Origin: Rhodospirillales bacterium
GTDB taxonomy: Bacteria > Pseudomonadota > Alphaproteobacteria > Dongiales > Dongiaceae
Assembly (NCBI GenBank): GCA_009885795.1
Contig: VFKA01000020.1
Location: 1-64,000 of the forward strand
Length of the DNA: 64,000 bases
Direction of reading: 5' to 3'
Shown here in pieces: positions 1 through 64,000 of this stretch. The stretch's first letter is position 1. The number at the start of each line of letters is the position of its first letter. The position numbers and the translations under genes were made by a program. The notes under the pieces were generated by a model. It searched no databases and was not told the DNA's origin. It was given only the letters and a program-made list of their open reading frames with translations.

Positions 1-97
1 AGAATCATGTCTTCAATCCCGAACCAAGAAAATTTGAAATGTGTGCATGCCGTAGCCCGCAAGGGGAGAGGGTAAGTTCGTGCCGTCGCGCGGTAGT

Positions 98-180
98 CCC
101 CCTCTCCCCTCCGTGGGAGAGGGGCGGGGTGAGGGGGAGCGCGTCGGCGCGCCGCATGAGTCAACATTCGCGGCCGTTGG
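98..180. repeat. Dispersed GC-rich hairpin repeat, family A copy 1
   Basis: Contains the self-complementary stretch CCCTCTCCC...GGGAGAGGG followed by a GCGCGTCGGCGCG segment and a tail that includes an ATG. An inverted copy lies at 11383-11489, and its tail matches to within a few bases. A third, hairpin-only relative is at 51424-51498. Here the repeat ends just before the alr start codon. Inferred to be a REP-like non-coding repeat; no mobility gene is nearby. Confidence 0.75.
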
Positions 181-185
181 CTTGA
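156..185 (+). CDS. Nine-codon leader ORF coupled to alr
   Basis: ATG at 156 opens a nine-codon frame reading MSQHSRPLA, whose TGA (183-185) shares its last base with the alr ATG at 185. The codons come from the tail of the family A repeat. The inverted copy of that repeat at 11383-11489 supplies the real N-terminus (MSRYLRPLV) of the M16 peptidase gene. Translation of this leader is inferred only; the TGATG junction would allow translational coupling to alr. Confidence 0.35.
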   Translation: MSQHSRPLA

Positions 186-1315
186 TGCCCGTCACCGTCA
201 CGCACCCGACAAAGGCGGTCATCCATCTCGACCGGCTGAGCCATAACGTAGAATTGCTTCAGGGCCTGGTGGGAAGCCGACCGATGTGGCCGGCGATCAA
301 GGCCAACGCCTATGGCCATGGCGCCGGGATCGTCGCCCGGCATCTGATCGACCTCGGCTATTCGACCTTCTGTGTCGCCCATGTCGCGGAGGCGGCGGCA
401 CTCCTCGGCGCCGGCCTCGAGGCGAAATTCGTCATCCTCTCCGCCATCCTGCCCGAGCAGGCGGAAGAAGCGGTGGCGCTGGGGTTGGAACCGGTCGTCG
501 CGAACCGGGAAGCCCTGGAGGCGCTCGACCGCGAGGCGCGCAAGGCCGGAACGACCATCTCCGTGCACGTCAAGATCGACACCGGCATGGCGCGTATCGG
601 CGTGGCGCCCGGCGAGGCCGGCGAATACTTGCGTCATTGCCGCGCTCTCTCCGGTGTGCGGGTGAAGGGCCTGATGAGCCATTTCGCCCGCGCCGACGAG
701 GAAGACAAGAAAGACGCCATGGCGCAGATCGCGCGCTTTCGTACCGTCGCCGAGGCGGCGCGCGAGCATGGCCCGCTCATCCGCCACATGGCCAACAGCG
801 CCGCCATCCTCGACCTGCCGGATTCCTATTTCGACGCGGTGCGGCCCGGCATCTCGATCTATGGCATCGCGCCTTCGCCCGCGATGGCGAATCCGGCCCT
901 GCGCCAGCTTCGTCCGGTTTTGGACTGGACGACGCGGATTGTGTTCCTAAAAGAGGTGGCGCCGGGAACCGGGCTCGGCTACGGCCACACGTTCCGCACC
1001 GAACGGGCATCGCTGATTGCGACGCTCCCCATCGGCTACGGCGACGGATTCCCCCGCAACCTCTCGAACAAGGGCGTGATTCTTCTGGGCGGGATGCGAT
1101 GCCCGATCGTCGGCCGCGTCAGCATGGACCAGAGCCTTGTGGACGTGAGCGCCTTGCGCGGGCGGGTCGCGTTGGGCGACGAGGGGGTCATCATCGGCCG
1201 GCAGGGCAGCGAGGAAATCACCGCCGTCGACATCGCCGAAAGGCTGGGCACGATCGACTACGAGATCCTTACCCGGATCGGCGCCCGCGTCCCGCGCGTC
1301 GCTTCGGGCACTTGA
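185..1315 (+). CDS. alr: Alanine racemase
   Basis: PLP enzyme that interconverts L- and D-alanine in the cytoplasm, supplying D-Ala for peptidoglycan. The 376-residue protein has the cofactor motif AIKANAYGHG with Lys39 as Schiff-base lysine, the second catalytic base Tyr266 in LGYGHTF, and the C-terminal GRVSMDQ segment. These are standard for the fold-III family, and the length is normal. The frame is open further upstream to 80, but that part is repeat sequence, so ATG 185 is preferred. It is followed 61 bp later by a methyltransferase gene on the same strand. Confidence 0.95.
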   Translation: MPVTVTHPTKAVIHLDRLSHNVELLQGLVGSRPMWPAIKANAYGHGAGIVARHLIDLGYSTFCVAHVAEAAALLGAGLEAKFVILSAILPEQAEEAVALGLEPVVANREALEALDREARKAGTTISVHVKIDTGMARIGVAPGEAGEYLRHCRALSGVRVKGLMSHFARADEEDKKDAMAQIARFRTVAEAAREHGPLIRHMANSAAILDLPDSYFDAVRPGISIYGIAPSPAMANPALRQLRPVLDWTTRIVFLKEVAPGTGLGYGHTFRTERASLIATLPIGYGDGFPRNLSNKGVILLGGMRCPIVGRVSMDQSLVDVSALRGRVALGDEGVIIGRQGSEEITAVDIAERLGTIDYEILTRIGARVPRVASGT

Positions 1316-1376
1316 TGGCGCGAGGATTAGCGCCTACCGTCAAAATCGATTCCACAGCCAAACGACTCCGATTCCC

Positions 1377-2417
1377 ATGTCCGACCGCCTCGCCCGCCTG
1401 CTGGCCGACCGCCCCTATCTGCTGAGCGATGGCGCCACCGGCACGAATTACTTCGACATGGGCTTGCAGGCCGGCGACGCGCCGGAGATGTGGAACGTCG
1501 ATCACCCGGAGCGCGTGGCCGACCTGCACCGGCGCATGATCCAGGCCGGCGCCGACATCATCCTCACCAACAGTTTCGGCGGCACCCGTTATCGCCTGAA
1601 GCTCCATGGCGCGGAAGCGCGCGTGGTCGAATTGAACCGGCGCGCGGCCCGGATCGCCCGCGAGGTCGCCGATACGGTCGGCGCCAGCCTCAAGCGCGAC
1701 ATCGCCGTCGCGGGTTCGATGGGACCCACGGGCGAGTTGTTCGAGCCGTTGGGGCCGCTCACCGTCGCGGAAGGCGCCTCCGCCTTCGCCGAGCAGGCGC
1801 TGGGCCTCGCCGAGGGCGGCGCCGATATGCTGTGGATCGAGACCATGTCGTCCAAGGACGAGCTGCGCGCGGCGGTCGAGGGCGCCGGCACCGCCGGGCT
1901 GCCGCTGGTCACGACGCTCAGCTTCGACACCAATGGCCGCACCATGATGGGGGTGACGCCCGCCGAGGTGGCGCGGTTCTGTCATGAGCTGGTGCCGCGG
2001 CCGGCGGCTTACGGCGCCAATTGCGGCACCGGCGCGGCCGAGCTGGTGGCGGCGCTGGTCAACATGCGCGCGGCGGAGGAGCCGGGCGACGTGATCGTGG
2101 CCAAGAGCAATTGCGGCGTGCCGCATTTCCAAGAGGGGCGCATCGTCTATGACGGCACGCCGGTGCTGATGGCCGACTACGCGCGCCTCGCGCGCGACGC
2201 CGGGGCCCGGATCATCGGCGGCTGCTGCGGCACCACGCCCGGGCATCTGGCGGCGATTAGGAATTCGCTCCGGGGTTACGAGCCGGGCGAGCCGCCCACG
2301 GTCGATCAAGTCGCCGAACGGCTGGGCGCGGTTTCCGCCGGCACCCATAGGCAGGGCGAGGGCGGGCCACCGGAAGCGCCCCGCCGGCGCAAGGGACGGC
2401 GGGGCGAGAAGGCTTAA
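1377..2417 (+). CDS. Homocysteine S-methyltransferase (betaine-homocysteine type)
   Basis: Zinc-dependent methyltransferase that makes methionine from homocysteine with a methyl donor such as betaine or S-methylmethionine. 346 residues with the family start LLSDGATGTNYFDMG, zinc ligand Cys216 in GANCGTG, and the Cys283-Cys284 pair in GGCCGTTPGH. These three cysteines define the pterin-independent family. The donor cannot be read from sequence. The betaine-type reading is favoured by other choline/betaine enzymes in the window. The C-terminus is a basic tail. Its stop overlaps the convergent RTX gene by 4 bp. Confidence 0.85.
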   Translation: MSDRLARLLADRPYLLSDGATGTNYFDMGLQAGDAPEMWNVDHPERVADLHRRMIQAGADIILTNSFGGTRYRLKLHGAEARVVELNRRAARIAREVADTVGASLKRDIAVAGSMGPTGELFEPLGPLTVAEGASAFAEQALGLAEGGADMLWIETMSSKDELRAAVEGAGTAGLPLVTTLSFDTNGRTMMGVTPAEVARFCHELVPRPAAYGANCGTGAAELVAALVNMRAAEEPGDVIVAKSNCGVPHFQEGRIVYDGTPVLMADYARLARDAGARIIGGCCGTTPGHLAAIRNSLRGYEPGEPPTVDQVAERLGAVSAGTHRQGEGGPPEAPRRRKGRRGEKA

Positions 2418-3385
2418 AGCAAGAAATCGTCGCCTTGGGTAAGTCCGGTGACGCCCGAGACCAAGATCTCGAAATCGGCGGTGAGATCGCCGTTCGTGTA
2501 ACCCAAGAGACGCGTGCTGCCGGCGATGGTCGTGGTGTCGAGAACGAGCTCGGCAAACCCGGTCGCCGCAGCCCCCACGATCAGGAACGCCTGGTCCAGC
2601 GCCGCGACCGTGTCGGCATCGATGCCAGCGAGGTCGATCGCGTCGCCGCCGGCCACGCCGGCGCCCTCGAAGTTGAGGATGGTGTCGCGCGCGGCCGAGG
2701 TCGACTCCGACGCGGCGTTGAAATCGAACACGTCCGCGGCCAAATCGGCGGCGCCGCCATCCAAGACGTCTCTGCCGGCGCCGCCGTTCAGCGTGTCGGC
2801 GCCGCCCGCGCCCGAAAGCGTGTCGTCGCCGGCGCCGCCCGACAATAGATTGGCGTTGGCATCGCCGGTCAGCACGTCGTTGCCGCCGCCGCCCGCCGCG
2901 CCCTCGATGCCGATCAGCGTGTCCTTGCCTGCCGATCCGCCGACGCTGCCCGTCGCCAAGTTGACCGAAATGCCGCCGTTGCCGCTGAACTGCCAGACGT
3001 CGAATCCGTCGCCGCCGTCGATGAGGTCCTTGCCGGTGCCGCCGTCGAGCGTGTCGCTGCCCAGGCCGCCGCGCAGCGTGTCGACCCCGTTGCCGCCAAG
3101 CAAGAGATCGTTGCCTTCGCCGCCGTCCAGGCTGTCCTTGGCGTTGCCGCCGTCGAGCGTGTCATCGCCCAGGCCGCCGAGCAGCAAATCGTCGCTGTTG
3201 CCGCCGTCAAGCCAATCGTTATCCGCCTGGCCGTCGAGCGTGTCGCTCTGGTTGCCGCCGAGGATGGTGTCGGCGCCGGCATCGCCCAGGATCGAATCGG
3301 CGCCGTTCGTGCCAAGCAGCAGCTCGGACGCGACCGTTCCGGCCAAAATCAGCGCTTGCGCGCCCTTACCATTGCCCTTGGCCAT
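2414..3385 (-). CDS. RTX calcium-binding repeat protein, probable type I secretion substrate
   Basis: 323 residues, mostly glycine/aspartate nonapeptides of the GGxGxDxLx type in two blocks (roughly residues 20-125 and 165-205). These fold into a calcium-binding beta-roll. There is no N-terminal signal peptide. The C-terminus ends DDFLL, an acidic residue followed by hydrophobics, as in type I secreted proteins. Enzyme or toxin domains are not visible, so its activity is unknown. Start 3385 has a GAGG Shine-Dalgarno; the frame extends upstream to 3469 without support. No HlyB/HlyD/TolC-type exporter lies in the window. Confidence 0.85.
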   Translation of the reverse strand: MAKGNGKGAQALILAGTVASELLLGTNGADSILGDAGADTILGGNQSDTLDGQADNDWLDGGNSDDLLLGGLGDDTLDGGNAKDSLDGGEGNDLLLGGNGVDTLRGGLGSDTLDGGTGKDLIDGGDGFDVWQFSGNGGISVNLATGSVGGSAGKDTLIGIEGAAGGGGNDVLTGDANANLLSGGAGDDTLSGAGGADTLNGGAGRDVLDGGAADLAADVFDFNAASESTSAARDTILNFEGAGVAGGDAIDLAGIDADTVAALDQAFLIVGAAATGFAELVLDTTTIAGSTRLLGYTNGDLTADFEILVSGVTGLTQGDDFLL

Positions 3386-3485
3386 TGGATCGCCCTCATG
3401 CCGGTTGAATCGCGGATCGGCGATCCTAGACCCTTCCGCTGTGGCAAGTAAGTGGTAACCGCATGGCATTGACCACGGTTTACCG

Positions 3486-4202
3486 TTAAAGCACCCGCTC
3501 GATTTCCATCACGTTTTCAAGGACATGATGAGCCATCGCCGCCAGCGTCCGCCGGTCGCTGGCGCCGGTCAACACGCCCACCAGCAGGCCCGCCCCCGCC
3601 CGTCTGCCCATTTCGAGATCGTGCAGGCTGTCGCCGATGACCGCGATCTCCGCCGGCCGCACACCGAGCGCCTTGCCGAAGGCCTGGACCATGCCGGGGC
3701 CGGGCTTGGCGCCGTGTCCGCTGTCGAAGCCGGCGAGGAAATCGGTGGCGCCGGCAATGCCGAGCGCCGTGATCTGGGCCTTCAACGCGCTCTCGCTGTC
3801 ATTGGTGGCGACGCCAAGCGCGTAGCCATTGCGGCGAAGGCGCGCGAACAGGGCTTTCAGGTCGCCGACCGGCGCGATCCCGGCGCGCGCATGAGCCTGG
3901 AACCTTCGGTCGAGGCTGGCCGCGAGCGCCGCCGCGTCGGCGATGCCGGCCATCCCCGCCCATAGCGCCGCGATCTCCACATTGGTTCCCGCCGCCAGCA
4001 GCGATCTTGGGTCGATGGCGCCGGTCTTGCGGTGATAGCCGCCGGCGGTCAGCAGCTCGTCGGCCCGGGCGGGGTCGCCGCCGGCAATGTCCATCACCGC
4101 CGCCTCATAGGCCGGCAGCCAGGTGGCGCGGAAATCGATCAGCGTGCCGTCCTTGTCGAACAGCAGGGCGCGGACCCGGCGCGGTGTTGGGCTATGTGCC
4201 AT
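3486..4202 (-). CDS. HAD-family phosphatase (phosphoglycolate phosphatase-like)
   Basis: 238 residues with HAD motif I LLFDKDGTLIDF (nucleophile Asp16, acid/base Asp18), motif II in VATNDSE, and motif IV IGDSLHDLEMG. An inserted helical cap lies between residues 25 and 100, as in the Gph/PGMB group. It likely hydrolyses a small phosphate ester such as 2-phosphoglycolate, although the substrate is not determinable. It reads toward the RTX gene, 100 bp away, with no sign of a functional link. Confidence 0.85.
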   Translation of the reverse strand: MAHSPTPRRVRALLFDKDGTLIDFRATWLPAYEAAVMDIAGGDPARADELLTAGGYHRKTGAIDPRSLLAAGTNVEIAALWAGMAGIADAAALAASLDRRFQAHARAGIAPVGDLKALFARLRRNGYALGVATNDSESALKAQITALGIAGATDFLAGFDSGHGAKPGPGMVQAFGKALGVRPAEIAVIGDSLHDLEMGRRAGAGLLVGVLTGASDRRTLAAMAHHVLENVMEIERVL

Positions 4203-4316
4203 ACCCCCATGAAGCTGGAGCGGGCCCCCTTGATCAAGGTTCTTCTGGCCTAGCCGTCATCCCCGATAACGGCTAAGAAAGCGCGCATCGAACAGCGTCA
4301 ATCCAAGGAGCCTGGA

Positions 4317-4934
4317 ATGATCGACCTCTACACCTTCGAAACGAGCAATGGCCGGCGCGCTTCCGTCGCGCTCGAGGAATGCGGGCTTGCCTACCGTGTC
4401 CATCGCGTGGACATCGAGAAGGACGAGCAGAAGAAGCGGTCGTTCCTGAAGATCAATCCGGTGGGCGCGATCCCGGCGATCGTCGATCACAAGGGTCCCG
4501 GCGGCAAGCCCCTGGCGGTGAGCCAGTCGGGCGCCATCATCCTCTATGCCGCGCGCAAGAGCGGCAAGCTGCTGCCGAAATCGGCCGAGCGCAAGGAGCT
4601 TGCCCTGCAATGGTTCATGCAGGTGATGACCGACGTGGCGCCGACCAGCACGGTGGCGTATTATTTGGGCATGTACGTTCCGGGCAAGCCGGCCCGCGCG
4701 CGCAAGTATTTCGAAGGGCGGCTCATGGACGCCCTGCGGCATTGCGACAAGCGCCTGGGCGAGGCCCCCTACCTCGCCGGCGAGTACAGCATCGCCGACG
4801 TGGCGCTCTATCCGACCGTCGTCGTGCGCAAGGATATCATCGCCAAGGCACGCGGTTTCGACAACCTCAAGCGCTGGGCGAAGAAGGTCGGCGCGCGCGC
4901 GGCGGTGAAGCGCGGCATGAAGGCGACCGGGTAG
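4317..4934 (+). CDS. Glutathione S-transferase family protein
   Basis: 205 residues with a thioredoxin-like N-terminal domain (YTFETSNGRRASVALEE, then INPVGAIPAIVD with the cis-proline, and SQSGAIILY for glutathione binding) and an all-helical C-terminal domain from about residue 90. It resembles the YfcG/YghU disulfide-reductase-like GSTs. It probably conjugates or reduces small electrophiles or disulfides with glutathione in the cytoplasm. AAGGAG lies 8 bp before the ATG. Confidence 0.85.
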   Translation: MIDLYTFETSNGRRASVALEECGLAYRVHRVDIEKDEQKKRSFLKINPVGAIPAIVDHKGPGGKPLAVSQSGAIILYAARKSGKLLPKSAERKELALQWFMQVMTDVAPTSTVAYYLGMYVPGKPARARKYFEGRLMDALRHCDKRLGEAPYLAGEYSIADVALYPTVVVRKDIIAKARGFDNLKRWAKKVGARAAVKRGMKATG

Positions 4935-4968
4935 TGGATCGGCTCCGACACATGGTTCCATCCCTGGT

Positions 4969-5070
4969 GTCATGCCCGGCCCCCGAGCCGGGCATCCTCC
5001 TTCGACAGGCTCAGGATGAGGGCTTTTCGGCGCGGCACCATGGATTGCCGGGTCAAGCCCGGCAATGACA
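4969..5070. repeat. Composite repeat: family C palindrome interrupted by family B element
   Basis: The outer parts (4970-4997 and 5038-5070) read GTCATGCCCGG... and ...CCATGGATTGCCGGG TCAAGCCCGGCAATGAC, the family C hairpin also seen at 31518-31594. A family B element with TCCTTCGACAGGCTCAGGA sits between them (4995-5022). The arrangement suggests that one short repeat landed inside another. Confidence 0.6.
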
Positions 5071-5084
5071 GTTCTAGGGCCGAC

Positions 5085-6749
5085 ATGACACAAGCCACGG
5101 AATACGACTACGTCATCGTCGGCGCGGGTTCGGCCGGCTGCGTGCTGGCCAATCGCCTCAGCGCCGATCCGTCGGTCTCGGTGCTGGTGCTGGAGGCGGG
5201 GCCCGAGGACAACAATCTCTTCATCCACATGCCGCTCGCCTTCTCCTACGCCTTGGGCGACGAACGCTACAACTGGTTCTACAAATCCGAGCCCGAGCCT
5301 TTCCTCGACAACCGCCAAATCAAGTGCCCGCGCGGGCGCGTCATCGGCGGCTCGTCCTCGATCAACGGCATGGTCTATATCCGCGGCCACGCGCTCGACT
5401 ACGACAACTGGGCCAGGAACGATCTGCCCGAATGGTCCTATGCCCACGTCCTGCCCTATTTCAAGAAGGCCGAGACGCGGGCCAAGGGCGCCGACGATTA
5501 CCGCGGCGGCGAAGGCCCCTTGGAGGTCGCGACCGGACCTTGCGAAAACCCGCTGTTCAATGCCTTCATCGAAGCCGGCCGGCAGGCGGGCTTGCCTTAT
5601 ACGAAGGACACCAACGGCTACCAGCAGGAAGGCGTGGGCCCCTGGGACATGACCGTCGGGCGCGGCCGGCGATGCAGCGCGGCCCGCGCCCATCTGCACC
5701 CGGCCCGAAGGCGCCCCAACCTGACCGTCATCGCGCGCACGCTGGCGACCCGCATCTTGTTCGAGGGCAGGCGCGCCGTCGGCGTCGAGTACGCCCGCGA
5801 CGGCGCCAAGGTCCAGGCGCGGGCGCGGGCCGAGGTGATCGTCAGCGGCGGTGCCATCAACTCGCCGCATCTTCTCATGCTGTCGGGCGTCGGGCCGGCG
5901 GACGCGCTCCGGGCGCTGGGTATCGACGTGATCCACGACCTGCCGGGAGTCGGACAAAATCTTCAAGATCACATCGAGATCTACGTGCAGATGGAATGCA
6001 CGCAACCGATCACGCTCTACAGCGCCACCAAGCCCTTGGCCAAGCTCAAGATCGGCTTCGATTGGCTGTTCCTGCGCCGCGGCGTGGGCGCCAGCAACGG
6101 CTTCGAGGCCGGCGGCTTCGCGCGCGGCAATACCGAGGTCGCGTACCCAAACCTGCAATTTCATTTCCTGCCGGTCGCGGTTTCCTATGACGGCTCGGCG
6201 TCGCAGGATCGGCATGGCTTTCAGCTCCATGCCGGGCCGATGCGCCCGACCAGCCGAGGCTCGGTGACGCTACGCTCGGCCGACCCCAAGGAGCCGCCGA
6301 GCATCCTCTTCAACTATTTGCAGACGGAGCACGACCGCCGCGAAGTGCGCGAGGGCCTGCGCTGGTCGCGCGAGATCTTCGCGCAAAGTGCCTTCGCGCC
6401 GTTTCGCGGGCAGGAGCTGGCGCCCGGCGCCGCCGTCACATCCGACCAGGACATCGATGCCTTCGTCCGCGCGAACGTGGAAAGCGCGTTCCACCCCTCC
6501 AGCACGTGCAAGATGGGGACCGACGACATGGCCGTGGTGGATGGGACGACCCGCGTGCGCGGCCTTGAGAACTTGCGGGTCATCGATGCCTCGATCATGC
6601 CGGCCGTCGTGTCCGGAAATCTCAACGCGCCGACGATCATGATCGCCGAGAAGGCGGCCGACATCGTGCTGGGACGCACGCCGCTAACGCCCGAGTACCG
6701 CCCCTTCCACGTCGGCGGTCCCGGCCCGATCAAGCACGCGAACTCTTAG
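5085..6749 (+). CDS. betA: GMC oxidoreductase, choline dehydrogenase-like
   Basis: FAD enzyme of the glucose-methanol-choline family, 554 residues, close to BetA length. The dinucleotide fold VIVGAGSAGCVLANRL is at the N-terminus, GMC signature 1 is around GRVIGGSSSINGMVYIRG, signature 2 is GAINSPHLLMLSGVG, and the active-site segment is SAFHPSSTCKMG with a late Asn in NLNAPTIMI. The stretch NLQFHFLPVAVSYDG and the HGFQLHAGPMRP region are BetA-like. It likely oxidises choline to betaine aldehyde. No betB aldehyde dehydrogenase is present here. ATG 5085 is preferred over upstream starts that lie in repeat sequence. The substrate assignment is family-based. Confidence 0.8.
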   Translation: MTQATEYDYVIVGAGSAGCVLANRLSADPSVSVLVLEAGPEDNNLFIHMPLAFSYALGDERYNWFYKSEPEPFLDNRQIKCPRGRVIGGSSSINGMVYIRGHALDYDNWARNDLPEWSYAHVLPYFKKAETRAKGADDYRGGEGPLEVATGPCENPLFNAFIEAGRQAGLPYTKDTNGYQQEGVGPWDMTVGRGRRCSAARAHLHPARRRPNLTVIARTLATRILFEGRRAVGVEYARDGAKVQARARAEVIVSGGAINSPHLLMLSGVGPADALRALGIDVIHDLPGVGQNLQDHIEIYVQMECTQPITLYSATKPLAKLKIGFDWLFLRRGVGASNGFEAGGFARGNTEVAYPNLQFHFLPVAVSYDGSASQDRHGFQLHAGPMRPTSRGSVTLRSADPKEPPSILFNYLQTEHDRREVREGLRWSREIFAQSAFAPFRGQELAPGAAVTSDQDIDAFVRANVESAFHPSSTCKMGTDDMAVVDGTTRVRGLENLRVIDASIMPAVVSGNLNAPTIMIAEKAADIVLGRTPLTPEYRPFHVGGPGPIKHANS

Positions 6750-6751
6750 AG

Positions 6752-6903
6752 CGATTCCATGAAACCTCTCATGTCCCCAAGCAAGGATTCACCACAGAGG
6801 CACAGAGACACAGAGCCAGGACCAAAGGCGCCTCTGTGCGTCTGTGCCTCTGTGCCTCTGTGGTTTCTGCGATGGTTTTGAGCCTATGATTCGATCCTCG
6901 GAA
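6752..6903. repeat. Family E element, ACAGAG inverted repeat, copy 1
   Basis: About 152 bp. The left arm is CACAGAGGCACAGAGACAC (from 6791) and the right arm reads CTCTGTG repeatedly, ending TGTGGT at 6864. Flanks CGATTCCATGAAACCTCTC and TATGATTCGATCCTCGGAA recur around the second copy at 32539-32663. Both copies lie directly upstream of a plus-strand gene. It may form a long RNA hairpin and act as a terminator or mRNA stabiliser. Confidence 0.8.
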
Positions 6904-6944
6904 ACGAGGCACTAGTGCGATCAACAACAATCGAGGAGGGAACG

Positions 6945-7400
6945 ATGCGTGGAAAGTTTATCGTAATGGCGGCGGTGGCCTTGGGGCTCTTGGCCGGATC
7001 ATGCGCCTGGAACAAGGATCGTGGCAGCGCAACCGAAGCCCAAGCCCTGGTCGAGAAGGCCATCGCCCGATTCCAGGAGGCCGGCCCGGACGTGGCCTTC
7101 GCCGAGATCAGCGATTCGAAGGGGCCGTTCGTCGATCGCGATCTCTACATCTTCGTCATCGGGCCCGACAAAATCATCGCCGCGCACGGCGTCGACCCGG
7201 CGCGGATCGGAACGAACGCGATGGAGATCAAGGACGTCGACGGCAAGCTCTTCGGCCCGGAACTGGCGGCGGCGCCGGCCGAGGGCGCGTGGGTCGATTA
7301 CAAATTCAAGAACCCGGTGAGCGGCGAGGTCGAGCCCAAATCGTCCTGGGTGAAGGCGGTCGACGGCTACGTCTTCGGCTGCGGCTACTACAAGCCCTGA
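6945..7400 (+). CDS. Secreted single-cache-domain protein, copy 1
   Basis: 151 residues with an N-terminal hydrophobic signal (FIVMAAVALGLLAGSCAW). The AGSC context is a poor lipobox, so lipidation is possible but not certain. The rest is a type-2 cache sensor fold: a long helix (ALVEKAIARFQEAGP) followed by DLYIFVIGPDKIIAAHG and WVDYKFKNP. Cache domains bind small ligands such as organic acids, but here no kinase or chemoreceptor module is fused. GAGGAGG lies 6 bp before ATG 6945. A near-identical paralogue follows 38 bp downstream. Confidence 0.8.
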   Translation: MRGKFIVMAAVALGLLAGSCAWNKDRGSATEAQALVEKAIARFQEAGPDVAFAEISDSKGPFVDRDLYIFVIGPDKIIAAHGVDPARIGTNAMEIKDVDGKLFGPELAAAPAEGAWVDYKFKNPVSGEVEPKSSWVKAVDGYVFGCGYYKP

Positions 7401-7438
7401 CCACCGGAGCAACTCTCAGCAATCGATAGGAGGAATAT

Positions 7439-7897
7439 ATGCGCGGAAGACTTGTCATGATGGTCGCGGTCGCCCTGGGGCTGCTTGCCGGATCATGCAC
7501 CTGGAACAACAATGATCGCGGCACCGCCGGCGAAGCCCAAGCCCTGGTCGATAAGGCCATCGCCCGCTTCCAGGAGGCCGGGCCGGAGGCGGCCTTCGCC
7601 GAGATCAACGATCGCAAGGGGCGTTTTGTCGATCGCGATCTCTACATCTTCGTCATCGGCCCCGACAAAATCATCGCCGCGCACGGCGCCGACGCCGCGC
7701 GGATCGGAATGAACGTGATGGAGCTGAAGGACGTCGACGGCAAGCTCTACGGCCCGGAACTGGCGGCGGCGCCGGCCGAGGGCGCGTGGGTCGACTACAA
7801 ATTCAAGAACCCGGTGAGCGGCGAGGTCGAACCCAAATCGTCCTGGGTGAAGTCGGTCGACGGCTATGTCTTCGGCTGCGGCTACTACAAGCCCTGA
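7439..7897 (+). CDS. Secreted single-cache-domain protein, copy 2
   Basis: 152-residue tandem paralogue of the preceding gene, differing at scattered positions; the C-terminal 50 residues are almost unchanged. Signal segment LVMMVAVALGLLAGSCTW is followed by NNND and the same cache fold. AGGAGG precedes the ATG. The two genes are probably co-transcribed and arose by local duplication. It may be a periplasmic ligand-binding partner for a membrane sensor encoded elsewhere; no such sensor is adjacent. Its stop overlaps the convergent MFS gene by 13 bp. Confidence 0.8.
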   Translation: MRGRLVMMVAVALGLLAGSCTWNNNDRGTAGEAQALVDKAIARFQEAGPEAAFAEINDRKGRFVDRDLYIFVIGPDKIIAAHGADAARIGMNVMELKDVDGKLYGPELAAAPAEGAWVDYKFKNPVSGEVEPKSSWVKSVDGYVFGCGYYKP

Positions 7898-9159
7898 TTG
7901 CCGTCCTCATCGACAATCTCGGTCGGGGCTTGCGTGCGCGGGTCGAGTTCCCGCGACGCGGCTCCGGCCACCGGCAAGGGCACGAATTTCGCCTGCTCGT
8001 CGGGCGGCTTGCCCTCGCGCCGGCGCATGCGATAGCGGGTGAAGAGCCCGAGCAGCGCCGCCACGAGCCCGAGCACGAGAAAGAGGCCGGCCGGACCGAA
8101 CCGGCCCATGGCGGCGGAGGCGGCCAAGGGGCCGATGGTGGCGCCCAAGGACCAGGCAAGAAGCAGTCCGCTCGACGCCTCGATCATGCGTTCGCGGACG
8201 ACGAAATCGAACGCGTGCGAAACGCTGATCGGATAGATGGTCGTCGCGGCGCCGCCATAGAGCGCGATCAGGACCAGGAGCGGCGTGAGCCCGCCGCCGC
8301 CGAGAACCGACCACGCATAGGCGCCGGCACAGACCACGAGCGCCACGAGCAGCACGAAGGACAGCACGGTGCGCCGGTCGAACCGGTCCGAGAGCCAGCC
8401 CGCCGGATACTGCAGCACGAGACCGCCGAGGACCGCGGACCCCATGAGCAGGGAAATGTGGAACACGCTCAACTCCATCGCGCGTCCGAAGATCGGGCCC
8501 ATGCCGAAGAAGGCGCCGCTCATGATTCCGGCCCCGAATGCGCCGGCGACGCCAAGCGGCGAAATCCGGTAGAGCTCGGCGAACCCCAGCCGCTCGGTGC
8601 GGCCAAGCTCGGGGCCGGCCACCCTGGTCAACATGACCGGCACCAGCGACAGGCTCATCAGCAGGCCCGCCAGGGTGAAGAGTTCGACGCCCTCGACGCT
8701 CCAGGCATTGACCAGAAGCTGCCCGCCGCCGGCGCCGAGATAGACCGTCACCATGTAGAGCGACAGGATCCGGCCGCGGCCTGCGTTGGCGCTGCGAGCG
8801 TTCAGCCAACTTTCGATGGTGGTGAACAGGCTGGCTATGCAGAATCCGCCGACCGCGCGCAAGACCGCCCAAGGCCACGCCGCCTCCCACAGCGGATAGA
8901 GCAGGACCGCGGCCGACACCATCGCCGCGAAGGCGGCAAAGGCCCGGACGTGACCGACGCGAAGGATAATCGTCTTACCGTAGAGGCTGCCGAGCACGAA
9001 GCCGGCGAAATAGGCCGACATCACCAGGCCGGCGGTCTCGGACGGCCATCCTCCGGCATGCATGCGGATCGGCAGCGCGATGTTCACCAGGCTGTTGCCG
9101 AGCACGAGGATGCCGGCGCCGAGCAGGAGCGAGGCTACCGAACGCAGGGCGTGAAGCAT
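7885..9159 (-). CDS. MFS transporter, YcaD-like
   Basis: 424-residue major facilitator with about 12 membrane helices. The N-half carries SAYFAGFVLGSLYGK (MFS loop 2-3 region) and GFCIASLFTTIESWLNA, typical of the YcaD group. The C-terminal tail is cytoplasmic and charged. Substrate unknown; the family contains drug and metabolite exporters. Start 9159 is chosen because upstream codons lie in a repeat. Confidence 0.85.
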   Translation of the reverse strand: MLHALRSVASLLLGAGILVLGNSLVNIALPIRMHAGGWPSETAGLVMSAYFAGFVLGSLYGKTIILRVGHVRAFAAFAAMVSAAVLLYPLWEAAWPWAVLRAVGGFCIASLFTTIESWLNARSANAGRGRILSLYMVTVYLGAGGGQLLVNAWSVEGVELFTLAGLLMSLSLVPVMLTRVAGPELGRTERLGFAELYRISPLGVAGAFGAGIMSGAFFGMGPIFGRAMELSVFHISLLMGSAVLGGLVLQYPAGWLSDRFDRRTVLSFVLLVALVVCAGAYAWSVLGGGGLTPLLVLIALYGGAATTIYPISVSHAFDFVVRERMIEASSGLLLAWSLGATIGPLAASAAMGRFGPAGLFLVLGLVAALLGLFTRYRMRRREGKPPDEQAKFVPLPVAGAASRELDPRTQAPTEIVDEDGNQGL

Positions 9160-9195
9160 GGGGTAGCGCTCGCTTTCACAAGTTCGAGAGTCGGG

Positions 9196-9260
9196 GCTCG
9201 TCCTTCGACAGGCTCGAGGCACGAGGCCCTCATGTCGAGCCTGTCGAAACACGAGGGCCG
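9196..9260. repeat. Family B hairpin repeat, copy 2
   Basis: Perfect 14-bp inverted repeat TTCGACAGGCTCGA (9204-9217) and TCGAGCCTGTCGAA (9235-9248) around a 17-nt loop. A near-identical element lies at 34536-34602, and related ones at 4995, 20130, 44601 and 51498. It sits between the diverging flank of the MFS gene and the end of the nucleosidase gene. The strong hairpin may help terminate transcription. Confidence 0.8.
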
Positions 9261-9293
9261 CTCCCGCGTACCGTCATTCCGCGATTCCGAATA

Positions 9294-10046
9294 CTAGCCC
9301 GCCAGCGCCGGCAGCACGCGGCGGACGACCGACGCGGCGTTCTTCGCGGCCGCGTCGATGAAGGCGGTGAAGTCGATATGGCTGTCGCTGCCGGCGAGGT
9401 CGCTGAGGCTGCGTACCACGACCCAAGGCAGGCCGAAATGCTCGGCGACCTGGGCGACGGCGGCGCTTTCCATGTCGACGGCGCGGGCCCCATGGCGTTC
9501 ATGGAGGCGCCGGCGCGTCGCGTCGCAGCCGACGAACTGGTCCCCGGTCGCGATGGTCCCGAAGCTTAGGATCGGAGTCCGGCCGCCGGCGACATTCGCC
9601 GGCATCGCCGCGAGCGCCAGACCGGCGAGCGCGCGATCGAGGCGCCGGCGCAGATCCGGATCGAGGTCGCAATGGAGCGCGTCCCGCGCAGGCCCCAGCG
9701 GCGGGACGCCGGGCCGGAAATTCCTGATCGTCTCGCCGACGATGGCGCCGTAATCATGCTGCACCAGCCGGTCGGCGATCACCACGTCGCCGATCCCCAG
9801 CGCCGGATCGACGCCGCCGGCAACGCCCGAGACCAGGAGCGCCCCGCAGCCGAACCGTTCGACCAGCAACGTCGCGGCGACACTCGACGCCACCTTGCCG
9901 ATGCCGCATTCGGCCAGCACCACCTCGATCCCGTCGAGACGGCCGCGCCTGTAGCCCTTGCCCCCCTGCACGCGGCCGGCGCCATCGAGATCGCGCGCCA
10001 GATGCTCCATCTCCTGCGCCATGGCGCAAAGGATGCCGAGCGGCAT
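9294..10046 (-). CDS. 5'-methylthioadenosine/S-adenosylhomocysteine nucleosidase family protein
   Basis: 250 residues of the purine nucleoside phosphorylase-1 superfamily. It starts MPLGILCAMAQEMEHLA as in MtnN. GVAGGVDPALGIGDVVIAD forms the base/phosphate-binding loop, AVDMESAAVAQVAE holds the ribose-binding Met-Glu, and VVRSLSDLAG carries the catalytic Asp. It probably cleaves MTA or SAH, or is a related phosphorylase of the hopanoid-linked type. It begins within the stop of the upstream M16 gene (TGATG), so the two are likely translationally coupled; AAGGA precedes the start. Confidence 0.8.
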   Translation of the reverse strand: MPLGILCAMAQEMEHLARDLDGAGRVQGGKGYRRGRLDGIEVVLAECGIGKVASSVAATLLVERFGCGALLVSGVAGGVDPALGIGDVVIADRLVQHDYGAIVGETIRNFRPGVPPLGPARDALHCDLDPDLRRRLDRALAGLALAAMPANVAGGRTPILSFGTIATGDQFVGCDATRRRLHERHGARAVDMESAAVAQVAEHFGLPWVVVRSLSDLAGSDSHIDFTAFIDAAAKNAASVVRRVLPALAG

Positions 10047-11407
10047 CACATGTTGTCCTTGGGTGCCGGCGCCGTGGGGACGACGCCTTCGGGCCTGCCC
10101 ACGACAATCACCGTGAGCTTCGCCGGATCGAGCAGGCGCTTGGCCACGCGCACGGCATCGGCATGCGTGACGGCGGCGAAATAGCCGTTGCGTTCGGTCA
10201 GGTAGTCCGGCCCGAAACCATCGAGCTGCAATCCCGTCAACATGCGCGCGATGCCGGCCGTACTGCTGAATCGCAGCGCGTAGGATCCGATCACATAGGT
10301 CTTGGCATCGGCCAGTTCCCGAACGCCCGGCCCGTCCTCGCGCATCCGCGCCCATTCCTCGCGCACCAGCGCCAGGGTCTCGGCCACGCGTGCGTTCTGG
10401 GTGCCGACGGAACCCATGATCAGCTCGGCGTAATCCATGGCGAGGAGGTTGGTGTCGATCGAATAGGCGAGCCCGCGCTTCTCGCGCACTTCGTTTGTGA
10501 GCCGCGACGAGAACCCGCCGCCGCCCAGCATATAATTTACCAGATAGGCGGCGTAGAAATCGGGGTCGTGGCGGGGGATGCCCTCGTGCCCGAACAGCAT
10601 CACGCTTTGAGGGATGTCCTTGTCGACGACGATGACCTGCCCGGCGGCGGACGGGGCCGTGCGCGTTGCCGCGACCGGCGCGGCCTTCGCCGCGAGACCG
10701 CCGAAGGTACTGTCCAGCAGGGGCGCCAGTTCCGCCGCCCCGATGTCGCCGACGATGGCGATGAGGAGATTGTCGCGCGCGAACCGCTCGGCGGCGAAGG
10801 AAGCGAGGTCGGCGCCGGTGACGGCCTTGACGCCCTCCACCGTCCCGTCGCCGGGCCGGCCATAAGGGTGGCCGGCGAAAATCACGCGCCGCCAGGTACG
10901 GCCGGCGAGCGCGTCGGGATCATGGACCTCGCCGGCGAGACGCGCGAGAAGCTGTCCGCGTATGCGCTCCAGTGGCCCCTCGTCGAAACGCGGCCGGGTG
11001 AGCGCCAGGCGAAGAAGGTCGAAGGCGGCGTCGCGGTGCTCCGTCAGCGTCCGCAGCTGTCCGCCGAAACTGTCCTGGCCGCTGCCGAAGGACAGATCGA
11101 CGGCCAGATCCGCGAGCTGCTGCTGAAAGGCCGTGGAATCGAGATCGCCGGCGCCTTCGTCCAGCATCGCGCTGACGAACTCGGCGCGGCCCTCCTTGCC
11201 CGGCGGATCGGTCACCGAACCGCCGCGAAACTCCAATGACAGGGACAGGATCGGGTTGGCGTGGTCCTCGATCAGCCAGGCGCGGATGCCGCCGGGGCTC
11301 ACGACCTCCTGGACGGTCATGGCCGCGGCCGCCGGCGGCGGCGCCACCGCGAACAACGCCGCGACGATCGGGAGCGATAATACCAACGGCCGTAAATATC
11401 GACTCAT
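10046..11407 (-). CDS. M16-family peptidase homologue lacking the zinc motif
   Basis: 453-residue secreted M16 protein with a signal peptide (LVLSLPIVAALFAVAPPPAAAA). Where active members have HxxEH, this one reads AEFVSAMLDEGAG, so both histidines are missing and it should not bind zinc. The C-terminal domain has the family RxxxY-type segment in EVREKRGLAYSID. Known bacterial M16 systems pair a catalytic with a non-catalytic subunit; the gene upstream (11528-12886) is the likely catalytic partner. The first nine codons lie inside the family A repeat. Confidence 0.85.
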   Translation of the reverse strand: MSRYLRPLVLSLPIVAALFAVAPPPAAAAMTVQEVVSPGGIRAWLIEDHANPILSLSLEFRGGSVTDPPGKEGRAEFVSAMLDEGAGDLDSTAFQQQLADLAVDLSFGSGQDSFGGQLRTLTEHRDAAFDLLRLALTRPRFDEGPLERIRGQLLARLAGEVHDPDALAGRTWRRVIFAGHPYGRPGDGTVEGVKAVTGADLASFAAERFARDNLLIAIVGDIGAAELAPLLDSTFGGLAAKAAPVAATRTAPSAAGQVIVVDKDIPQSVMLFGHEGIPRHDPDFYAAYLVNYMLGGGGFSSRLTNEVREKRGLAYSIDTNLLAMDYAELIMGSVGTQNARVAETLALVREEWARMREDGPGVRELADAKTYVIGSYALRFSSTAGIARMLTGLQLDGFGPDYLTERNGYFAAVTHADAVRVAKRLLDPAKLTVIVVGRPEGVVPTAPAPKDNM

Positions 11408-11489
11408 GCGACGCGCCGACGCGCTCCCCCTCTCCCCGACCCTCTCCCACGGAGGGGAGAGGGGGGTTAGCGTGCAAGGGTGAGGGGGA
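11383..11489. repeat. Family A repeat, copy 2 (inverted)
   Basis: Inverted copy of the 98-180 repeat with the same CTCTCCC hairpin, CGCGCCGACGCGC segment and tail. The tail overlaps the first codons of the downstream M16 gene, so repeat and coding sequence are fused. It lies between two genes of the same strand. Confidence 0.75.
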
Positions 11490-11527
11490 CGCGGACGGGC
11501 TGGGATCATGGTCCTTATGGTCCCGCG

Positions 11528-12886
11528 TCAGCTCCCCGGTGCCGCGAGCAGCAGCCCGGTCACCGAGGATTCCGGCCGCAGCACGTAGCGCGCCGCCGCG
11601 TTCACCTGCTCGATGGTTACGGCGCGGATGCGCGCCGGCCATTCTTCCACATCGTCGAGGGTACCGCCGGTCGCGAGCGCCGCGCCCACGATGCGCGGCG
11701 GACCGGTCAAGCTGTCGCGCGCCTTGATGGCATCGGCGACGAGGAGGGTCTTTGCCGTCGCGAGCTCGGCCGCGTTGACGCCGTCGCGCAGGAGTTCGCC
11801 AATGGCGGCCTCGACCGCCTCGCCAACCGCCTCGGCGCTGCCGCCGACCGGCGGGCTCGCGGAGATGGCGAAACTCCCCTCGTCGATGCGGTCGGGTTCA
11901 TAGTAGGCGTTGACACCGGCCGCCACCTTGTCCTCGACGACAAGCCGGCGATAGAAGCGGCTGGTCGGCCCGCCGGCGACGATCTCGGCGAGAAGTTCGA
12001 GCGCATGGGCATGCCCGTTCGGATCCTTGCCGCTGCTCGGCGCCAGATAGCGCCGCACCCAGTTCGGCTGCTGCACGCGCGGGCTCTTGAACATGACTTG
12101 GACCGGCGCCAGGTGCGGCGGCTCGACCAGGCGTTCGCGCGCCGGAACGGCGCCGCGCGGGATCGGTCCATAATAGGTCTCGGCCAGCTTTCGCACCGCT
12201 GCCGCCTCGACGTCGCCGGCGACGATGAGGATGGCGTTGTTCGGCCGGTACCAGCGGCGATAGAAGTCGATCGCATCGGCGCTGGTCAGCCCGCGCATCT
12301 CATGCTCCCAGCCGATCGTCGGCGTCCCGTAAGAGTGGTGGCGGTAGAGGGCGGCCGACATCGCCTCGCCCAATTGCGAGGCCGGCTCATTGTCGATGCG
12401 CTGGCGGCGCTCCTCCAGGATGACATCGCGCTCGGGCAGGACCACCGCGTCGGTGAGGACAAGATTGACCATGCGGTCGGCTTCGAGGCGCATGGCGAGC
12501 TCGAGGTGCTCCACCGCCACGGTCTGGTGATAGATGGTGTAGTCCGACGAGGTGGATGCGTTTTCGTTGCCGCCGATTCGGGCGATCTCGGCGGAGTACT
12601 GTCCCGGCGCCATCGTCGTCGTGCCCCGGAACATCAGGTGTTCGAGAAAGTGGGCGATGCCGGACTTGCCCGGCGGCTCGTCGGCGGCGCCGACCTTGTA
12701 CCAGACCATCTGCGTGGCGATGGGGGCGCGGCGATTGGGGATCACCACGACCTCGAGGCCATTCGCGAGGACGAAGGTCTCGGCTTCGAACGGCGCCGCC
12801 GCCGGGGCGCCCGAAGCACCGGCAAGCACGAGGAACGAGACCGCGAGCCCCGCCGCGCCCCGGCGGAGCCGTGCAAACACGCGCAT
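11528..12886 (-). CDS. M16-family zinc peptidase (active subunit)
   Basis: 452 residues with signal peptide (LAVSFLVLAGASGAPAAA). Zinc motif HFLEH is at His79-Glu82-His83, and a third ligand Glu lies in ERDVILEERRQRI. The second M16 half has EVREK-type regions replaced by GPTSRFYRRLVVEDK. It likely degrades peptides in the periplasm, working with the inactive partner downstream. Start 12886 precedes a clear signal sequence; upstream codons belong to a family D repeat. Confidence 0.9.
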   Translation of the reverse strand: MRVFARLRRGAAGLAVSFLVLAGASGAPAAAPFEAETFVLANGLEVVVIPNRRAPIATQMVWYKVGAADEPPGKSGIAHFLEHLMFRGTTTMAPGQYSAEIARIGGNENASTSSDYTIYHQTVAVEHLELAMRLEADRMVNLVLTDAVVLPERDVILEERRQRIDNEPASQLGEAMSAALYRHHSYGTPTIGWEHEMRGLTSADAIDFYRRWYRPNNAILIVAGDVEAAAVRKLAETYYGPIPRGAVPARERLVEPPHLAPVQVMFKSPRVQQPNWVRRYLAPSSGKDPNGHAHALELLAEIVAGGPTSRFYRRLVVEDKVAAGVNAYYEPDRIDEGSFAISASPPVGGSAEAVGEAVEAAIGELLRDGVNAAELATAKTLLVADAIKARDSLTGPPRIVGAALATGGTLDDVEEWPARIRAVTIEQVNAAARYVLRPESSVTGLLLAAPGS

Positions 12887-12956
12887 GACGATGCCGGCTG
12901 TCAGTGTATAATCCGACCGGATGGGATCGCTCCCCCGCCCATCATGCTCCAAGTCC

Positions 12957-13029
12957 GTCATTCCGGCGAAAGCCGGACTCCATCGAGCCCATGTCGCGAT
13001 GGGTTCCGGCTTTCGCCGGGACGACAGGG
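12957..13029. repeat. Family D hairpin repeat, copy 1
   Basis: Reads CATTCCGGCGAAAGCCGGA...CCATCGAGCCCATG...TTCCGGCTTTCGCCGGGACGACAGG. The outer parts are complementary, giving a long hairpin. A longer relative is at 34108-34216. It lies upstream of the M16 operon and after bamF, and may be a terminator-like REP. Confidence 0.75.
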
Positions 13030-13066
13030 ATGTTGAGGGCATGAATCAAATAGTTCGCACACCGGT

Positions 13067-13627
13067 CTAGAATATGCCTTCGAGCAACGCCCGCTTCTTG
13101 CGGATGACCACCGGCGTATCGCCCTCGGTTACCGAACGGCCGAGCGCCGCGTTTTCCTGCAGCCGCCGCGTTTCCGCCAAGGGATCGATGACCGTGCCCG
13201 CGGGCGCGGGATCGCGCCAGAACACCAGGCGGTCGATGAACTGCTCGTCCTGCTCCATATCTTCCTTGGTCTCCGTATCCACCAATTGGCGAATGTTCGG
13301 ATCGACCCCGGCGGCCCCGGCATTCTGCAGCAGAGCCGATTCGCCCCCGCTCGCGCCCTCGACCGCGACAACGCCGCCCTCGGTGTTGGCGAAGATCGCC
13401 GCCGCCGCCTGGTCGCGCGCCGACAGTTCCTGCGGGCGCGCCGCGCCCGGTTGCGGCGGCCGCAACGTATAGTTCGGCGGCAGGCTCAAGGGCGCCCGCG
13501 CCAGAACCTGGAATTCATCGGGCGCCTGTTTTTCCAGGCCCAGCGCCTCGCGCGTCTGGCTACACCCGGAAAATCCGGCCGAGCCAACCATCAAAGCGCC
13601 AATCGCGATCGAGATGCCGAAGCGCAT
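13067..13627 (-). CDS. bamF: DUF3035 lipoprotein, BamF-like outer-membrane assembly subunit
   Basis: 186-residue lipoprotein with lipobox FSGC (cleavage before the Cys in GFSGCSQ). The body has the DUF3035 pattern EFQVLARAPLSLPPNYTLRPP, a conserved polyproline segment in alphaproteobacterial BamF, the extra subunit of the Bam beta-barrel machine. The C-terminal part has WRDPAPAGTVIDPLAE. It follows lspA, whose product would process it, and is probably in one transcript with ileS-lspA. Start 13627 is set by the signal peptide. Confidence 0.85.
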   Translation of the reverse strand: MRFGISIAIGALMVGSAGFSGCSQTREALGLEKQAPDEFQVLARAPLSLPPNYTLRPPQPGAARPQELSARDQAAAAIFANTEGGVVAVEGASGGESALLQNAGAAGVDPNIRQLVDTETKEDMEQDEQFIDRLVFWRDPAPAGTVIDPLAETRRLQENAALGRSVTEGDTPVVIRKKRALLEGIF

Positions 13628-13667
13628 CGCAACCTCCCATTCCCAACGCCAAAGGTATCGAAGACCC

Positions 13668-14144
13668 TTATCTAGCGCGTTCGCGGTCGCTAAACAACCC
13701 ATCGATGACAAGCCCGGCCACCCCGCAGAATATCGCGGTATCGGCCAGGTTGAAGGCCGGCCAATGGTAGCCGGCGGCGTGAACATCGAGAAAATCGAAG
13801 ACGGCGCCGAAAACCAGCCGGTCGATGACGTTCCCAACCGCCCCGCCGATCACCAGGCCGATCGCCAGCGCCGGCAAGACGCGGTCCTGACGCCGCAGCC
13901 ACCAGGCGAGCCCGGCGGCGACGGCGAGAGCGACGCCGGAGAGGACATAAGGGGCGTAAAGCCAGTCCGAGCGGAACAGGCTGAAACTCACCCCCTTGTT
14001 CCAGGCCAGCACGAGATTGAAGAACGGCGTTATCTCGATCTCGCGGGGTGGCGCCATAACCACGTTCAGGATCAGCCACTTGCTCGCCTGGTCGGCCGCC
14101 ACGGCGCCGAGCGCCGCCGCCCAGCCAAGATGCTTCGGTCGCAT
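13668..14144 (-). CDS. lspA: Lipoprotein signal peptidase (signal peptidase II)
   Basis: 158-residue inner-membrane aspartic protease that removes prolipoprotein signal peptides. Four TM helices; catalytic Asp109 in GNVIDR and Asp135 in FNLADTAI match the family pair. Asn50 in AWNKGVSFS is also typical. It starts 7 bp after the ileS stop, in the widespread ileS-lspA arrangement. Confidence 0.95.
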   Translation of the reverse strand: MRPKHLGWAAALGAVAADQASKWLILNVVMAPPREIEITPFFNLVLAWNKGVSFSLFRSDWLYAPYVLSGVALAVAAGLAWWLRRQDRVLPALAIGLVIGGAVGNVIDRLVFGAVFDFLDVHAAGYHWPAFNLADTAIFCGVAGLVIDGLFSDRERAR

Positions 14145-14151
14145 GTCGACC

Positions 14152-16992
14152 TCAGGTTTCGGCAAGCGCCGCGACGACATCGGCGCAGCGCCCGCAGACC
14201 GCCGGATGATCGGGGCGGCGCCCAACCTCGGGCAGCACCTTCCAGCAGCGCTCGCATTTCTTGCCCTCGGCCAGCTCGATCACGACGCCCAGATCGGGTA
14301 CGTCCGGCAGCATGAAGGCGCCGGCAGGCGGCGGGCCGTCTACGAGTATCAGGCCCGAAGTGATGGCGATCTCGGCCAGGTCGATGCCGTCCACAACCGT
14401 GCGATAATCGGCATTGGCAAAGACGCGCGGGTGCGCCTGCAGGCTGGCGCCGATCTTTTTTTCGGCCCGCGCGATCTCGAGGGCGCCGGTGACGACGCGG
14501 CGCAGCGTTCGCAGCCTGGTCCAGCGCTCGGAAAGCGCCTCGTCTTGCCATTCGTCCGGAATCGCCGGGAATTCGCGCAAGTGAACGCTGGCCTCGGTTC
14601 CGGTTCCACGCGACAGCCATGCTTCCTCGGCGGTAAAGCAGAGGATGGGGGCGAGCCAGGCGGTAAGACACGAGAAGACATGATCGAGAACCGTGCGCAC
14701 GGCACGCCGCCCGGGCGCATCGCCAGGATCGCAGTAGAGCGAATCCTTGCGCACGTCGAAATAGAAGGCCGAGAGATCGACCGCGCAGAAGTTATGAAGC
14801 GCGGTGAAGAGGTCGTGGAAGGCGAAATCGTCGCACGATTGCCGCACCTGCCGGTCGATCTCCCACAGGCGGTGCAGCACCCAGCGATCGAGTTCCGGCA
14901 TATCGGCCCGCGTCACGCGTTCGCGTTCCTCGAAGCCGGCGAGCGCGCCCAGAAGATAGCGCAGCGTGTTGCGAAGGCGGCGATAGGCCTCGGCGTGCTG
15001 CTTCAGGATCTCGGGCCCGATGCGCAAATCCTCGGCATAGTCCGACGCCACCACCCAAAGGCGCAGGATGTCGGCACCATGCTGCTTCATCACGTCCTGG
15101 GGGGCGACGTTGTTGCCCAGCGATTTCGACATCTTGCGGCCCTGCTCGTCGAGCACGAAGCCGTGGGTCAAGACCGTCTCGTAGGGCGCGCGCGCCCGCG
15201 TGCCGCAGGATTCCAATAGCGACGAGTGGAACCAGCCGCGATGCTGATCCGAGCCTTCGAGATAGAGCTGCGCCGGCCAGGCGAGATCGCTGTCCCGGCG
15301 CGGCTCCAGCACGAAGGCGTGGGTGCAGCCGCTCTCGAACCACACGTCGACGATGTCGGTCACGACCTCGTAATCGGCGGCCTTGTAATCGGCGCCGAGG
15401 AAGCGCTGCGGATCGGACGCGAACCAGGAATCGGAGCCCTCTTTTTCGAAAGCCGCGGCGATGCGGTCGATGACGCCCTGGTCGCGCAGCGGCGCGCCGG
15501 TCGCCTTATCGACGAAGACGGCGATGGGCACGCCCCAGGCGCGCTGGCGCGAGATGCACCAGTCGGGCCGCTGCTCGATCATCGCCTGAAGGCGGTTGCG
15601 CCCCTGCGCCGGCACGAAGCGCGTCTCGGCGATGGCCTTGAGCGCGGTCTCGCGCAAGCCCGTCGCCGACATGGAGATGAACCACTGCGCGGTATTGCGG
15701 AAGATCAGCGGCGCCTTGGAGCGCCAGGAATGGGGATAGCTGTGCGTGAGCTTGCCCCGCGCCATGAGCGCGCCGGCTAGGCCAAGCGCCGCCACGACCG
15801 CGCCGTCGGCGTCGCCGGTCTTGCCCGCGGGCGTAAGCACGCATTTGCCGGCGAAGAGCGGCACCGTGGCGGCATAGGAGCCGTCCTCGTCCACGGTGCG
15901 CGGCACCTCGATGCCATGGGCGGCACCAAGCTCGAAATCGTCGGCGCCGTGGCCGGGGGCGACATGCACGAGCCCGGTGCCCTGCTCGGTGGTGACGAAT
16001 CCCGCCGCCAGCAGCGGCACCTCGAAATCGTAACCCTTCCCGTGCAACGGATGGCGGCAGACCGTGCCGGCGAGATCGGCGCCTGGGAACGCGCGAAGGA
16101 CGCGATGCCCCGCGATTCCCACCTCGGCGCGAAAGGAGTCCAGGAGCGCCTCGGCGACGACGATCTTTTCACCGACCCGGGCCTGGCTTTGGTCCGCGAT
16201 CTCGACCACCTCGATCGCCAGATAGCCGGTGTCCTTGCCGTAGGCGATGGCGCGATTGCCCGGGATCGTCCAAGGGGTCGTCGTCCAGATCACCGCCGCC
16301 GCCCCGGCCAAGGCCGGGACCGGCGAGCGCAACACGGGAAAGCGGACGTGGATCGTGGTCGAGACGTGGTCGTGATACTCGATCTCGGCTTCCGCCAGCG
16401 CCGTCTTCTCGACCACCGACCAAAGGACGGGTTTCGATCCGCGGTAGAGGGCGCCGTTCATGAGGAACTTGCCGATCTCGCGAACGATTTGCGCCTCGGA
16501 GGCGAGCGCCATCGTGGTGTAGGGATGGCTCCAATCGCCTTCCACGCCCAGGCGCCGAAACTCCTCGCGCTGCACGTCGATCCAGTGGGCCGCGAAATCA
16601 CGGCATTCCTTGCGGAATTCGATGATCGGCACCTGGTCCTTGTCCTTGCCGGCGGCGCGGTAGCGTTCCTCGATCTTCCATTCGATCGGAAGCCCGTGGC
16701 AGTCCCAGCCGGGCACGTAGTTCGAATCCTTGCCCAGCATCTGCTGCGAGCGGCTGACGACGTCCTTCAGAATCTTGTTGAGCGCGGTGCCGAGATGGAT
16801 CGGGCCGTTGGCGTAAGGCGGCCCGTCATGGAGTACGAATTTCGGGCGCCCCGGGCTACGCGCGCGCAACTGCCCGAAGAGGTCGATCTCCCGCCAGCGC
16901 TTCAGCAACGGCGGCTCGCGCTCGGGCAGGTTGGCGCGCATCGGGAAATCGGTGCGCGGCAGAAACACGGTGGACTTGTAGTCGATGGTCAT
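14152..16992 (-). CDS. ileS: Isoleucyl-tRNA synthetase
   Basis: Charges tRNA-Ile. 946 residues, class Ia. The HIGH-equivalent is PIHLG at residues 64-68, KMSKS is in [11 protein letters not shown] near residue 620, and the CP1 editing domain lies between about 200 and 400 ([11 protein letters not shown]). A C-terminal zinc finger KCERCW...CGRC is present, so this is the bacterial zinc-containing form. It overlaps the ribF stop by 4 bp (ATGA). Confidence 0.97.
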
Positions 16993-18038
16993 CGGACGTT
17001 CTGGCGCGGACGAAGGGCGGAATCATAGACGTTGCGCCGGCCCGCTACATTGTGCCCCGACGCCGCCCGCAACAAGGGCGCCGTCCCCGGCGGCGGTCCC
17101 TTGTAGGCGGCGAGAAGGCGGCGTGCCTCCGCCGCGTCGACGCCGATCTGGGCCTTCAGGGCAGCCAGGTTTTCAAAGGTCGCGTCGGCGCGCACATGGT
17201 CGATGAGCGCCACCCGAAACTGCCGGCCGTAGAGGTCGGCGTCGAAATCGAACAGATGCGCTTCGAGCCGGACGTCCTTTCCCGCCACCGCCGGGCGCCG
17301 GCCGATATAGGCGGCGCCATCGTGCCAGCGCGTTTCGCGGCCTTCGTCGATGCCGGCCTTGATGGCGTAGACGCCGAAACCGGGCTGGAGATAATCGTCG
17401 ATCTCGATATTGGCGGTGGGGTAGTCGAGCGTTCGCCCGAGCCGGTCGCCGGTAACGACACGGCCCGCGATCTCCCACGGCCGGCCGAGCAGGCGCGCGG
17501 CTTCGAGCGCCCGGCCGGCGATCAGGCACTCGCGGATGCGCGTCGATGAATAGACCTCGCCGCTCTCGCTTGCCGGCGGAACCTCGGTCACCGCGAAACC
17601 GTGAAGACGCCCGAGGTCGGCCAGCAGCGCCGCGTTACCGCGCCGGCCGCGCCCGAACACGAAGTCGTAGCCGATGACGACTTCCGCGGCCTCCAACCCT
17701 TCGGACAGAACCTCGACGACGAAGGCCTCGGCGCTCTTGCCGGCGAGCTCGGCGTCGAAGTGCAGAACGAACAGGCAATCGACGCTGCTGGCTTCGAGCT
17801 GGCGCACCTTGATGCGCAACGGCGTCAAACGGAAAGACGGCCGCCCGGGCTGGAAGTACTCGCGCGGGTGCGGCTCGAAGGTGAGGACGCCGAGGCTGGC
17901 GCCGAGCGAAGCGGCGCGCTCGGCCGCGGCCGCGATCACCGCCTGGTGGCCGCGATGCACGCCGTCGAAGTTGCCGATCGCCAGCACGGCGCCGCGCGCT
18001 TCCACGGGTACTTCGGTATGATGGCGAAACAGTCGCAT
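16989..18038 (-). CDS. ribF: Bifunctional riboflavin kinase / FAD synthetase
   Basis: 349 residues. The N-terminal adenylyltransferase domain has [15 protein letters not shown] (nucleotidyltransferase HxGH-type motif) and SSTRIRECL. The C-terminal kinase domain has [17 protein letters not shown]. It makes FMN then FAD from riboflavin. ATG 18038 opens MRLFRHH, as in homologues; an earlier in-frame ATG at 18086 is less likely. Translationally coupled to ileS. Confidence 0.95.
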
Positions 18039-18127
18039 CGGGCCGGCCAAATCCTCGCGCCCCACGATGGGCGAGGGGCAGAACATATCTCGGGATCGAC
18101 CCCAAGGATAGTTAGCCGCCGGAAATT

Positions 18128-18574
18128 CTACTCGGCGGCCTGTAGCGCCGCGCGGCGCGGAACGACTAGTTCGGCTTCGCCGGCGACGACCGCCTTGTCG
18201 CCCACGGTGCAAGTGGTCTCGACCTTCACGCGTTTGCTCTCTTGATCGACGTTCACCACGGTGACCCGGGCGCACACGGTATCGCCCACGCGCACCGGCG
18301 CCAGGAAGCGAAGGTTCTGGCTCACATAGATGCAGCCCGGCCCCGGAAGCTTGGTGCCAAGCACGGCCGAGATGAAACTCGCCGTCAGCATGCCATGCAC
18401 GATGCGCCCGCCGAATCGGGTTTGGCTGGCGTAGTCATGGTTGAGATGTACCGGGTTCATGTCCCCCGAAACGCCGGCGAACATCACGATGTCGGCGTCG
18501 GTGATGGTCTTGGCGAAGATCGCCGTCATGCCGGCCTTCAGGTCGTCCAGGTAGTGCCCGTTTAACTCGTCCAT
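18128..18574 (-). CDS. MaoC-type (R)-specific enoyl-CoA hydratase
   Basis: 148-residue single hot-dog domain. Hydratase-2 motif FAGVSGDMNPVHLNHDYA carries catalytic Asp38 and His43, followed by FGGRIVHGML. It likely hydrates trans-2-enoyl-CoA to (R)-3-hydroxyacyl-CoA (PhaJ-like), or mesaconyl/crotonyl-type substrates. The ethylmalonyl-CoA pathway also needs a MaoC-type mesaconyl-CoA hydratase, but that enzyme is larger, so PhaJ-like is preferred. It ends 90 bp before ribF. Confidence 0.85.
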   Translation of the reverse strand: MDELNGHYLDDLKAGMTAIFAKTITDADIVMFAGVSGDMNPVHLNHDYASQTRFGGRIVHGMLTASFISAVLGTKLPGPGCIYVSQNLRFLAPVRVGDTVCARVTVVNVDQESKRVKVETTCTVGDKAVVAGEAELVVPRRAALQAAE

Positions 18575-18698
18575 TGTGCCGACCTTTCCCCCAAGAAACC
18601 CGTGTCAATCTGCCATGTTGCAGCGCAACAGTAATCGGTCAAGATTCGTCGGAACGCAAGGGGTTCCGCCATGGTGCGGGGCAATAATGACGATTTGG
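18575..18698. other. Intergenic spacer between amidase and MaoC gene
   Basis: 124 bp with moderate GC and no repeat family members. It probably contains the promoter of the MaoC gene (minus strand). No defined operator or terminator was recognised. Confidence 0.3.
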
Positions 18699-20117
18699 TT
18701 AGCAGCGGGGGTCTATCGGCGTCCGGCCGGAAAGGCCAAGGACCGCTTCGATGGCCGCCGCGGCCGAGAGCAGCGCCGCCTCGCCATGCGGCTTGCCTAC
18801 CAGTTGCAGCCCGACCGGAAGGCCGGCGGCGGTGAACCCGGCCGGCAGGGCCACGACCGGGCAGGATGTGAGCGTGATCGCCGAGGTGATACGCAGCCAC
18901 TCGACGTAATTGTCGAACCCCTGACCCTCCACTTCCCGCACCCAGCGGGTCTCGACCGGGAAGGGCGGGACGCAGGCCGCCGGACAGACGAGCAGGTCAT
19001 GGTCGCGGAAGAACGCCGCCATCCGATGGTAGAGGCGGCCGCGCGCGCTTTCGGCGCGGGCGATGGCTTCGAGCCCGAGCGCCAGCCCCTTTTCGATGTT
19101 CCAGATGATGTCCGGTTTCAACATGTGCCGGCGCAGGCGGTAGTGGGGGCCGAGCGAGGCGACGAAACCGGCGGCGCGTAGCGTCTGAAATGCTTCCGGT
19201 GCCTCCGAGAAGTCGAGCACCGTCGTTTCGACCGCGACTCCGGCGCCGGCCAGGCGCTCGACCGCCGCGGCGCAGATCCGGCGCACCGCCGAATCGACCG
19301 GCGTGATTCCGAGGTCCGGGCTATAGGCGACGCGGCGTGGCAATCGTGGGCCGGAAGCGGCCAGCGCGAAGCTCGTGTCCGGCGCCGGCAGCGACATCGG
19401 GTCTTCTTCGTGCCGGCCCGCCATCGCATCCAGCATCAGCGCCACGTCGGCGACATTGCGCGCCATCGGCCCTTCGACCGCGAGCGTGTTGAAAGGCTGC
19501 TCGCTCGGCCCGTTCGCGACCCGGCCGGGACTGGGGCGCAAGCCCACGACCGAGCAGAAACCGGCCGGCGTGCGCAGCGAGCCGCCGAGATCGGAGCCGG
19601 TCGCCAGCCATACCTCGCCCGCGGCCAGCGCCGCCGCCGAGCCGCCCGACGAGCCGGCGGGGGTGAGCGCCGTGTTCCACGGGTTCCTGGTGTCGCCGAG
19701 AACTACGTTGAAGGTATTGGCGCCGGCGCCGAATTCGGGCGTGTTGGATTTGGCCAAGACGATGGCGCCCCGCGCCTCCAACCGTTCGACCATGATGTCG
19801 GAGCGCGCCGGCACATGGTCCTTGAAGATGGGCGAGCCGTAAGTGGTGCGCACGCCGGCCACATCGTTGAGATCCTTCACCGCGATCGGCAGGCCGGCGA
19901 GCCAGCCCCGTCCATCCTCCGGCGCCGGCGCCGCCATGATGCGCCGCGCCGCTTTGCGCGCGCGTTCGGCACAGAGTGTCGGCAGCGCGTTCAAAGCCGG
20001 TTCCACTTCGGCGATGCGCGCCAGCGCCGCCTCGACGAGGTCGAGCGGCGATATCTCGCGCCGTTTCATGCGGACGACGGCCTCCGTGGCGGTCAAGCGG
20101 TGAAGATCATCGATCAT
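18699..20117 (-). CDS. Amidase (amidase-signature family)
   Basis: 472 residues with the Ser-cisSer-Lys triad: Lys81 in PIAVKDLND, Ser156 in [11 protein letters not shown] and nucleophile Ser180 in [13 protein letters not shown]. It hydrolyses a carboxamide to acid and ammonia; substrate unknown. It is not GatA by context, since no gatB or gatC is near. Start 20117 leaves the upstream family B repeat outside the gene. Confidence 0.9.
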
Positions 20118-20129
20118 GACGCCAGCCCC

Positions 20130-20190
20130 CATGCTTCGACAAGTTCGGCATGAGCGCCTCATCCCGAGCCTGTCGAAGGATGAGGTCCCG
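20130..20190. repeat. Family B hairpin repeat, copy 3
   Basis: Reads ATGCTTCGACAAGTTCGGCA...CGAGCCTGTCGAAGGATGAGG, a diverged inverted repeat of the B family. It lies in the divergent gap between amidase and nhaA, so promoters must lie around it. Confidence 0.7.
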
Positions 20191-20247
20191 CTTGGACTCC
20201 TGTATAAGCGTGCACTAGACCGGCGTCGAGGCCGGCGGAGGGATGGC

Positions 20248-21453
20248 GTGGGCGAAGTTGTCTACAAACGAGCGCTCGACGAGATTCGCGAGTTCATGCG
20301 CCTCGAAGTGGCCGGAGGCGTGCTCCTGCTCACGGCCGCGGTCGTTGCCCTCATCGCCGCCAACAGCGCGTTTGCGCCGATCTATGCGCGGTTTCTCGAT
20401 TTGCCGGTGGAATTCCGGGTGGGCGCTTTCGCCATCGCCAAGCCGTTGCTGCTCTGGATCAATGACGGACTGATGGCGGTGTTCTTCCTGCTCGTCGGTC
20501 TCGAGATCAAGCGCGAGTTGCTGGCCGGCGAACTCGCGACCATTCGCCAAGCGATCCTGCCCGGCATTGGGGCGGCCGGCGGCATGCTGGTACCGGCGCT
20601 CATCTATGTGGGATTCAATGCCGGCGATCCAACGGCGTTGAACGGATGGGCAATACCGGCGGCCACCGACATCGCGTTCGCGCTGGGCGTGCTGTCGTTG
20701 CTTGGCCGGCGGGTGCCGGCCGGTCTCAAGGTGTTCCTGCTGGCGCTTGCCATCCTCGACGATCTGGGCGCCATCATCATCATCGCGGTCTTCTATACCA
20801 GCACACTCTCGGTGGGCGCGCTTGCCGCGGCCGCTGTAATCCTGGTCTTGCTACTGACACTCAACCGCCTTGGCGTGACGCGGATCGCGCCTTACGCGCT
20901 TCTCGGCATCGTCCTCTGGGTCTGCGTGCTCAAATCGGGGGTGCATGCGACCTTGGCCGGCGTCGCCATCGCCTTCGCGGTCCCGTTGAAGGGGCGCGGG
21001 ATGGTAACGCAATCGCCGCTCACGCATCTCGAACACATGCTTCACCCCTGGGTGACGTTCCTGATCATGCCGCTGTTCGGCTTTGCCAACGCCGGTGTCT
21101 CCTTGGCAGGCATCGACGCCAAAGGCCTCGGCAATCCGATCATCCTCGGCATCGCGCTCGGCCTCTTTCTCGGCAAGCAAATCGGTGTCTTCGGCTTCGT
21201 CGCGGCCGCCATAGCGCTCGGCCTCGCGCGGCGCCCGGATGGCGTCACCTGGCCCATGCTCTACGGTACGGCAATCCTCGCCGGCATCGGCTTCACCATG
21301 AGCCTGTTCATCGGCACGCTCGCCTGGGAAAGCACCGCGTTCGCGGCCCCCTTGCGCCTGGGCGTGCTGGCGGGTTCGCTCGCCTCGGGCCTTTTCGGCT
21401 ATGCGGTCCTGCGCTTCGCGTTCAGGCGCGCCGAATCACCCTTGAAAGCCTAG
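20248..21453 (+). CDS. nhaA: Na+/H+ antiporter NhaA
   Basis: 401-residue inner-membrane antiporter that expels Na+ or Li+ in exchange for H+. The transport site [15 protein letters not shown] has Asp171-Asp172, and the crossed-helix motif [11 protein letters not shown] has Thr140-Asp141. About 12 TM segments, normal length. The frame is open to 20116, but that stretch is repeat; GTG 20248 gives [17 protein letters not shown], matching the NhaA N-terminus. ATG 20296 is possible but would trim helix 1. Same-strand TerC and channel genes follow. Confidence 0.92.
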
Positions 21454-21568
21454 CGCGACCTCCCAATATCGAAAATCGGGTCCGGGCCCCTCTGGCGATC
21501 GGCGATCGGTCGCGATGTCGGATTCTCTTTCGCGCCTGTTCTTGGGTGGTTCGAAACCGGGAGTTCGA

Positions 21569-22585
21569 ATGGATACGCCGCTCTGGCTTTGGCTCGGGTT
21601 CCTTGCCTTCGTCCTTGCCCTCTTGGCGCTCGATCTGGGCGTCATCCATCGCCGTCAGCGCGAGATCCGCGTCGGCGAGGCGCTGTGGCTCAGCCTCGGT
21701 TATTTTGCCCTTGCAGGGCTCTTCAACGCCGGCGTGTTCCACTTCCGGGGACCGCAGGCGGGCTATGAGTTCCTCACCGGCTACCTGATCGAGAAGAGCC
21801 TCAGCGTCGACAACATCTTCGTGTTCGTGCTGGTCTTCTCCCATCTCATGGTGCCGCCGCTCTATCAGCACCGGGTGCTGTTCTGGGGCATCATCGGCGC
21901 CCTGGTCATGCGCGGCGCGCTCATCCTGCTCGGCGCCACGCTGATCGAGACGTTTCACTGGATCGTGTACTTGTTCGGCGGTTTTCTCATCGTCACCGGC
22001 GTCAAGATGCTGCTGGCCGGCGAAGCGAAGCCGTCGCTGGAGAACAACCGAATACTTGCCTTCGCGCGCCGGCGCCTGCGGGTGACCGAGGAGTTTCACG
22101 GCGAGCGCTTCTTCGTGCGCCGCGCCGGCGTGCTTTGGGCGACACCGCTGTTCCTCGCGCTGTTGCTGATCGAGTTCACCGACCTGGTCTTCGCCGTGGA
22201 TTCTATTCCGGCGATTTTCGCCGTCACACAGGATCCATTCATCGTTTTCACGTCCAACGTCTTTGCCATCCTCGGCCTGCGGGCGCTCTATTTCGCGCTT
22301 GCCGGCATCGTCCATCGCTTCCATTACCTGAAATACGGGCTGTCGCTGGTCCTCGTCGTCATCGGCGCCAAGATGATCGCCAATGGCGTCTTCGGCGAGA
22401 AAGTGGTGCCGGTCGAAGCCGCGCTCGCCGTCACCGCCGTATTGATCCTGGGCTCGATCCTGCTGTCGTTCCTATGGCCGCGGCGCCAACCGGCCGCGGC
22501 GCTTCCCACCGGATGGGTGCCCGGCAGCCCGCCCGAGGAACCGGTACAGGCAAAGGCGCAAATCGAGAGGCGGAGGCAGTCATGA
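21569..22585 (+). CDS. TerC/Alx-family integral membrane protein (probable Mn2+ exporter)
   Basis: 338 residues, about nine TM helices. The duplicated family motif appears as EKSLSVDNIFVFVLVFS and IEFTDLVFAVDSIPAIFAV, with acidic residues in membrane helices that bind the cation. Alx and related TerC proteins export Mn2+, and this subtype is the long Alx form. GGGAG lies before ATG 21569. No yybP-ykoY (Mn) riboswitch pattern was found upstream. The stop overlaps the channel gene by 4 bp (ATGA), implying coupled translation. Confidence 0.85.
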   Translation: MDTPLWLWLGFLAFVLALLALDLGVIHRRQREIRVGEALWLSLGYFALAGLFNAGVFHFRGPQAGYEFLTGYLIEKSLSVDNIFVFVLVFSHLMVPPLYQHRVLFWGIIGALVMRGALILLGATLIETFHWIVYLFGGFLIVTGVKMLLAGEAKPSLENNRILAFARRRLRVTEEFHGERFFVRRAGVLWATPLFLALLLIEFTDLVFAVDSIPAIFAVTQDPFIVFTSNVFAILGLRALYFALAGIVHRFHYLKYGLSLVLVVIGAKMIANGVFGEKVVPVEAALAVTAVLILGSILLSFLWPRRQPAAALPTGWVPGSPPEEPVQAKAQIERRRQS

Positions 22586-23460
22586 AAGACACGGCGACCG
22601 CCGCCGCCATGGCGGAAGCGCCAGCCGGCTGGCGCGGACGCCTCGCCGGTTTCCTCGGAAACACAGGCATGGAGCGAGTGGTGGCGACGCTGATCGTGGT
22701 CAATGCCGTCGTGCTGGGGTTGGAGACCTGGCCGGCGGCGATGAATGCCGCGGGCGGCATTCTGATGATCCTCGATCGTGCGATCCTCGGCATTTTCGTC
22801 ATCGAGCTCGCCGGCCGGATGGTGGCGCATGGCGCGCGCTTCTTCCGCGATCCCTGGAGCCTGTTCGACTTCGTGGTGGTGGGGTTGGCGCTCGTGCCGA
22901 CAACCGGATCCCTCTCGGCGCTTCGGGCGCTGCGCGTATTGCGGGTGCTACGATTGATGACGATCTTTCCGCGCATGCGCCGTGTCGTTCAAGGACTGCT
23001 GACCGCGATTCCCGGCGTCGGCGCGATCGTCGCGGTGCTGGGCATCATCTATTACGTGTCGGCCGTCATCGCCACGAAGCTGTTCGGCGGCGCCTTTCCC
23101 GAGCTGTTCGGCACGTTGGGGGAGAGTCTCTTCTCGCTATTCCAGGTGATGACACTCGAAGGTTGGCCGGAGATCGTGCGCGACGTGATGGCGGTTTACC
23201 CGCATGCGTGGATATTCTTCCTTTGTTACATTCTCGTCGCCACCTTCACCATGCTGAACCTGTTCATCGCCGTCATGGTCAACGCCATGCAGGCGGAGCA
23301 TGAACGCGAGGTGACGCGGTCGCGCCACGGCGACACCGAGGCCGTGTTGGCCGAAATCGCCGCCTTGCGCGCGGAGGTGCGGACCTTGCGCGGCGAAGCG
23401 TGGCGCCACGAGCCGAATTACACCGGCACGCCGCCTTCGGATTTCCGGCGCGCGACGTAG
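22582..23460 (+). CDS. Bacterial voltage-gated cation channel with TLEGWPE filter
   Basis: 292-residue six-TM channel subunit of the NavBac type, expected to form a tetramer. S4 carries Arg115, 118, 121 and 124 at every third position (LRALRVLRVLRLM). The pore filter TLEGWPE is at residues 191-197, where NaChBac-type Na+ channels have TLESW. S6 follows (LVATFTMLNLFIAVMVNAM), then a C-terminal heptad helix (about 240-272, AVLAEIAALRAEVRTL) that should form a coiled coil. Glycine in the fourth filter position recalls a Ca2+-selective prokaryotic channel (CavMr). Translationally coupled to the Alx-like gene. Selectivity is inferred only. Confidence 0.9.
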   Translation: MKDTATAAAMAEAPAGWRGRLAGFLGNTGMERVVATLIVVNAVVLGLETWPAAMNAAGGILMILDRAILGIFVIELAGRMVAHGARFFRDPWSLFDFVVVGLALVPTTGSLSALRALRVLRVLRLMTIFPRMRRVVQGLLTAIPGVGAIVAVLGIIYYVSAVIATKLFGGAFPELFGTLGESLFSLFQVMTLEGWPEIVRDVMAVYPHAWIFFLCYILVATFTMLNLFIAVMVNAMQAEHEREVTRSRHGDTEAVLAEIAALRAEVRTLRGEAWRHEPNYTGTPPSDFRRAT

Positions 23461-24968
23461 TCCTTGAGCGCGTCGTCGATGGCGGGGTCGAGGGCCGGCT
23501 GTTCGTAGTCGGCGAGGAGCTGCTTCCACACGGTGTTGGCCCGCCGCGCGGCATCGGGCGAGCCGGCCTCGCGCCAGCTCTCGAAATTGCGCCAGTCGGA
23601 GATCATCGGCGCGTAGAACGCCGTCTCGTACCGGGCAAGCGTATGCCTGGCGCCGAAGAAATGACCGCCCGGACCCACCTCGGCGACGGCGTCGAGCGCC
23701 ATCGTGTCGTCGTTCACTTCGAGGGGCTTCAGGAATTCGGCCATCATCTGCAGAATCTCGGCATCGACGATCAGCTTCTCATAGGAGGCGACGAGCCCGC
23801 CCTCCATCCAACCGGCGCCGTGCTTCACCAGATTGGCGCCGCCCATGACGGCGCCCCATATCGACATCTCGGATTCGTAAGCGGCTTGCGCATCGACGGC
23901 ATTGGCGGCGCAGGCATTCGACGAGCGGTAGGGAAGGTTGTAGCGCCTTGCAAGCTGACCGCCGGCCATCGCCGCGCGGGTGTATTCGGGCGTGCCGAAG
24001 GCGGGCGCGCCCGATTTCATGTCGACGTTCGAGGTATAGCCGCCATAGAGGACAGGGGCGCCCGGCCGCACCATCTGCAGGAAGGCGATGACGCCGAGCG
24101 CCTCCGCGTTCTGGAGGGCGAGCGCGCCGGCGAGCGTCACCGGCGCCATCGCCCCGGCAAGCGTGAACGGCGTCACCGCCACCGCCTGGCCGGCGCTCGC
24201 CATGGCCGTCAGCCCATCCAGCATGGCGCCATCGACCCGCAACGGCGAGTTGGTGTTGACGACGGTGATGAGCCCGGGGCGAGCCTCGATCTCGGAGCGC
24301 GAAATGCCGCGCGCGATGCAGTTCATTTCGATGCCGTCCTCCACCCTTCCCGCGCCGATGGCCGAGGCCTGCCAGACGCGATCGGTGAGCGTGACGTAGG
24401 CATGATGGCAATCGAGATGTCGGGTGGCCGGGGCCAAGTCGATCGGCTCCACCGGATAGCCGGACGCCAGGTGAATGATGTCGAGGCTCTGCACCAGGCG
24501 GAGGAGATCGCAAAAGTCGGCGAAATTTCCCGGCCGCCGGCCGCGGTCGAGGTCCGAGACGTTGGGCGCGCTCGATACGGCGCAGAAGGCGACGTGGCGC
24601 CCGCCGATGCGTACGTCGCGCGCGGGATTTCGGGCATGGAGCGTGAATTCGGCCGGCGCCTTGGCGACGCTTTCCAACACCAGGCCGCGATCGAAGCGCA
24701 CCCGGCCCGACGACCGGTCGATGTCGGCGCCGGCCTTGGCCAGGATGTCGAGTGCCGCCGGGCTCATGAACTCGAGGCCGGTCGTTTCCAGGATTTGCAA
24801 GGACGCGTCATGGATGCGCTCCAGGCTCTCCGGGTCCAGCACCTCGACCGGGCGATAGGGGTTGACGATAGCGCGCCACGGCGGCTGGCGGACTCCGCCG
24901 GCCTCGCGGCGAGCGCGCCGGCGCGAATTTTCGCGGGGCGAGGGCGGAGCGGAGCCTGGCACGGTCAT
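23418..24968 (-). CDS. MttB-family methyltransferase (non-pyrrolysine type)
   Basis: 516 residues similar throughout to trimethylamine methyltransferase MttB (FCAVSSAPNVSDLD near the N-third, PVLYGGYTSNVDMKSGAP in the middle, HGAGWMEGGLVASYEKL later). The frame has no internal stop, so there is no amber-encoded pyrrolysine. Homologues without Pyl demethylate quaternary amines such as glycine betaine, passing the methyl to a corrinoid protein. No corrinoid partner or activator is in the window, so the substrate is open. ATG 24968 or 24980 are both possible. The 3' end overlaps the channel gene by 43 bp, convergently. Confidence 0.85.
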   Translation of the reverse strand: MTVPGSAPPSPRENSRRRARREAGGVRQPPWRAIVNPYRPVEVLDPESLERIHDASLQILETTGLEFMSPAALDILAKAGADIDRSSGRVRFDRGLVLESVAKAPAEFTLHARNPARDVRIGGRHVAFCAVSSAPNVSDLDRGRRPGNFADFCDLLRLVQSLDIIHLASGYPVEPIDLAPATRHLDCHHAYVTLTDRVWQASAIGAGRVEDGIEMNCIARGISRSEIEARPGLITVVNTNSPLRVDGAMLDGLTAMASAGQAVAVTPFTLAGAMAPVTLAGALALQNAEALGVIAFLQMVRPGAPVLYGGYTSNVDMKSGAPAFGTPEYTRAAMAGGQLARRYNLPYRSSNACAANAVDAQAAYESEMSIWGAVMGGANLVKHGAGWMEGGLVASYEKLIVDAEILQMMAEFLKPLEVNDDTMALDAVAEVGPGGHFFGARHTLARYETAFYAPMISDWRNFESWREAGSPDAARRANTVWKQLLADYEQPALDPAIDDALKDYVARRKSEGGVPV

Positions 24969-25045
24969 GACGGGCAGCATACCCCACCCCGGCCGCGCCG
25001 GCTCTGTCCAATTTCGTATTGCGGTGACATATTTCGTATTTCGGT

Positions 25046-25101
25046 ATTTCGGTGACAGTGCACTTAATTCGAAATCGAATTAAGTGCACTGTCACCGAAA
25101 T
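25046..25101. repeat. Perfect 27-bp inverted repeat, 2-nt spacer
   Basis: Left arm 25046-25072 and right arm 25075-25101 are exact reverse complements separated by AA. The right arm ends AGTGCACTGTCACCGAAAT. The 20-mer AGTGCACTGTCACCGAAATT also occurs twice in the tandem repeat at 51335-51422. It sits 20 bp upstream of an MFS start codon. Shorter fragments (GGTGACA, ATTTCG) precede it at 25021-25045. It resembles ends of transposon-linked repeats, but no transposase is present. Confidence 0.9.
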
Positions 25102-25121
25102 TATGATAACCCGTTCCCGCC

Positions 25122-26312
25122 ATGATCTCATCGGATGCCAGCTGGATCGCCGCCCTTCGCCAGCCGGGCGCGGTGGCGTTCGCCATCATGTTTTCGCTGG
25201 AAAGCCTGGCGCGCGGCGTCATCGTCACCGTGATCCCCTTGCAGGCCTTCGAGATCCTGCATGAAAACGCGCGCGACGTAAGCCTGCTCTATTTCTGCGC
25301 CGCGTTCGGCGGCTTCGCCTTGAGCTTCGCGGTGCCGGCGCTGGTCCGCCGGTTCCGCCGGCGGTGGGTCTACACGATGGGCGCGGGCTGTCTGATCCTC
25401 GCGGCTCTCCTGCTCGCCACCGGAACGCTCTTCGGCCAAGGGCTCGGCATGATGGTGCGCGCCTTTGGCGCCGCCTCGCTCGGCATCACGCTCAATCTCT
25501 ACGTCATGGACCATATCCGCCCGCGCGCCATGGTCCGATCCGAGCCGCTACGCATGATGTTCAGCGCGGTTCCCTGGGTCGTGGGCCCGACGCTCGGCGT
25601 TTACCTCCACAAGCGCTTCGGGACCGGCGCCGCCGAGGGGTTGAGCGCCGCCGTGGCCGTCGCGATCATCGCCTATTTCTGGTACCTGCGGCTGATCGAA
25701 AACCCGGCGGTCGCGGCCGCGACCAGGCCGCCGCCCGATCCCCTGACCGCCATTCGAAGGTTCGCGTCGCAGCCGCGCCTGCGCCTCGCCTGGTTCATCG
25801 CCGTCGGGCGTTCGAGCTGGTGGTCGATGTTCTTCGTCTACGGGCCGATCTATATGGTCGCCTCCGGCAAGGACGCGGTCTGGGGCTCGCTGCTGGTGTC
25901 CGCCGGCAATTCCTTGCTCTTGCTCACCCCTATCGCCGGCTGGATCGCAAGACGGGTCGGCCTGCGCCGGCCCATCATCGTGGCGCTGGCGGGGTGCGGC
26001 GCCTCGACCTTCCTCGCCGGGTTCGTATTCGAATGGCCCTTGGCGGTATCGGCATTGTTGATGCTGGCGGCGCTCGCCGCCGTCACCCTCGACGGATTGG
26101 GCAACATTCCGTTCCTGCGCTCGGTGCGCCCCCTCGAGCGCCCGCAGATGACCACCGTCTTCCGCACCTATATCGAGGTGGCCGAACTGATACCGGCCGG
26201 CATCTATGCGGCTCTTCTCAGCTTCCTAGACCTCGACGCGGTCTTCATCGCCACCGGTCTGTGGCTGGCGGCGGTGGCGCTCATCGCCCGGTGGCTGCCG
26301 CGCCGCTTCTAG
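25122..26312 (+). CDS. MFS transporter
   Basis: 396 residues, about 12 TM helices, major facilitator fold with an AFEILHENARDVSLLYF loop early and FRTYIEVAELIPAGIYAAL near the end. Substrate not recognisable. The strong hairpin at 25046-25101 lies within 20 bp of the ATG and may affect translation initiation. No clear Shine-Dalgarno was found. Confidence 0.85.
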   Translation: MISSDASWIAALRQPGAVAFAIMFSLESLARGVIVTVIPLQAFEILHENARDVSLLYFCAAFGGFALSFAVPALVRRFRRRWVYTMGAGCLILAALLLATGTLFGQGLGMMVRAFGAASLGITLNLYVMDHIRPRAMVRSEPLRMMFSAVPWVVGPTLGVYLHKRFGTGAAEGLSAAVAVAIIAYFWYLRLIENPAVAAATRPPPDPLTAIRRFASQPRLRLAWFIAVGRSSWWSMFFVYGPIYMVASGKDAVWGSLLVSAGNSLLLLTPIAGWIARRVGLRRPIIVALAGCGASTFLAGFVFEWPLAVSALLMLAALAAVTLDGLGNIPFLRSVRPLERPQMTTVFRTYIEVAELIPAGIYAALLSFLDLDAVFIATGLWLAAVALIARWLPRRF

Positions 26313-26369
26313 CCTGGGCGTGCCGTCGGTTAACCCGCCATTTACCTTTGCTGTCTATCTTTCTATTAT

Positions 26370-28391
26370 ATGACTAATAGCATATCTACGTCTTTTAGGA
26401 TAGAATCGAACGATCCCGCCGCCAGCGGATTCGAAATGAACGAGAGTCAGATCAGATCGCTCGTCGCCAACATGAAGGGCTCGCTATACCGCTGCCGGGT
26501 CGATGGCGACTGGACCCTGCTGTTCGCCACCGACGCCATGGCCGACATCACCGGCTACGCCGCCGAGGAACTGGTTCTCAATCGAACGCTGTCCTATGGC
26601 AGCCTGGTCCATCCCGACGACCGAATGATGCTGAGCTGCACGGTCGAGGACGCCATTCTCGGGCGCAAGCCCTTTGCCCTGCAGTATCGCATCCGCCATC
26701 GAGACGGCTCGTTGCGCTGGGTCAGCGGCCAAGGCCAGCCGATCTTCGACGCCGATGGCCGATTGCTCCATCTCGACGGCGCGCTGTTCGATCACACCGA
26801 AATCGTCGCCGCCGAGGAGCGCTTCCGAATCCTGTTCCAACAGGCGAGCGACGGCCACCTGCTGATGGGGCCCGACGGGATCATCGACTGCAACGACGCC
26901 GCGGCGCTCATTCTCGGGTATGCGGGGCGGGCCTCGCTGCTCGGCCTCTCCCCCGTGACGCTCTCGCCCCCCTTGCAGCCCGATGGCCGGGTGTCCGAGC
27001 GCAAGTCGCCGGAGATGGAAGCCATCGCCCATGAGACCGGCTATAACAGGTTCGAATGGACCTACCGGCACGTCGATGGCGGCGATGTGCTCATCGAGGC
27101 GACGCTGACGCCGGTGCAGCTTGGCGGCCAGACCGTGCTGCTCGAGGTCTGGCACGACATCGGCCAGCGCAAGAAGATCGAAGCCGAACTGACGGCCGCG
27201 CGGGACATCGCCGAACGGGCGAACGCCACCAAGTCCGATTTTCTCGCCATGATGAGCCACGAGATTCGGACACCCATGAACGCCATCATCGGCATGAGCG
27301 GCCTGTTGCTCGATTCTACCTTGAGCGAGGGGCAGCGGCGTTTCGCCAAGGTCTTACGCGAATCGGCCGAATCGCTGCTGACCATCATCAACGATGTCCT
27401 CGATGTCTCGAAGCTCGAAGCCGGCCGCCTGCGCCTCGAGAATATCGAGATGAACCTGGCCCTGCTGCTTTCCGGAATCGAGGAGGTCTGCGCCTTCGAG
27501 GCCCGCGACCGCGGGCTCGACTTCGCCGTCACCATGACGCCGGGGACGCCCCGCGCGGTCATCGGCGATCCGACCCGGCTGCGCCAGATTCTTCTCAACC
27601 TCGTCGGCAACGCGATCAAGTTCACCGAGCGCGGCCGGGTTCTCCTCGCGGTTTCGGCCGAAGCCGAGGACGCCATCGGCGTCAGCCTGCGATTCACGAT
27701 CACGGATACGGGAATCGGCGTCGATCCGGCGGTACGCGGCCTGCTGTTCCAGAAATTCTCCCAAGCCGACCAGACCACGACCAGGCGGTTTGGCGGCACC
27801 GGCCTTGGCCTGGCCATCTGCAAGGAACTGGTCGGGTTGATGGGCGGGGACATCGGGTTCGAGAGCGAGCCCGGGCGCGGCAGCCGGTTCTGGTTCATCG
27901 CCACTTTTCGCCGCTCCGAGGCGGCCCTACCCGATGTTCCAGTGGCGCGGCCGGCGGCCAAATCCGAAGCGCCTCGATGCAACATTCTGTTGGTCGAGGA
28001 CAACCCCGCCAATCAACTTCTGGCGACGACGCTGCTTCGCCGCGCCGGCCATCAGGTCGACGTGGCCGAAAACGGCGCCGACGCGGTCGAGGCGGTAACC
28101 CGAACGCGCTACGACGTCGTGCTGATGGACGAACGCATGCCGCGCATGGACGGCGTCGAGGCGACGCGGCTCATTCGATTGCTGCCCGGCGATGCCGCCA
28201 GGGTTCCGATCGTGGCGCTCACCGGCAACGCGCTGCAAGGCGACCGCGAGCGGCTCCTGGCCGCCGGCATGGACGACTATCTTTCGAAGCCGATCGACCC
28301 CGCAAAGCTGCTGCAAGCGATATCCGAGTGGGCGCCAACGCCGAACCGGGGCCTAAGCGAAAGGCCGGCGGCCGCGGCCGCTGGCGAATGA
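26370..28391 (+). CDS. Hybrid sensor histidine kinase with PAS domains and receiver
   Basis: 673 residues, apparently cytoplasmic. Order: PAS (about 25-150, PAS_3 type), second PAS (about 150-265), HisKA with His297 in MMSHEIRTPMNAI, HATPase with GNAIKFTERG, DTGIGV and FGGTGLGLAIC, then a receiver (about 535-655) with Asp587 in VLMDERMPRMDG and Lys in YLSKPID. No TM helix, so it senses an intracellular signal. It would pass phosphate to the Hpt protein encoded 1 bp downstream. Start uncertain: ATG 26370 or ATG 26436 just before the first PAS. Confidence 0.92.
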   Translation: MTNSISTSFRIESNDPAASGFEMNESQIRSLVANMKGSLYRCRVDGDWTLLFATDAMADITGYAAEELVLNRTLSYGSLVHPDDRMMLSCTVEDAILGRKPFALQYRIRHRDGSLRWVSGQGQPIFDADGRLLHLDGALFDHTEIVAAEERFRILFQQASDGHLLMGPDGIIDCNDAAALILGYAGRASLLGLSPVTLSPPLQPDGRVSERKSPEMEAIAHETGYNRFEWTYRHVDGGDVLIEATLTPVQLGGQTVLLEVWHDIGQRKKIEAELTAARDIAERANATKSDFLAMMSHEIRTPMNAIIGMSGLLLDSTLSEGQRRFAKVLRESAESLLTIINDVLDVSKLEAGRLRLENIEMNLALLLSGIEEVCAFEARDRGLDFAVTMTPGTPRAVIGDPTRLRQILLNLVGNAIKFTERGRVLLAVSAEAEDAIGVSLRFTITDTGIGVDPAVRGLLFQKFSQADQTTTRRFGGTGLGLAICKELVGLMGGDIGFESEPGRGSRFWFIATFRRSEAALPDVPVARPAAKSEAPRCNILLVEDNPANQLLATTLLRRAGHQVDVAENGADAVEAVTRTRYDVVLMDERMPRMDGVEATRLIRLLPGDAARVPIVALTGNALQGDRERLLAAGMDDYLSKPIDPAKLLQAISEWAPTPNRGLSERPAAAAAGE

Positions 28392-28392
28392 A

Positions 28393-28806
28393 ATGCAGGC
28401 CGGCGGCATCCCCGGCGATCTGCTCGCCCGCGCCGACGCGGCGATCGCCGAGTTGCGCCGGGACTATCCGAAGTGGTCATTGAACGACCTCGCCGAAGCA
28501 CGAGTAGCCCTCGACGAGGCGGCGGCCGACCCCGCCCTGCGGGGCCCGCGGCTGGAGCGGGTCTTCGGCATCGTCCACGACATCAAGGGGCAGGGCGGCA
28601 GCTTTGGCTACGAACTTGCAACGCGCATCGGCCAGTCGGCATGCCGGCTGCTGCGAATCCGCGACCGGTCCACGGTCGATCTCGCACTCGTGCGCCAGCA
28701 TCTCGACGCGTTGCACCTGATTTTCCAGAAGACTATCGAAGGCGATGGCGGCGCCGTGGGGGATCGAATCGCAAAGCGGTTGGAGACCCTGGTCGGGGAC
28801 GCGTAG
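28393..28806 (+). CDS. Histidine phosphotransfer (Hpt) domain protein
   Basis: 137-residue helical protein with the Hpt motif VHDIKGQGGSFGY, phospho-accepting His62. It likely shuttles phosphate from the hybrid kinase receiver to an unlinked response regulator. It starts one base after the kinase stop, so the two are an operon. No output regulator is in this cluster. Confidence 0.88.
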   Translation: MQAGGIPGDLLARADAAIAELRRDYPKWSLNDLAEARVALDEAAADPALRGPRLERVFGIVHDIKGQGGSFGYELATRIGQSACRLLRIRDRSTVDLALVRQHLDALHLIFQKTIEGDGGAVGDRIAKRLETLVGDA

Positions 28807-28854
28807 CGACCCGGGCGGGGCGCCCCTTCCGGCAGCGTTCCGCGCGGCCCGCGA

Positions 28855-30009
28855 TCAGCTGAACAAGAAGCGCTGCACGTCGGGGTTTCCCTTACGCCAC
28901 ATGACGTTGTCCAGGAAGTAGTGGTGCACGTTGATGAAGATCCAGAAGATGAACAGGAACAGGCTGGCGCCGAACACACCCTTGTCGTAGGGCACGACGA
29001 CCTGGAGAAACATCGGCGCGAACCAGAAGCCCAGGAAACCGAGCAGGCCGCCCAGGAACACGAACGCGCCGAAACTCAGCCGGTACTGGCGGCCGATCCA
29101 CCGCCCGATCAGCTTCACATCCGGGATCTTCTGGGCGTTTGGCTTGGCCTTCTCGTAATTGCTTTCATAGCGCCAGACCACGACCAGATACTGAAGCGAA
29201 TGCAGCGCCGGGATGACCAGCAAGAAGAGCGGGTGGACGCGCGCGAACAGCAGCCAGAGATAGAGGCTGAGCCCATAGGCCATGACCCCGTTATAGGGCA
29301 GGCTCCCGCCGTTCTTGCGCCAGGCTTGCGCGAGCGTCCAAACCGCCATCAGGCTGGTCGCGACCGCGGCCACCGTCGCGATCGTCACCGCCATGTCCGG
29401 GATCGGAAACGTGTAGTATTTGAGGCCCCACATGGCGTTCTCGGCGGCGACAACGTTGAACTTCAGCCACGCCAGAACCCAGACGGCATAGGAATTCAAC
29501 AGGAACACCTTCTTTTCGGTGTTCTGGAAGAACCGCTTCTTAAGCACGGCATCGACCATCAGCATGCCGTAGCCCTGCTTGACGTAATGCCAGCCGACGA
29601 AGAAACCCATGATGTTGGCGCCGTAGCCCAGCACCCTTGCATCGCCCGCCAGAACGCTCGCCGCGAAAAACGCGGTCAGCCCGATCGGCACCACGATGCC
29701 GGCGACGATGTAACGGATGCGCATGCCCCGGCTGTAGCCGTGCCCGCGAACCTTGGCGGCGAAATTTCGGTAGAAGATCTGATAGGAATGGGCAAAATGC
29801 GGGTGATTGATGAAATGCGCGGCGAACATCATGACCGCCGCGACGCTCGGCCGATAGACATCGACGGGCAACAGCAGCAGGACGGGAAGCACCAGGAACG
29901 TGCCGCCGCCCAGGCAGAGGAAATCGACGACGGGACCGAAGAGATATCGCCCTCCGGCTGGCGCTCGCGCCACCGTTGCCGCGGGGCCGTCTAGCTGCTG
30001 GATGGACAT
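28855..30009 (-). CDS. Histidine-rich polytopic membrane protein, unknown function
   Basis: 384 residues with about ten TM helices. Conserved-looking His/Tyr clusters lie at membrane faces: HFINHPHFAHSYQIFY, GWHYVKQGYG, HPLFLLVIPALHSLQY and NVHHYFLDNVMW. The spacing recalls di-iron membrane oxygenases (desaturase/hydroxylase), but the canonical HxxxH, HxxHH, HxxHH set is not complete, so a catalytic role is only a guess. It sits between the Hpt gene and the Flp pilin without overlap. Confidence 0.6.
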   Translation of the reverse strand: MSIQQLDGPAATVARAPAGGRYLFGPVVDFLCLGGGTFLVLPVLLLLPVDVYRPSVAAVMMFAAHFINHPHFAHSYQIFYRNFAAKVRGHGYSRGMRIRYIVAGIVVPIGLTAFFAASVLAGDARVLGYGANIMGFFVGWHYVKQGYGMLMVDAVLKKRFFQNTEKKVFLLNSYAVWVLAWLKFNVVAAENAMWGLKYYTFPIPDMAVTIATVAAVATSLMAVWTLAQAWRKNGGSLPYNGVMAYGLSLYLWLLFARVHPLFLLVIPALHSLQYLVVVWRYESNYEKAKPNAQKIPDVKLIGRWIGRQYRLSFGAFVFLGGLLGFLGFWFAPMFLQVVVPYDKGVFGASLFLFIFWIFINVHHYFLDNVMWRKGNPDVQRFLFS

Positions 30010-30072
30010 GACGCTACTCTAAACCGGCAACGCTTACCGCCGTGTAAAGGCCGGGCATCGTGGAACGAGCCC

Positions 30073-30124
30073 AAAAAGCAAACCCCGGCAGGAGAGCCGC
30101 CACAAGGCGAGGCTCCTGCCGGGG
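30073..30124 (-). terminator. Rho-independent terminator downstream of the Flp pilin gene
   Basis: Perfect 12-bp stem CCCCGGCAGGAG (30083-30094) and CTCCTGCCGGGG (30113-30124). On the minus strand it is followed by TTTGC and a run of five T (30073-30077). It is 95 bp past the flp stop, so it would end the short pilin transcript. Confidence 0.65.
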
Positions 30125-30218
30125 CTGTAACAAGTCGAGGGGCCTGGGCCGGCGGCCGGGGGGAGGCAAGAACCGGCCTAGGCCATCGACACCGGGCGGC
30201 GCCGAAGCGCCGCGCCGA

Positions 30219-30428
30219 TTACGGAACCGGAGCCGGAGCCGGGGCCGGCGTGCCGCTGTTCGCAGTCACCAACTCGTCCGCGACGGAATCGAACGTAATC
30301 GCCAGCTCATCACCCAGCAACGTCAACGCGGTGATCAGCCCAACCGCGACCAGGGCGGCGATGAGGCCATACTCGATGGCGGTCACGCCACTCTCGTCGG
30401 AAACAAAACTCTTGAACAACTTGCGCAT
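30219..30428 (-). CDS. flp: Flp family type IVb pilin
   Basis: 69 residues with the Flp prepilin pattern: a short basic leader (MRKLFKSFVSDESG), cleavage after Gly, then VTAIEYGLIAALVAVG with Glu at +5 and Tyr at +6. The tail is APAPAPVP. Tad systems assemble such subunits into adhesive pili. No tad, cpa or rcp genes are in the window, so this is an orphan pilin locus or part of a split system. AGGAGG precedes the start by about 11 bp, and a terminator follows. Confidence 0.9.
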   Translation of the reverse strand: MRKLFKSFVSDESGVTAIEYGLIAALVAVGLITALTLLGDELAITFDSVADELVTANSGTPAPAPAPVP

Positions 30429-30773
30429 CTTGAAGTTCCTCCTGGTGATGACTTCCGACGACCAATGTCTTGTCGGTAAAAGGCATCTTGGCGTTCAGAA
30501 ATGAACGATCGGTTAAACGGCGGGGCGTCTTGCGGATGCCTCTAGCCGTGCCGTGCCGATCAAGAATAACGCTTCGAACCCCTATTTATTACTTGCGGCA
30601 ATTTGTCTGGCATTTTATCGATCGCCGGGCCTACCCTGTACGAAGCGGCGCGGAATCGGCGGTTGAGCGCTGTCGCGGCGGCGGATCGCTGGCGCCTCCA
30701 TCGGCCTCGTGGCGCCGCCGGCGTTAACGAATCGACTTCCGGAACCCGCAACACATGTAAAAGGCGTCGCAAA
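30429..30773. other. Divergent gap between flp and the SDR gene
   Basis: 345 bp. It holds the flp ribosome-binding site (CCAGGAGG on the minus strand, near 30440) and should hold the flp promoter; a relatively AT-rich stretch with TATTTATTAC lies at about 30582. The part nearest the SDR gene has AAAAGG 10 bp before the TTG start. No repeat family member or small gene was recognised. Confidence 0.4.
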
Positions 30774-31478
30774 TTGTCTACGAAACATCAGTCGGCTTTG
30801 GTTGTCGGCGCCGGTCCGGGGCTCGGAGCGGCGCTCGCCCGGCGCTTTATCGAGGGCGGCCTCAAGGTTTCGGTCAGCGCCCGCGACGGCGCGCGGCTGA
30901 AGCGATTGGCCGAGAGCGTGGGTGCCACCGCCTATCCTTGCGACGCCACGGTCGAAGCCGAGGTCGCGGCGATGTTCGAGCGGCTCGAGCGCGACCATGG
31001 CGCGCCTCGGCTCGTCGTCTATAATGCCGGCGCCTATGTGGCCAAAAGCATTCTCGAGACCAGCGCCGAGGAATTCGAGCGCTGCTGGCGAATCGGCTGC
31101 CTCGGCGGCTTCCTGGTCGGGCGCGAGGCCGCCAGGCGCATGAAAGACAAGGGCGGGACCATTCTTTTCACCGGCGCCACCGCGTCCTTGCGGGGCGGCG
31201 CCCGGTTCGCCAATCTCGCGGTCGGCAAGTTCGGGCTTCGGGCGCTGGCGCAGAGCATGGCGCGCGAGCTTCAGCCCGCGGGCATCCACGTGGCCCACGT
31301 CATCATCGACGGCCAGATCGTCGCCGATCACCGCCCCGGGCGCGAGCGCGGCGCCAAAGGCGAGGACGGGCTGCTCGACCCCGACGCCATCGCCGAGGCC
31401 TATTGGCAACTCTATCGGCAGAAACGCAGCGCCTGGACGCTCGAGCTCGACCTCCGGCCCTGGACCGAGAAGTTCTGA
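30774..31478 (+). CDS. Atypical short-chain dehydrogenase/reductase
   Basis: 234 residues with a Rossmann start ALVVGAGPGLGAALARRF (GxGxGLG variant) and VYNAGAY in place of NNAG. At the active site the usual YxxxK is replaced by FANLAVGK, so the catalytic Tyr is missing while the Lys remains. This matches an SDR subgroup with altered chemistry; it may bind NAD(P) without normal carbonyl reduction. There is no ATG near the fold; TTG 30774 with an upstream AAGG is chosen. Confidence 0.75.
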   Translation: MSTKHQSALVVGAGPGLGAALARRFIEGGLKVSVSARDGARLKRLAESVGATAYPCDATVEAEVAAMFERLERDHGAPRLVVYNAGAYVAKSILETSAEEFERCWRIGCLGGFLVGREAARRMKDKGGTILFTGATASLRGGARFANLAVGKFGLRALAQSMARELQPAGIHVAHVIIDGQIVADHRPGRERGAKGEDGLLDPDAIAEAYWQLYRQKRSAWTLELDLRPWTEKF

Positions 31479-31517
31479 GCGGGGTGCAATCCGACAAGAG
31501 ACTCCGCCGAAAACTCA

Positions 31518-31594
31518 TTGTCATCGCCGGGCATGACCCGGCGATCCATGGTCCGGCGGCATGATGGATGCCCGCGTCAAGCGCGGGCATGACA
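31518..31594. repeat. Family C hairpin repeat, copy 2
   Basis: GTCATCGCCGGGCATGACCCGGCGATCCATGG followed by ATGGATGCCCGCGTCAAGCGCGGGCATGACA: two adjacent palindromic hairpins of the family also seen at 4969-5070. It lies in the gap between the SDR and BKACE genes; no other feature was seen in the remaining 100 bp. Confidence 0.7.
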
Positions 31595-31693
31595 GGAGGG
31601 GGGGCGGGTGTTGGACTCGAACCACTATGTAACGCCCTTGTCGAAGGTGCCGCCGGCTCGGTAAGCTCGCGCCTCAACATCAGCCCCTCGGCA

Positions 31694-32533
31694 ATGTCCG
31701 CACCCGCCATCCTCACCGTCGCCATCACCGGTAGCCAGCCGACCAAGGCGCAGAATCCGGCCGTGCCGATCGCGCCGGCCGAGCAGATCGAAAGCACGCA
31801 CGAGGCCTACGAGGCGGGCGCGTCGCTGGCGCACATTCATGTCCGCGACGACGAAGGGCACCCATCTTCCGACCCGTCGCGCTTTGCCGCGGTGCAGGCC
31901 GGCATCGCCCGCCATTGTCCCGGCATGATCGTGCAGTTTTCGACCGGCGGCCGCGGACGGTTGGCGCGGGAACGCGCGAGCGCGCTCTCTTTGCGCCCGG
32001 ACATGGCCTCGCTCGCCACCGGCTCGGTCAACTTCGCCAATCGCATCTACGAGAACGCGCCGCAACTGGTGGACGAGCTTGCCGGAACCATGCTGCGCCT
32101 CGACGTGAAGCCCGAGGTCGAGATCTTCGATCTTGCCATGCTTTATAACGCGCGGGGCCTCATCGATCGCGGCCTGTTGAAGGCGCCGGCGCATGTCCAA
32201 TTCGTGATGGGCATCCCGAACGCGCTGCCGGCGCGCGAACGCGTACTCGATTTCCTGATCGAGGAGTTGGCCGACCAGATGCCGGGCGCCACCTGGACGG
32301 CCGCCGCGATCGGCCGCTTCCAGCTCGAAGCCAATCACTGGGCGCTGCGGCGGGGCGGTCATGCCCGCACCGGGCTCGAGGACAATATCTATTACGAGAA
32401 GGGCCGGCTCGCTTCCAGCAACGCCGAGCTCGTGCGCCGCGTCGCCGATCTCTGCGGGCGTTACGATCGCCACCCGGCGAGCCCCGCCGAGGCGAGACGC
32501 CTCCTTGGTCTAACCGCCACCGCCACCGCCTAG
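31694..32533 (+). CDS. 3-keto-5-aminohexanoate cleavage enzyme family (BKACE, DUF849)
   Basis: 279-residue TIM-barrel enzyme. Zn ligands His47 and His49 in AHIHVRD, a substrate segment GNQ-like FSTGGRG, and LEDNIYYEKG near the end identify BKACE. These enzymes condense a beta-keto acid with acetyl-CoA to give acetoacetate plus a new CoA ester; the substrate varies widely and cannot be assigned. ATG 31694 starts MSAPAILTVAITG, a normal family start; the longer frame is not supported. A class-III aminotransferase follows, a plausible partner in amino-acid catabolism. Confidence 0.85.
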   Translation: MSAPAILTVAITGSQPTKAQNPAVPIAPAEQIESTHEAYEAGASLAHIHVRDDEGHPSSDPSRFAAVQAGIARHCPGMIVQFSTGGRGRLARERASALSLRPDMASLATGSVNFANRIYENAPQLVDELAGTMLRLDVKPEVEIFDLAMLYNARGLIDRGLLKAPAHVQFVMGIPNALPARERVLDFLIEELADQMPGATWTAAAIGRFQLEANHWALRRGGHARTGLEDNIYYEKGRLASSNAELVRRVADLCGRYDRHPASPAEARRLLGLTATATA

Positions 32534-32538
32534 CAAAT

Positions 32539-32663
32539 CGATTCCATGAAACCTCTCATGTGCCCCGAGCAAGGATTTACCACAGAGACACAGAGTTAGG
32601 ACCGAAATCGTCTCTGTGCCTCTGTGCCTCTGTGGTTCCGGTGGTATGATTCGATCCTCGGAA
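32539..32663. repeat. Family E element, copy 2
   Basis: About 125 bp, shorter copy of 6752-6903 with the same outer flanks (CGATTCCATGAAACCTCTC and TATGATTCGATCCTCGGAA) and ACCACAGAGACACAGAG / CTCTGTGCCTCTGTGGT arms. It lies directly before the aminotransferase gene. Confidence 0.8.
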
Positions 32664-32694
32664 GCAATGTACTAGGAAGGAGCGCGCTAGGATC

Positions 32695-34041
32695 ATGGCC
32701 GACGACAGCCGCCGAAACCGAAACGCGAGCGAGGCCGCCGCCGAGGCCGATGCCCGTTACGCCGCCGCCAACCCGAGGAGCCGGGCGCGTTACGAGCAAT
32801 CGACCCAGTCGATGCCGGGCGGAAACACACGCTCCGTGCTGTTCTATTCGCCCTTCCCGCTCACCTGGGCATCGGGGGGAGGCGCCACCCTCACCGATCT
32901 CGACGGCCATGCCTACACCGACTTCCTCGGCGAGTTCACGGCCGGCCTTTACGGCCACTCCAACCCCGTCATTCGCGCCGCCATGCAAGGGGCGCTCGAA
33001 GGGGGCATCGGGCTTGGCGGCCCCAATCGTTACGACGCCGACCTCGCGGCCGAGCTGTGCCGGCGGTTTCCCTCGATCGAGCTGGTGCGGTTCTGCAACT
33101 CCGGCACCGAGGCCAATCTGCTGGCGCTCTCGACCGCGCGCGCGATCACGGGGCGCGACAAAGTCATGGTGTTCGACGGCGCCTATCACGGCAGTGTCTT
33201 CACCTTCGGCCATGGCGGCTCGCCGCTCAACGTACCGTTCCCGTTCGTGACCGCTTCGTTCAACGATACCGAGGGCACGCTGGCCTCGATCGAACGCCAC
33301 GCCGCCGATCTGGCCGCCATCATCATCGAGCCGATGATGGGGTCCGGGGGCGGCATCGCCGCCGACACTGAATTCCTGGCGGCCTTGCGCGAAGCCGCCG
33401 ACCGCCATGGCATCGTGCTGGTGTTCGACGAGGTGATGACATCGCGCCTGTCGCCGTCGGGGCTGCAGGGCGCTACCGGGATCATTCCCGACATGACCAC
33501 GCTCGGCAAGTATCTGGGCGGCGGGGCGAGCTTCGGCGCGTTTGGCGGACGCCGGCGATTCATGGAAAGGTTCGACCCGCGCCGCGCGGACGCCTTCGGC
33601 CATCACGGCACCTTCAACAACAACGTGCTGTCGATGGCGGCCGGACTCGCCGGCCTCACTCAGCTTTTCACGCCCGAAGCCGCGGTGAAGCTGAACGCGC
33701 TCGGCGACAAGTTGCGCGAGGACATCAATCGAGTGGCCGCCAAACATGGGCTGCCGTTCCAGGCGCTAGGCGTGGGCTCGATCATGGCGCTGCATTTCCA
33801 CGCCGGGCGCATCCGCCGTCCCGCCGACGCCGAGCCGCACGATCCAGCCGGCGCGGCGCGCATGGCCGATCTCCAACGCCTGTTTCACTTGGAGATGATC
33901 GAGCGCGGGTTCTTCATGGCGCGGCGGGGATTCATCAGCCTGGCGCTGCCGATCACCGAGGCCGATTGCGCCGCCTTCACCGCGGCCATCGACGATACCT
34001 TGAGCGTGCAGGGCGGCGTCGTGGCCGAAGCAGCGGCTTGA
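32695..34041 (+). CDS. Class-III PLP aminotransferase (glutamate-1-semialdehyde mutase-like)
   Basis: 448 residues. The PLP lysine is Lys272 in TTLGKYLGGGASFGAFGG, the cofactor-binding Asp is in VFDEVMTSRL, and phosphate-binding is in NSGTEANLLAL. The GG-rich lysine loop resembles glutamate-1-semialdehyde 2,1-aminomutase, but the usual HemL context is lacking, so it more likely acts on an omega-amino or beta-amino acid. It follows the BKACE gene by 161 bp with a repeat between. Confidence 0.85.
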   Translation: MADDSRRNRNASEAAAEADARYAAANPRSRARYEQSTQSMPGGNTRSVLFYSPFPLTWASGGGATLTDLDGHAYTDFLGEFTAGLYGHSNPVIRAAMQGALEGGIGLGGPNRYDADLAAELCRRFPSIELVRFCNSGTEANLLALSTARAITGRDKVMVFDGAYHGSVFTFGHGGSPLNVPFPFVTASFNDTEGTLASIERHAADLAAIIIEPMMGSGGGIAADTEFLAALREAADRHGIVLVFDEVMTSRLSPSGLQGATGIIPDMTTLGKYLGGGASFGAFGGRRRFMERFDPRRADAFGHHGTFNNNVLSMAAGLAGLTQLFTPEAAVKLNALGDKLREDINRVAAKHGLPFQALGVGSIMALHFHAGRIRRPADAEPHDPAGAARMADLQRLFHLEMIERGFFMARRGFISLALPITEADCAAFTAAIDDTLSVQGGVVAEAAA

Positions 34042-34107
34042 TCGGCCGGCCGCGCGTTGCCGAAGATCACGGCGCCTTTCGCGGGGCAAGTCGCGTCACT
34101 CAACGTT

Positions 34108-34216
34108 GTCATGCCGGCGAAGGCCGGAATCCATCGAGCCGCTTCGCCATGGGCACCGGCTTTCGCCGGTGCGACAGGAGAGTTTGACGATGCCGACGGC
34201 TTTCGCCGGAATGACA
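34108..34216. repeat. Family D hairpin repeat, copy 2
   Basis: Contains GTCATGCCGGCGAAGGCCGG, CCATCGAGCCGCTTCGCCATGG and two GGCTTTCGCCGG segments, an extended version of the 12957-13029 repeat with an extra terminal unit. It lies between the aminotransferase and DUF3572 genes. Confidence 0.75.
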
Positions 34217-34232
34217 GTTCGAAAGATTCGAT

Positions 34233-34511
34233 ATGAAACGAACTAGATCCGAGGCGCTCGATCGCGCCGGGGCCGAGGCGCTCGCCGCGGAGGCGCTGGC
34301 TTTCGTCGCCGAGGAACCGGATCGGCTCGGCCGGTTCCTGGCCCTGAGCGGGCTCTCGCCCGAGAGTTTACGCCGGCGCATCGGCGAGCCCGCGTTCCTC
34401 GGCGGCGTACTCGACTTTCTGTTGGGCGACGAGGCGTTGCTCGTCGCCTTCGCCGAGCGCCAGGGGCTGGCGCCCGGCCTTCCCGCCATCGCCAGACGCC
34501 TGTTGCCCTGA
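34233..34511 (+). CDS. DUF3572 family protein
   Basis: 92-residue acidic helical protein. EALAAEALAFVAEEPDRLGRFLALSGL and FLGGVLDFLLGDEALLVAFA match DUF3572, a small family of unknown role largely confined to Alphaproteobacteria. No catalytic motifs. It stands alone between repeats, so context gives no hint of function. Confidence 0.8.
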   Translation: MKRTRSEALDRAGAEALAAEALAFVAEEPDRLGRFLALSGLSPESLRRRIGEPAFLGGVLDFLLGDEALLVAFAERQGLAPGLPAIARRLLP

Positions 34512-34535
34512 TGCTTGGAATTGCGGTTCCCCGCA

Positions 34536-34602
34536 CGAGCCTCGTCCTTCGACAGGCTCGAGGCACGAGGCCCTCATGTTGAGCTTGTCGAAACATGAGG
34601 GC
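34536..34602. repeat. Family B hairpin repeat, copy 4
   Basis: CTTCGACAGGCTCGAGGCACGAGGCCCTCAT with the complementary TTGAGCTTGTCGAAACATGAGG, nearly the same as the element at 9196-9260. It lies between the DUF3572 and FAD dehydrogenase genes. Confidence 0.8.
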
Positions 34603-34644
34603 CGGGGTGGCGAGTCCCATAATTCCGAAATCCGGCCCTGACCC

Positions 34645-37059
34645 ATGACCGAGCGGCATCACTTCGACGTCGTCATCATCGGCGGCGGCATCATCGGCTG
34701 CTCCATCGCCTATCACCTGACGCGGATGGGCCGGCCCGACGTGGCGATCCTGGAGAAAAGCGGGCTGACGCACGGCGCCACCTGGCACGCGGCCGGGTTG
34801 GTCGGACAGCTTCGATCCTCGCGCAACGTGACGCGCATGCTGCAACGAAGCGTGGCGCTCTACGACACGCTCGAAGCCGAGACCGGCCAGGCGATCGACT
34901 GGAAGAAGGTCGGCAGTTTGCGCCTGGCTTCCTCGCCCGACCGCGTGCTGGAGAACAAGCGCCTCGCCACCATGGCCAAGAGCTTCGGCCTCGACATGCA
35001 TACGCTTTCGGCCGATGAGGCCTGCCGCCTGTTCCCGCTGATGAGCGGCGAGGGCGTCCTTGGCGCCATCTATCTGCCGAGCGACGGGCATATCGACCCC
35101 GCGAGCGTCGCGCAAGCGCTCGCCAAAGGCGCGCGGCAAAAGGGCGCCCGCATCTTCCAGAACATGCGGGTGACCGGTGTACGTACCGATGGAAGGCGCG
35201 TGGTCGAAATCATCGCCGGCGAAACCAGCTTCACCTGCGACGTCGTCGTCAACGCCGCCGGCATGTGGGCGCGCGAGCTCGGACTCATGAGCGGCGTGCG
35301 CGTTCCCGCGCTGGCGCTCGAACACCAATACCTGGTCACGCTCCCCATCCCGGACATGCCGGCGAACATGCCGACGCTGCGCGATCCGGATCTGCTGGTC
35401 TATTACAAGCCGGAGGTGCGCGGGCTTGCCGTCGGCGGTTACGAGCCTGACACGATTCCCTTCGGCGAGGGCGGCATAGCGCCGGAGTTCGGCCAGCAGT
35501 TATTGCCAAGCAACTTCGACCGCTTCGAGCCGTTGGCCAAGCTCGCCGCCAGGCGCACGCCGATTCTGGAAACCGTGGGCGTGCGCCAGCTCGTCAACGG
35601 CCCGATCCCCTATTCGGCCGATGCCGATTTCATCATGGGCAAGGCGCCGGAGCTCGACAATTACTTCGTCGCCTCCGGATTCCTCTACGGCATCGCGGCC
35701 GGCGGCGGCGCCGGGCAGATGATGGCGGAGTGGATCGTCGAGGGACGACCGAGCCTCGATCTGTGGCCGCTCGACGTGCGCCGGTTCTCGTTCCATCACA
35801 ACACGCGGGCCTTCATGTATCCGCGCGCGGTCGAACTCTACGGCCACCACTACAAGATGAACTACCCGGCGCAAGAACATGCCAGCGCCCGCGACCTGCG
35901 CCTCGGCCCCTTGCACCGCCGGCTGAAATCGCTGGGCGCCGTGCATGGCTCGCGCGCCGGCTGGGAAAGGCCGTTGTGGTTCGCGCCGAAGGGTGTCACG
36001 CCGCGCGACGAGCCGTCCTTCGGCCGGCCCAACTGGTTCGATCATGTCGGCGCCGAGCACCGCGCCGTGCGCGAGCGCGTGGCGCTCATCGACCAGACCT
36101 CGTTCAGCAAGTTTGAGGTGGCTGGCCCCGGCGCGCTGGCGGCGTTGCAACGGCTGGCGGCCGCCGACCTCGCCAAGCCAATCGGCCGCGTTACCTACAC
36201 CCAGCTGTGCAACGAACAGGGCGGCATCGAGGCCGATCTCACCATCGCGCGCCTGGCCGAACATCGTTTCTACATCGTCACCGGCAGCGCCTTCGGCCCG
36301 CATGACCGCCATTGGATCGAGCGCCACTTGCCGGAAGACGGTTCGGCGATCCTGACCGACATGACCTCGGCTTATGCCGTCATCAATCTCTGCGGGCCGT
36401 CGGCGCGGCTGGTCCTAGAGCAAGTCGTGGAGGAAGATGTCGGCAACGCCGCCTTCCCCTATGCGACTTGCCGGCGGATCACGATCGGCGCGGCGCCGGT
36501 GCTGGCGGTTCGCATCGGCTATGTGGGCGAGCTCGGCTGGGAGCTTCACGTGCCCGGCGAATTCGCGCTGCACGTCTATGACACGCTTCGCCGCGCCGGC
36601 CTGGCCCATGGCATCGCCGAAGTCGGCTACCGCGCCATCGACACGTTGCGCATGGAGAAGGGCTATCTCTATTGGAGCAGCGACATCACCCCCGACTACA
36701 ACCCCTTCGAGGCGGGGTTGGACGGGCGGGTCGCGCTCGGCAAGGAGGCGTTCATCGGCCGCGAGGCGCTGCTTCGCATCAAGACCGAGGGGCCTTCGCG
36801 CAAGCTCTGCACGTTCACGCTCGAGCGCTTCGCCATGGTCCAGGGCGGCGAGGCCATCATGCGCGCCGGCAAGGTTCTGGGCGTCGCCACCAGCGGCAAT
36901 TTCGGCCACACCATCGGCAAGCCGATCCTTTATGGCTATTTGCCCGCCGAGGAAGCAGGGCACCGCGATTTCGAGATCGAGGCCTATGGCGAGGTTTTTC
37001 CCGCGACCAGCCATGACGGTCCGCTCTATGATCCGCTCATGAAGCGCCTGAAGGCGTGA
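34645..37059 (+). CDS. FAD-dependent dimethylglycine/sarcosine dehydrogenase-like protein with GcvT domain
   Basis: 804 residues. An N-terminal DAO-type FAD domain (VVIIGGGIIGCSIAYHL) carries the GATWHAAGL segment, where His48 is positioned like the covalent-flavin histidine of DMGDH/SARDH. A middle FAO_M domain follows (about 370-425), then a GcvT folate-binding domain (about 430-720) and a GcvT C-terminal domain. It should oxidatively demethylate an N-methyl amino acid and pass the one-carbon unit to tetrahydrofolate. The substrate may be dimethylglycine, sarcosine or a relative. A kinase-like gene overlaps or abuts its 3' end. Confidence 0.9.
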   Translation: MTERHHFDVVIIGGGIIGCSIAYHLTRMGRPDVAILEKSGLTHGATWHAAGLVGQLRSSRNVTRMLQRSVALYDTLEAETGQAIDWKKVGSLRLASSPDRVLENKRLATMAKSFGLDMHTLSADEACRLFPLMSGEGVLGAIYLPSDGHIDPASVAQALAKGARQKGARIFQNMRVTGVRTDGRRVVEIIAGETSFTCDVVVNAAGMWARELGLMSGVRVPALALEHQYLVTLPIPDMPANMPTLRDPDLLVYYKPEVRGLAVGGYEPDTIPFGEGGIAPEFGQQLLPSNFDRFEPLAKLAARRTPILETVGVRQLVNGPIPYSADADFIMGKAPELDNYFVASGFLYGIAAGGGAGQMMAEWIVEGRPSLDLWPLDVRRFSFHHNTRAFMYPRAVELYGHHYKMNYPAQEHASARDLRLGPLHRRLKSLGAVHGSRAGWERPLWFAPKGVTPRDEPSFGRPNWFDHVGAEHRAVRERVALIDQTSFSKFEVAGPGALAALQRLAAADLAKPIGRVTYTQLCNEQGGIEADLTIARLAEHRFYIVTGSAFGPHDRHWIERHLPEDGSAILTDMTSAYAVINLCGPSARLVLEQVVEEDVGNAAFPYATCRRITIGAAPVLAVRIGYVGELGWELHVPGEFALHVYDTLRRAGLAHGIAEVGYRAIDTLRMEKGYLYWSSDITPDYNPFEAGLDGRVALGKEAFIGREALLRIKTEGPSRKLCTFTLERFAMVQGGEAIMRAGKVLGVATSGNFGHTIGKPILYGYLPAEEAGHRDFEIEAYGEVFPATSHDGPLYDPLMKRLKA

Positions 37060-37070
37060 AGGCTGGTCGC

Positions 37071-37991
37071 ATGGACGAGGTTCTCTCCGCTCTTGCCACA
37101 ATCCCGCGTTTCGCCGGCATCGATCCCGGCGGCGTCAACGTGGAGCGCCTCGCCGGCCTGACCAACCGGAATTACCGGATCGATGCCGGGGGCGAACGCT
37201 TCGTGCTACGCATCCCGGGCGAGGGCACGGCGGAATACATCGACCGACGCGCCGAGGCCGTGAACGCGCGCATCGCCGCCGAGGCCGGCGTCAACGCCGA
37301 GATCATCCACATCGATGGCGCGACCGGCGTGCAGGTGGCGCGCTTCATCGACGGCGCCGTCACCATGAACGAGGAGCGTTTCAAGGATCTCGCCGCGGTC
37401 GCCAGGGCGGCGCTCGCCTTTCGCCGCATGCATCGGTGCGACAAGGCCTTCGTCTCGCGTTTCGAGCTTTTCCAGATGATGGACGGCTACCTCGATCTCC
37501 TGCGCAAGAAGCAGGCGAAGATCCCCGATGGTTACGAGGCGGTGCAGAAACAGGCCGAGGCCGTGCGCGACGCGCTCGGGCGCCATCCGGCGGCGCTCGT
37601 CCCCTGCCATTGCGATCCGCTGGCCGAGAACTTCCTCGATACCGGCCTGCGCATGGTCATCGTCGATTGGGAATATGCCGGCAACAACGATCCGATGTGG
37701 GATTTGGGCGACCTTTCGGTCGAGGCCGCGTTCGGCCCCGACCAGGACCGGGCCATGCTGGACGCCTATTTCGACGGAAGCCCGCCCGCCGACCAGGTGG
37801 GGCGCATGGTCATGTACAAGGCCATGTGCGACCTCTTATGGACGCTGTGGGGCGTCATCCAGTGGGCGAACAAGAACCCGGTCGATGATTTCTGGGCCTA
37901 TGCGATCCGGCGCTTCGAGCGCTGCCAGCGGTTGATGGCGGCGCCGGACTTCGCCCGACACCTCGAAGCGGTGCGGGCGGGCCGGCCGTGA
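37071..37991 (+). CDS. Choline/ethanolamine kinase-like phosphotransferase
   Basis: 306 residues of the APH/ChoK fold. The phosphate loop region is GLTNRNYRID, the catalytic Brenner motif is PCHCDPLAENFLD (Asp and Asn), and the metal Asp is in IVDWEYAG. It likely phosphorylates choline, ethanolamine or another amino alcohol. Start ATG 37071 has GAAGG 8 bp upstream; a GTG at 37056 overlaps the preceding stop and is an alternative. Pairing with a methyl-amine dehydrogenase suggests quaternary-amine metabolism. Confidence 0.82.
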   Translation: MDEVLSALATIPRFAGIDPGGVNVERLAGLTNRNYRIDAGGERFVLRIPGEGTAEYIDRRAEAVNARIAAEAGVNAEIIHIDGATGVQVARFIDGAVTMNEERFKDLAAVARAALAFRRMHRCDKAFVSRFELFQMMDGYLDLLRKKQAKIPDGYEAVQKQAEAVRDALGRHPAALVPCHCDPLAENFLDTGLRMVIVDWEYAGNNDPMWDLGDLSVEAAFGPDQDRAMLDAYFDGSPPADQVGRMVMYKAMCDLLWTLWGVIQWANKNPVDDFWAYAIRRFERCQRLMAAPDFARHLEAVRAGRP

Positions 37992-37997
37992 TCGATC

Positions 37998-38837
37998 CTA
38001 CTCGCCGCTGACGGCGGCGACGCGGGGCACCCCCTCGGCGCGGCCGAAGCGACGCATGAGCAGGCCGATGATAGCCACCGTCGCGAGCCAGGCCAGGAAT
38101 TGCATCCCATTCGGCCGGTCGTCATAGCCGATCAGCACATGGAGAATCTGGCCGATGACGCCGTCCTCGGGCAGGAGCCAGGCGCTGTCCCAGATGCGCT
38201 TGCCCAGCGTCGGAAGAATGCCGGCGCGGACGAGGTAGCCGGCCCCTTGCGCCGCCATGCCGGCGGCGAGCAACAGGAGCATCCACCCGGTGACGGTGAA
38301 CAGGTGGCGCATCGGCACGTGAATGAGGCCCCAATAGATGGCGAACCCGAGCGCCGCGCCGCCGGCAAGGCCCAAGGCCGCGCCCATCGCCAATTCCGGC
38401 GCGGTGCTGCTGGAGCCAAGCGCGATCCCATAGAGGAACAGCACCACCTCGCTGCCCTCGCGCAAGGTCGCCAAGCCGACCACGGCGGCGAGCGCATAGA
38501 GCGGCCTCTCACCCGCCTTCACCGCGTGGCCCGTCGCCGCGACCTGGCCCGCGATCTCACGCCCATGCCGGGTCATCCAGACATTGTGCCAGCCCAGCAT
38601 GGCGACGGCCGCGAACAGGACGGCGGCATTGAAAAGCTCCTGCCCTGCCCCGGCCACCGCCGAGGCGATGGCGCCGGCGAAGAGCGCCACCACCATCGCG
38701 CCCAATACGCCGCCGCCGATCCCGCCCAGCACCCAACGGCCGCGGCCGTCAAGGCCCCGCGTTGCCGCCATCACGATGCCGATGACGAGCGAGGCTTCGA
38801 GGACCTCGCGGAACAGGATGATGGCGGCGCCGAGCAT
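37998..38837 (-). CDS. FTR1-family iron permease (FtrC/EfeU-like)
   Basis: 279 residues, seven TM helices. Two REXXE iron-transport motifs are present: REVLEASL near residue 10 and REGSEVVLF in the fourth helix. It moves ferric iron made by oxidation of Fe2+ at the outer face. It starts 3 bp after the stop of a periplasmic cupredoxin gene, the FtrB-FtrC order of Brucella/Bordetella ferrous uptake; FtrA and FtrD homologues are absent here. Confidence 0.9.
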   Translation of the reverse strand: MLGAAIILFREVLEASLVIGIVMAATRGLDGRGRWVLGGIGGGVLGAMVVALFAGAIASAVAGAGQELFNAAVLFAAVAMLGWHNVWMTRHGREIAGQVAATGHAVKAGERPLYALAAVVGLATLREGSEVVLFLYGIALGSSSTAPELAMGAALGLAGGAALGFAIYWGLIHVPMRHLFTVTGWMLLLLAAGMAAQGAGYLVRAGILPTLGKRIWDSAWLLPEDGVIGQILHVLIGYDDRPNGMQFLAWLATVAIIGLLMRRFGRAEGVPRVAAVSGE

Positions 38838-38840
38838 GGC

Positions 38841-39179
38841 TCAGTCCGCCACGATGACGCCCTGGGCGGTGTCCGGGTGGAATTCGCCGAAGATCTCGTA
38901 GCGCCCCGGCTCCAAGGCATCGATGTCGAAGCGCGCCTCGGTGCCGCCGGGGATCACTTTCTCCAGATCCAGATCATGGCTCTCGAATTCCTCCGGCGTC
39001 GCATCGGCGTTGCGTACGACCAGTTCGAACGGCGCGCCGGCCGGCACATGCAGCTCGGCCGGATCGAGCCGGTTATCCGTGAAGACAACCAAGTAGCTCT
39101 CGCCCGCGGCGGCCGGCCACGTGCCCGCCCATAGAGCCGCCGCGAACAGGATCGCTACCGGTATCGTGAAAGTCCGCAT
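38841..39179 (-). CDS. Periplasmic cupredoxin-domain protein of ferrous-iron uptake (FtrB-like)
   Basis: 112 residues with signal peptide (VAILFAAALWAGTWPAAAG). A cupredoxin fold with Greek-key strands ends EIFGEFHPDTAQGVIV. The usual Cys copper ligand is not present; FtrB/EfeO-type domains also lack a classical type-1 site. It probably helps oxidise or hand over iron to the adjacent FTR1 permease. ATG 39179 has AGGAG at 6-bp spacing; an ATG one codon earlier (39182) is equivalent. A Fur-like box lies upstream. Confidence 0.85.
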   Translation of the reverse strand: MRTFTIPVAILFAAALWAGTWPAAAGESYLVVFTDNRLDPAELHVPAGAPFELVVRNADATPEEFESHDLDLEKVIPGGTEARFDIDALEPGRYEIFGEFHPDTAQGVIVAD

Positions 39180-39217
39180 CATTTTCTCCTCACCCGTGGT
39201 TCGGTCAGGTCCATGAA

Positions 39218-39238
39218 TGCAAATGATAATCATTCGCA
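39218..39238 (-). promoter_or_regulatory. Fur-box-like operator
   Basis: A 21-bp near-perfect palindrome centred on AATGATAATCATT, matching the core of the Fur consensus GATAATGATAATCATTATC. It lies 36 bp upstream of the cupredoxin-FTR1 start. Iron-replete Fur would be expected to repress this iron-uptake pair. Confidence 0.8.
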
Positions 39239-39358
39239 AGTTAATGTCAATACCCCTTTCCATCATCAAGTCTTCCAATCAAAATCAACGCTTTAGCGAG
39301 GAACAGCGTCCCCACCGCGTCGTATGGGAAAGAATACGATGCGGCGGCGCGGCTGTTG

Positions 39359-39372
39359 TTGATTCAGGTCAA
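39359..39372 (+). promoter_or_regulatory. FNR/FixK-type box
   Basis: TTGATTCAGGTCAA matches the TTGAT-N4-ATCAA class with one substitution, and is exact for the looser TTGA-N6-TCAA form used by FixK/FNR. It lies 87 bp upstream of the universal-stress-protein start, a usual distance for oxygen-responsive activation. Confidence 0.6.
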
Positions 39373-39458
39373 TGCGAGTCGTCGCCCGGCGCGGCTGGCT
39401 GTAAGTCCGATGCTTTGATACCGATGGTCCGGGGTGAAGCCATTTCAAGGGAGCGGCC

Positions 39459-39908
39459 ATGTTCAAGAATATTCTGGTACCATTGGACGGTTCGAAATTC
39501 TCGCAACAAGCAGCGGTCGCGGGCATCGATCTCGCGGCCAAGTATGGTTCGAAGATTCACTTCCTGACGGTGACCAAGAAGCCGTCGGCACGGGTGACGC
39601 AGAGCATCCGCCGTTACATGAACGTCGAGCAGATCATGGGCGAGCCCGAGGATCTGGTCGAGGAGATGGCCAGGGAGGTCCTGGGCAAGGCCGAGCGCCA
39701 CGCGCGCAAGAAAGGCGTCAAGGTCGTGAAATCCACCGCCGCCAGCGGTCAGCCGGCACGGGTGATCCTCGACTTCGCCAAGCGCAGCAAGGCCGATCTG
39801 ATCGTCATCGGCAGCCGCGGCCTCGGCGAGATTCCGGGCATGCTGCTGGGCAGCGTTTCCCTCAAGGTGTCGAGCCTTGCCACGTCCCCCTGCCTGATCG
39901 TGCGCTGA
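39459..39908 (+). CDS. Universal stress protein, UspA family
   Basis: 149-residue alpha/beta USP domain. ILVPLDGSKFSQQA at the N-terminus and the ATP-binding pattern GSRGLGEIPGMLLGSVS (G-2x-G-9x-G-S) suggest a nucleotide-binding USP. GGGAG precedes the ATG. An FNR/FixK-like site upstream suggests induction at low oxygen, as reported for several proteobacterial usp genes. A SAM synthetase gene follows 19 bp later, probably in the same transcript. Confidence 0.9.
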   Translation: MFKNILVPLDGSKFSQQAAVAGIDLAAKYGSKIHFLTVTKKPSARVTQSIRRYMNVEQIMGEPEDLVEEMAREVLGKAERHARKKGVKVVKSTAASGQPARVILDFAKRSKADLIVIGSRGLGEIPGMLLGSVSLKVSSLATSPCLIVR

Positions 39909-39927
39909 ACGGCCCGCCGCCCGCGCC

Positions 39928-41154
39928 ATGGAGATCGTCATCGACAGCGATGGCGCCCGGCGGCCTGAGTTGCGTCCGGTCGAGATCGTCGAGCGCAAGG
40001 GCCTCGGCCACCCGGACAGTCTATGCGACGCGCTGGCGGAAGCGCTGAGCCTGGCGCTCACCCAATTCTATCTCGACCGATTCGGACGGGTGCTACATTT
40101 CAACGTCGACAAGGCGCTCTTACGCGGCGGCCGGGCGCGGCCGGCCTTCGGCGGCGGACGGATCGACGAGCCCATCGACATCTACATCGCCGGGCGCGCC
40201 ACGCGCCGCGCCGGCGATGCCGAGCTTCCCATCGAGGCGCTGACGCAGGATACCTGCGTCCATTGGCTCAAGCGCCACATGCACGCGCTCGACGCCGACC
40301 GGCATGTGCGCATTCACTGTCTCATCCGGCCCGGTTCGGTCGATCTTGCCTCGTTGTTCAGCCGCGGCGAAGGCAAAACGGTTCCGCTCGCCAATGACAC
40401 CTCGATCGGGGCCGGTTTCGCGCCGCTGTCGCCGCTCGAGGCCATCGTGCTCGCGGTCGAGCAGCGCCTCAATGCCGAGGAGGTGCGGGCCGACCGGCCG
40501 GCGGTGGGCGAGGACATCAAGGTGATGGCCGTGCGCCGCGGCTCGCGAATAACGCTGACCGTGGGGGCCGCGATCATCGACCGTTACCTGTCCGGGCGAG
40601 CCGATTACGAGCGGCACAAGGCGTGGGTCGGCGAGACGGCGCGGGCCGCGGCCGAAGCCATCGCCAACGAGCCGGTCGAGGTTTGCGTCAACGCGGCGGA
40701 CGGACCGGGGCCGGAAGACATCTATCTCACCGTCACGGGCACATCGGCCGAGGCGGGCGATGACGGCGAAGTCGGCCGCGGCAACCGCGCGAACGGGCTC
40801 ATCACCCCCTATCGGCCGATGACCATGGAGGCGGTCGCCGGCAAGAACGCCATCAGCCACGTGGGCAAGCTCTACAACCTGGCGGCCGGGCTCATCGCCC
40901 ACTCGGTCGTGGAGGAGTTTCCGGCGGTCGCGGCCGCCGAATGCTATCTCGTAAGCCAGATCGGCCGGCCGATCGACGATCCGCGGATCGCCGAACTGCG
41001 CGTCGCACTCCACGAGCCCGGCCGGACGGCGCCTCCGGGCCTCGACAATGTCGTGCGCCATCATCTGGCGGAACTGCCGCGGCTCTGGCGCCGCATGCTC
41101 ACGGGCGAGATCGCGATCGACCGCTGGCCGCTGCGGAGGCAGATGACCCCATGA
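39928..41154 (+). CDS. Archaeal-type S-adenosylmethionine synthetase
   Basis: 408 residues of the archaeal MAT family (PF01941), not the bacterial MetK type. Signatures: EIVERKGLGHPDSLCD, GDDGEVGRGNRANGLITPYR and MEAVAGKNAISHVGKLYN. It makes SAM from ATP and methionine. Bacteria normally rely on MetK, so this is probably an additional enzyme. It is coupled by ATGA to a protein-isoaspartate methyltransferase gene, which consumes SAM, and follows a stress-protein gene. Confidence 0.92.
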   Translation: MEIVIDSDGARRPELRPVEIVERKGLGHPDSLCDALAEALSLALTQFYLDRFGRVLHFNVDKALLRGGRARPAFGGGRIDEPIDIYIAGRATRRAGDAELPIEALTQDTCVHWLKRHMHALDADRHVRIHCLIRPGSVDLASLFSRGEGKTVPLANDTSIGAGFAPLSPLEAIVLAVEQRLNAEEVRADRPAVGEDIKVMAVRRGSRITLTVGAAIIDRYLSGRADYERHKAWVGETARAAAEAIANEPVEVCVNAADGPGPEDIYLTVTGTSAEAGDDGEVGRGNRANGLITPYRPMTMEAVAGKNAISHVGKLYNLAAGLIAHSVVEEFPAVAAAECYLVSQIGRPIDDPRIAELRVALHEPGRTAPPGLDNVVRHHLAELPRLWRRMLTGEIAIDRWPLRRQMTP

Positions 41155-41840
41155 GGGCTGGCGAGGAACGGCACGAGCGGGCGCGCCGCGCGCTGGTCGA
41201 GAAGATCGCGGCGGAGGCGGCAGCGACCGCGGATTACACCGGGCGGAGGCACTTTTCCGAGCGTGTCATGGCCGCGATGGCCAAGGTGCCGCGCCACGAG
41301 TTCGTGCCCTCGTCCGAGGAACGCCTTGCCTATGTTAACGAGCCTTTGCCGATCGGCTATGGGCAGACGATCTCGCAACCCTACATCGTAGCGCTGATGA
41401 CCGATCTCCTGGACCTCGAGCCCGATCATAGGGTTCTCGAGATCGGCACCGGATCGGGCTATCAGGCCGCCGTGCTGTCGGAGCTGGTGGCCCGCGTTTA
41501 TTCGGTCGAGGTCGTGCCGGCGCTTGCCGCCCAAGCCGCGGAACGCTTGGCGCGCCTCGGCTATCGAAACGTGGAGGTGCGGGCCTCCGACGGATCGAAG
41601 GGCTGGGCCGAGCATGCGCCTTTCGATGCCATCATCGTGACCGCGGCGGCGCCATCGGTGCCGCCGGCGCTCCTCGATCAACTGAAGTCCGGCGGGCGGA
41701 TGGCGATCCCGGTCGGCGGCGAGTATCGTACCCAGAATCTCGTCATCATCGAGAAAGACGAGGCCGGCAAGTTCAGCGAGCGCGCGGTGCTGCCGGTCGC
41801 CTTCGTGAAGCTGACGCACCCTCGTGAAATCGGGATATAG
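41151..41840 (+). CDS. pcm: Protein-L-isoaspartate O-methyltransferase
   Basis: 229 residues. SAM-binding motif VLEIGTGSGYQAAVL, preceded by the PCMT loop PIGYGQTISQPYIVALM, and FDAIIVTAAAP as motif II. It methylates isoaspartyl residues so that damaged proteins can be repaired. Its ATG overlaps the stop of the SAM-synthetase gene by 4 bp. The Usp-MAT-Pcm order suggests one stress-repair unit. Confidence 0.93.
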   Translation: MRAGEERHERARRALVEKIAAEAAATADYTGRRHFSERVMAAMAKVPRHEFVPSSEERLAYVNEPLPIGYGQTISQPYIVALMTDLLDLEPDHRVLEIGTGSGYQAAVLSELVARVYSVEVVPALAAQAAERLARLGYRNVEVRASDGSKGWAEHAPFDAIIVTAAAPSVPPALLDQLKSGGRMAIPVGGEYRTQNLVIIEKDEAGKFSERAVLPVAFVKLTHPREIGI

Positions 41841-41873
41841 TCGCGCCGGGCATTTCATCGGTCGCGGGAAATC

Positions 41874-42626
41874 ATGGATCTCGGGGGCAAGCGCGTTCTC
41901 GTCACCGGCTCGACGCGCGGCATCGGCAGGGCCACGGCGAAGCTGTTCGTGAAGCGCGGCGCGCGTGTCGCCGTCAACGGCCGTGACGCCGGCGCCGTCG
42001 ATGCGACGATCCGCGAGCTTGGCGGCGAAAACTTGCTGCCGGCCGCCGGCGATATCGGCACCGCCGCCGGCTGCCGCGCCGTGGTCGAACGGGCCATCAC
42101 GCTTTTGGGCGGGCTCGACGTCCTCGTCAACAATGCCGGCCATTACCGCTCCGGCCCGATGGAGAGCTTCGATGAGGCGGAGTGGGACCGAATGCTGAAC
42201 GTCAACCTCAAGAGCGCCTATTTCTGTTCGGTGGCGGCGCTCGAGCCCTTGCGCCGCTCCAAGGGCAACATCGTCAACACCGCCTCGGAATCCGGCCTCA
42301 TGGGATTTCCCCTGAGCGCGGCCTATTGCGCCTCCAAGGGCGGCGTCGTCAATCTCACGCGCGCGATGGCGCTGGAATTGGCCCCCGCCGTTCGCGTCAA
42401 CAGCGTCTCGCCCGGCGGCGTCGATACCGACATGGTGCGCGAGGACGGGAGGCTCGCCGGCGACGAGGATTCCTATATGCGGACGATGAACGCTTTCGTG
42501 CCGATGAAGCGCATCGCCACGCCCAAAGAGATCGCGAAGGTGATCGCCTATCTCGCCTCGGACAATGCCGGCTTCGTCACCGGCGCCAACTGGTCGATCG
42601 ACGGCGGCAGCACCGCGGGCCGCTAA
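41874..42626 (+). CDS. Short-chain dehydrogenase/reductase
   Basis: 250-residue classical SDR: NAD(P) motif TGSTRGIGRA, NNAGHY, active-site Ser in NTASESG and YCASKGG supplying Tyr and Lys. It oxidises or reduces a secondary alcohol/ketone; FabG-like, with substrate not deducible. Its stop overlaps the convergent HNH gene by 4 bp. Confidence 0.88.
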   Translation: MDLGGKRVLVTGSTRGIGRATAKLFVKRGARVAVNGRDAGAVDATIRELGGENLLPAAGDIGTAAGCRAVVERAITLLGGLDVLVNNAGHYRSGPMESFDEAEWDRMLNVNLKSAYFCSVAALEPLRRSKGNIVNTASESGLMGFPLSAAYCASKGGVVNLTRAMALELAPAVRVNSVSPGGVDTDMVREDGRLAGDEDSYMRTMNAFVPMKRIATPKEIAKVIAYLASDNAGFVTGANWSIDGGSTAGR

Positions 42627-43222
42627 CCCTGTTCGAGTTCGGAGTCCCAATAGAGAAAGTCGCGCCAGCTCTGGTGCAGGTAGTTCGGCGGGAAGCGGCG
42701 GCCGTTTTCCTGCAGCTGCAGCGTCGTGGGCTGGTAGGGCTGGCGCTTCGGGTACATCCCGGATTCGCGCGGCAGCCGGTTCCCTTTCAGGAGATTGCAG
42801 GTCTGGCACGCGGTCACGACGTTCAGCCACGTCGTCCGCCCGCCGCGCGAGCGCGGCACGATGTGATCGAAGGTGAGCTCCGGCGTGGCATAGGACCCCG
42901 AGCAGAACTGGCAGGCGAAGCGGTCGCGCAGGAACACGTTGAACCGCGTGAAGGCCGGGCGGCGCGACAGCGCGATGAACTCCTTCAGCGCGATCACGCT
43001 CGGCAGCCGCATCTCGACCGACGGGCTGCGCACCGTGCGGTCGTACTCGGAGACGATGTTGACGCGGTCGAGAAACACCGCCTTCACCGCTTCCTGCCAC
43101 GGCCACAGCGACAGCGGGAAATAGCTCAGCGGCCGAAAATCGGCGTTGAGCACGAGCGCGGGACAACTTTCGGGCGAGGTCTGCACGGTAGCGGCTCTGT
43201 CTTGCTTCCTACCCCCTTCCAC
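42623..43222 (-). CDS. HNH endonuclease
   Basis: 199 residues with a zinc-supported HNH fold: CQFC, TFDHIVPRSRGGRTTWLN and ACQTCNLLKG. Many alphaproteobacteria carry such a solitary HNH protein of this length; it is not clearly tied to restriction or phage. The N-terminal half (about 1-85) is a separate conserved domain with LVLNADFRPLSYFPLSLW. DNA cleavage is expected, but the role is unknown. Confidence 0.85.
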   Translation of the reverse strand: MEGGRKQDRAATVQTSPESCPALVLNADFRPLSYFPLSLWPWQEAVKAVFLDRVNIVSEYDRTVRSPSVEMRLPSVIALKEFIALSRRPAFTRFNVFLRDRFACQFCSGSYATPELTFDHIVPRSRGGRTTWLNVVTACQTCNLLKGNRLPRESGMYPKRQPYQPTTLQLQENGRRFPPNYLHQSWRDFLYWDSELEQG

Positions 43223-43264
43223 AAATAGCCGAGAGGGCCGACAAACACAAGCGGCGGCACGGAC

Positions 43265-43930
43265 TTAGGCGCCGGCGACGCAGTCCGCCAAGAACCGGGC
43301 GGCCATGGCCAACCCAGCCTCGTCGATGCCATGCGCCAGGCCGGGACGGCTTTCGGCCGTCACCGCGAGGCCGGCGGCTTCGAGGGCGGACACGGCCACG
43401 CTCATCGCCGCGTAAGGGACCACTTGGTCGGCGGTGCCGTGTACGAGCAGCACCGGCGGGCGCGATCGAAGTTCGCCCGCGAGTCGCTCCGGCGCCACCA
43501 GGGCGCCCGAGAATCCGACCAGGCCGGCGAGCGCCGCGGCGCGGCGCGGGCCCACATGCAGCGCCATCATCGTCCCTTGCGAAAATCCGACCAGCGCCAA
43601 GCGATCGGCGCCGAGGCCGTGGCGCGCCAGCAGCTCGTCGAGGAAGGCATCGAGAATCGTCGCCGCCGCGAGTACGCCGGCGAGGCGCGCGCCATCGTCG
43701 CGGCCCTCGAAGCCGAACCATTGAAAGCCGTGCGGCGAGGCCTCGCAAGGAAAGGGCGCGTTGGGCGCGAGGAACAGGGCGTCGGGCATGGACGGCGCCC
43801 AGAGTTGCCCAAGTTCCAGGAGATCGCGCCCATCGGCCCCGTAGCCATGCAGGAAGACGACGACGCGCCCGGGCTTGCCGCCGGCGAGCGGTTGGCGCGA
43901 CGGCCCGGAGAGTGACAAGATCGAATTCAT
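43265..43930 (-). CDS. Phospholipase/carboxylesterase family alpha/beta hydrolase
   Basis: 221 residues. Triad Ser117 in GFSQGTMM, Asp168 in GTADQVVP and His200 in LAHGID; oxyanion loop FLHGYGADGRDL. It resembles bacterial carboxylesterase II/acyl-protein thioesterases. Cytoplasmic, no signal peptide. Natural ester substrate unknown. Confidence 0.87.
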   Translation of the reverse strand: MNSILSLSGPSRQPLAGGKPGRVVVFLHGYGADGRDLLELGQLWAPSMPDALFLAPNAPFPCEASPHGFQWFGFEGRDDGARLAGVLAAATILDAFLDELLARHGLGADRLALVGFSQGTMMALHVGPRRAAALAGLVGFSGALVAPERLAGELRSRPPVLLVHGTADQVVPYAAMSVAVSALEAAGLAVTAESRPGLAHGIDEAGLAMAARFLADCVAGA

Positions 43931-44061
43931 GTTCGGGGCGATGGTTCGGCTGCGGTGACTGTATGTAACGCATTCCGGAGCCGGTTCAAGATTTCCATTT
44001 CCCTTGTAGCCCGCGCCGCCTTAACCTTGGCGTTCGTTGTCAGCCCAGGAAGGTGTCGATC

Positions 44062-44565
44062 ATGCGTCTCGCCGTCCTCGTCCTCATCGCCGGGCTTGTC
44101 GCCGCATCCCTCGGCGCCGCCGCCCACGACCTGCAAAAACCGCAAGGGCCCGCGATCCTGGAAGTGGTGGGCGCGATCGAGCATCGCAATGACGGCACGG
44201 CCGCGCTCTTCGACCAGGCCATGCTGGAGGCGTTGGAGAAGACGGCGTTCTCGACCTCGACACCCTGGACCGACGGCGTCGTCGAATTCGAGGGCGCCAG
44301 CGTCAAGGCGCTCTTGGATGAAGTGGGGGCCAGCGGCGACAAGATCGTCGCCAGCGCGCTCGACGATTACGCCGCGGCCATCCCGATGGCGGCGCTGATC
44401 GAGCGCGGCGCCATGATCGCCTATCGCATGAACGGCGCGCCGCTTCCCGCCCCTTACGCGCCGCTCTGGATCGTATTCCCGTACGATACCGATCCGGCGG
44501 TGCTGACCGAGCAGCCGTTCCAAAGCTATTCGGTCTGGGCGTTGAAGCGGATCGTCGCGCACTAG
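44062..44565 (+). CDS. Secreted small molybdopterin-binding-domain-like protein
   Basis: 167 residues: signal peptide LAVLVLIAGLVAASLGAAA, then a sulfite-oxidase-type molybdopterin-binding fold (FSTSTPWTDGVVEFEGASVKALL and the tail AYAPLWIVFPYD...SYSVWALKRI). It lacks the molybdenum Cys, so it may be a non-enzymatic relative of YedY, as in other short periplasmic proteins annotated this way. AGGAAGG lies before ATG 44062. Confidence 0.75.
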   Translation: MRLAVLVLIAGLVAASLGAAAHDLQKPQGPAILEVVGAIEHRNDGTAALFDQAMLEALEKTAFSTSTPWTDGVVEFEGASVKALLDEVGASGDKIVASALDDYAAAIPMAALIERGAMIAYRMNGAPLPAPYAPLWIVFPYDTDPAVLTEQPFQSYSVWALKRIVAH

Positions 44566-44600
44566 TACTCGAAATCATAGAAGCGCGTTACGCAGCCCCG

Positions 44601-44690
44601 GCCCCCATGCTTCGTCCCTCGACAGGCTCGGGATGAGGAAGCTCGGGATGAGGGCCTCATCCTGAGCCTGTCGAAGGATAGAGGCCCGAC
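44601..44690. repeat. Family B repeat, copy 5 (expanded)
   Basis: CCCTCGACAGGCTCGGGATGAGG, then an extra GCTCGGGATGAGGG unit, then CATCCTGAGCCTGTCGAAGG. It seems to contain a partial duplication of one arm. It lies between the molybdopterin-domain and gluQRS genes. Confidence 0.7.
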
Positions 44691-44717
44691 TCGCGTTTCA
44701 ACGATTGCTGGCACTAG

Positions 44718-45545
44718 ATGACGGTGACGCGTTTCGCGCCGAGCCCGACCGGCTACTTGCATCTCGGGCACGCGGCCTCGGCCTTGACCGGCTGGCACGC
44801 GGCGCGCCAATCCGGCGGGCGGTTCCTGTTGCGCATCGAGGACATCGACCACACGCGCTGTCGGCCCGTGTTCGAGGACGCGATCCACGAGGATTTGGCC
44901 TGGCTCGGCCTCGACTGGGAGCGCCCCGTCAGGCGCCAGTCCGAGCATCGCGCCGAATACGCGGCGGCGCTGGCCGCGCTCGACGCGCTGGGCGTCCTCT
45001 ATCCCTGCTTCTGCACCCGGAAGGACATCGAGGCAGCGGGCCAGGCGCCGCAGGGACCCGAGGGGCCGCTCTATCCGGGGCTCTGCCGCGCGCTCGATGC
45101 CCGTGAGCGGGAACGCCGGCTCGCCGCCGGGGCGGTGCCGGCGATGCGGCTCGACGCCAAGCGCGCCGCCGGCATCGCGGGCGAGCTATCCTGGAACGAA
45201 GGCGGGCCGGCCCAGGTTCCGGTCGATCCGCGCCGCCTCGGCGATGCCGTGCTCGCGCGCAAGGATATCGGCGCCAGCTATCACCTGGCTGTCGTGGTCG
45301 ACGACGCGGCGCAAGGGGTGACGCTGGTGACGCGCGGCGAGGACCTTGCCGAGGCGACGCATCTCCATCGCGTGCTCCAGGCGCTGCTCGGTCTGGCGGC
45401 GCCGGACTATCATCATCACAAGCTGGTGCTGGACGATGAAGGAAGGCGGCTGGCCAAGCGCGGCGGGGCGAAGGGCATCCGGGCGATACGGGAAGCCGGG
45501 ATGACCCCGGCCGAAATCCGCGCGCTCGCCGGATTTTCGGACTAG
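44718..45545 (+). CDS. gluQRS: Glutamyl-Q tRNA(Asp) synthetase
   Basis: 275-residue paralogue of the GluRS catalytic domain without an anticodon-binding domain. APSPTGYLHLGHAASAL has the HIGH-type motif; zinc ligands are in YPCFCTR and YPGLCR; RRLAKR is the KMSKS equivalent. It glutamylates queuosine at position 34 of tRNA-Asp. Confidence 0.95.
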   Translation: MTVTRFAPSPTGYLHLGHAASALTGWHAARQSGGRFLLRIEDIDHTRCRPVFEDAIHEDLAWLGLDWERPVRRQSEHRAEYAAALAALDALGVLYPCFCTRKDIEAAGQAPQGPEGPLYPGLCRALDARERERRLAAGAVPAMRLDAKRAAGIAGELSWNEGGPAQVPVDPRRLGDAVLARKDIGASYHLAVVVDDAAQGVTLVTRGEDLAEATHLHRVLQALLGLAAPDYHHHKLVLDDEGRRLAKRGGAKGIRAIREAGMTPAEIRALAGFSD

Positions 45546-45613
45546 CGCTCGATGTCCGCCCAATGTAAGGGTTGGCGCGCCGTTCCAGTAGAAATCATGA
45601 AATAGTAAAAGCC

Positions 45614-46243
45614 TTGATCTCGGTCGCCGAACTCAGCGCGCTCCTCCAGGTCATCGTCGTGGACCTCGTCCTCGCCGGCGACAATGCCATCGTCGTCGGC
45701 ATGGTGGCGGCGAGCCTGCCGCGCGAGCAGCGCGCGCGCGTCATCGTTCTCGGCATCGCCGCGGCGACGGTCTTGCGCATCGTCTTCGCCGCGGTGACGA
45801 CGCAGCTGCTGCAGGTTCTCGGGCTGTTGCTGGCGGGCGGTGTGCTGCTGCTGTGGGTGTGCTGGAAGCTGTGGCGCGAGTTGCGCGAGCAGCGGCGCAT
45901 GGCCGTCGCGCTCGAGGAGCTCGAACATCCGCAGGCCACGGCCAAGATCGCGAAGCCGCCCAAGACCATGCGCGAGGCGGCGATTCAGATCGTGGTCGCC
46001 GACGTCTCCATGTCGCTCGACAACGTGCTCGCGGTGGCCGGCGTGGCGCGCGAGCACACCTGGGTGCTGATCGTGGGGCTGGTGCTTTCGGTGGCCTTCA
46101 TGGGCGCCGCCGCCACCCTCATCGCCGGGCTGCTCAAGCGATTTCCCTGGATCGCCTATGTCGGACTCGCGATCATTTTCTATGTCGCCTGCGCCATGAT
46201 CTATGAGGGCGTCCTTGAAATCCGCGACGCGGTGGCGGGCTGA
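45614..46243 (+). CDS. TerC family membrane protein, YjbE-like
   Basis: 209 residues, about seven TM helices, short TerC form. Paired acidic motifs VVDLVLAGDNAIVVG and VADVSMSLDNVLAV form the cation site; related YjbE proteins export Mn2+. No ATG fits the N-terminus. TTG 45614 places the start just before ISVAELSALLQVIVVDLVLAG; TTG 45572 is an alternative. Its 3' end overlaps the Nudix gene by 43 bp, convergently. A second TerC-family gene is at 21569. Confidence 0.8.
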   Translation: MISVAELSALLQVIVVDLVLAGDNAIVVGMVAASLPREQRARVIVLGIAAATVLRIVFAAVTTQLLQVLGLLLAGGVLLLWVCWKLWRELREQRRMAVALEELEHPQATAKIAKPPKTMREAAIQIVVADVSMSLDNVLAVAGVAREHTWVLIVGLVLSVAFMGAAATLIAGLLKRFPWIAYVGLAIIFYVACAMIYEGVLEIRDAVAG

Positions 46244-47088
46244 GCGAGGCGCAAGCCGTTCACGATCTCGATGTAATCGCGGTCGTCGGGCGAGACGAAG
46301 CCGTGGCGCACCAGGAAATCGACGATCACCAGGGCGACGTTGAACTTGAACTTGTCGGTGTTCGCCAGCGTGTCTATGACGCGCGCGACCGGCCAGAGGA
46401 AGAATTCCTCGATCTCGCCGTCGGTGTTGCGCGGCACGAACCCGGCCGGCAGCTCGATGTCATAGGCGAAGAGGATGTCGTCGCGCAGGCCCTCCGGATT
46501 CTCGGTGATGTAGGACACGAATCCGGCCGGGCGCGCGGCGCGGGCGAGCGCCTCGGGCATCGCCGCTTCCTCGGCGCATTCCTTCACCAGATTGTCCATG
46601 AGGCCGATGCCGGCCGGCTGGCCGCCGGCGACGATGTGGTCGAGCTTGCCGGGCCCGGTGGGTTTCGTGCGCGAGCGGCGCGCAACCCAGATTCGCGTCG
46701 CCTCGCCCCGCCCGACATAGCCGTTCAAATGGACGCCATGGCCGCGCGCGCCGAGGAGCGGCACGGCCGCGCGCTCCATTTGCATGAGGGCTGCGTCATG
46801 GAACGAGGCCGCCACGGGATAGAATTCGTCGCGCCAGCCTGGGACCAGCCCTTCGTCCCGCAACGTCGCGAGAACGCCGGCGACGGCGCGGCTCCGCGAC
46901 GCGAAGTCGGCGAGATCGGGCGAGAGGCGAACGGTGCGCTCCTCGACCGAGAACACGGACGGGAATCCGGCGAGCCTTGCCGCGATGGCCGGCGCCACCC
47001 AGCCCACGGCGCACTCGCCGATGAGGAACCGGCGATAGCGGCCGAGGTCGCGGCGCTGGCAGGCGAGCACCCGGTCGAGCAGGCTCAT
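46201..47088 (-). CDS. Nudix hydrolase with DUF4743 N-terminal domain
   Basis: 295 residues. The N-terminal DUF4743 part (1-120) is followed by a Nudix domain with GQPAGIGLMDNLVKECAEEA, a Nudix box in which the first Glu is altered but EExx is kept, as in plant and bacterial DUF4743 proteins. It likely hydrolyses a nucleoside-diphosphate derivative such as damaged thiamine diphosphate, by analogy to Tnr3. Start 47088 fits the family start MSLLDRVLACQR. Confidence 0.88.
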   Translation of the reverse strand: MSLLDRVLACQRRDLGRYRRFLIGECAVGWVAPAIAARLAGFPSVFSVEERTVRLSPDLADFASRSRAVAGVLATLRDEGLVPGWRDEFYPVAASFHDAALMQMERAAVPLLGARGHGVHLNGYVGRGEATRIWVARRSRTKPTGPGKLDHIVAGGQPAGIGLMDNLVKECAEEAAMPEALARAARPAGFVSYITENPEGLRDDILFAYDIELPAGFVPRNTDGEIEEFFLWPVARVIDTLANTDKFKFNVALVIVDFLVRHGFVSPDDRDYIEIVNGLRLAQPATASRISRTPS

Positions 47089-47190
47089 CGATGTCAGTCC
47101 CCCGTTATCGGCGGAGACGATCCTGGAAGAATTCCGGCGAACTGGCAATCGAGTCGGCGATGGGGCAGGCTTGCCGATGAAGGGATTTTC

Positions 47191-47889
47191 ATGCGCCCGA
47201 TTCCATTCTGGTTGTGGATTCTGCTGGCGGCGATCGCGCTCACCGGCGTCATCGTCTATCTCGCCGACCTCTATCCGGGCGTGCTGCGGAACCAAGACAG
47301 CCGGGTCCGGCTCGGCGCCCTCATGGCGTGGTTCGGCCTGCTCGCCGGCAGCGTCCTCATGCACGCGCGGGCCCGGCCGAAATCGGCCTTGCGCCACGCC
47401 GCGATCTGGGTCGCGATCGGTCTCGTGCTTATCGTCGGCTATAGCTATCGCGATTTGCTGACCGACATCGGCGAGCGTGTGCGGGGCGAGATCGCGCCGG
47501 CCGAAGGCATCGCCGCCGCCGACGGGTCGGTCGGCATCCGCGCCGGCGCCGACGGCCATTTTCGAGTGGCGGCCGAGGTGGACGGGGTACGGATCGTATT
47601 CCTTGTCGATACCGGGGCGAGCCATGTGGCCCTGGCGCCCGCCGACGCCCTTGCGCTGGGCTTCGATCCGGAACGGCTCGACTACACCGATATCACGAGC
47701 ACGGCCAATGGCACCGGGCGCAGCGCCCCGGTGAGGTTGGGCTCCATCGCCATCGGCCCCATCCAGGTCCACGATGTGAGGGCCGGGGTCAACGAGGCGG
47801 AGATGGACGAGTCGCTTCTGGGCATGAGCTTTCTCGGGCGCCTCTCGGGCTACGCGGTCGAAGGCGACCGGCTCACCCTGCGGCCCTGA
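47191..47889 (+). CDS. Membrane-anchored clan AA (retropepsin-like) aspartic protease
   Basis: 232 residues. Three TM helices lie in residues 5-90, then a TIGR02281-type protease domain with FLVDTGAS (Asp140) and LLGMSFLGRL near the end. The proteases are thought to act as dimers like retropepsin, with target unknown. GAAGGGA precedes the ATG. Sequence from 47539 to past the stop is duplicated at 48915-49373. Confidence 0.85.
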   Translation: MRPIPFWLWILLAAIALTGVIVYLADLYPGVLRNQDSRVRLGALMAWFGLLAGSVLMHARARPKSALRHAAIWVAIGLVLIVGYSYRDLLTDIGERVRGEIAPAEGIAAADGSVGIRAGADGHFRVAAEVDGVRIVFLVDTGASHVALAPADALALGFDPERLDYTDITSTANGTGRSAPVRLGSIAIGPIQVHDVRAGVNEAEMDESLLGMSFLGRLSGYAVEGDRLTLRP

Positions 47890-48083
47890 TCCCGGCCCAA
47901 GCGGGGGAAGGGGAGAACCGAGCGATCCACCCCATGTCCAGCGGGGGAGCGACATGCCGGATGTCGCATTTGGGACATTTTTCGCCAAGCGGGGGCGGTG
48001 GCAGCCTGAAGGCCCTGGCGCCCGGTTTTTCTTATTCACGATGTCAAAGAACTGATGCGAAGTATAGGACATTGTTCTGGAAA
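47539..48083 (+). repeat. Segmental duplication, copy A
   Basis: Protease-domain 3' part plus about 190 bp of downstream DNA, repeated at 48915-49373. Landmarks in both copies are CGCGCCGGCGCCGA at the left edge and TTCTTATTCACGATGTCAA with ATTGTTCTGG at the right. Copy A has an extra 88 bp between two CCAAGCGGGGG direct repeats (47897 and 47985), of which copy B keeps one. Confidence 0.9.
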
Positions 48084-48220
48084 AATCGAGGGGAATCATG
48101 CAGCCCAGGCGCTGTCACCTTCGCCGCCGAACCCCCAGGCGATCAAGACACCTTGACGGCGGCGGCGCGGTCGGCAACGCCGTTGAGGATTGGAAGACGC
48201 GGGTATAGTTTGGAAGAACG

Positions 48221-48397
48221 ATCCCACTCAACATCAAGAACCGCGAGGCCCATGGGCTGGCCCACCGATTGGCAACCGAGACCGGCAAAACGCTGACCCG
48301 CGCCGTCGTCGAGGTCTTGCGCGAGCGGTTGGCGCGGGTCAGGCGGCGCCGCAACGCGCGGGCCACCGCGACCGAGCTCAGGGCGATCGGGCGGTAA
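48221..48397 (+). pseudogene. VapB antitoxin pseudogene
   Basis: Reads IPLNIKNREAHGLAHRLAT and onward, nearly the same as the intact VapB at 50650, but the start codon is ATC instead of ATG and it stops after 58 codons where the intact gene continues. The flanking TATAGTTTGGAAGA upstream is also shared with the intact copy. No PIN toxin follows. It is a decayed duplicate. Confidence 0.85.
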
Positions 48398-48503
48398 TGC
48401 GCCGGACGGCAAACCGCGCTATCTTCGTGTCGTCACACTGGATGATGGCGAAACCATTCACAACGCGTTCTTTGACAGGAATTTCGAGGAGGGCAAGCCA
48501 TGA
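48396..48503 (+). pseudogene. DUF4258 family remnant (C-terminal 35 codons)
   Basis: Open frame reading DGKPRYLRVVTLDDGETI then HNAFFDRNFEEGKP and a TGA that overlaps the next ATG. This resembles the end of DUF4258 proteins, which commonly precede DUF2283 genes. The N-terminal part is missing; the left edge joins the dead vapB at ATGCGCCG, a string also present in the intact vapB, so recombination is likely. Confidence 0.6.
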
Positions 48504-48715
48504 AGCTGCACTACTATCCCGAGACCGACAGCCTTTATATCGAGTTGAAAGCGGATCCCGGCGTGGAGACCCGTGAAGTGGCGGAGGGTCTTATCGTCGA
48601 TCTCGACGCGCAAGGTCAGGTCGTCGGCTTCGATATCGACGGCGCATCCACCCGGTTCGACCTGACCACGCTGGAGACCATTGCCCTGCCGCTCACCGTC
48701 ACCAGGGCGGCGTAA
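48500..48715 (+). CDS. DUF2283 domain protein
   Basis: 71 residues: YYPETDSLYIELK, VDLDAQGQVVGFDIDGAS, the DUF2283 beta-strand pattern. It is commonly paired with DUF4258 and proposed as the antitoxin-like partner. Here its partner is only a remnant. The ATG overlaps the remnant stop, and its own stop TAATG overlaps the next start. Confidence 0.85.
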   Translation: MKLHYYPETDSLYIELKADPGVETREVAEGLIVDLDAQGQVVGFDIDGASTRFDLTTLETIALPLTVTRAA

Positions 48716-48928
48716 TGGCGAGGAAGCCGATCGAGGTCGAGGCGCTGAAGCACAAGGACGCGAAGCGGCGGAACATCCCAACGGCGGAGTTCGAGAGCGT
48801 CATGCGGGAGGAGGACAAGTCCCCCGTTCAGATCGCTTACCAGCGCCGCAACCGAGACCTCGATCCGCAGCTCGCCTGGTGCGGCAAGGACGAACAGGAC
48901 CGGTTGGACCTGGTCGCGCCGGCGCCGA
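48715..48928 (+). pseudogene. Truncated type III restriction-modification methyltransferase gene (5' fragment)
   Basis: About 68 codons starting MARKPIEVEALKHKDAKR and RNIPTAEFESVMREEDKSP, then RRNRDLDPQLAWCGKDEQD, which is the N-terminus of a Mod-type DNA methyltransferase. Coding similarity stops at the join with copy B of the protease duplication near 48915-48928. The catalytic domain and partner res gene are absent, so this is a dead fragment. Confidence 0.8.
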
Positions 48929-49373
48929 TGGCCATTTCCGGGTGGCGGCCGACGTGGATGGGGTGCGGATCGTGTTCCTGGTCGATACCGGGGCAAGCGA
49001 GGTGGTTCTGGCGCCCGACGACGCCGCGAGGATGGGCTTCGATCCGGGCCGGCTCGACTACACCGATATCGTGAACACGGCCAATGGCACCAGGCGCAGC
49101 GCCCCGGTGAGGTTGGGGGCCATCGCCATCGGCCCGATCCAAGTCCACGATGTGAGGGCCGGGGTGAACGAGGCGGCGATGGGCCAATCGCTTCTGGGCC
49201 TGAGCTTCCTCGGGCGCCTCTCGGGCTACGCGGTCGAAGGCGACCGCCTCACCCTGCGGCCCTGATCCCTTCCCAAGCGGGGGCGAGAGGACTGCCTGAA
49301 GGCCCTAGCGCCCGGTTTTTCTTATTCACGATGTCAAAGAACTAGCGGAAAATATAGGATATTGTTCTGGAAT
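48915..49373 (+). repeat. Segmental duplication, copy B, with protease-gene fragment
   Basis: Second copy of 47539-48083. It keeps the reading frame for FLVDTGASEVVLAPDDA through to a stop at 49265 but lacks the N-terminal membrane anchor and a credible start codon. The catalytic Asp and fold are preserved. It is out of frame with the preceding Mod fragment. Likely a pseudogene left by a recombination event. Confidence 0.88.
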
Positions 49374-49427
49374 AGTCCAGGCAAAACGTGCCGCGCCCGT
49401 TGGTGTCGTTCTTGGGCTCAAGGAGCC

Positions 49428-50546
49428 TTACTCCGCGAGCTTGGCGCGGATCGCCTTCGCGCGGTCATCAAGCTCTTGCGCCTCTTCCGCCCGCCCGTTT
49501 GCCCGCAATAGGGCGGCGTGGTTCTCCAGGCTTGTCGCCACGGTGGGGTGATCGGTCCCCAGCGTTTTCTTCAAGATCGCCAGTGCGCGCTCGAACAGCG
49601 CCTCGGCCTCTTCGTATCGGCCTTGAGCATGATAGACCGTCGCTAGGTGATTGAGGCTCTGCGCTACCTCGGGATGTCGCGGCCCCAATGCCTTCTCCCG
49701 AATCGCCAGCGCGCGCTCGTGGAGCGGTTCGGCCTCGGCGTATCGGCCCTGAGCTTGATAGACCGCAGCCAGATTGTTGAGGTTTGTCGCCACGCCTAGA
49801 TGCTGTGGCCCCAACGTCTCTTCCCAGATCGCCAGCGCGCGCTTCAAAATCGACTCGGCTTCAGCGTGTTGCCCTTGGGCCTCGTAGACCACCGCCAGGT
49901 TGTTGAGACTCTGCGCGACATCCGGATGCCGTAGCCCTAGCGCCTTCTCCCGGATCGCTAGCGCGCGCAGAAAAAGCGGCTCAGCCTTGGCGTATCGTCC
50001 CTGGGCGTGGTAGAGCGCCGCCAGGTTTGAGAGGCCTGCCGCCACGCTTGGATGCTGTGGCCCCAACGTCTCTTCCCAGATCGCCAGCGCGCGCTCGTGG
50101 AACGGTTCAGCTTCGACATATCGGCCCTGGGCTTTGTAGATCGCCGCCAGGTTGTTGAGGCTCATCGCGACGTTCGGATGCCGCGGCCCGAACACCTTCT
50201 CTCGGATCGCCAGCACGCGCTCATGGAGCGGCTCGGCCTCGGCGTATCGGCCCAGAGACTGATAGACCGTCGCCAGGTTGTTAAGGCTCGTCGCGAGGCG
50301 CGGGTCCGATTCTCCGAACCCTTCGGCCTCCTCCGCGGCGGCGGCGAACAGGCGTTCGGCTTCGGTGTAGTCGCCCTGCCTGTAGGCCGCTTCGCCGCCC
50401 GCGATGAAGCTATCCCACTTGCTGTCTTGCGTCAGGACGGGCGTCGCCCGCAGGGCTACAAGGAGCAGAACTATCAAGAACCATTCAGTCCGCGCCGGTT
50501 GATGGTCGGTCTCCTCGTGAGGATTGACTCGCGCGCCGACGATCAT
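49428..50546 (-). CDS. Kinesin-light-chain-like TPR protein
   Basis: About 370 residues from ATG 50546; earlier in-frame ATGs (50558, 50582) are possible. N-terminal hydrophobic segment EWFLIVLLLVALRATPVLTQ suggests export or an anchor. Then at least seven 42-residue TPR units, such as LNNLATVYQSLGRYAEAEPL with HERALAIREKALGPRHPEV, nearly repeated at both protein and DNA level (126-bp period). Such arrays mediate protein-protein contacts. It lies between the rearranged patch and vapBC, divergent from the latter. Confidence 0.8.
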   Translation of the reverse strand: MIVGARVNPHEETDHQPARTEWFLIVLLLVALRATPVLTQDSKWDSFIAGGEAAYRQGDYTEAERLFAAAAEEAEGFGESDPRLATSLNNLATVYQSLGRYAEAEPLHERVLAIREKVFGPRHPNVAMSLNNLAAIYKAQGRYVEAEPFHERALAIWEETLGPQHPSVAAGLSNLAALYHAQGRYAKAEPLFLRALAIREKALGLRHPDVAQSLNNLAVVYEAQGQHAEAESILKRALAIWEETLGPQHLGVATNLNNLAAVYQAQGRYAEAEPLHERALAIREKALGPRHPEVAQSLNHLATVYHAQGRYEEAEALFERALAILKKTLGTDHPTVATSLENHAALLRANGRAEEAQELDDRAKAIRAKLAE

Positions 50547-50649
50547 ATACCACCGCATGGCTCGCGAAGGCACGATATTCATTGACGGAAGTGTAAAGAT
50601 CTGCAAGATTTTGGAGGACAGGAGGAAATAGGTAAAGTTTGGAGGAAAA

Positions 50650-50901
50650 ATGCCGCTCAACATCAAGAACCGCGAGGCTCACGACCTGGCCCACCGATTG
50701 GCAACCGAGACAGGCGAGACGCTGACCCGTGCCGTCGTCGAGGCCTTGCGCGAGCGGCTGGCACGCGTCGGCAGGCGCCGGAAGGCGCGGGCGACCGCGA
50801 CTGAACTTAGGGCAATCGGGCGGCGATGCGCCGCGAATTTGAAGGGCCGGCCGGCGGAGCACGGCGCGCTGCTCTACGACAAGCGCGGGCTGCCGCGATG
50901 A
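50650..50901 (+). CDS. vapB: VapB-type antitoxin
   Basis: 83 residues with LNIKNREAHDLAHRLA and TLTRAVVEALRERL, the Rv0623-like ribbon-helix-helix antitoxin domain, and a basic/toxin-binding tail RAIGRRCAANLK. It binds and inhibits the adjacent PIN toxin and its own promoter. The start TAAAGTTTGGAGGAAAAATG contains a GGAGG Shine-Dalgarno. The stop overlaps the toxin start by 4 bp. Confidence 0.92.
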   Translation: MPLNIKNREAHDLAHRLATETGETLTRAVVEALRERLARVGRRRKARATATELRAIGRRCAANLKGRPAEHGALLYDKRGLPR

Positions 50902-51287
50902 TCGTCGATACATCGGCGGTCCTCGCCGTCCTCTTCGACGAGCATGACGCTATCCGCTTTGCCGAGGCGATCGCCACAGCGGATTCCTGCAAGATGTCGG
51001 CCGTCAATTTCGTCGAGGCCGCCGTGGTCGTGGATAGTCAGGCCGGTGCCGGCGGCGGCCGGCAGTTCGACGACTTCATCCGCCGCTCGGGCATGTCGAT
51101 CCAAACGGTGACCGAGGAACAGGCCCATGTGGCGCGGCAGGCCTATGCCGAGTTCGGCAAGGGTCGCCACGTCGCCGGTCTGAACTTTGGCGACTGCTTC
51201 GCCTACGCGCTCGCCAAAGTCACGGGCGAACCTCTGCTGTTCAAGGGCAAGGACTTCGCCAAGACGGACATGGCGACGGGACTCTGA
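50898..51287 (+). CDS. vapC: VapC-type PIN-domain toxin
   Basis: 129-residue PIN ribonuclease. Acidic site Asp4 (MIVDTSAVLA), Glu40 (VNFVEA), Asp99 (FGDCFAYALA) and a further Asp in FKGKDF fit the family. It would cleave RNA, often tRNA or rRNA, when free of antitoxin. It overlaps vapB by ATGA. All key residues are present, so the pair looks functional. Confidence 0.93.
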   Translation: MIVDTSAVLAVLFDEHDAIRFAEAIATADSCKMSAVNFVEAAVVVDSQAGAGGGRQFDDFIRRSGMSIQTVTEEQAHVARQAYAEFGKGRHVAGLNFGDCFAYALAKVTGEPLLFKGKDFAKTDMATGL

Positions 51288-51314
51288 CGCCACGGGGTCT
51301 AACTGGTGCGGTAC

Positions 51315-51331
51315 ATAGTTTGGAAAACTAT
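51315..51331. promoter_or_regulatory. TAGTTTGGA-type palindrome downstream of vapC
   Basis: ATAGTTT-GGA-AAACTAT, 7-bp arms. The core TAGTTTGGA also precedes the dead vapB (48206) and, as AAGTTTGGA, the intact vapB (50635). It may be an operator of this toxin-antitoxin family or the remnant of a third locus. Confidence 0.45.
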
Positions 51332-51334
51332 ATA

Positions 51335-51422
51335 CCGTCACTAATTATTACCGAATTTAGTGCACTGTCACCGAAATTCCGTCACTAATTATTACCGAAT
51401 TTAGTGCACTGTCACCGAAATT
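51335..51422. repeat. Exact 44-bp tandem repeat, two copies
   Basis: Units 51335-51378 and 51379-51422 are identical, each starting CCGTCACTAATTATTACCGA and ending AGTGCACTGTCACCGAAATT. The same 20-base end occurs in the 25046-25101 palindrome. No coding content. It abuts a family A hairpin. Confidence 0.92.
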
Positions 51423-51423
51423 C

Positions 51424-51545
51424 CGCCCCCTCACCCCGACCCTCTCCCCCGTTTCGGGGGCGAGGGAGCGACTCCCTTTGTTGTGCCCTCACCCCCTTCC
51501 TTCGTCCCTCGTCCTTCGACAGGCTCGGGACGAGGAAGCGCGGGA
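51424..51545. repeat. Family A hairpin plus family B element
   Basis: CCCCTCACCCCGACCCTCTCCCCC-GTTTC-GGGGGCGAGGG hairpin (51424-51498) followed by CTTCGTCCCTCGTCCTTCGACAGG with CTCGGGACGAGG (51498-51545). Two repeat types are stacked directly downstream of the convergent vapC and ecm genes and could terminate both. Confidence 0.65.
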
Positions 51546-51556
51546 GGGTGAAGGCT

Positions 51557-53557
51557 CTACGCCACCTCTTGCGTCGCCCTGTCCACGATGTCGACGACCT
51601 CGCTCAAGATGCCGGTGAGATCGTAGTCCTTGGGGGTGTAGATGCGGGCGACGCCGGATTGGCGGAGCGTGCGCTCGTCCTCGGGTGGCACGATACCGCC
51701 GACCACCACCGGCACGTGGCCGAGACCGGCGGCGCGTAAGAGCCCCAGTACGTCGCGCGCGAGATGGACGTGGCCGCCCGAGAGGACCGAGAGGCCGACG
51801 ACGTGGACGCCCTCGCGCAACGCGGCCGCGACGATCTCGGCGGGCGTCCAGCGGATGCCGTCATAGACGACCTCGAACCCGGCCTCGCGGGCCCTGAGCG
51901 CCACCTGCTCGGCGCCGTTGGAATGGCCGTCGAGGCCGGGCTTGCCAATGAGAATTTTCAGTTTGCGGCCGAGGCGGCGCGACAACCGTTCGACCGTCGC
52001 CCGCAGCTCGGCCAAGGCGGCGCCGTCGCTCTCGACCACGGCCTCGGCCACGCCCGTGGGCGCGCGGTACTCGCCGAAGACCTCGCGCAAGGCCTCGCCC
52101 CATTCGCCGGTGGTGACGCCGGCATGGGCGCAGGCAATCGAGGGCTCCATGATGTTCCGGCCCTCCGACGCGGCATTTTTCAGTTGGCTTAGAGCGGCGG
52201 CGGCGGGCGCCGCGTCGCGCTTGGCGCGCCAGGATTTGAGCGAGCGAATTTGATCGTCCTCGGCGCTCTCCGACACAGCCAAGAAGCCGCCACCTTCCGA
52301 GTCCGTCAGCGGCGAGGGCGCGCTCTCCCGGTACCTATTGACGCCGACCACGATTTGCCGGCCGGATTCGATGTCGGCGATCCGCCGCGCATTCGATTCG
52401 ACGAGCCGTGTCTTCAGCCAGCCTCGCTCCACCGCCGCCACGGCGCCGCCCATCGCCTCGATCTCTTGCAGCTCGCTCTTCGCGCCGGCGACGAGCTCCG
52501 CCACCTTCGCTTCTATCACCGGCGATCCGTCGAAGATGTCCTCGTACTCCAGAAGGTCGGTCTCCTCGGCCAGGATCTGTTGCAGCCGCAGCGACCATTG
52601 CTGGTCCCAGGGCCGCGGCAGGCCCAGCGCCTCGTTCCAGGCCGGGAGCTGCACGGCGCGCGCGCGTGCGCCTTTCGACAAGGTGACGGCGAGAGTTTCC
52701 AGCAGGATGCGATAGACGTTGTTCTCCGGCTGCCGCTCGGCGAGGCCCAGCGAATTCACCTGGACGCCATAGCGAAAGCGCCGCAGCGCCGGATCGGCGA
52801 CGGCGTAGCGGGTCGCGCAGAGTTCGTCCCACATTTCGACAAAGGCGCGGACCTTGCACATCTCGGTGACGAAGCGGATGCCGGCGTTCAAGAAGAAGCT
52901 GACGCGCCCTATGACCCGCGGCATGAGTGCGTCGGGCACCTGGCCCGATGCCTTCACCGCGTCGAGGATGGCGATGGCGGTGGCGAGAGCGTAAGCCAAT
53001 TCCTGCACCGGCGTCGCGCCCGCCTCCTGCAGGTGATAGGAGCAGACATTGACCGGATTCCATTTCGGCATCCGGTCGAGCGTGAAGGCGATCACGTCGG
53101 CGGTGAGACGCAGCGAGGGCACGGGCGGGAATACATGCGTGCCGCGCGAGAGATACTCCTTGACGATGTCGTTCTGCACCGTGCCGGCGAGCTCCGCGCG
53201 CTTCACGCCCTGGCGCTCGGCCGCCGCGACGTAGAGGGCAAGCAGCCACGGCGCCGTCGCGTTGATGGTCATGGAGGTGTTCATCCCGGCCAGCGGGATG
53301 CCGTCGAACAACGCCGCCATGTCGGCGATATGGCCGATGGGAACGCCGACCTTGCCGACCTCGCCCTTGGCGAGGGGATGATCGGCGTCGAGCCCCAGCT
53401 GCGTCGGCAGGTCGAAGGCGACCGATAGGCCGGTCTGGCCGCGCCCGAGGTTCTCGCGGTAAAGCGCGTTCGAGGCCGTGGCCGAGCTGTGCCCGGAATA
53501 GGTCCGGTAGAGCCAGGGCGGATCGCGGCGCGGCGGCGTCTCGTTCGGCGGGGCCAT
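51557..53557 (-). CDS. ecm: Ethylmalonyl-CoA mutase
   Basis: Coenzyme B12-dependent mutase converting ethylmalonyl-CoA to methylsuccinyl-CoA. 666 residues: substrate barrel with RTYSGHSSATASNALYR and GQTGLSVAFDLPTQ, then a B12 domain with GKPGLDGHSNGAEQVA (Asp-x-His-x-x-Gly) and ARIYTPKDYDL. Length and start (PPWLYRTYSGHS) fit MeaA/Ecm rather than methylmalonyl-CoA mutase. ATG 53557 is chosen because ATG 53584 lies in a palindromic operator. Divergent to ccr, the preceding pathway step. Confidence 0.93.
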   Translation of the reverse strand: MAPPNETPPRRDPPWLYRTYSGHSSATASNALYRENLGRGQTGLSVAFDLPTQLGLDADHPLAKGEVGKVGVPIGHIADMAALFDGIPLAGMNTSMTINATAPWLLALYVAAAERQGVKRAELAGTVQNDIVKEYLSRGTHVFPPVPSLRLTADVIAFTLDRMPKWNPVNVCSYHLQEAGATPVQELAYALATAIAILDAVKASGQVPDALMPRVIGRVSFFLNAGIRFVTEMCKVRAFVEMWDELCATRYAVADPALRRFRYGVQVNSLGLAERQPENNVYRILLETLAVTLSKGARARAVQLPAWNEALGLPRPWDQQWSLRLQQILAEETDLLEYEDIFDGSPVIEAKVAELVAGAKSELQEIEAMGGAVAAVERGWLKTRLVESNARRIADIESGRQIVVGVNRYRESAPSPLTDSEGGGFLAVSESAEDDQIRSLKSWRAKRDAAPAAAALSQLKNAASEGRNIMEPSIACAHAGVTTGEWGEALREVFGEYRAPTGVAEAVVESDGAALAELRATVERLSRRLGRKLKILIGKPGLDGHSNGAEQVALRAREAGFEVVYDGIRWTPAEIVAAALREGVHVVGLSVLSGGHVHLARDVLGLLRAAGLGHVPVVVGGIVPPEDERTLRQSGVARIYTPKDYDLTGILSEVVDIVDRATQEVA

Positions 53558-53575
53558 GGCCAAAACTATGCACTT

Positions 53576-53612
53576 TTGCGGCATTGCCGCAACCGCTATG
53601 CTGCATTGCAAT
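53576..53612. promoter_or_regulatory. Palindromic operator between ecm and ccr
   Basis: TTGCGGCATTGCCGCAA (53576-53592) is a perfect 8-bp-arm palindrome around one base. A degenerate second copy ATGCTGCATTGCAAT follows at 53598-53612. It is 19 bp from the ecm start and 33-69 bp from the ccr start, suitable for joint control. ScfR/RamB/PccR-type or TetR-type CcrR regulators are candidates, by pathway analogy only. Confidence 0.6.
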
Positions 53613-53644
53613 AGATGTCTGGAACCGGAACCGAGGGGATCGTC

Positions 53645-54934
53645 ATGAGCCAAGCCGCTGTCGCCGCGTTGCAAGCCGAGAACTCGCCGGCCGCGCCCAA
53701 GGACCTTTACGAGGTGGGCGAGATTCCGCCGCTCGGCCACGTGCCGGCGCGCATGCATGCCTGGGCCATCCGGCGCGAGCGCCACGGCGAGCCGGAAAAG
53801 GCGATGCAGGTCGAGATCGTGCCGACGCCTGCGGTCGATTCGCACCAGGTCCTGGTCATGGTGATGGCGGCCGGCGTCAACTACAACGGCGTCTGGGCGG
53901 GCTTGGGCAAGCCGATTTCGCCCTTCGACTCGCACAAGGCGCCGTTCCATATCGCCGGGTCCGATGCCGCCGGAATCGTCTGGGCGGTCGGGTCGAAGGT
54001 AAAGCGCTGGAAGGTCGGCGACGAGGTCGTGGTCCACTGCAACCAGGACGACGGCGACGACGAGGAATGCAACGGCGGCGATCCCATGTTCTCGCCCTCG
54101 CAGCGCATCTGGGGCTACGAGACGCCGGACGGCTCCTTCGCCCAGTTCACCGCCGTCCAGGCGCAGCAGATCATGGCCCGCCCGCGCCACCTCACCTGGG
54201 AGGAGAGCGGCTGCTATGTGCTGACGCTCGCCACCTCGTACCGCATGCTGTTCGGGCACCGCCCGCACATCCTGCGGCCGGGACATAACGTGCTGGTCTG
54301 GGGCGCCTCGGGCGGACTCGGCTCCATGGCGGTCCAGTTGATCGCCACCGCCGGGGCCAACGCCATCGGCGTCATCTCCGACGAATCGAAGCGCGACTTC
54401 GTCATGCAGCTGGGCGCCAAGGGCGTCATCAACCGCGGCAAGTTCGATTGCTGGGGGCGCCTGCCGGAGGTGAACGACACCGGCGGCTACGGCGACTACA
54501 TGAAGAAGGCGCGCGAGTTCGGCAAAGCGATCTGGGAGATCACCGGCAAGGGCAACGACGTCGATTTCGTGTTCGAGCATCCGGGCGAGCAGACCTTCCC
54601 GGTTTCGTGCTTCGTGGTGAAACGCGGCGGCATGGTGGTCTTCTGCGCCGGCACCACGGGCTACAACTTCACGTTCGATTCGCGCTTCGTGTGGATGCGC
54701 CAGAAGCGCATCCAGGGCAGCCATTTCGCCAATTTGTTGCAGGCGAGCCAGGCGAACCAACTGGTGATCGAGCGGCGCATCGACCCCTGCCTGTCGGAGG
54801 TGTTCCCCTGGGCCGACATCGCCCGCGCCCATACCAAGATGATGAAGAACGAGCACAAGCCGGGAAACATGGCGGTGCTGGTGCAGGCGAAGCGGCCGGG
54901 GATGAGGACGCTGGAGGACGCGAGGGAGGCGTAA
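53645..54934 (+). CDS. ccr: Crotonyl-CoA carboxylase/reductase
   Basis: 429 residues, MDR-fold reductive carboxylase turning crotonyl-CoA, CO2 and NADPH into ethylmalonyl-CoA, the hallmark of the ethylmalonyl-CoA pathway. NADPH motif WGASGGLGSMAVQL; CO2-binding-site residues are in the family segments FDSHKAPFHIAGSDAAGIVW and FEHPGEQTFPVSCFVVKRGG. GAGGGGA lies just before ATG 53645; ATG 53615 lacks this. Confidence 0.96.
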   Translation: MSQAAVAALQAENSPAAPKDLYEVGEIPPLGHVPARMHAWAIRRERHGEPEKAMQVEIVPTPAVDSHQVLVMVMAAGVNYNGVWAGLGKPISPFDSHKAPFHIAGSDAAGIVWAVGSKVKRWKVGDEVVVHCNQDDGDDEECNGGDPMFSPSQRIWGYETPDGSFAQFTAVQAQQIMARPRHLTWEESGCYVLTLATSYRMLFGHRPHILRPGHNVLVWGASGGLGSMAVQLIATAGANAIGVISDESKRDFVMQLGAKGVINRGKFDCWGRLPEVNDTGGYGDYMKKAREFGKAIWEITGKGNDVDFVFEHPGEQTFPVSCFVVKRGGMVVFCAGTTGYNFTFDSRFVWMRQKRIQGSHFANLLQASQANQLVIERRIDPCLSEVFPWADIARAHTKMMKNEHKPGNMAVLVQAKRPGMRTLEDAREA

Positions 54935-54950
54935 CGCCGACGGCGGCGGA

Positions 54951-56015
54951 TCAGGCGGCGCTGGCGGGCCTACGTGCCGAGGCCGCGCACAACGAAGGCG
55001 ATGCGCTGACCGCATCGGGGGTCGCCGGATCATCGTCGAACGCGACGGTCACGCGATTCCGGCCCGCCCGCTTGGATTCGTAAAGCGCGACGTCGGCGCG
55101 CTTGAGCATTCCGGCCGCCGTATCCAGCGGCCCGGCGCAGGCGGTGGCCCCAAAACTCGCGGTAAAGGACAGCTCTCCATCGTCCATGGCGATCCTGACG
55201 CCGGCGATGGCCTGGCGCAGCCGTTCGGCCGCGGCCCGAGTACCTTCGATGCCGGTCTGCGGCAGCACCACCGCGAATTCTTCGCCGCCGATCCGACCCA
55301 GCAGGTCGGAAGGCCTCAGTAATTCCTGGCAAGACTTCACGGTTGCCTGCAACACGATGTCGCCGACGGCATGCCCATGGGTGTCATTGACCGTCTTGAA
55401 ATGATCGAGATCGAAAGCAACGCAGCCGATCTGGTTTCCGTAACGGCCTACGCGACTCATCTCTTTTTCCGCCAAGGAGAAGAAGTTCCCTCGACCGAGG
55501 GCCCCCGTCAGGCTGTCGGTGGCCGCCAGACGGCGCAACTCGAGTTCGTCCACGACCATCTGAGCGAGATCGCGCAGCCCGTTCACCTGGTCGACCGAGA
55601 GCTCGCGCGGCACCTGATCAATCGCGCACAGTGTACCGATGTTGTAGCCGCCCATCGTGCGCAGGGGCGCGCCGGCATAGAAGCGGACATTTGGATCCCC
55701 GGTGACAAGTGGGTTATCCCGGAATCTGTCGTCGGCGAGCGCGTCGGGAATCACCATCACGTCATCGCGCAGAATCGCATGGGCGCAGAACGAGATGTCA
55801 CGCGGGGTTTCGCAAGTATCCAGGCCTTGGCGCGACTTGAACCACTGCCTCGATTCGTCGACCAGCGACACGAGCACGATCGGTGTCTGCAATATCGACT
55901 TCGCCAAGCGTGTGATCCGGTCGAAGGTCTCCTCCGACGGTGTGTCGAGCACATCGTAGCGGCGCAGGGCGCCGAGCCGTTCCACCTCGTTCTTCGGATA
56001 GGGGATAGGTGTCAT
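54951..56015 (-). CDS. Diguanylate cyclase with GAF domain
   Basis: 354 residues. GAF sensor (about 20-160), then GGDEF domain (about 165-325) with active GGEEF at 243-247, substrate Asp in FDLDHFKTVND and inhibitory I-site RPSD at 234-237. It makes cyclic di-GMP, with product feedback. The GAF domain should bind a small ligand. No TM helices, so cytoplasmic. Confidence 0.92.
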   Translation of the reverse strand: MTPIPYPKNEVERLGALRRYDVLDTPSEETFDRITRLAKSILQTPIVLVSLVDESRQWFKSRQGLDTCETPRDISFCAHAILRDDVMVIPDALADDRFRDNPLVTGDPNVRFYAGAPLRTMGGYNIGTLCAIDQVPRELSVDQVNGLRDLAQMVVDELELRRLAATDSLTGALGRGNFFSLAEKEMSRVGRYGNQIGCVAFDLDHFKTVNDTHGHAVGDIVLQATVKSCQELLRPSDLLGRIGGEEFAVVLPQTGIEGTRAAAERLRQAIAGVRIAMDDGELSFTASFGATACAGPLDTAAGMLKRADVALYESKRAGRNRVTVAFDDDPATPDAVSASPSLCAASARRPASAA

Positions 56016-56251
56016 CTTGAGGCGCGGTTATGGAATCGAGATAGACTGATGGCAATCTGGTAAAGTGAACCGCAACGTACCCGATGTTCATTAACGGTCG
56101 ATTAACACATTGCTCGTCCGGGCGTGGCCTGGGCCGGCCCGCGCCATCCCGACTGCGAGCCTGTCCTCTGCAAGCTGGAGGACGCGGTGGAGGGGTGACG
56201 GCGCCGGCGCGCGCCGGCATAATGTCCCTCCACGATTCAAGGTAGCAGGTC
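56016..56251. other. Divergent intergenic region
   Basis: 236 bp between the diguanylate cyclase and CDP-alcohol transferase starts. Lower-GC sequence lies at 56035-56110 (TTCATTAACGGTCGATTAACAC); the rest is GC-rich. It probably has both promoters. No repeat-family copy was identified. Confidence 0.35.
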
Positions 56252-56934
56252 TTGGCGGATCGCCCGCGCGTCAAGGGCAAGGAAGACGCCCACCGGCGGC
56301 CCATTGCCGTCCGCGACACGAAGATTGCCGCGGCGGCGGCGTCATGGCTGGCGCGAAACGGCGCCTCGCCCAACGGCATTTCATTGGCCGGCATGGCCTG
56401 CGGAATCGCCGCGGGATTGACCTTCGCCGGAACATGGTGGGCGCCGGAATGGGCGCGGGCGCTGTGGCTCGCGGGCGCCGTGCTCGTCCAGGCGCGGCTT
56501 GCCGCCAACCTGCTCGACGGCATGGTGGCCGAGCGACGCGGCATGGCCTCGCCGCTCGGCGAGATTTACAACGAGGTGCCGGATCGCGTGTCCGATTGCG
56601 CGACCCTGCTGGGCGTCGGCGTCGCGGCCGAGGCGATTGGGCGCTTGGCCTCGCAGCTGCCTTGGCCGCCATGGCGACGGCTTACGTCCGCGCGGTCGGC
56701 CGGGCCGCGGGCGCGCCCAGCGATTTCCGCGGACCGATGGCCAAGCAACAGCGTATGTTCTGCGTCACCCTTCTGGCGGTCTGGTGCGGCCTCGGTCCGA
56801 CGGGCTGGTCGGAATGGAGCGGGATAGGTTTGCCCGCCCTGGTCCTCGCGGCGATCGCGGCGCTCTCCGTCCTTACCGCGCTCCGCCGGCTGCGCCATAC
56901 CGCGCGCGCGTTGCGGACGATGATGGAGCCGTGA
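56252..56934 (+). CDS. CDP-alcohol phosphatidyltransferase, frameshifted
   Basis: YnbA-like family. The first frame has the catalytic pattern LDGMVAERRGM...PLGEIYNEVPDRVSD (DGxxAR-G-D-D type with Glu instead of Arg neighbour). Near 56635-56650 it leaves frame, and the frame one base earlier continues with ALGLAAALAAMATAYVRAVG, DFRGPMAKQQRM and a proper C-terminus. One missing base, for example in the GGG of ATTGGGCGC, explains this. Intact length would be 227 residues. TTG 56252 is the start. TGATG overlap with the next gene. Confidence 0.75.
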
Positions 56935-57907
56935 TGGAGATCGTCTTTGCCCATCCGGCGACGGGTTGGATCGTCGCGGCGGCGACGGGCGCGGTGGTGC
57001 TGGCGGCGGCGGTCATGGGTTTCTTGTCCGTGGCCGGCATCGGCACCCCAGCGTTGCGGCGCGAGCTTTGGCAGCGCCTCGGATCTTGGGCCGTCCTGCT
57101 GCCGCTGATGATCGGGCCCGTGCTCGCGGGGCGCGTCTGGACCATCGCCGCCGTCACCGTGCTCGGCCTTCTTTGCCTACGCGAATACGACCGCGCGACG
57201 GGATTGTTCCGCGAACCGCTCATGAGCGCCGTGGTCGTCGTCGGCATCCTGGCGGCGAATTTCGCCGCGCTCGATCATTGGTACGGATTCTTCATGGCGT
57301 TGTGGCCGCTCAGCGTCGGCATCATCGCCATCGCCACCATTCCCCTCGACCGGCCGGCGGGATACATCCAGCGTACCGCGCTCGGCGTCTTCGCCTATGC
57401 GCTCTTCGGCGCCGACCTGGCGCATCTCGGGTTCATGGCCAACGATCCGGGTTACCGCCCGATCGTGCTGCTGCTGCTGACCGCGGTGGCGCTCAACGAC
57501 GTCGCCGCCTTCACCTTCGGCAAATTGTTCGGCGGCGCGAAGTTGCTGGCGCGGACCAGCCCGAACAAGACAATTGCCGGCGCGCTCGGCGCCCTGGCGA
57601 CCACCAGCGTGGCGGTGGCCTTGATCGGCTGGACCATCTTCCGCGGCACCGCCATGGATGATCCATTGTTGCTGATCCTGTTGGGGTTGATCGTCAGCTT
57701 CGCCGGCCAGTGCGGCGATCTGATGCTCTCCTCCATCAAGCGCGACCTCGGCATCAAGGACATGGGCGTTACCCGCCGGGCCATGGCGGCATCCTCGACC
57801 GCTTCAACAGCCTGCTGCTTGTGGCGCCGGCCGGGTTTCATTTCATCGGCTATCACGTCGGCTTCGGGTTGCATGAACCGACGCGGATATTCACGGGCGG
57901 ATGGTGA
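56934..57907 (+). CDS. Phosphatidate cytidylyltransferase-like protein (CdsA family), frameshifted
   Basis: YnbB-like. Multiple TM helices, then the CDP-DAG synthase signature SSIKRDLGIKDMGV in one frame; near 57766-57780 the frame shifts by one base and PGHGGILDRFNSLLL resumes in the other. Restoring one base in the CCGGG run gives a 324-residue full-length protein ending HEPTRIFTGGW. The family makes CDP-diacylglycerol from phosphatidate. ATG 56934 overlaps the upstream TGA. Confidence 0.8.
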
Positions 57908-58653
57908 TGGACTGGAAGCTGCGCCCGGCCCGCGACCTTGGGCTTTCGCGCTCCGAGCGACTGCGCAGCCACGCGCGCGAGGTCGGACTCGGCACCTGGA
58001 TCTTGAATGCAACTTGGCAGGGGCTGGCGCGGCTTTATCTGGCGCTGTTCCATCGGTTTCGGGTGACCGGGCGCGAAAACCTGCCGGCGGCGGCGCCCTT
58101 CGTGCTGGTCGCCAATCATACGAGCCATCTCGATACCCTGGCGCTCGCCAGCGCGCTGCCGGGCGCGGCGGCGGGACGCGCTTTCGCGCTCGCGGCCGGC
58201 GACGTGTTCTTCGCCTCGGTCCCGGCGGCGCTGTTCGCGGCCTATGTCGTGAACGCGCTTCCGATCTGGCGCCGGCGCAGCCGCCCGAAGGACGTGATCG
58301 CGCTGCGCCGGAGATTGATCGAGGATGGCCTCGTCTACATCCTGTTCCCGGAGGGGACGCGCAGCCGCGATGGGCGCATGGCGCCCTTTCAATCGGGAGT
58401 AGGCGCGCTGGTGGCCGGTTCCGACGTGCCTGTCGTTCCATGCCGGCTCGAAGGGTGCTTCGCCGCCTGGCCGCCGAGGCGCCTCCTGCCCAGGCCATCT
58501 CCGCTGCGCCTGACCATCGGGCAGCCGCTGCGTTTCATGGACGCGCCGAACGACAAGGCCGGATGGGCCGACATTGCCGCCGCGTGCGAGGGAGCGGTGG
58601 CGGCACTTCCGATCTCGGCCGATTCGAGGCATGCTGCGCGATCCAATCCCTAG
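57907..58653 (+). CDS. 1-acyl-glycerol-3-phosphate acyltransferase family (PlsC-like)
   Basis: 248 residues from ATG 57907 (which shares a base with the CdsA stop); ATG 57901 is also possible. Acyltransferase motifs NHTSHLD (HX4D) and FPEGTRSRDGRMAPF, plus PVVPCRLEG, are intact. It transfers an acyl chain to a lysolipid. With the two genes before it, it resembles E. coli ynbABC, an accessory phospholipid operon. Confidence 0.87.
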   Translation: MDWKLRPARDLGLSRSERLRSHAREVGLGTWILNATWQGLARLYLALFHRFRVTGRENLPAAAPFVLVANHTSHLDTLALASALPGAAAGRAFALAAGDVFFASVPAALFAAYVVNALPIWRRRSRPKDVIALRRRLIEDGLVYILFPEGTRSRDGRMAPFQSGVGALVAGSDVPVVPCRLEGCFAAWPPRRLLPRPSPLRLTIGQPLRFMDAPNDKAGWADIAAACEGAVAALPISADSRHAARSNP

Positions 58654-58670
58654 CGTCAGGAGTCCGTATT

Positions 58671-60083
58671 TTGTCCATTCATCTCGTTGCCGGCGCCGCC
58701 AAGGCGATTCCCTTGACCCCCCTTCATGCCGGCGCACTCGAGACCTGGCTCGCCAAGGCGCCGAAACCGGTGGCCCGCTGGGTCGAGACCGTGCGGTTCA
58801 AGGGCAAGCCCGGCACCCACGCGCTGCTGCCCCATGCGAACGGGGGACTGGACCGGGTGCTTGTCGGCGTGCGCGAGGGAGCGGACATATGGTCCTATGG
58901 CGGCCTGCCGTCGGCGCTGCCCGCCGGCGTCTATCGCCTCGATCCGGAACCTGGCGCCCATCCGGCCGATGCGGCGGCGCTGGGGTGGGCACTCGGCGCT
59001 TATGCCTTCACGCGCTACAAGACGCCGCGGCGCGATTTCGCCCGCCTGGCGTGGCCTGGGACCTGCGACCGCGCCCATATCGAGCGCACGGCGCGCGCTG
59101 TGTTCCTGGTGCGCGATCTCGTCAACACGCCGGCCGGCGATATGGGTCCGGCGGAATTAGCCGACGCCGCCAAGGCCGTCGCCAAGGAATTCGGCGCCGA
59201 GATCAAGATCATCGTCGGCGACGCGCTGTTGAAGGCCAACTATCCGCTGGTGCATGCGGTCGGGCGCGCGAGTTCCCGGCCGCCCCGCCTCATCGACCTG
59301 CGCTGGGGCCGGCGCGGCCCCAAGGTCACGCTGGTCGGCAAGGGTGTGTGTTTCGATTCCGGCGGCCTCGACATCAAGTCGTCGCAGGGCATGAAGCAGA
59401 TGAAGAAGGACATGGGCGGCGGCGCCCACGTGCTGGCGCTGGCGCAGATGATCATGGGCGCGCGGCTGCCCATACGCCTGCGCGTGCTGGTGCCGGCGGT
59501 CGAGAACGCGATTTCCGGCAATGCCATGCGACCGCTCGACATCGTCAGGAGCCGCAAGGGCATCACCGTCGAGATCGGCAACACCGACGCGGAAGGCCGA
59601 CTCATCCTCTGCGACGCGCTCGCCGAGGCCGACAGCGAGCAACCCGACCTCTTGATCGATTGCGCGACGCTGACCGGGGCGGCGCGCGTGGCGCTGGGGC
59701 CCGATCTGCCGGCGCTCTTCTGCAACAATGACGGGCTCGCCAACCGGCTTCTGGCGTTGGGACGGTCCATCGGCGATCCGCTGTGGCGGCTGCCGCTTTA
59801 CCGGCCTTACCGGCGCGGCCTCAAGACGGCCATCGCCGACATCAGCAGCACGGGCGAAGGCGTCCATGCCGGCGCGGTGATGGCGGCGCTCTACCTGCAG
59901 GAATTCGTCGGCGACAAGACGCCCTGGGCGCATATCGACATGCTGGCCGCCAATCCCAGGAGCCGGCCGGGCCGGCCGGAAGGAGGCGAGGCCACCGGCT
60001 TGCGCGCTCTCTACGCGCTGGTCGCCGATACCGCGCAGGGAGAAGGCAAGAGCAAAGCAAAACGGCGCCGTCCCGCGTCATGA
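58671..60083 (+). CDS. pepA: M17 leucyl aminopeptidase
   Basis: 470 residues. Metal/active-site segments GKGVCFDSGGLDIKS, GMKQMKKDMGGGAHVL and NTDAEGRLILCDAL give Lys, Asp and Glu ligands for the two-metal centre. It removes N-terminal residues from peptides. No ATG fits; TTG 58671 (MSIHLVAG) with AGGAG 8 bp upstream is convincing. Overlaps the sulfatase start (ATGA). Confidence 0.92.
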   Translation: MSIHLVAGAAKAIPLTPLHAGALETWLAKAPKPVARWVETVRFKGKPGTHALLPHANGGLDRVLVGVREGADIWSYGGLPSALPAGVYRLDPEPGAHPADAAALGWALGAYAFTRYKTPRRDFARLAWPGTCDRAHIERTARAVFLVRDLVNTPAGDMGPAELADAAKAVAKEFGAEIKIIVGDALLKANYPLVHAVGRASSRPPRLIDLRWGRRGPKVTLVGKGVCFDSGGLDIKSSQGMKQMKKDMGGGAHVLALAQMIMGARLPIRLRVLVPAVENAISGNAMRPLDIVRSRKGITVEIGNTDAEGRLILCDALAEADSEQPDLLIDCATLTGAARVALGPDLPALFCNNDGLANRLLALGRSIGDPLWRLPLYRPYRRGLKTAIADISSTGEGVHAGAVMAALYLQEFVGDKTPWAHIDMLAANPRSRPGRPEGGEATGLRALYALVADTAQGEGKSKAKRRRPAS

Positions 60084-61606
60084 CCTCTGGCGAACGGCCG
60101 AATATCCTCCTCGTCATGTCGGACCAGATGTCGGCGGCGGCGCTGCCGCATTACGGCCATCCGCTGGTACGCGCGCCCAATCTGAAGGCGTTGGCCGACA
60201 CCGGCATCGTCTTCGAGAACGCCTATTGCAGCGCGCCGCTCTGCGTGCCGTCGCGCTATTCGATGCTGACCGGCAAGTTGCCCAGCCGGATCGGCGCCTA
60301 TGACAACGGAGCGGAGCTGGCTTCGGACGCGCCGACCTTCGTTCATCATCTGCGCCGGGCGGGATATCGCACCGTGCTCGCCGGCAAGATGGATTTTTGC
60401 GGCGCCGATCAGCTGCACGGTTACGAGGAGCGCTTGAATACCGATTTGACGCCGGCCGATTTCGGCTGGACCCCCGACTGGAGCCGGCCGGACAGGGTCG
60501 AACCCTGGCATCACGACATGACGAGCGTCGCCGAGGCGGGCCCTTGCCGGCGCACGCTCGCCATGGACTATGACGAGGAGGCGGCGTTCGCCGCCGCGCG
60601 CTGGATCCGCGAGGCGGCGAGGGCGCCGGACCGCCGGCCATTCTTCATGACTCTCTCCTTCATCCACCCGCACGATCCCTATCTCGCCCCCAAAGCCAAT
60701 TGGGACGCCTATGACGGCGCGGCCATCGACATGCCGGCGGTGGCGCCGATACCGCCGGAGGAGCGGGATCCGCACAGCCGGCGGCTCTATCAGTTGTATG
60801 ACCGCGGCGAGCACCGCATCGAGGCGGCGCATGTGCGCGCGGCGCGGCGCGCCTACTACGCCATGATCGACTACGTCGACGGGCTCATCGGGCAGGCGCT
60901 CGGGGCACTGCGCGAGACCGGGCAGTTCGAGCGCACGGCGGTCATTGCCACGGCCGATCACGGCGACATGCTGGGCGAGCGCGGGCTCTGGTACAAGATG
61001 ACGTTTTTCGAGCGGGCGGTGCGGGTGCCGCTGGTGTTCACGGCGCCGGGGATGTGGGCGCCGCGGCGCGTGCCGGATGTCGTTTCGCTAGCCGATCTCT
61101 ATCCGACCTTGCAGGCGATGGCGGGAATGGCGCCGGATGGCGAGGACGGGACGAACCTGTTGCCGCTGATCGAGGGGCGCCAGATCCCGCGCCGCGATGC
61201 TATCTTCGGCGAATACATGGCCGAGGGCACGACGGCGCCGATCTTCATGATCCGGCGCGGCCGGCACAAATATGTCGCCGCCGAGGGCGATCCGCCGCAA
61301 CTCTTCGATCTCGACGCCGATCCATGCGAGCGCCGTAATCTGGCCGATGACGAGGGGCACCGGGCGACCGCCCGGGATTTCGCCGAGGAGGTCGCCGCGA
61401 AGTGGGACGGCGCCGCAATCGCAAGCGACGTGCGCGTAAGCCAGCGCCGCCGATTGCTGGTCCAGCGCGCACTCAATGTCGGGCGAAACACGCCGTGGGA
61501 TTTCGAGCCCGCTTACGGCGCGGCCGGGCGCTATTACCGCAACCGCCCCGAAGCGCAGGACATCGAGCGAAGGGCGCGAATTAAGACGCGTGGCGAGGAC
61601 CTCTGA
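60080..61606 (+). CDS. betC: Choline-sulfatase-like arylsulfatase
   Basis: 508 residues. Formylglycine motif SAPLCVPSRYSMLTG with Cys55; metal-site Asp in LVMSDQM and TADHGDMLGERGLW near 300. GKLPSRIGAYDN and IHPHDPY are BetC-like, and the length fits. It would hydrolyse choline-O-sulfate to choline and sulfate. No signal peptide is visible, consistent with cytoplasmic BetC. Not next to other bet genes; a BetA-like gene is at 5085. Confidence 0.85.
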   Translation: MTSGERPNILLVMSDQMSAAALPHYGHPLVRAPNLKALADTGIVFENAYCSAPLCVPSRYSMLTGKLPSRIGAYDNGAELASDAPTFVHHLRRAGYRTVLAGKMDFCGADQLHGYEERLNTDLTPADFGWTPDWSRPDRVEPWHHDMTSVAEAGPCRRTLAMDYDEEAAFAAARWIREAARAPDRRPFFMTLSFIHPHDPYLAPKANWDAYDGAAIDMPAVAPIPPEERDPHSRRLYQLYDRGEHRIEAAHVRAARRAYYAMIDYVDGLIGQALGALRETGQFERTAVIATADHGDMLGERGLWYKMTFFERAVRVPLVFTAPGMWAPRRVPDVVSLADLYPTLQAMAGMAPDGEDGTNLLPLIEGRQIPRRDAIFGEYMAEGTTAPIFMIRRGRHKYVAAEGDPPQLFDLDADPCERRNLADDEGHRATARDFAEEVAAKWDGAAIASDVRVSQRRRLLVQRALNVGRNTPWDFEPAYGAAGRYYRNRPEAQDIERRARIKTRGEDL

Positions 61607-61683
61607 TCGACTCATTTAGCGCGTGTTTCGCACATTCTTAACTCATTTCAGGTGCTTTTATAGCGTATTATTTGGTTGTAAAA

Positions 61684-61700
61684 TGCGCCAAAACAGCGCA
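61684..61700. promoter_or_regulatory. Possible autoregulatory operator upstream of RHH gene
   Basis: TGCGC-N7-GCGCA inverted repeat in an otherwise AT-rich promoter region (TATTAT near 61666), 36 bp before the ribbon-helix-helix start. RHH antitoxin-like proteins often bind such repeats. Evidence is positional only. Confidence 0.35.
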
Positions 61701-61736
61701 ATAATACCATCTTGAAGATATCTAAGGAGAGAACCG

Positions 61737-61952
61737 ATGGCTGAAAAAGTTCGGCTGAGCCTCCAGATTTCGGAGGACGTGAACCGTTTTCTTGAGCAAA
61801 TGGCCGACGACACAAGCGGTACTAAGAGCGACGTGCTTCGGCGGGCGCTAGCCTTGTTGAAGGTAGCTCATGAGGGCAAGCGCAAGGGGAAACGTCTCGG
61901 GTTTGTTTCCGACTCGGGCAATCTCGAGACGGAGATCGTTGGGCCACTCTAA
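61737..61952 (+). CDS. Ribbon-helix-helix protein (CopG/antitoxin-like)
   Basis: 71 residues: VRLSLQISEDVNRFLEQMA followed by TKSDVLRRALALLKVA fits an RHH DNA-binding domain; the C-terminal GFVSDSGNLETEIVGPL may bind a partner. AAGGAGAG precedes the ATG. It is a single base upstream of a small membrane protein gene, so the pair is an operon of unknown role. Confidence 0.75.
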   Translation: MAEKVRLSLQISEDVNRFLEQMADDTSGTKSDVLRRALALLKVAHEGKRKGKRLGFVSDSGNLETEIVGPL

Positions 61953-61953
61953 G

Positions 61954-62286
61954 ATGGCAGAGCCTACCCATCCCGCCATCAACTTTGACCCGATCTTCCA
62001 AAAGAGCGAGGTCACGATTGTTCCTCCGGAGCACCCGGACGACCGCGCTGCAAGGCTAGCGATCAGCAGAAGGTCAAAGTCAATCGACGACTGCAAGGGC
62101 ATCGCGCTCTTTGTCGTCGTCCTTATTGGGGTGTTTTCCGTCGGCGCGATCTGCATGTACCTGATCGTCTTCGATGGCTCGGCGAGCGACGAAACGAGAC
62201 GATGGGCGCAGACCATGCTGGCCGCCATACTCACCGGTTCGGTGTCGTACTTGTTGGGCAGGGCATCGCCAAGAAGCGGCGAGTGA
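61954..62286 (+). CDS. Small two-TM membrane protein, unknown
   Basis: 110 residues. N-terminal soluble part, then hydrophobic helices GIALFVVVLIGVFSVGAI and MLAAILTGSVSYLLG. No family recognised. Start ATG 61954 lies one base after the RHH gene stop. The RHH-plus-membrane-protein pairing could be a toxin-antitoxin-like or stress module; there is no direct evidence. Confidence 0.6.
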   Translation: MAEPTHPAINFDPIFQKSEVTIVPPEHPDDRAARLAISRRSKSIDDCKGIALFVVVLIGVFSVGAICMYLIVFDGSASDETRRWAQTMLAAILTGSVSYLLGRASPRSGE

Positions 62287-62322
62287 CGCGAATATCGAAC
62301 GCCGGGCGCGAGCCTCGCGCGA

Positions 62323-62991
62323 TCAGTCGCCCCGCCCGCGATCGATCGCGCGCCGAACAACACGTATGATCGTCTCGCGCTGTTCGCCGTGCTCCATGTG
62401 GCCACTTCGGTTTGTGCGAGGCGCAAACAGCGCGCGCCCATATCTCTTGCCCGCCGCAAGTCCCCAATACGGCGCGCCACGAAGGCACACGACCACACGC
62501 CGTCCGGACCCGCTGCATGCGTCGGGGAATAGTACAGACTGAGCGTATTCCAAGGCTACCCGGCTTGAGGGAAGAGCCGCCAACAGCGGTCCATCCTTAA
62601 ACTGCCGAGAGTGATATGGGCTAATGTCCAGTACCGCAACATGCTCTCGGATAACCGTCCACGGACGGTCGTAGCAATGCGTGCGGTCTACTATCCATCT
62701 ATTCGCTAGCTCCAACTGGTCTGCGTCCGGCAACGGCGCAGACCCGGTTCGCTCCAACCGATGTCTTTTTTGGCCGACCCTAGTCTTGGCTTCATTGGTG
62801 TCGGCTTGGTCAAAACCCGGCGAGAGATACAGCAGAACGACGGCGGCGGTCTTGAGCTTCCCCATGTACGGAGTAGGCAAACACCCGCGCTCAAAATGAT
62901 GCGCGGCGCGCATCCAAACGTCTCGATCATCGGGGTGGACAGTTTCCGCCGGGCCGATGCGAGACCAGAATTTGAAGAGTTCAGCCACCAT
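62323..62991 (-). CDS. Hypothetical protein, uracil-DNA-glycosylase-like appearance
   Basis: 222 residues, no TM. TPYMGKLKTAAVVLLYLSPGF at residues 40-60 recalls the strand-loop start of UDG-superfamily-like proteins (PYxGxx...LNPGY), but other motifs are not confirmed. A TGA two codons upstream fixes ATG 62991 as the first start. It converges on the small membrane-protein gene and looks accessory. Confidence 0.45.
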   Translation of the reverse strand: MVAELFKFWSRIGPAETVHPDDRDVWMRAAHHFERGCLPTPYMGKLKTAAVVLLYLSPGFDQADTNEAKTRVGQKRHRLERTGSAPLPDADQLELANRWIVDRTHCYDRPWTVIREHVAVLDISPYHSRQFKDGPLLAALPSSRVALEYAQSVLFPDACSGSGRRVVVCLRGAPYWGLAAGKRYGRALFAPRTNRSGHMEHGEQRETIIRVVRRAIDRGRGD

Positions 62992-63108
62992 CGTTCATCT
63001 CGCGTTTCAGTTGAATCCAGAGCAAGACTCACGTTCCGTTTTGAATCGTTCAAATACGAATTGGATCGATCTCGCTCTATGGCGCGGCCGGGCGAGAATC
63101 CTACGCGG
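62992..63108. other. Intergenic region between two minus-strand genes
   Basis: 117 bp, moderate AT, containing the presumed promoter of the unknown gene and the end of the dehydrogenase. Nothing else recognised. Confidence 0.3.
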
Positions 63109-64000
63109 TCAATAACCCCGGCCGCGATCGACGACGTTGGCGAGTGGGCGCCCGGCCTTCAAATCCGCCATCGCCGCCAAGAGGCCCGGCGCCACCGACG
63201 CATCATAGGTGAGGCTGGCGTTGTGCGGCGTCACCGTCACCCGTGGGTGCGCCCAATAAGGGTGATCGGCCGGCAGCGGCTCCTGGTGGAACACGTCGAG
63301 GGTCGCCTGGGCGATGTGCCCGGAATCCAGCGCGGCCAGCAGGTCCTTATCCACCACATGCCCGCCGCGCGCGGCGTTGATGACCGAGGCGCCGCGCGGC
63401 AGCATCGCTAACCGCTTGGCGTCGAGGATGCCGGCGGTGTCCGCCGTCAGCGGCAGGAGACAAACGAGGATTTCGCTCCGCGCGAGAAAAGCCGGCAATT
63501 GGTCCCATCCATGGTAGGAAACGACTCCGGCTTGGGTTTTCGCATGCCGGCTCCAGCCGGCCAGGTCGAAGCCGATGTGGACCAGCTTCTCCGCCGCGTC
63601 GCCGCCCAAGACGCCATGGCCGAGCACGCCAACTTTACGCTCCCAGGCCGGCGGCATCTCGAACGGATCCCATTTCCGGGCGCGTTGGTTCGCCTCGATA
63701 TCGACCTGGCGGCGATGGTGGCGCAGCACGTGCATCACCACGTATTCGGTCATGCACGCGGTGAGAGCGCGATCGACCAGGCGCACGATCGGGACATGGG
63801 CCGGGATCGACTTGTCCAGAAGCAGCTTCTCGACGCCGGCGCCAAGATTGAAAATGACCTTCAAATTGGGATAGCGCGCGAGGTCGCCGGGTTCCGGATT
63901 CCACACGAACGCGAACTCGATGTCCTCGACCGCGCCGGTATCGGGCCAGATCCGGTAATCGAGGGTGGGATCGCGCTTCAGAAGCTCGCCCTTGAGGTCG
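63109..64000 (-). CDS. 2-hydroxyacid dehydrogenase, GhrA-like (5' end beyond window)
   Basis: At least 297 codons, open to the window edge; the visible N-terminal part DLKGELLKRDPTLDYRIWPD is upstream of the first Met, so the true start lies beyond position 64000. Catalytic Arg is in NAARGGHVV, Glu in FHQEPLP and His in TPHNAS; NAD motif GHGVLGGDAAEKL. The short N-terminal domain is like GhrA glyoxylate/hydroxypyruvate reductase. It likely reduces glyoxylate or hydroxypyruvate. Confidence 0.85.
   Translation of the reverse strand, partial: DLKGELLKRDPTLDYRIWPDTGAVEDIEFAFVWNPEPGDLARYPNLKVIFNLGAGVEKLLLDKSIPAHVPIVRLVDRALTACMTEYVVMHVLRHHRRQVDIEANQRARKWDPFEMPPAWERKVGVLGHGVLGGDAAEKLVHIGFDLAGWSRHAKTQAGVVSYHGWDQLPAFLARSEILVCLLPLTADTAGILDAKRLAMLPRGASVINAARGGHVVDKDLLAALDSGHIAQATLDVFHQEPLPADHPYWAHPRVTVTPHNASLTYDASVAPGLLAAMADLKAGRPLANVVDRGRGY

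Follow-up and report, generated by a model that had tools for sequence, protein, structure and literature searches.

A predicted voltage-gated cation channel with a CavMr-type filter layout encoded beside terC in a Rhodospirillales bacterium

Introduction

Which ions pass through a bacterial voltage-gated channel whose selectivity filter departs from the TLESW motif of Na+ channels? The question is raised by a gene in the first 64,000 nucleotides of contig VFKA01000020.1 of a Rhodospirillales bacterium (assembly GCA_009885795.1; this whole stretch is hereafter called the window), the product of which carries the filter TLEGWPE.

The obvious reference is CavMr of Meiothermus ruber, which has the filter TLEGWVD and which PMC12919392 calls the only prokaryotic Ca2+ channel to have been identified. 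The glycine at position 4 of the filter (Gly4) is its key determinant, the G4S substitution cutting PCa/PNa about 18-fold (PMC7041947), and Gly4 decides Ca2+ selectivity in NavPp as well. CavMr D7M is still highly Ca2+-selective, D7 being dispensable, and V6T has lowered selectivity. In contrast, NavAb S178G has a PCa/PNa below 0.01 and is not Ca2+-selective (PMC12919392). The M181A substitution of NavAb (position 7) gives about a 10-fold Ca2+ preference; Met181 helps to exclude divalents. CavMr/NavAb filter swaps yielded no current. Thus, Gly4 is not sufficient alone. Why it is effective in CavMr and not in NavAb is an open question in the field, for which natural NavAb/NavMs-like bodies with a CavMr filter layout, such as the window's channel and the Azonexus channels near NavMs described below, are direct test objects.

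The channel and its selectivity filter

The channel gene is intact from the ATG at 22582 to the stop at 23460, and its translation comprises one 6TM domain plus a C-terminal helix/coiled coil. The protein scores 146 bits against Pfam Ion_trans, and PDB sequence matches identify NavMs (229 bits) and NavAb (218 bits) as the closest solved structures, with which it shares the fold, S4, S6, and the C-terminal helix. The AF2 model (mean pLDDT 90) places the P1 helix at residues 179–190, the filter at 191–194, and the P2 helix at 195–205, and predicts an unbroken helix 209–276 that forms the C-terminal neck and coiled coil; its best Foldseek matches are CavAb, NavAb, and NavMs (E about 1e-16). In alignment A1, the S4 arginines R115, R118, and R121 are invariant and R124 nearly so; the high-field glutamate of TLE, E193, is likewise invariant. 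The product is therefore almost certainly a voltage-gated cation channel, best explained as a homotetrameric member of the bacterial Nav superfamily. We rejected the idea that the gene is an orphan or degraded, its reading frame being intact and the model of high confidence. No plasmid relatives above 60% identity were found. The second Ion_trans gene of the genome encodes a K+ channel with an SVGYG filter and an apparent cyclic-nucleotide-binding domain.

The filter codons, ACACTCGAAGGTTGGCCGGAG, read TLEGWPE in frame, which confirms the departure from TLESW that the earlier note had pointed out. When the protein is aligned to NaChBac (TLESWASGVMRP, confirmed identical to 6vwx) and to TLESWSMGIVRP, which we take to be the NavAb sequence (the family being confirmed only via PDB matches), the filter region reads TLEGWP-EIVRD. 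The end of the P1 helix, FQVMTLE, is identical to that of NavMs and NavAb, whereas TLEGWPE, one residue shorter, stands in place of their TLESWSM-G. Relative to TLESWxxG, Ser4 has become Gly, position 7 is acidic, and the Gly of xxG is gone. The canonical filter of the Na+-selective BacNav members is thus absent (TLEGWPE-I instead), and the combination of Gly4 with an acidic or polar position 7, as in AnclNav/CavMr, is present (acidic here); the acidic side chains of the filter number eight per tetramer, the same count as given for CavMr.

The earlier note was right to compare Gly4 with CavMr. Its "added Glu", however, is a misreading, as nothing is added: P-E replaces xxG with one residue lost, and the Glu lands at position 7, which in CavMr is Asp. 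Nor need this Glu contribute, because CavMr D7M keeps its high Ca2+ selectivity. The two channels share Gly4, the acidic position 7, the filter length, and a single-domain voltage-gated architecture, but the window's channel has Pro6 instead of Val and Glu7 instead of Asp, and its short P2-S6 segment (IVRDVMAVYPHAW) is without the cysteine-bearing L6 loop extension reported for CavMr. A sequencing slip or a lone S-to-G substitution was rejected, since the residues after W differ from those of TLESWSMGIVRP and one is missing; these changes, together with a layout common to many relatives, argue against a one-base Ser/Gly slip.

A degenerate DNA scan of GTDB genomes for FQxxTLEGW[V/A/P/L][D/E] returned at least 113 stretches from many phyla; the pattern occurs once in the window and not at all in shuffled sequence. 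The matches listed include Alpha-, Beta-, and Gammaproteobacteria, Verrucomicrobia, Planctomycetota, Acidobacteria, Armatimonadota, Bacteroidota, Ignavibacteria, Patescibacteria, cyanobacteria, and Nitrososphaeria, and none among them comes from Deinococcota. The TLEGW-type signature is common and is not peculiar to the window's genome. Archaeal channels (Nitrososphaeria; Nitrosocosmicus and relatives; L164, L148, L170, L193, and L194) carry TLEGWVE. Two further observations concern the wider family: BacNav-type channel genes lie in adjoining pairs at five single loci (L078, L079, L082, L275, and L277), and three divergent alphaproteobacterial channels (L018, L019, and L024) have the filters VYDDYG, SGDDWY, and LLGHTWS, far from TLESW.

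Phylogenetic position and filter switching

Trees were built with the filter columns removed, for row sets of 100 and 48, and AnclNav-type proxies stand in for CavMr, NavPp, and the other named AnclNavs. FastTree placements of long branches were given no weight. One side of the trees holds NaChBac and the AnclNav-type channels (support for the split 99/92 with 100 rows and 98/97 with 48); the AnclNav-type rows mostly carry TLEGWV[D/E], and some have a cysteine-bearing loop after P2. On the best trees the other side holds NavAb, NavMs, the TLESWSMG channels, and the window's channel, which is about 45–53% identical to Ser4 relatives versus 32–38% to AnclNav-side rows. Its nearest neighbor is L209 (a Betaproteobacteria MAG, TLEGWAD); the support, 96/63 and 88/51, leaves the precise position of the window's channel uncertain. 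With proxy rows in place of CavMr, the AU test does not reject moving the channel to the AnclNav side (p=0.23–0.32). Clustering inside Na+-selective clades, which the earlier note had named as evidence against its reading, is thus half borne out, the body being NavAb/NavMs-like on the best trees.

Gly4 and TLESW rows are intermingled among the NavAb-like channels, NavMs grouping, for instance, with the TLEGWPDV channel L221 (99/98). The AU test rejects uniting all Gly4 rows in a single clade (p=0.0036) and likewise all TLESWSMG rows (48-row set, p=0.014), and the Gly4 state requires at least 8 to 16 changes on the tree, depending on the row set. With one origin rejected for either filter, the filter evidently switches repeatedly, and a Gly4 filter alone therefore shows no kinship to CavMr. 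Taken together, the best trees and the PDB matches point to a NavAb/NavMs-like body with a CavMr-type filter layout, which is best explained as a mosaic state, gained or retained repeatedly on NavAb-like bodies. L221 itself comes from an Azonexus sp. MAG in which a single short contig encodes two BacNav relatives (334–1116 on the minus strand, plus a second copy); both carry TLEGWPD and group with NavMs, i.e., they are Gly4 filters on a NavMs body.

The nhaA–terC–channel locus

The channel gene is preceded on the same strand by terC and nhaA (Table 1).

Table 1. Features of the locus (positions in the window)
Feature	Position	Strand	Evidence
NhaA Na+/H+ antiporter gene	20116..21453	+	TIGR00773, 480 bits
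terC RNA motif RF03067, putative cis-regulatory leader of terC	21474..21530	+	56.7 bits vs gathering 39.9
Gene of TerC/Alx-family metal homeostasis membrane protein	about 21569..22585	+	TIGR03718, 403 bits (cut-off 246)
GGAGG, Shine-Dalgarno-like, 5 nt before channel ATG, within terC end	22572..22576	+	sequence
Voltage-gated cation channel, BacNav-type, 292 aa	22582..23460	+	translation, Ion_trans, PDB matches, AF2, Foldseek
S4 voltage sensor, four regularly spaced Arg (ALRALRVLRVLRLM)	22906..22981 (approximate bounds)	+	translation, alignment
Selectivity filter TLEGWPE: Gly4, Glu7, one residue shorter than TLESWSM-G	23152..23172	+	sequence, translation, alignment

The true start of nhaA is probably internal, near codon 50, and its end lies 20 bp before the terC RNA, which is the sole RF03067 copy in the genome and has an unremarkable generic fold energy (z −0.11). 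The terC reading frame opens at 21515, but the position of the RNA motif suggests 21569 as the start. A search for a yybP-ykoY Mn2+ riboswitch found none; the leader is the terC RNA. The terC gene is the only TIGR03718 copy above cut-off in the genome; a weak second TerC/Alx-like match (45653–45892, 27 bits) is under it. The terC stop and the channel start overlap as ATGA, and a simple scan of the plus strand found no sigma-70-like promoter or terminator between nhaA, terC, and the channel. The terC and channel genes are probably translated together under the terC RNA leader and presumably co-transcribed. Neither terC nor its leader is unusual within the TerC/Alx and MeeF/MeeY group (TIGR03718 and relatives) with RF03067. 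TerC/Alx relatives handle Mn2+, in efflux and in the metalation of exported proteins; in E. coli, the alx leader responds to Mn2+ and alkaline pH, and Alx is alkaline-induced.

Linkage of TerC to Gly4 channels

The arrangement recurs elsewhere. In genome samples drawn without regard to the filter (37 Gly4 and 163 Ser4 loci), TerC lies directly upstream on the same strand of 4 Gly4 channels and of no Ser4 channel (Fisher p=0.001, without tree correction), 33 of the 37 Gly4 channels having no TerC next door. Among the matches listed by the filter-based scan, the same neighbor is found at 12 of 79 non-redundant Gly4 loci. The linked taxa are Rhodospirillales, Asticcacaulis, Rickettsiales-like and other alphaproteobacterial MAGs, Rhodobacteraceae, Hydrogenedentota (L127), and L209, the nearest tree neighbor of the window's channel. 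The tree requires at least five changes of linkage state, and each linked row is Gly4; in an independent-pairs test all informative pairs agree, with too few of them for power (p=0.25–1). The linked TLEGWAD clade of Rhodobacteraceae is nested beside a TLESW channel, so here the filter change and the TerC linkage go together. Strand and order are the same throughout, with gaps of about −22 to +120 bp in several distant lineages, and the terC RNA is found at TerC in the window and at six Rhodobacterales TerC-channel loci. Analogous linkage to NhaA as a general feature of Gly4 channels was rejected: across the loci compared, NhaA is directly upstream of two TLESW channels only (L011 and L053) and of no Gly4 channel. 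A limited literature search found neither an earlier mention of a TerC partnership of Gly4 channels nor a report of a voltage-gated channel as an operon partner of TerC. In our opinion, the recurrent TerC/Alx linkage is independent, although indirect, support for a divalent role of Gly4 channels.

Functional implications

As in the rest of the family, depolarization would move the S4 arginines and open the S6 gate. The filter retains the four-Glu high-field ring, with Gly4 and Glu7, and the P2 helix begins one residue short and without the Gly of TLESWxxG. The outer entrance would be wider and more electronegative, each tetramer having eight acidic side chains rather than four, and Ca2+, possibly also Mn2+, would pass clearly better than through a TLESW channel. 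The channel would then admit divalents, while TerC would move Mn2+ outward or onto exported proteins. Since Gly4 goes here with an acidic residue in place of Met at position 7 and with a shortened start of P2, raised divalent permeability is a better guess than strict Ca2+ selectivity: permeability well above that of NavAb seems somewhat probable, and selectivity as strict as that of CavMr rather unlikely. The probable joint translation with TerC/Alx under the terC RNA, together with the adjoining nhaA, makes a role in metal/cation homeostasis, at alkaline pH or on depolarization, the most likely one. The full reading, a voltage-gated cation channel of raised divalent permeability tied to TerC and alkaline-pH metal homeostasis, stands in our view at about even chances. 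Against it, Pro6 has no tested precedent, CavMr V6T already reduces selectivity, and the nearby nhaA indicates Na+ too. The suggestion of the earlier note, a native Ca2+ or non-selective channel, is partly supported: Gly4, the acidic position 7, and the filter length are as in CavMr, but NavAb S178G, on a similar body, does not select Ca2+.

The strongest competing account, a tentative one, is an ordinary or weakly selective Na+ channel in which Gly4 and Glu7 merely loosen selectivity and which returns Na+ as substrate to NhaA under alkaline or high-Na+ conditions, like NavBp/NsvBa in alkaliphilic Bacillus. Bacillus Nav channels are activated by high pH and feed Na+ to antiporters, and NsvBa of Bacillus alcalophilus is a naturally non-selective member (PMC4225499); like the window's channel, it is a natural deviation from TLESW in an alkaline-pH cation cycle, although its TLDSWGSG filter retains Ser4 and its lineage is Bacillus. 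The gene upstream of terC is nhaA; one of the two TLESW channels preceded by NhaA, L053, is near the window's channel in one tree; and the alkaline induction of E. coli Alx and the failure of S178G to make NavAb a Ca2+ channel fit as well. However, the recurrent neighbor of Gly4 channels is TerC and not NhaA, terC separates nhaA from the channel in the window itself, and position 7 is acidic, the divalent-excluding Met181 of NavAb being absent. Divalent homeostasis and alkaline Na+ cycling both fit the operon, and the recurrent TerC link favors the former.

That link could be accidental and uninformative about the channel, given that it concerns only about 10% of Gly4 channels and that the loci are phylogenetically non-independent; the constant strand and order, the short gaps in distant lineages, the ATGA overlap, and the absence of linkage from all 163 Ser4 channels make this improbable. 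Less probable still is a native CavMr orthologue with strict Ca2+ selectivity. The filter similarities and the unrejected AnclNav-side placement speak for it, but the best trees place the channel on the NavAb side of a well-supported split, its identity to Ser4 relatives is the higher one, the cysteine-bearing L6 extension is missing, and the Gly4 rows do not form a single clade.

These results matter mainly for two things: NavAb/NavMs-type test cases that occur in nature, and the TerC partnership, which, if true, would provide a physiological partner for Gly4 channels and a role in metal or pH homeostasis that can be tested. A broader proposal, that Gly4 BacNav relatives are voltage-gated Mn2+/Ca2+ channels forming a coupled entry/exit unit with TerC/Alx under the terC RNA, their filter having been gained repeatedly on NavAb-type bodies along with the TerC partnership, is speculative and, on present evidence, unlikely.

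Downstream, the channel gene shares 43 bp of its 3' end (23418–23460) with a convergent MttB-family gene (23418–24980, minus strand), which scores 329 bits against TIGR02369, under the cut-off of 525, has no in-frame amber codon, and is probably a non-pyrrolysine MttB homologue. A near-perfect palindrome at 25032–25108 (both strands), between this gene and the next plus-strand gene, yields spurious Rfam matches to animal miRNA and may be a hairpin within the promoter region that the divergent genes share.
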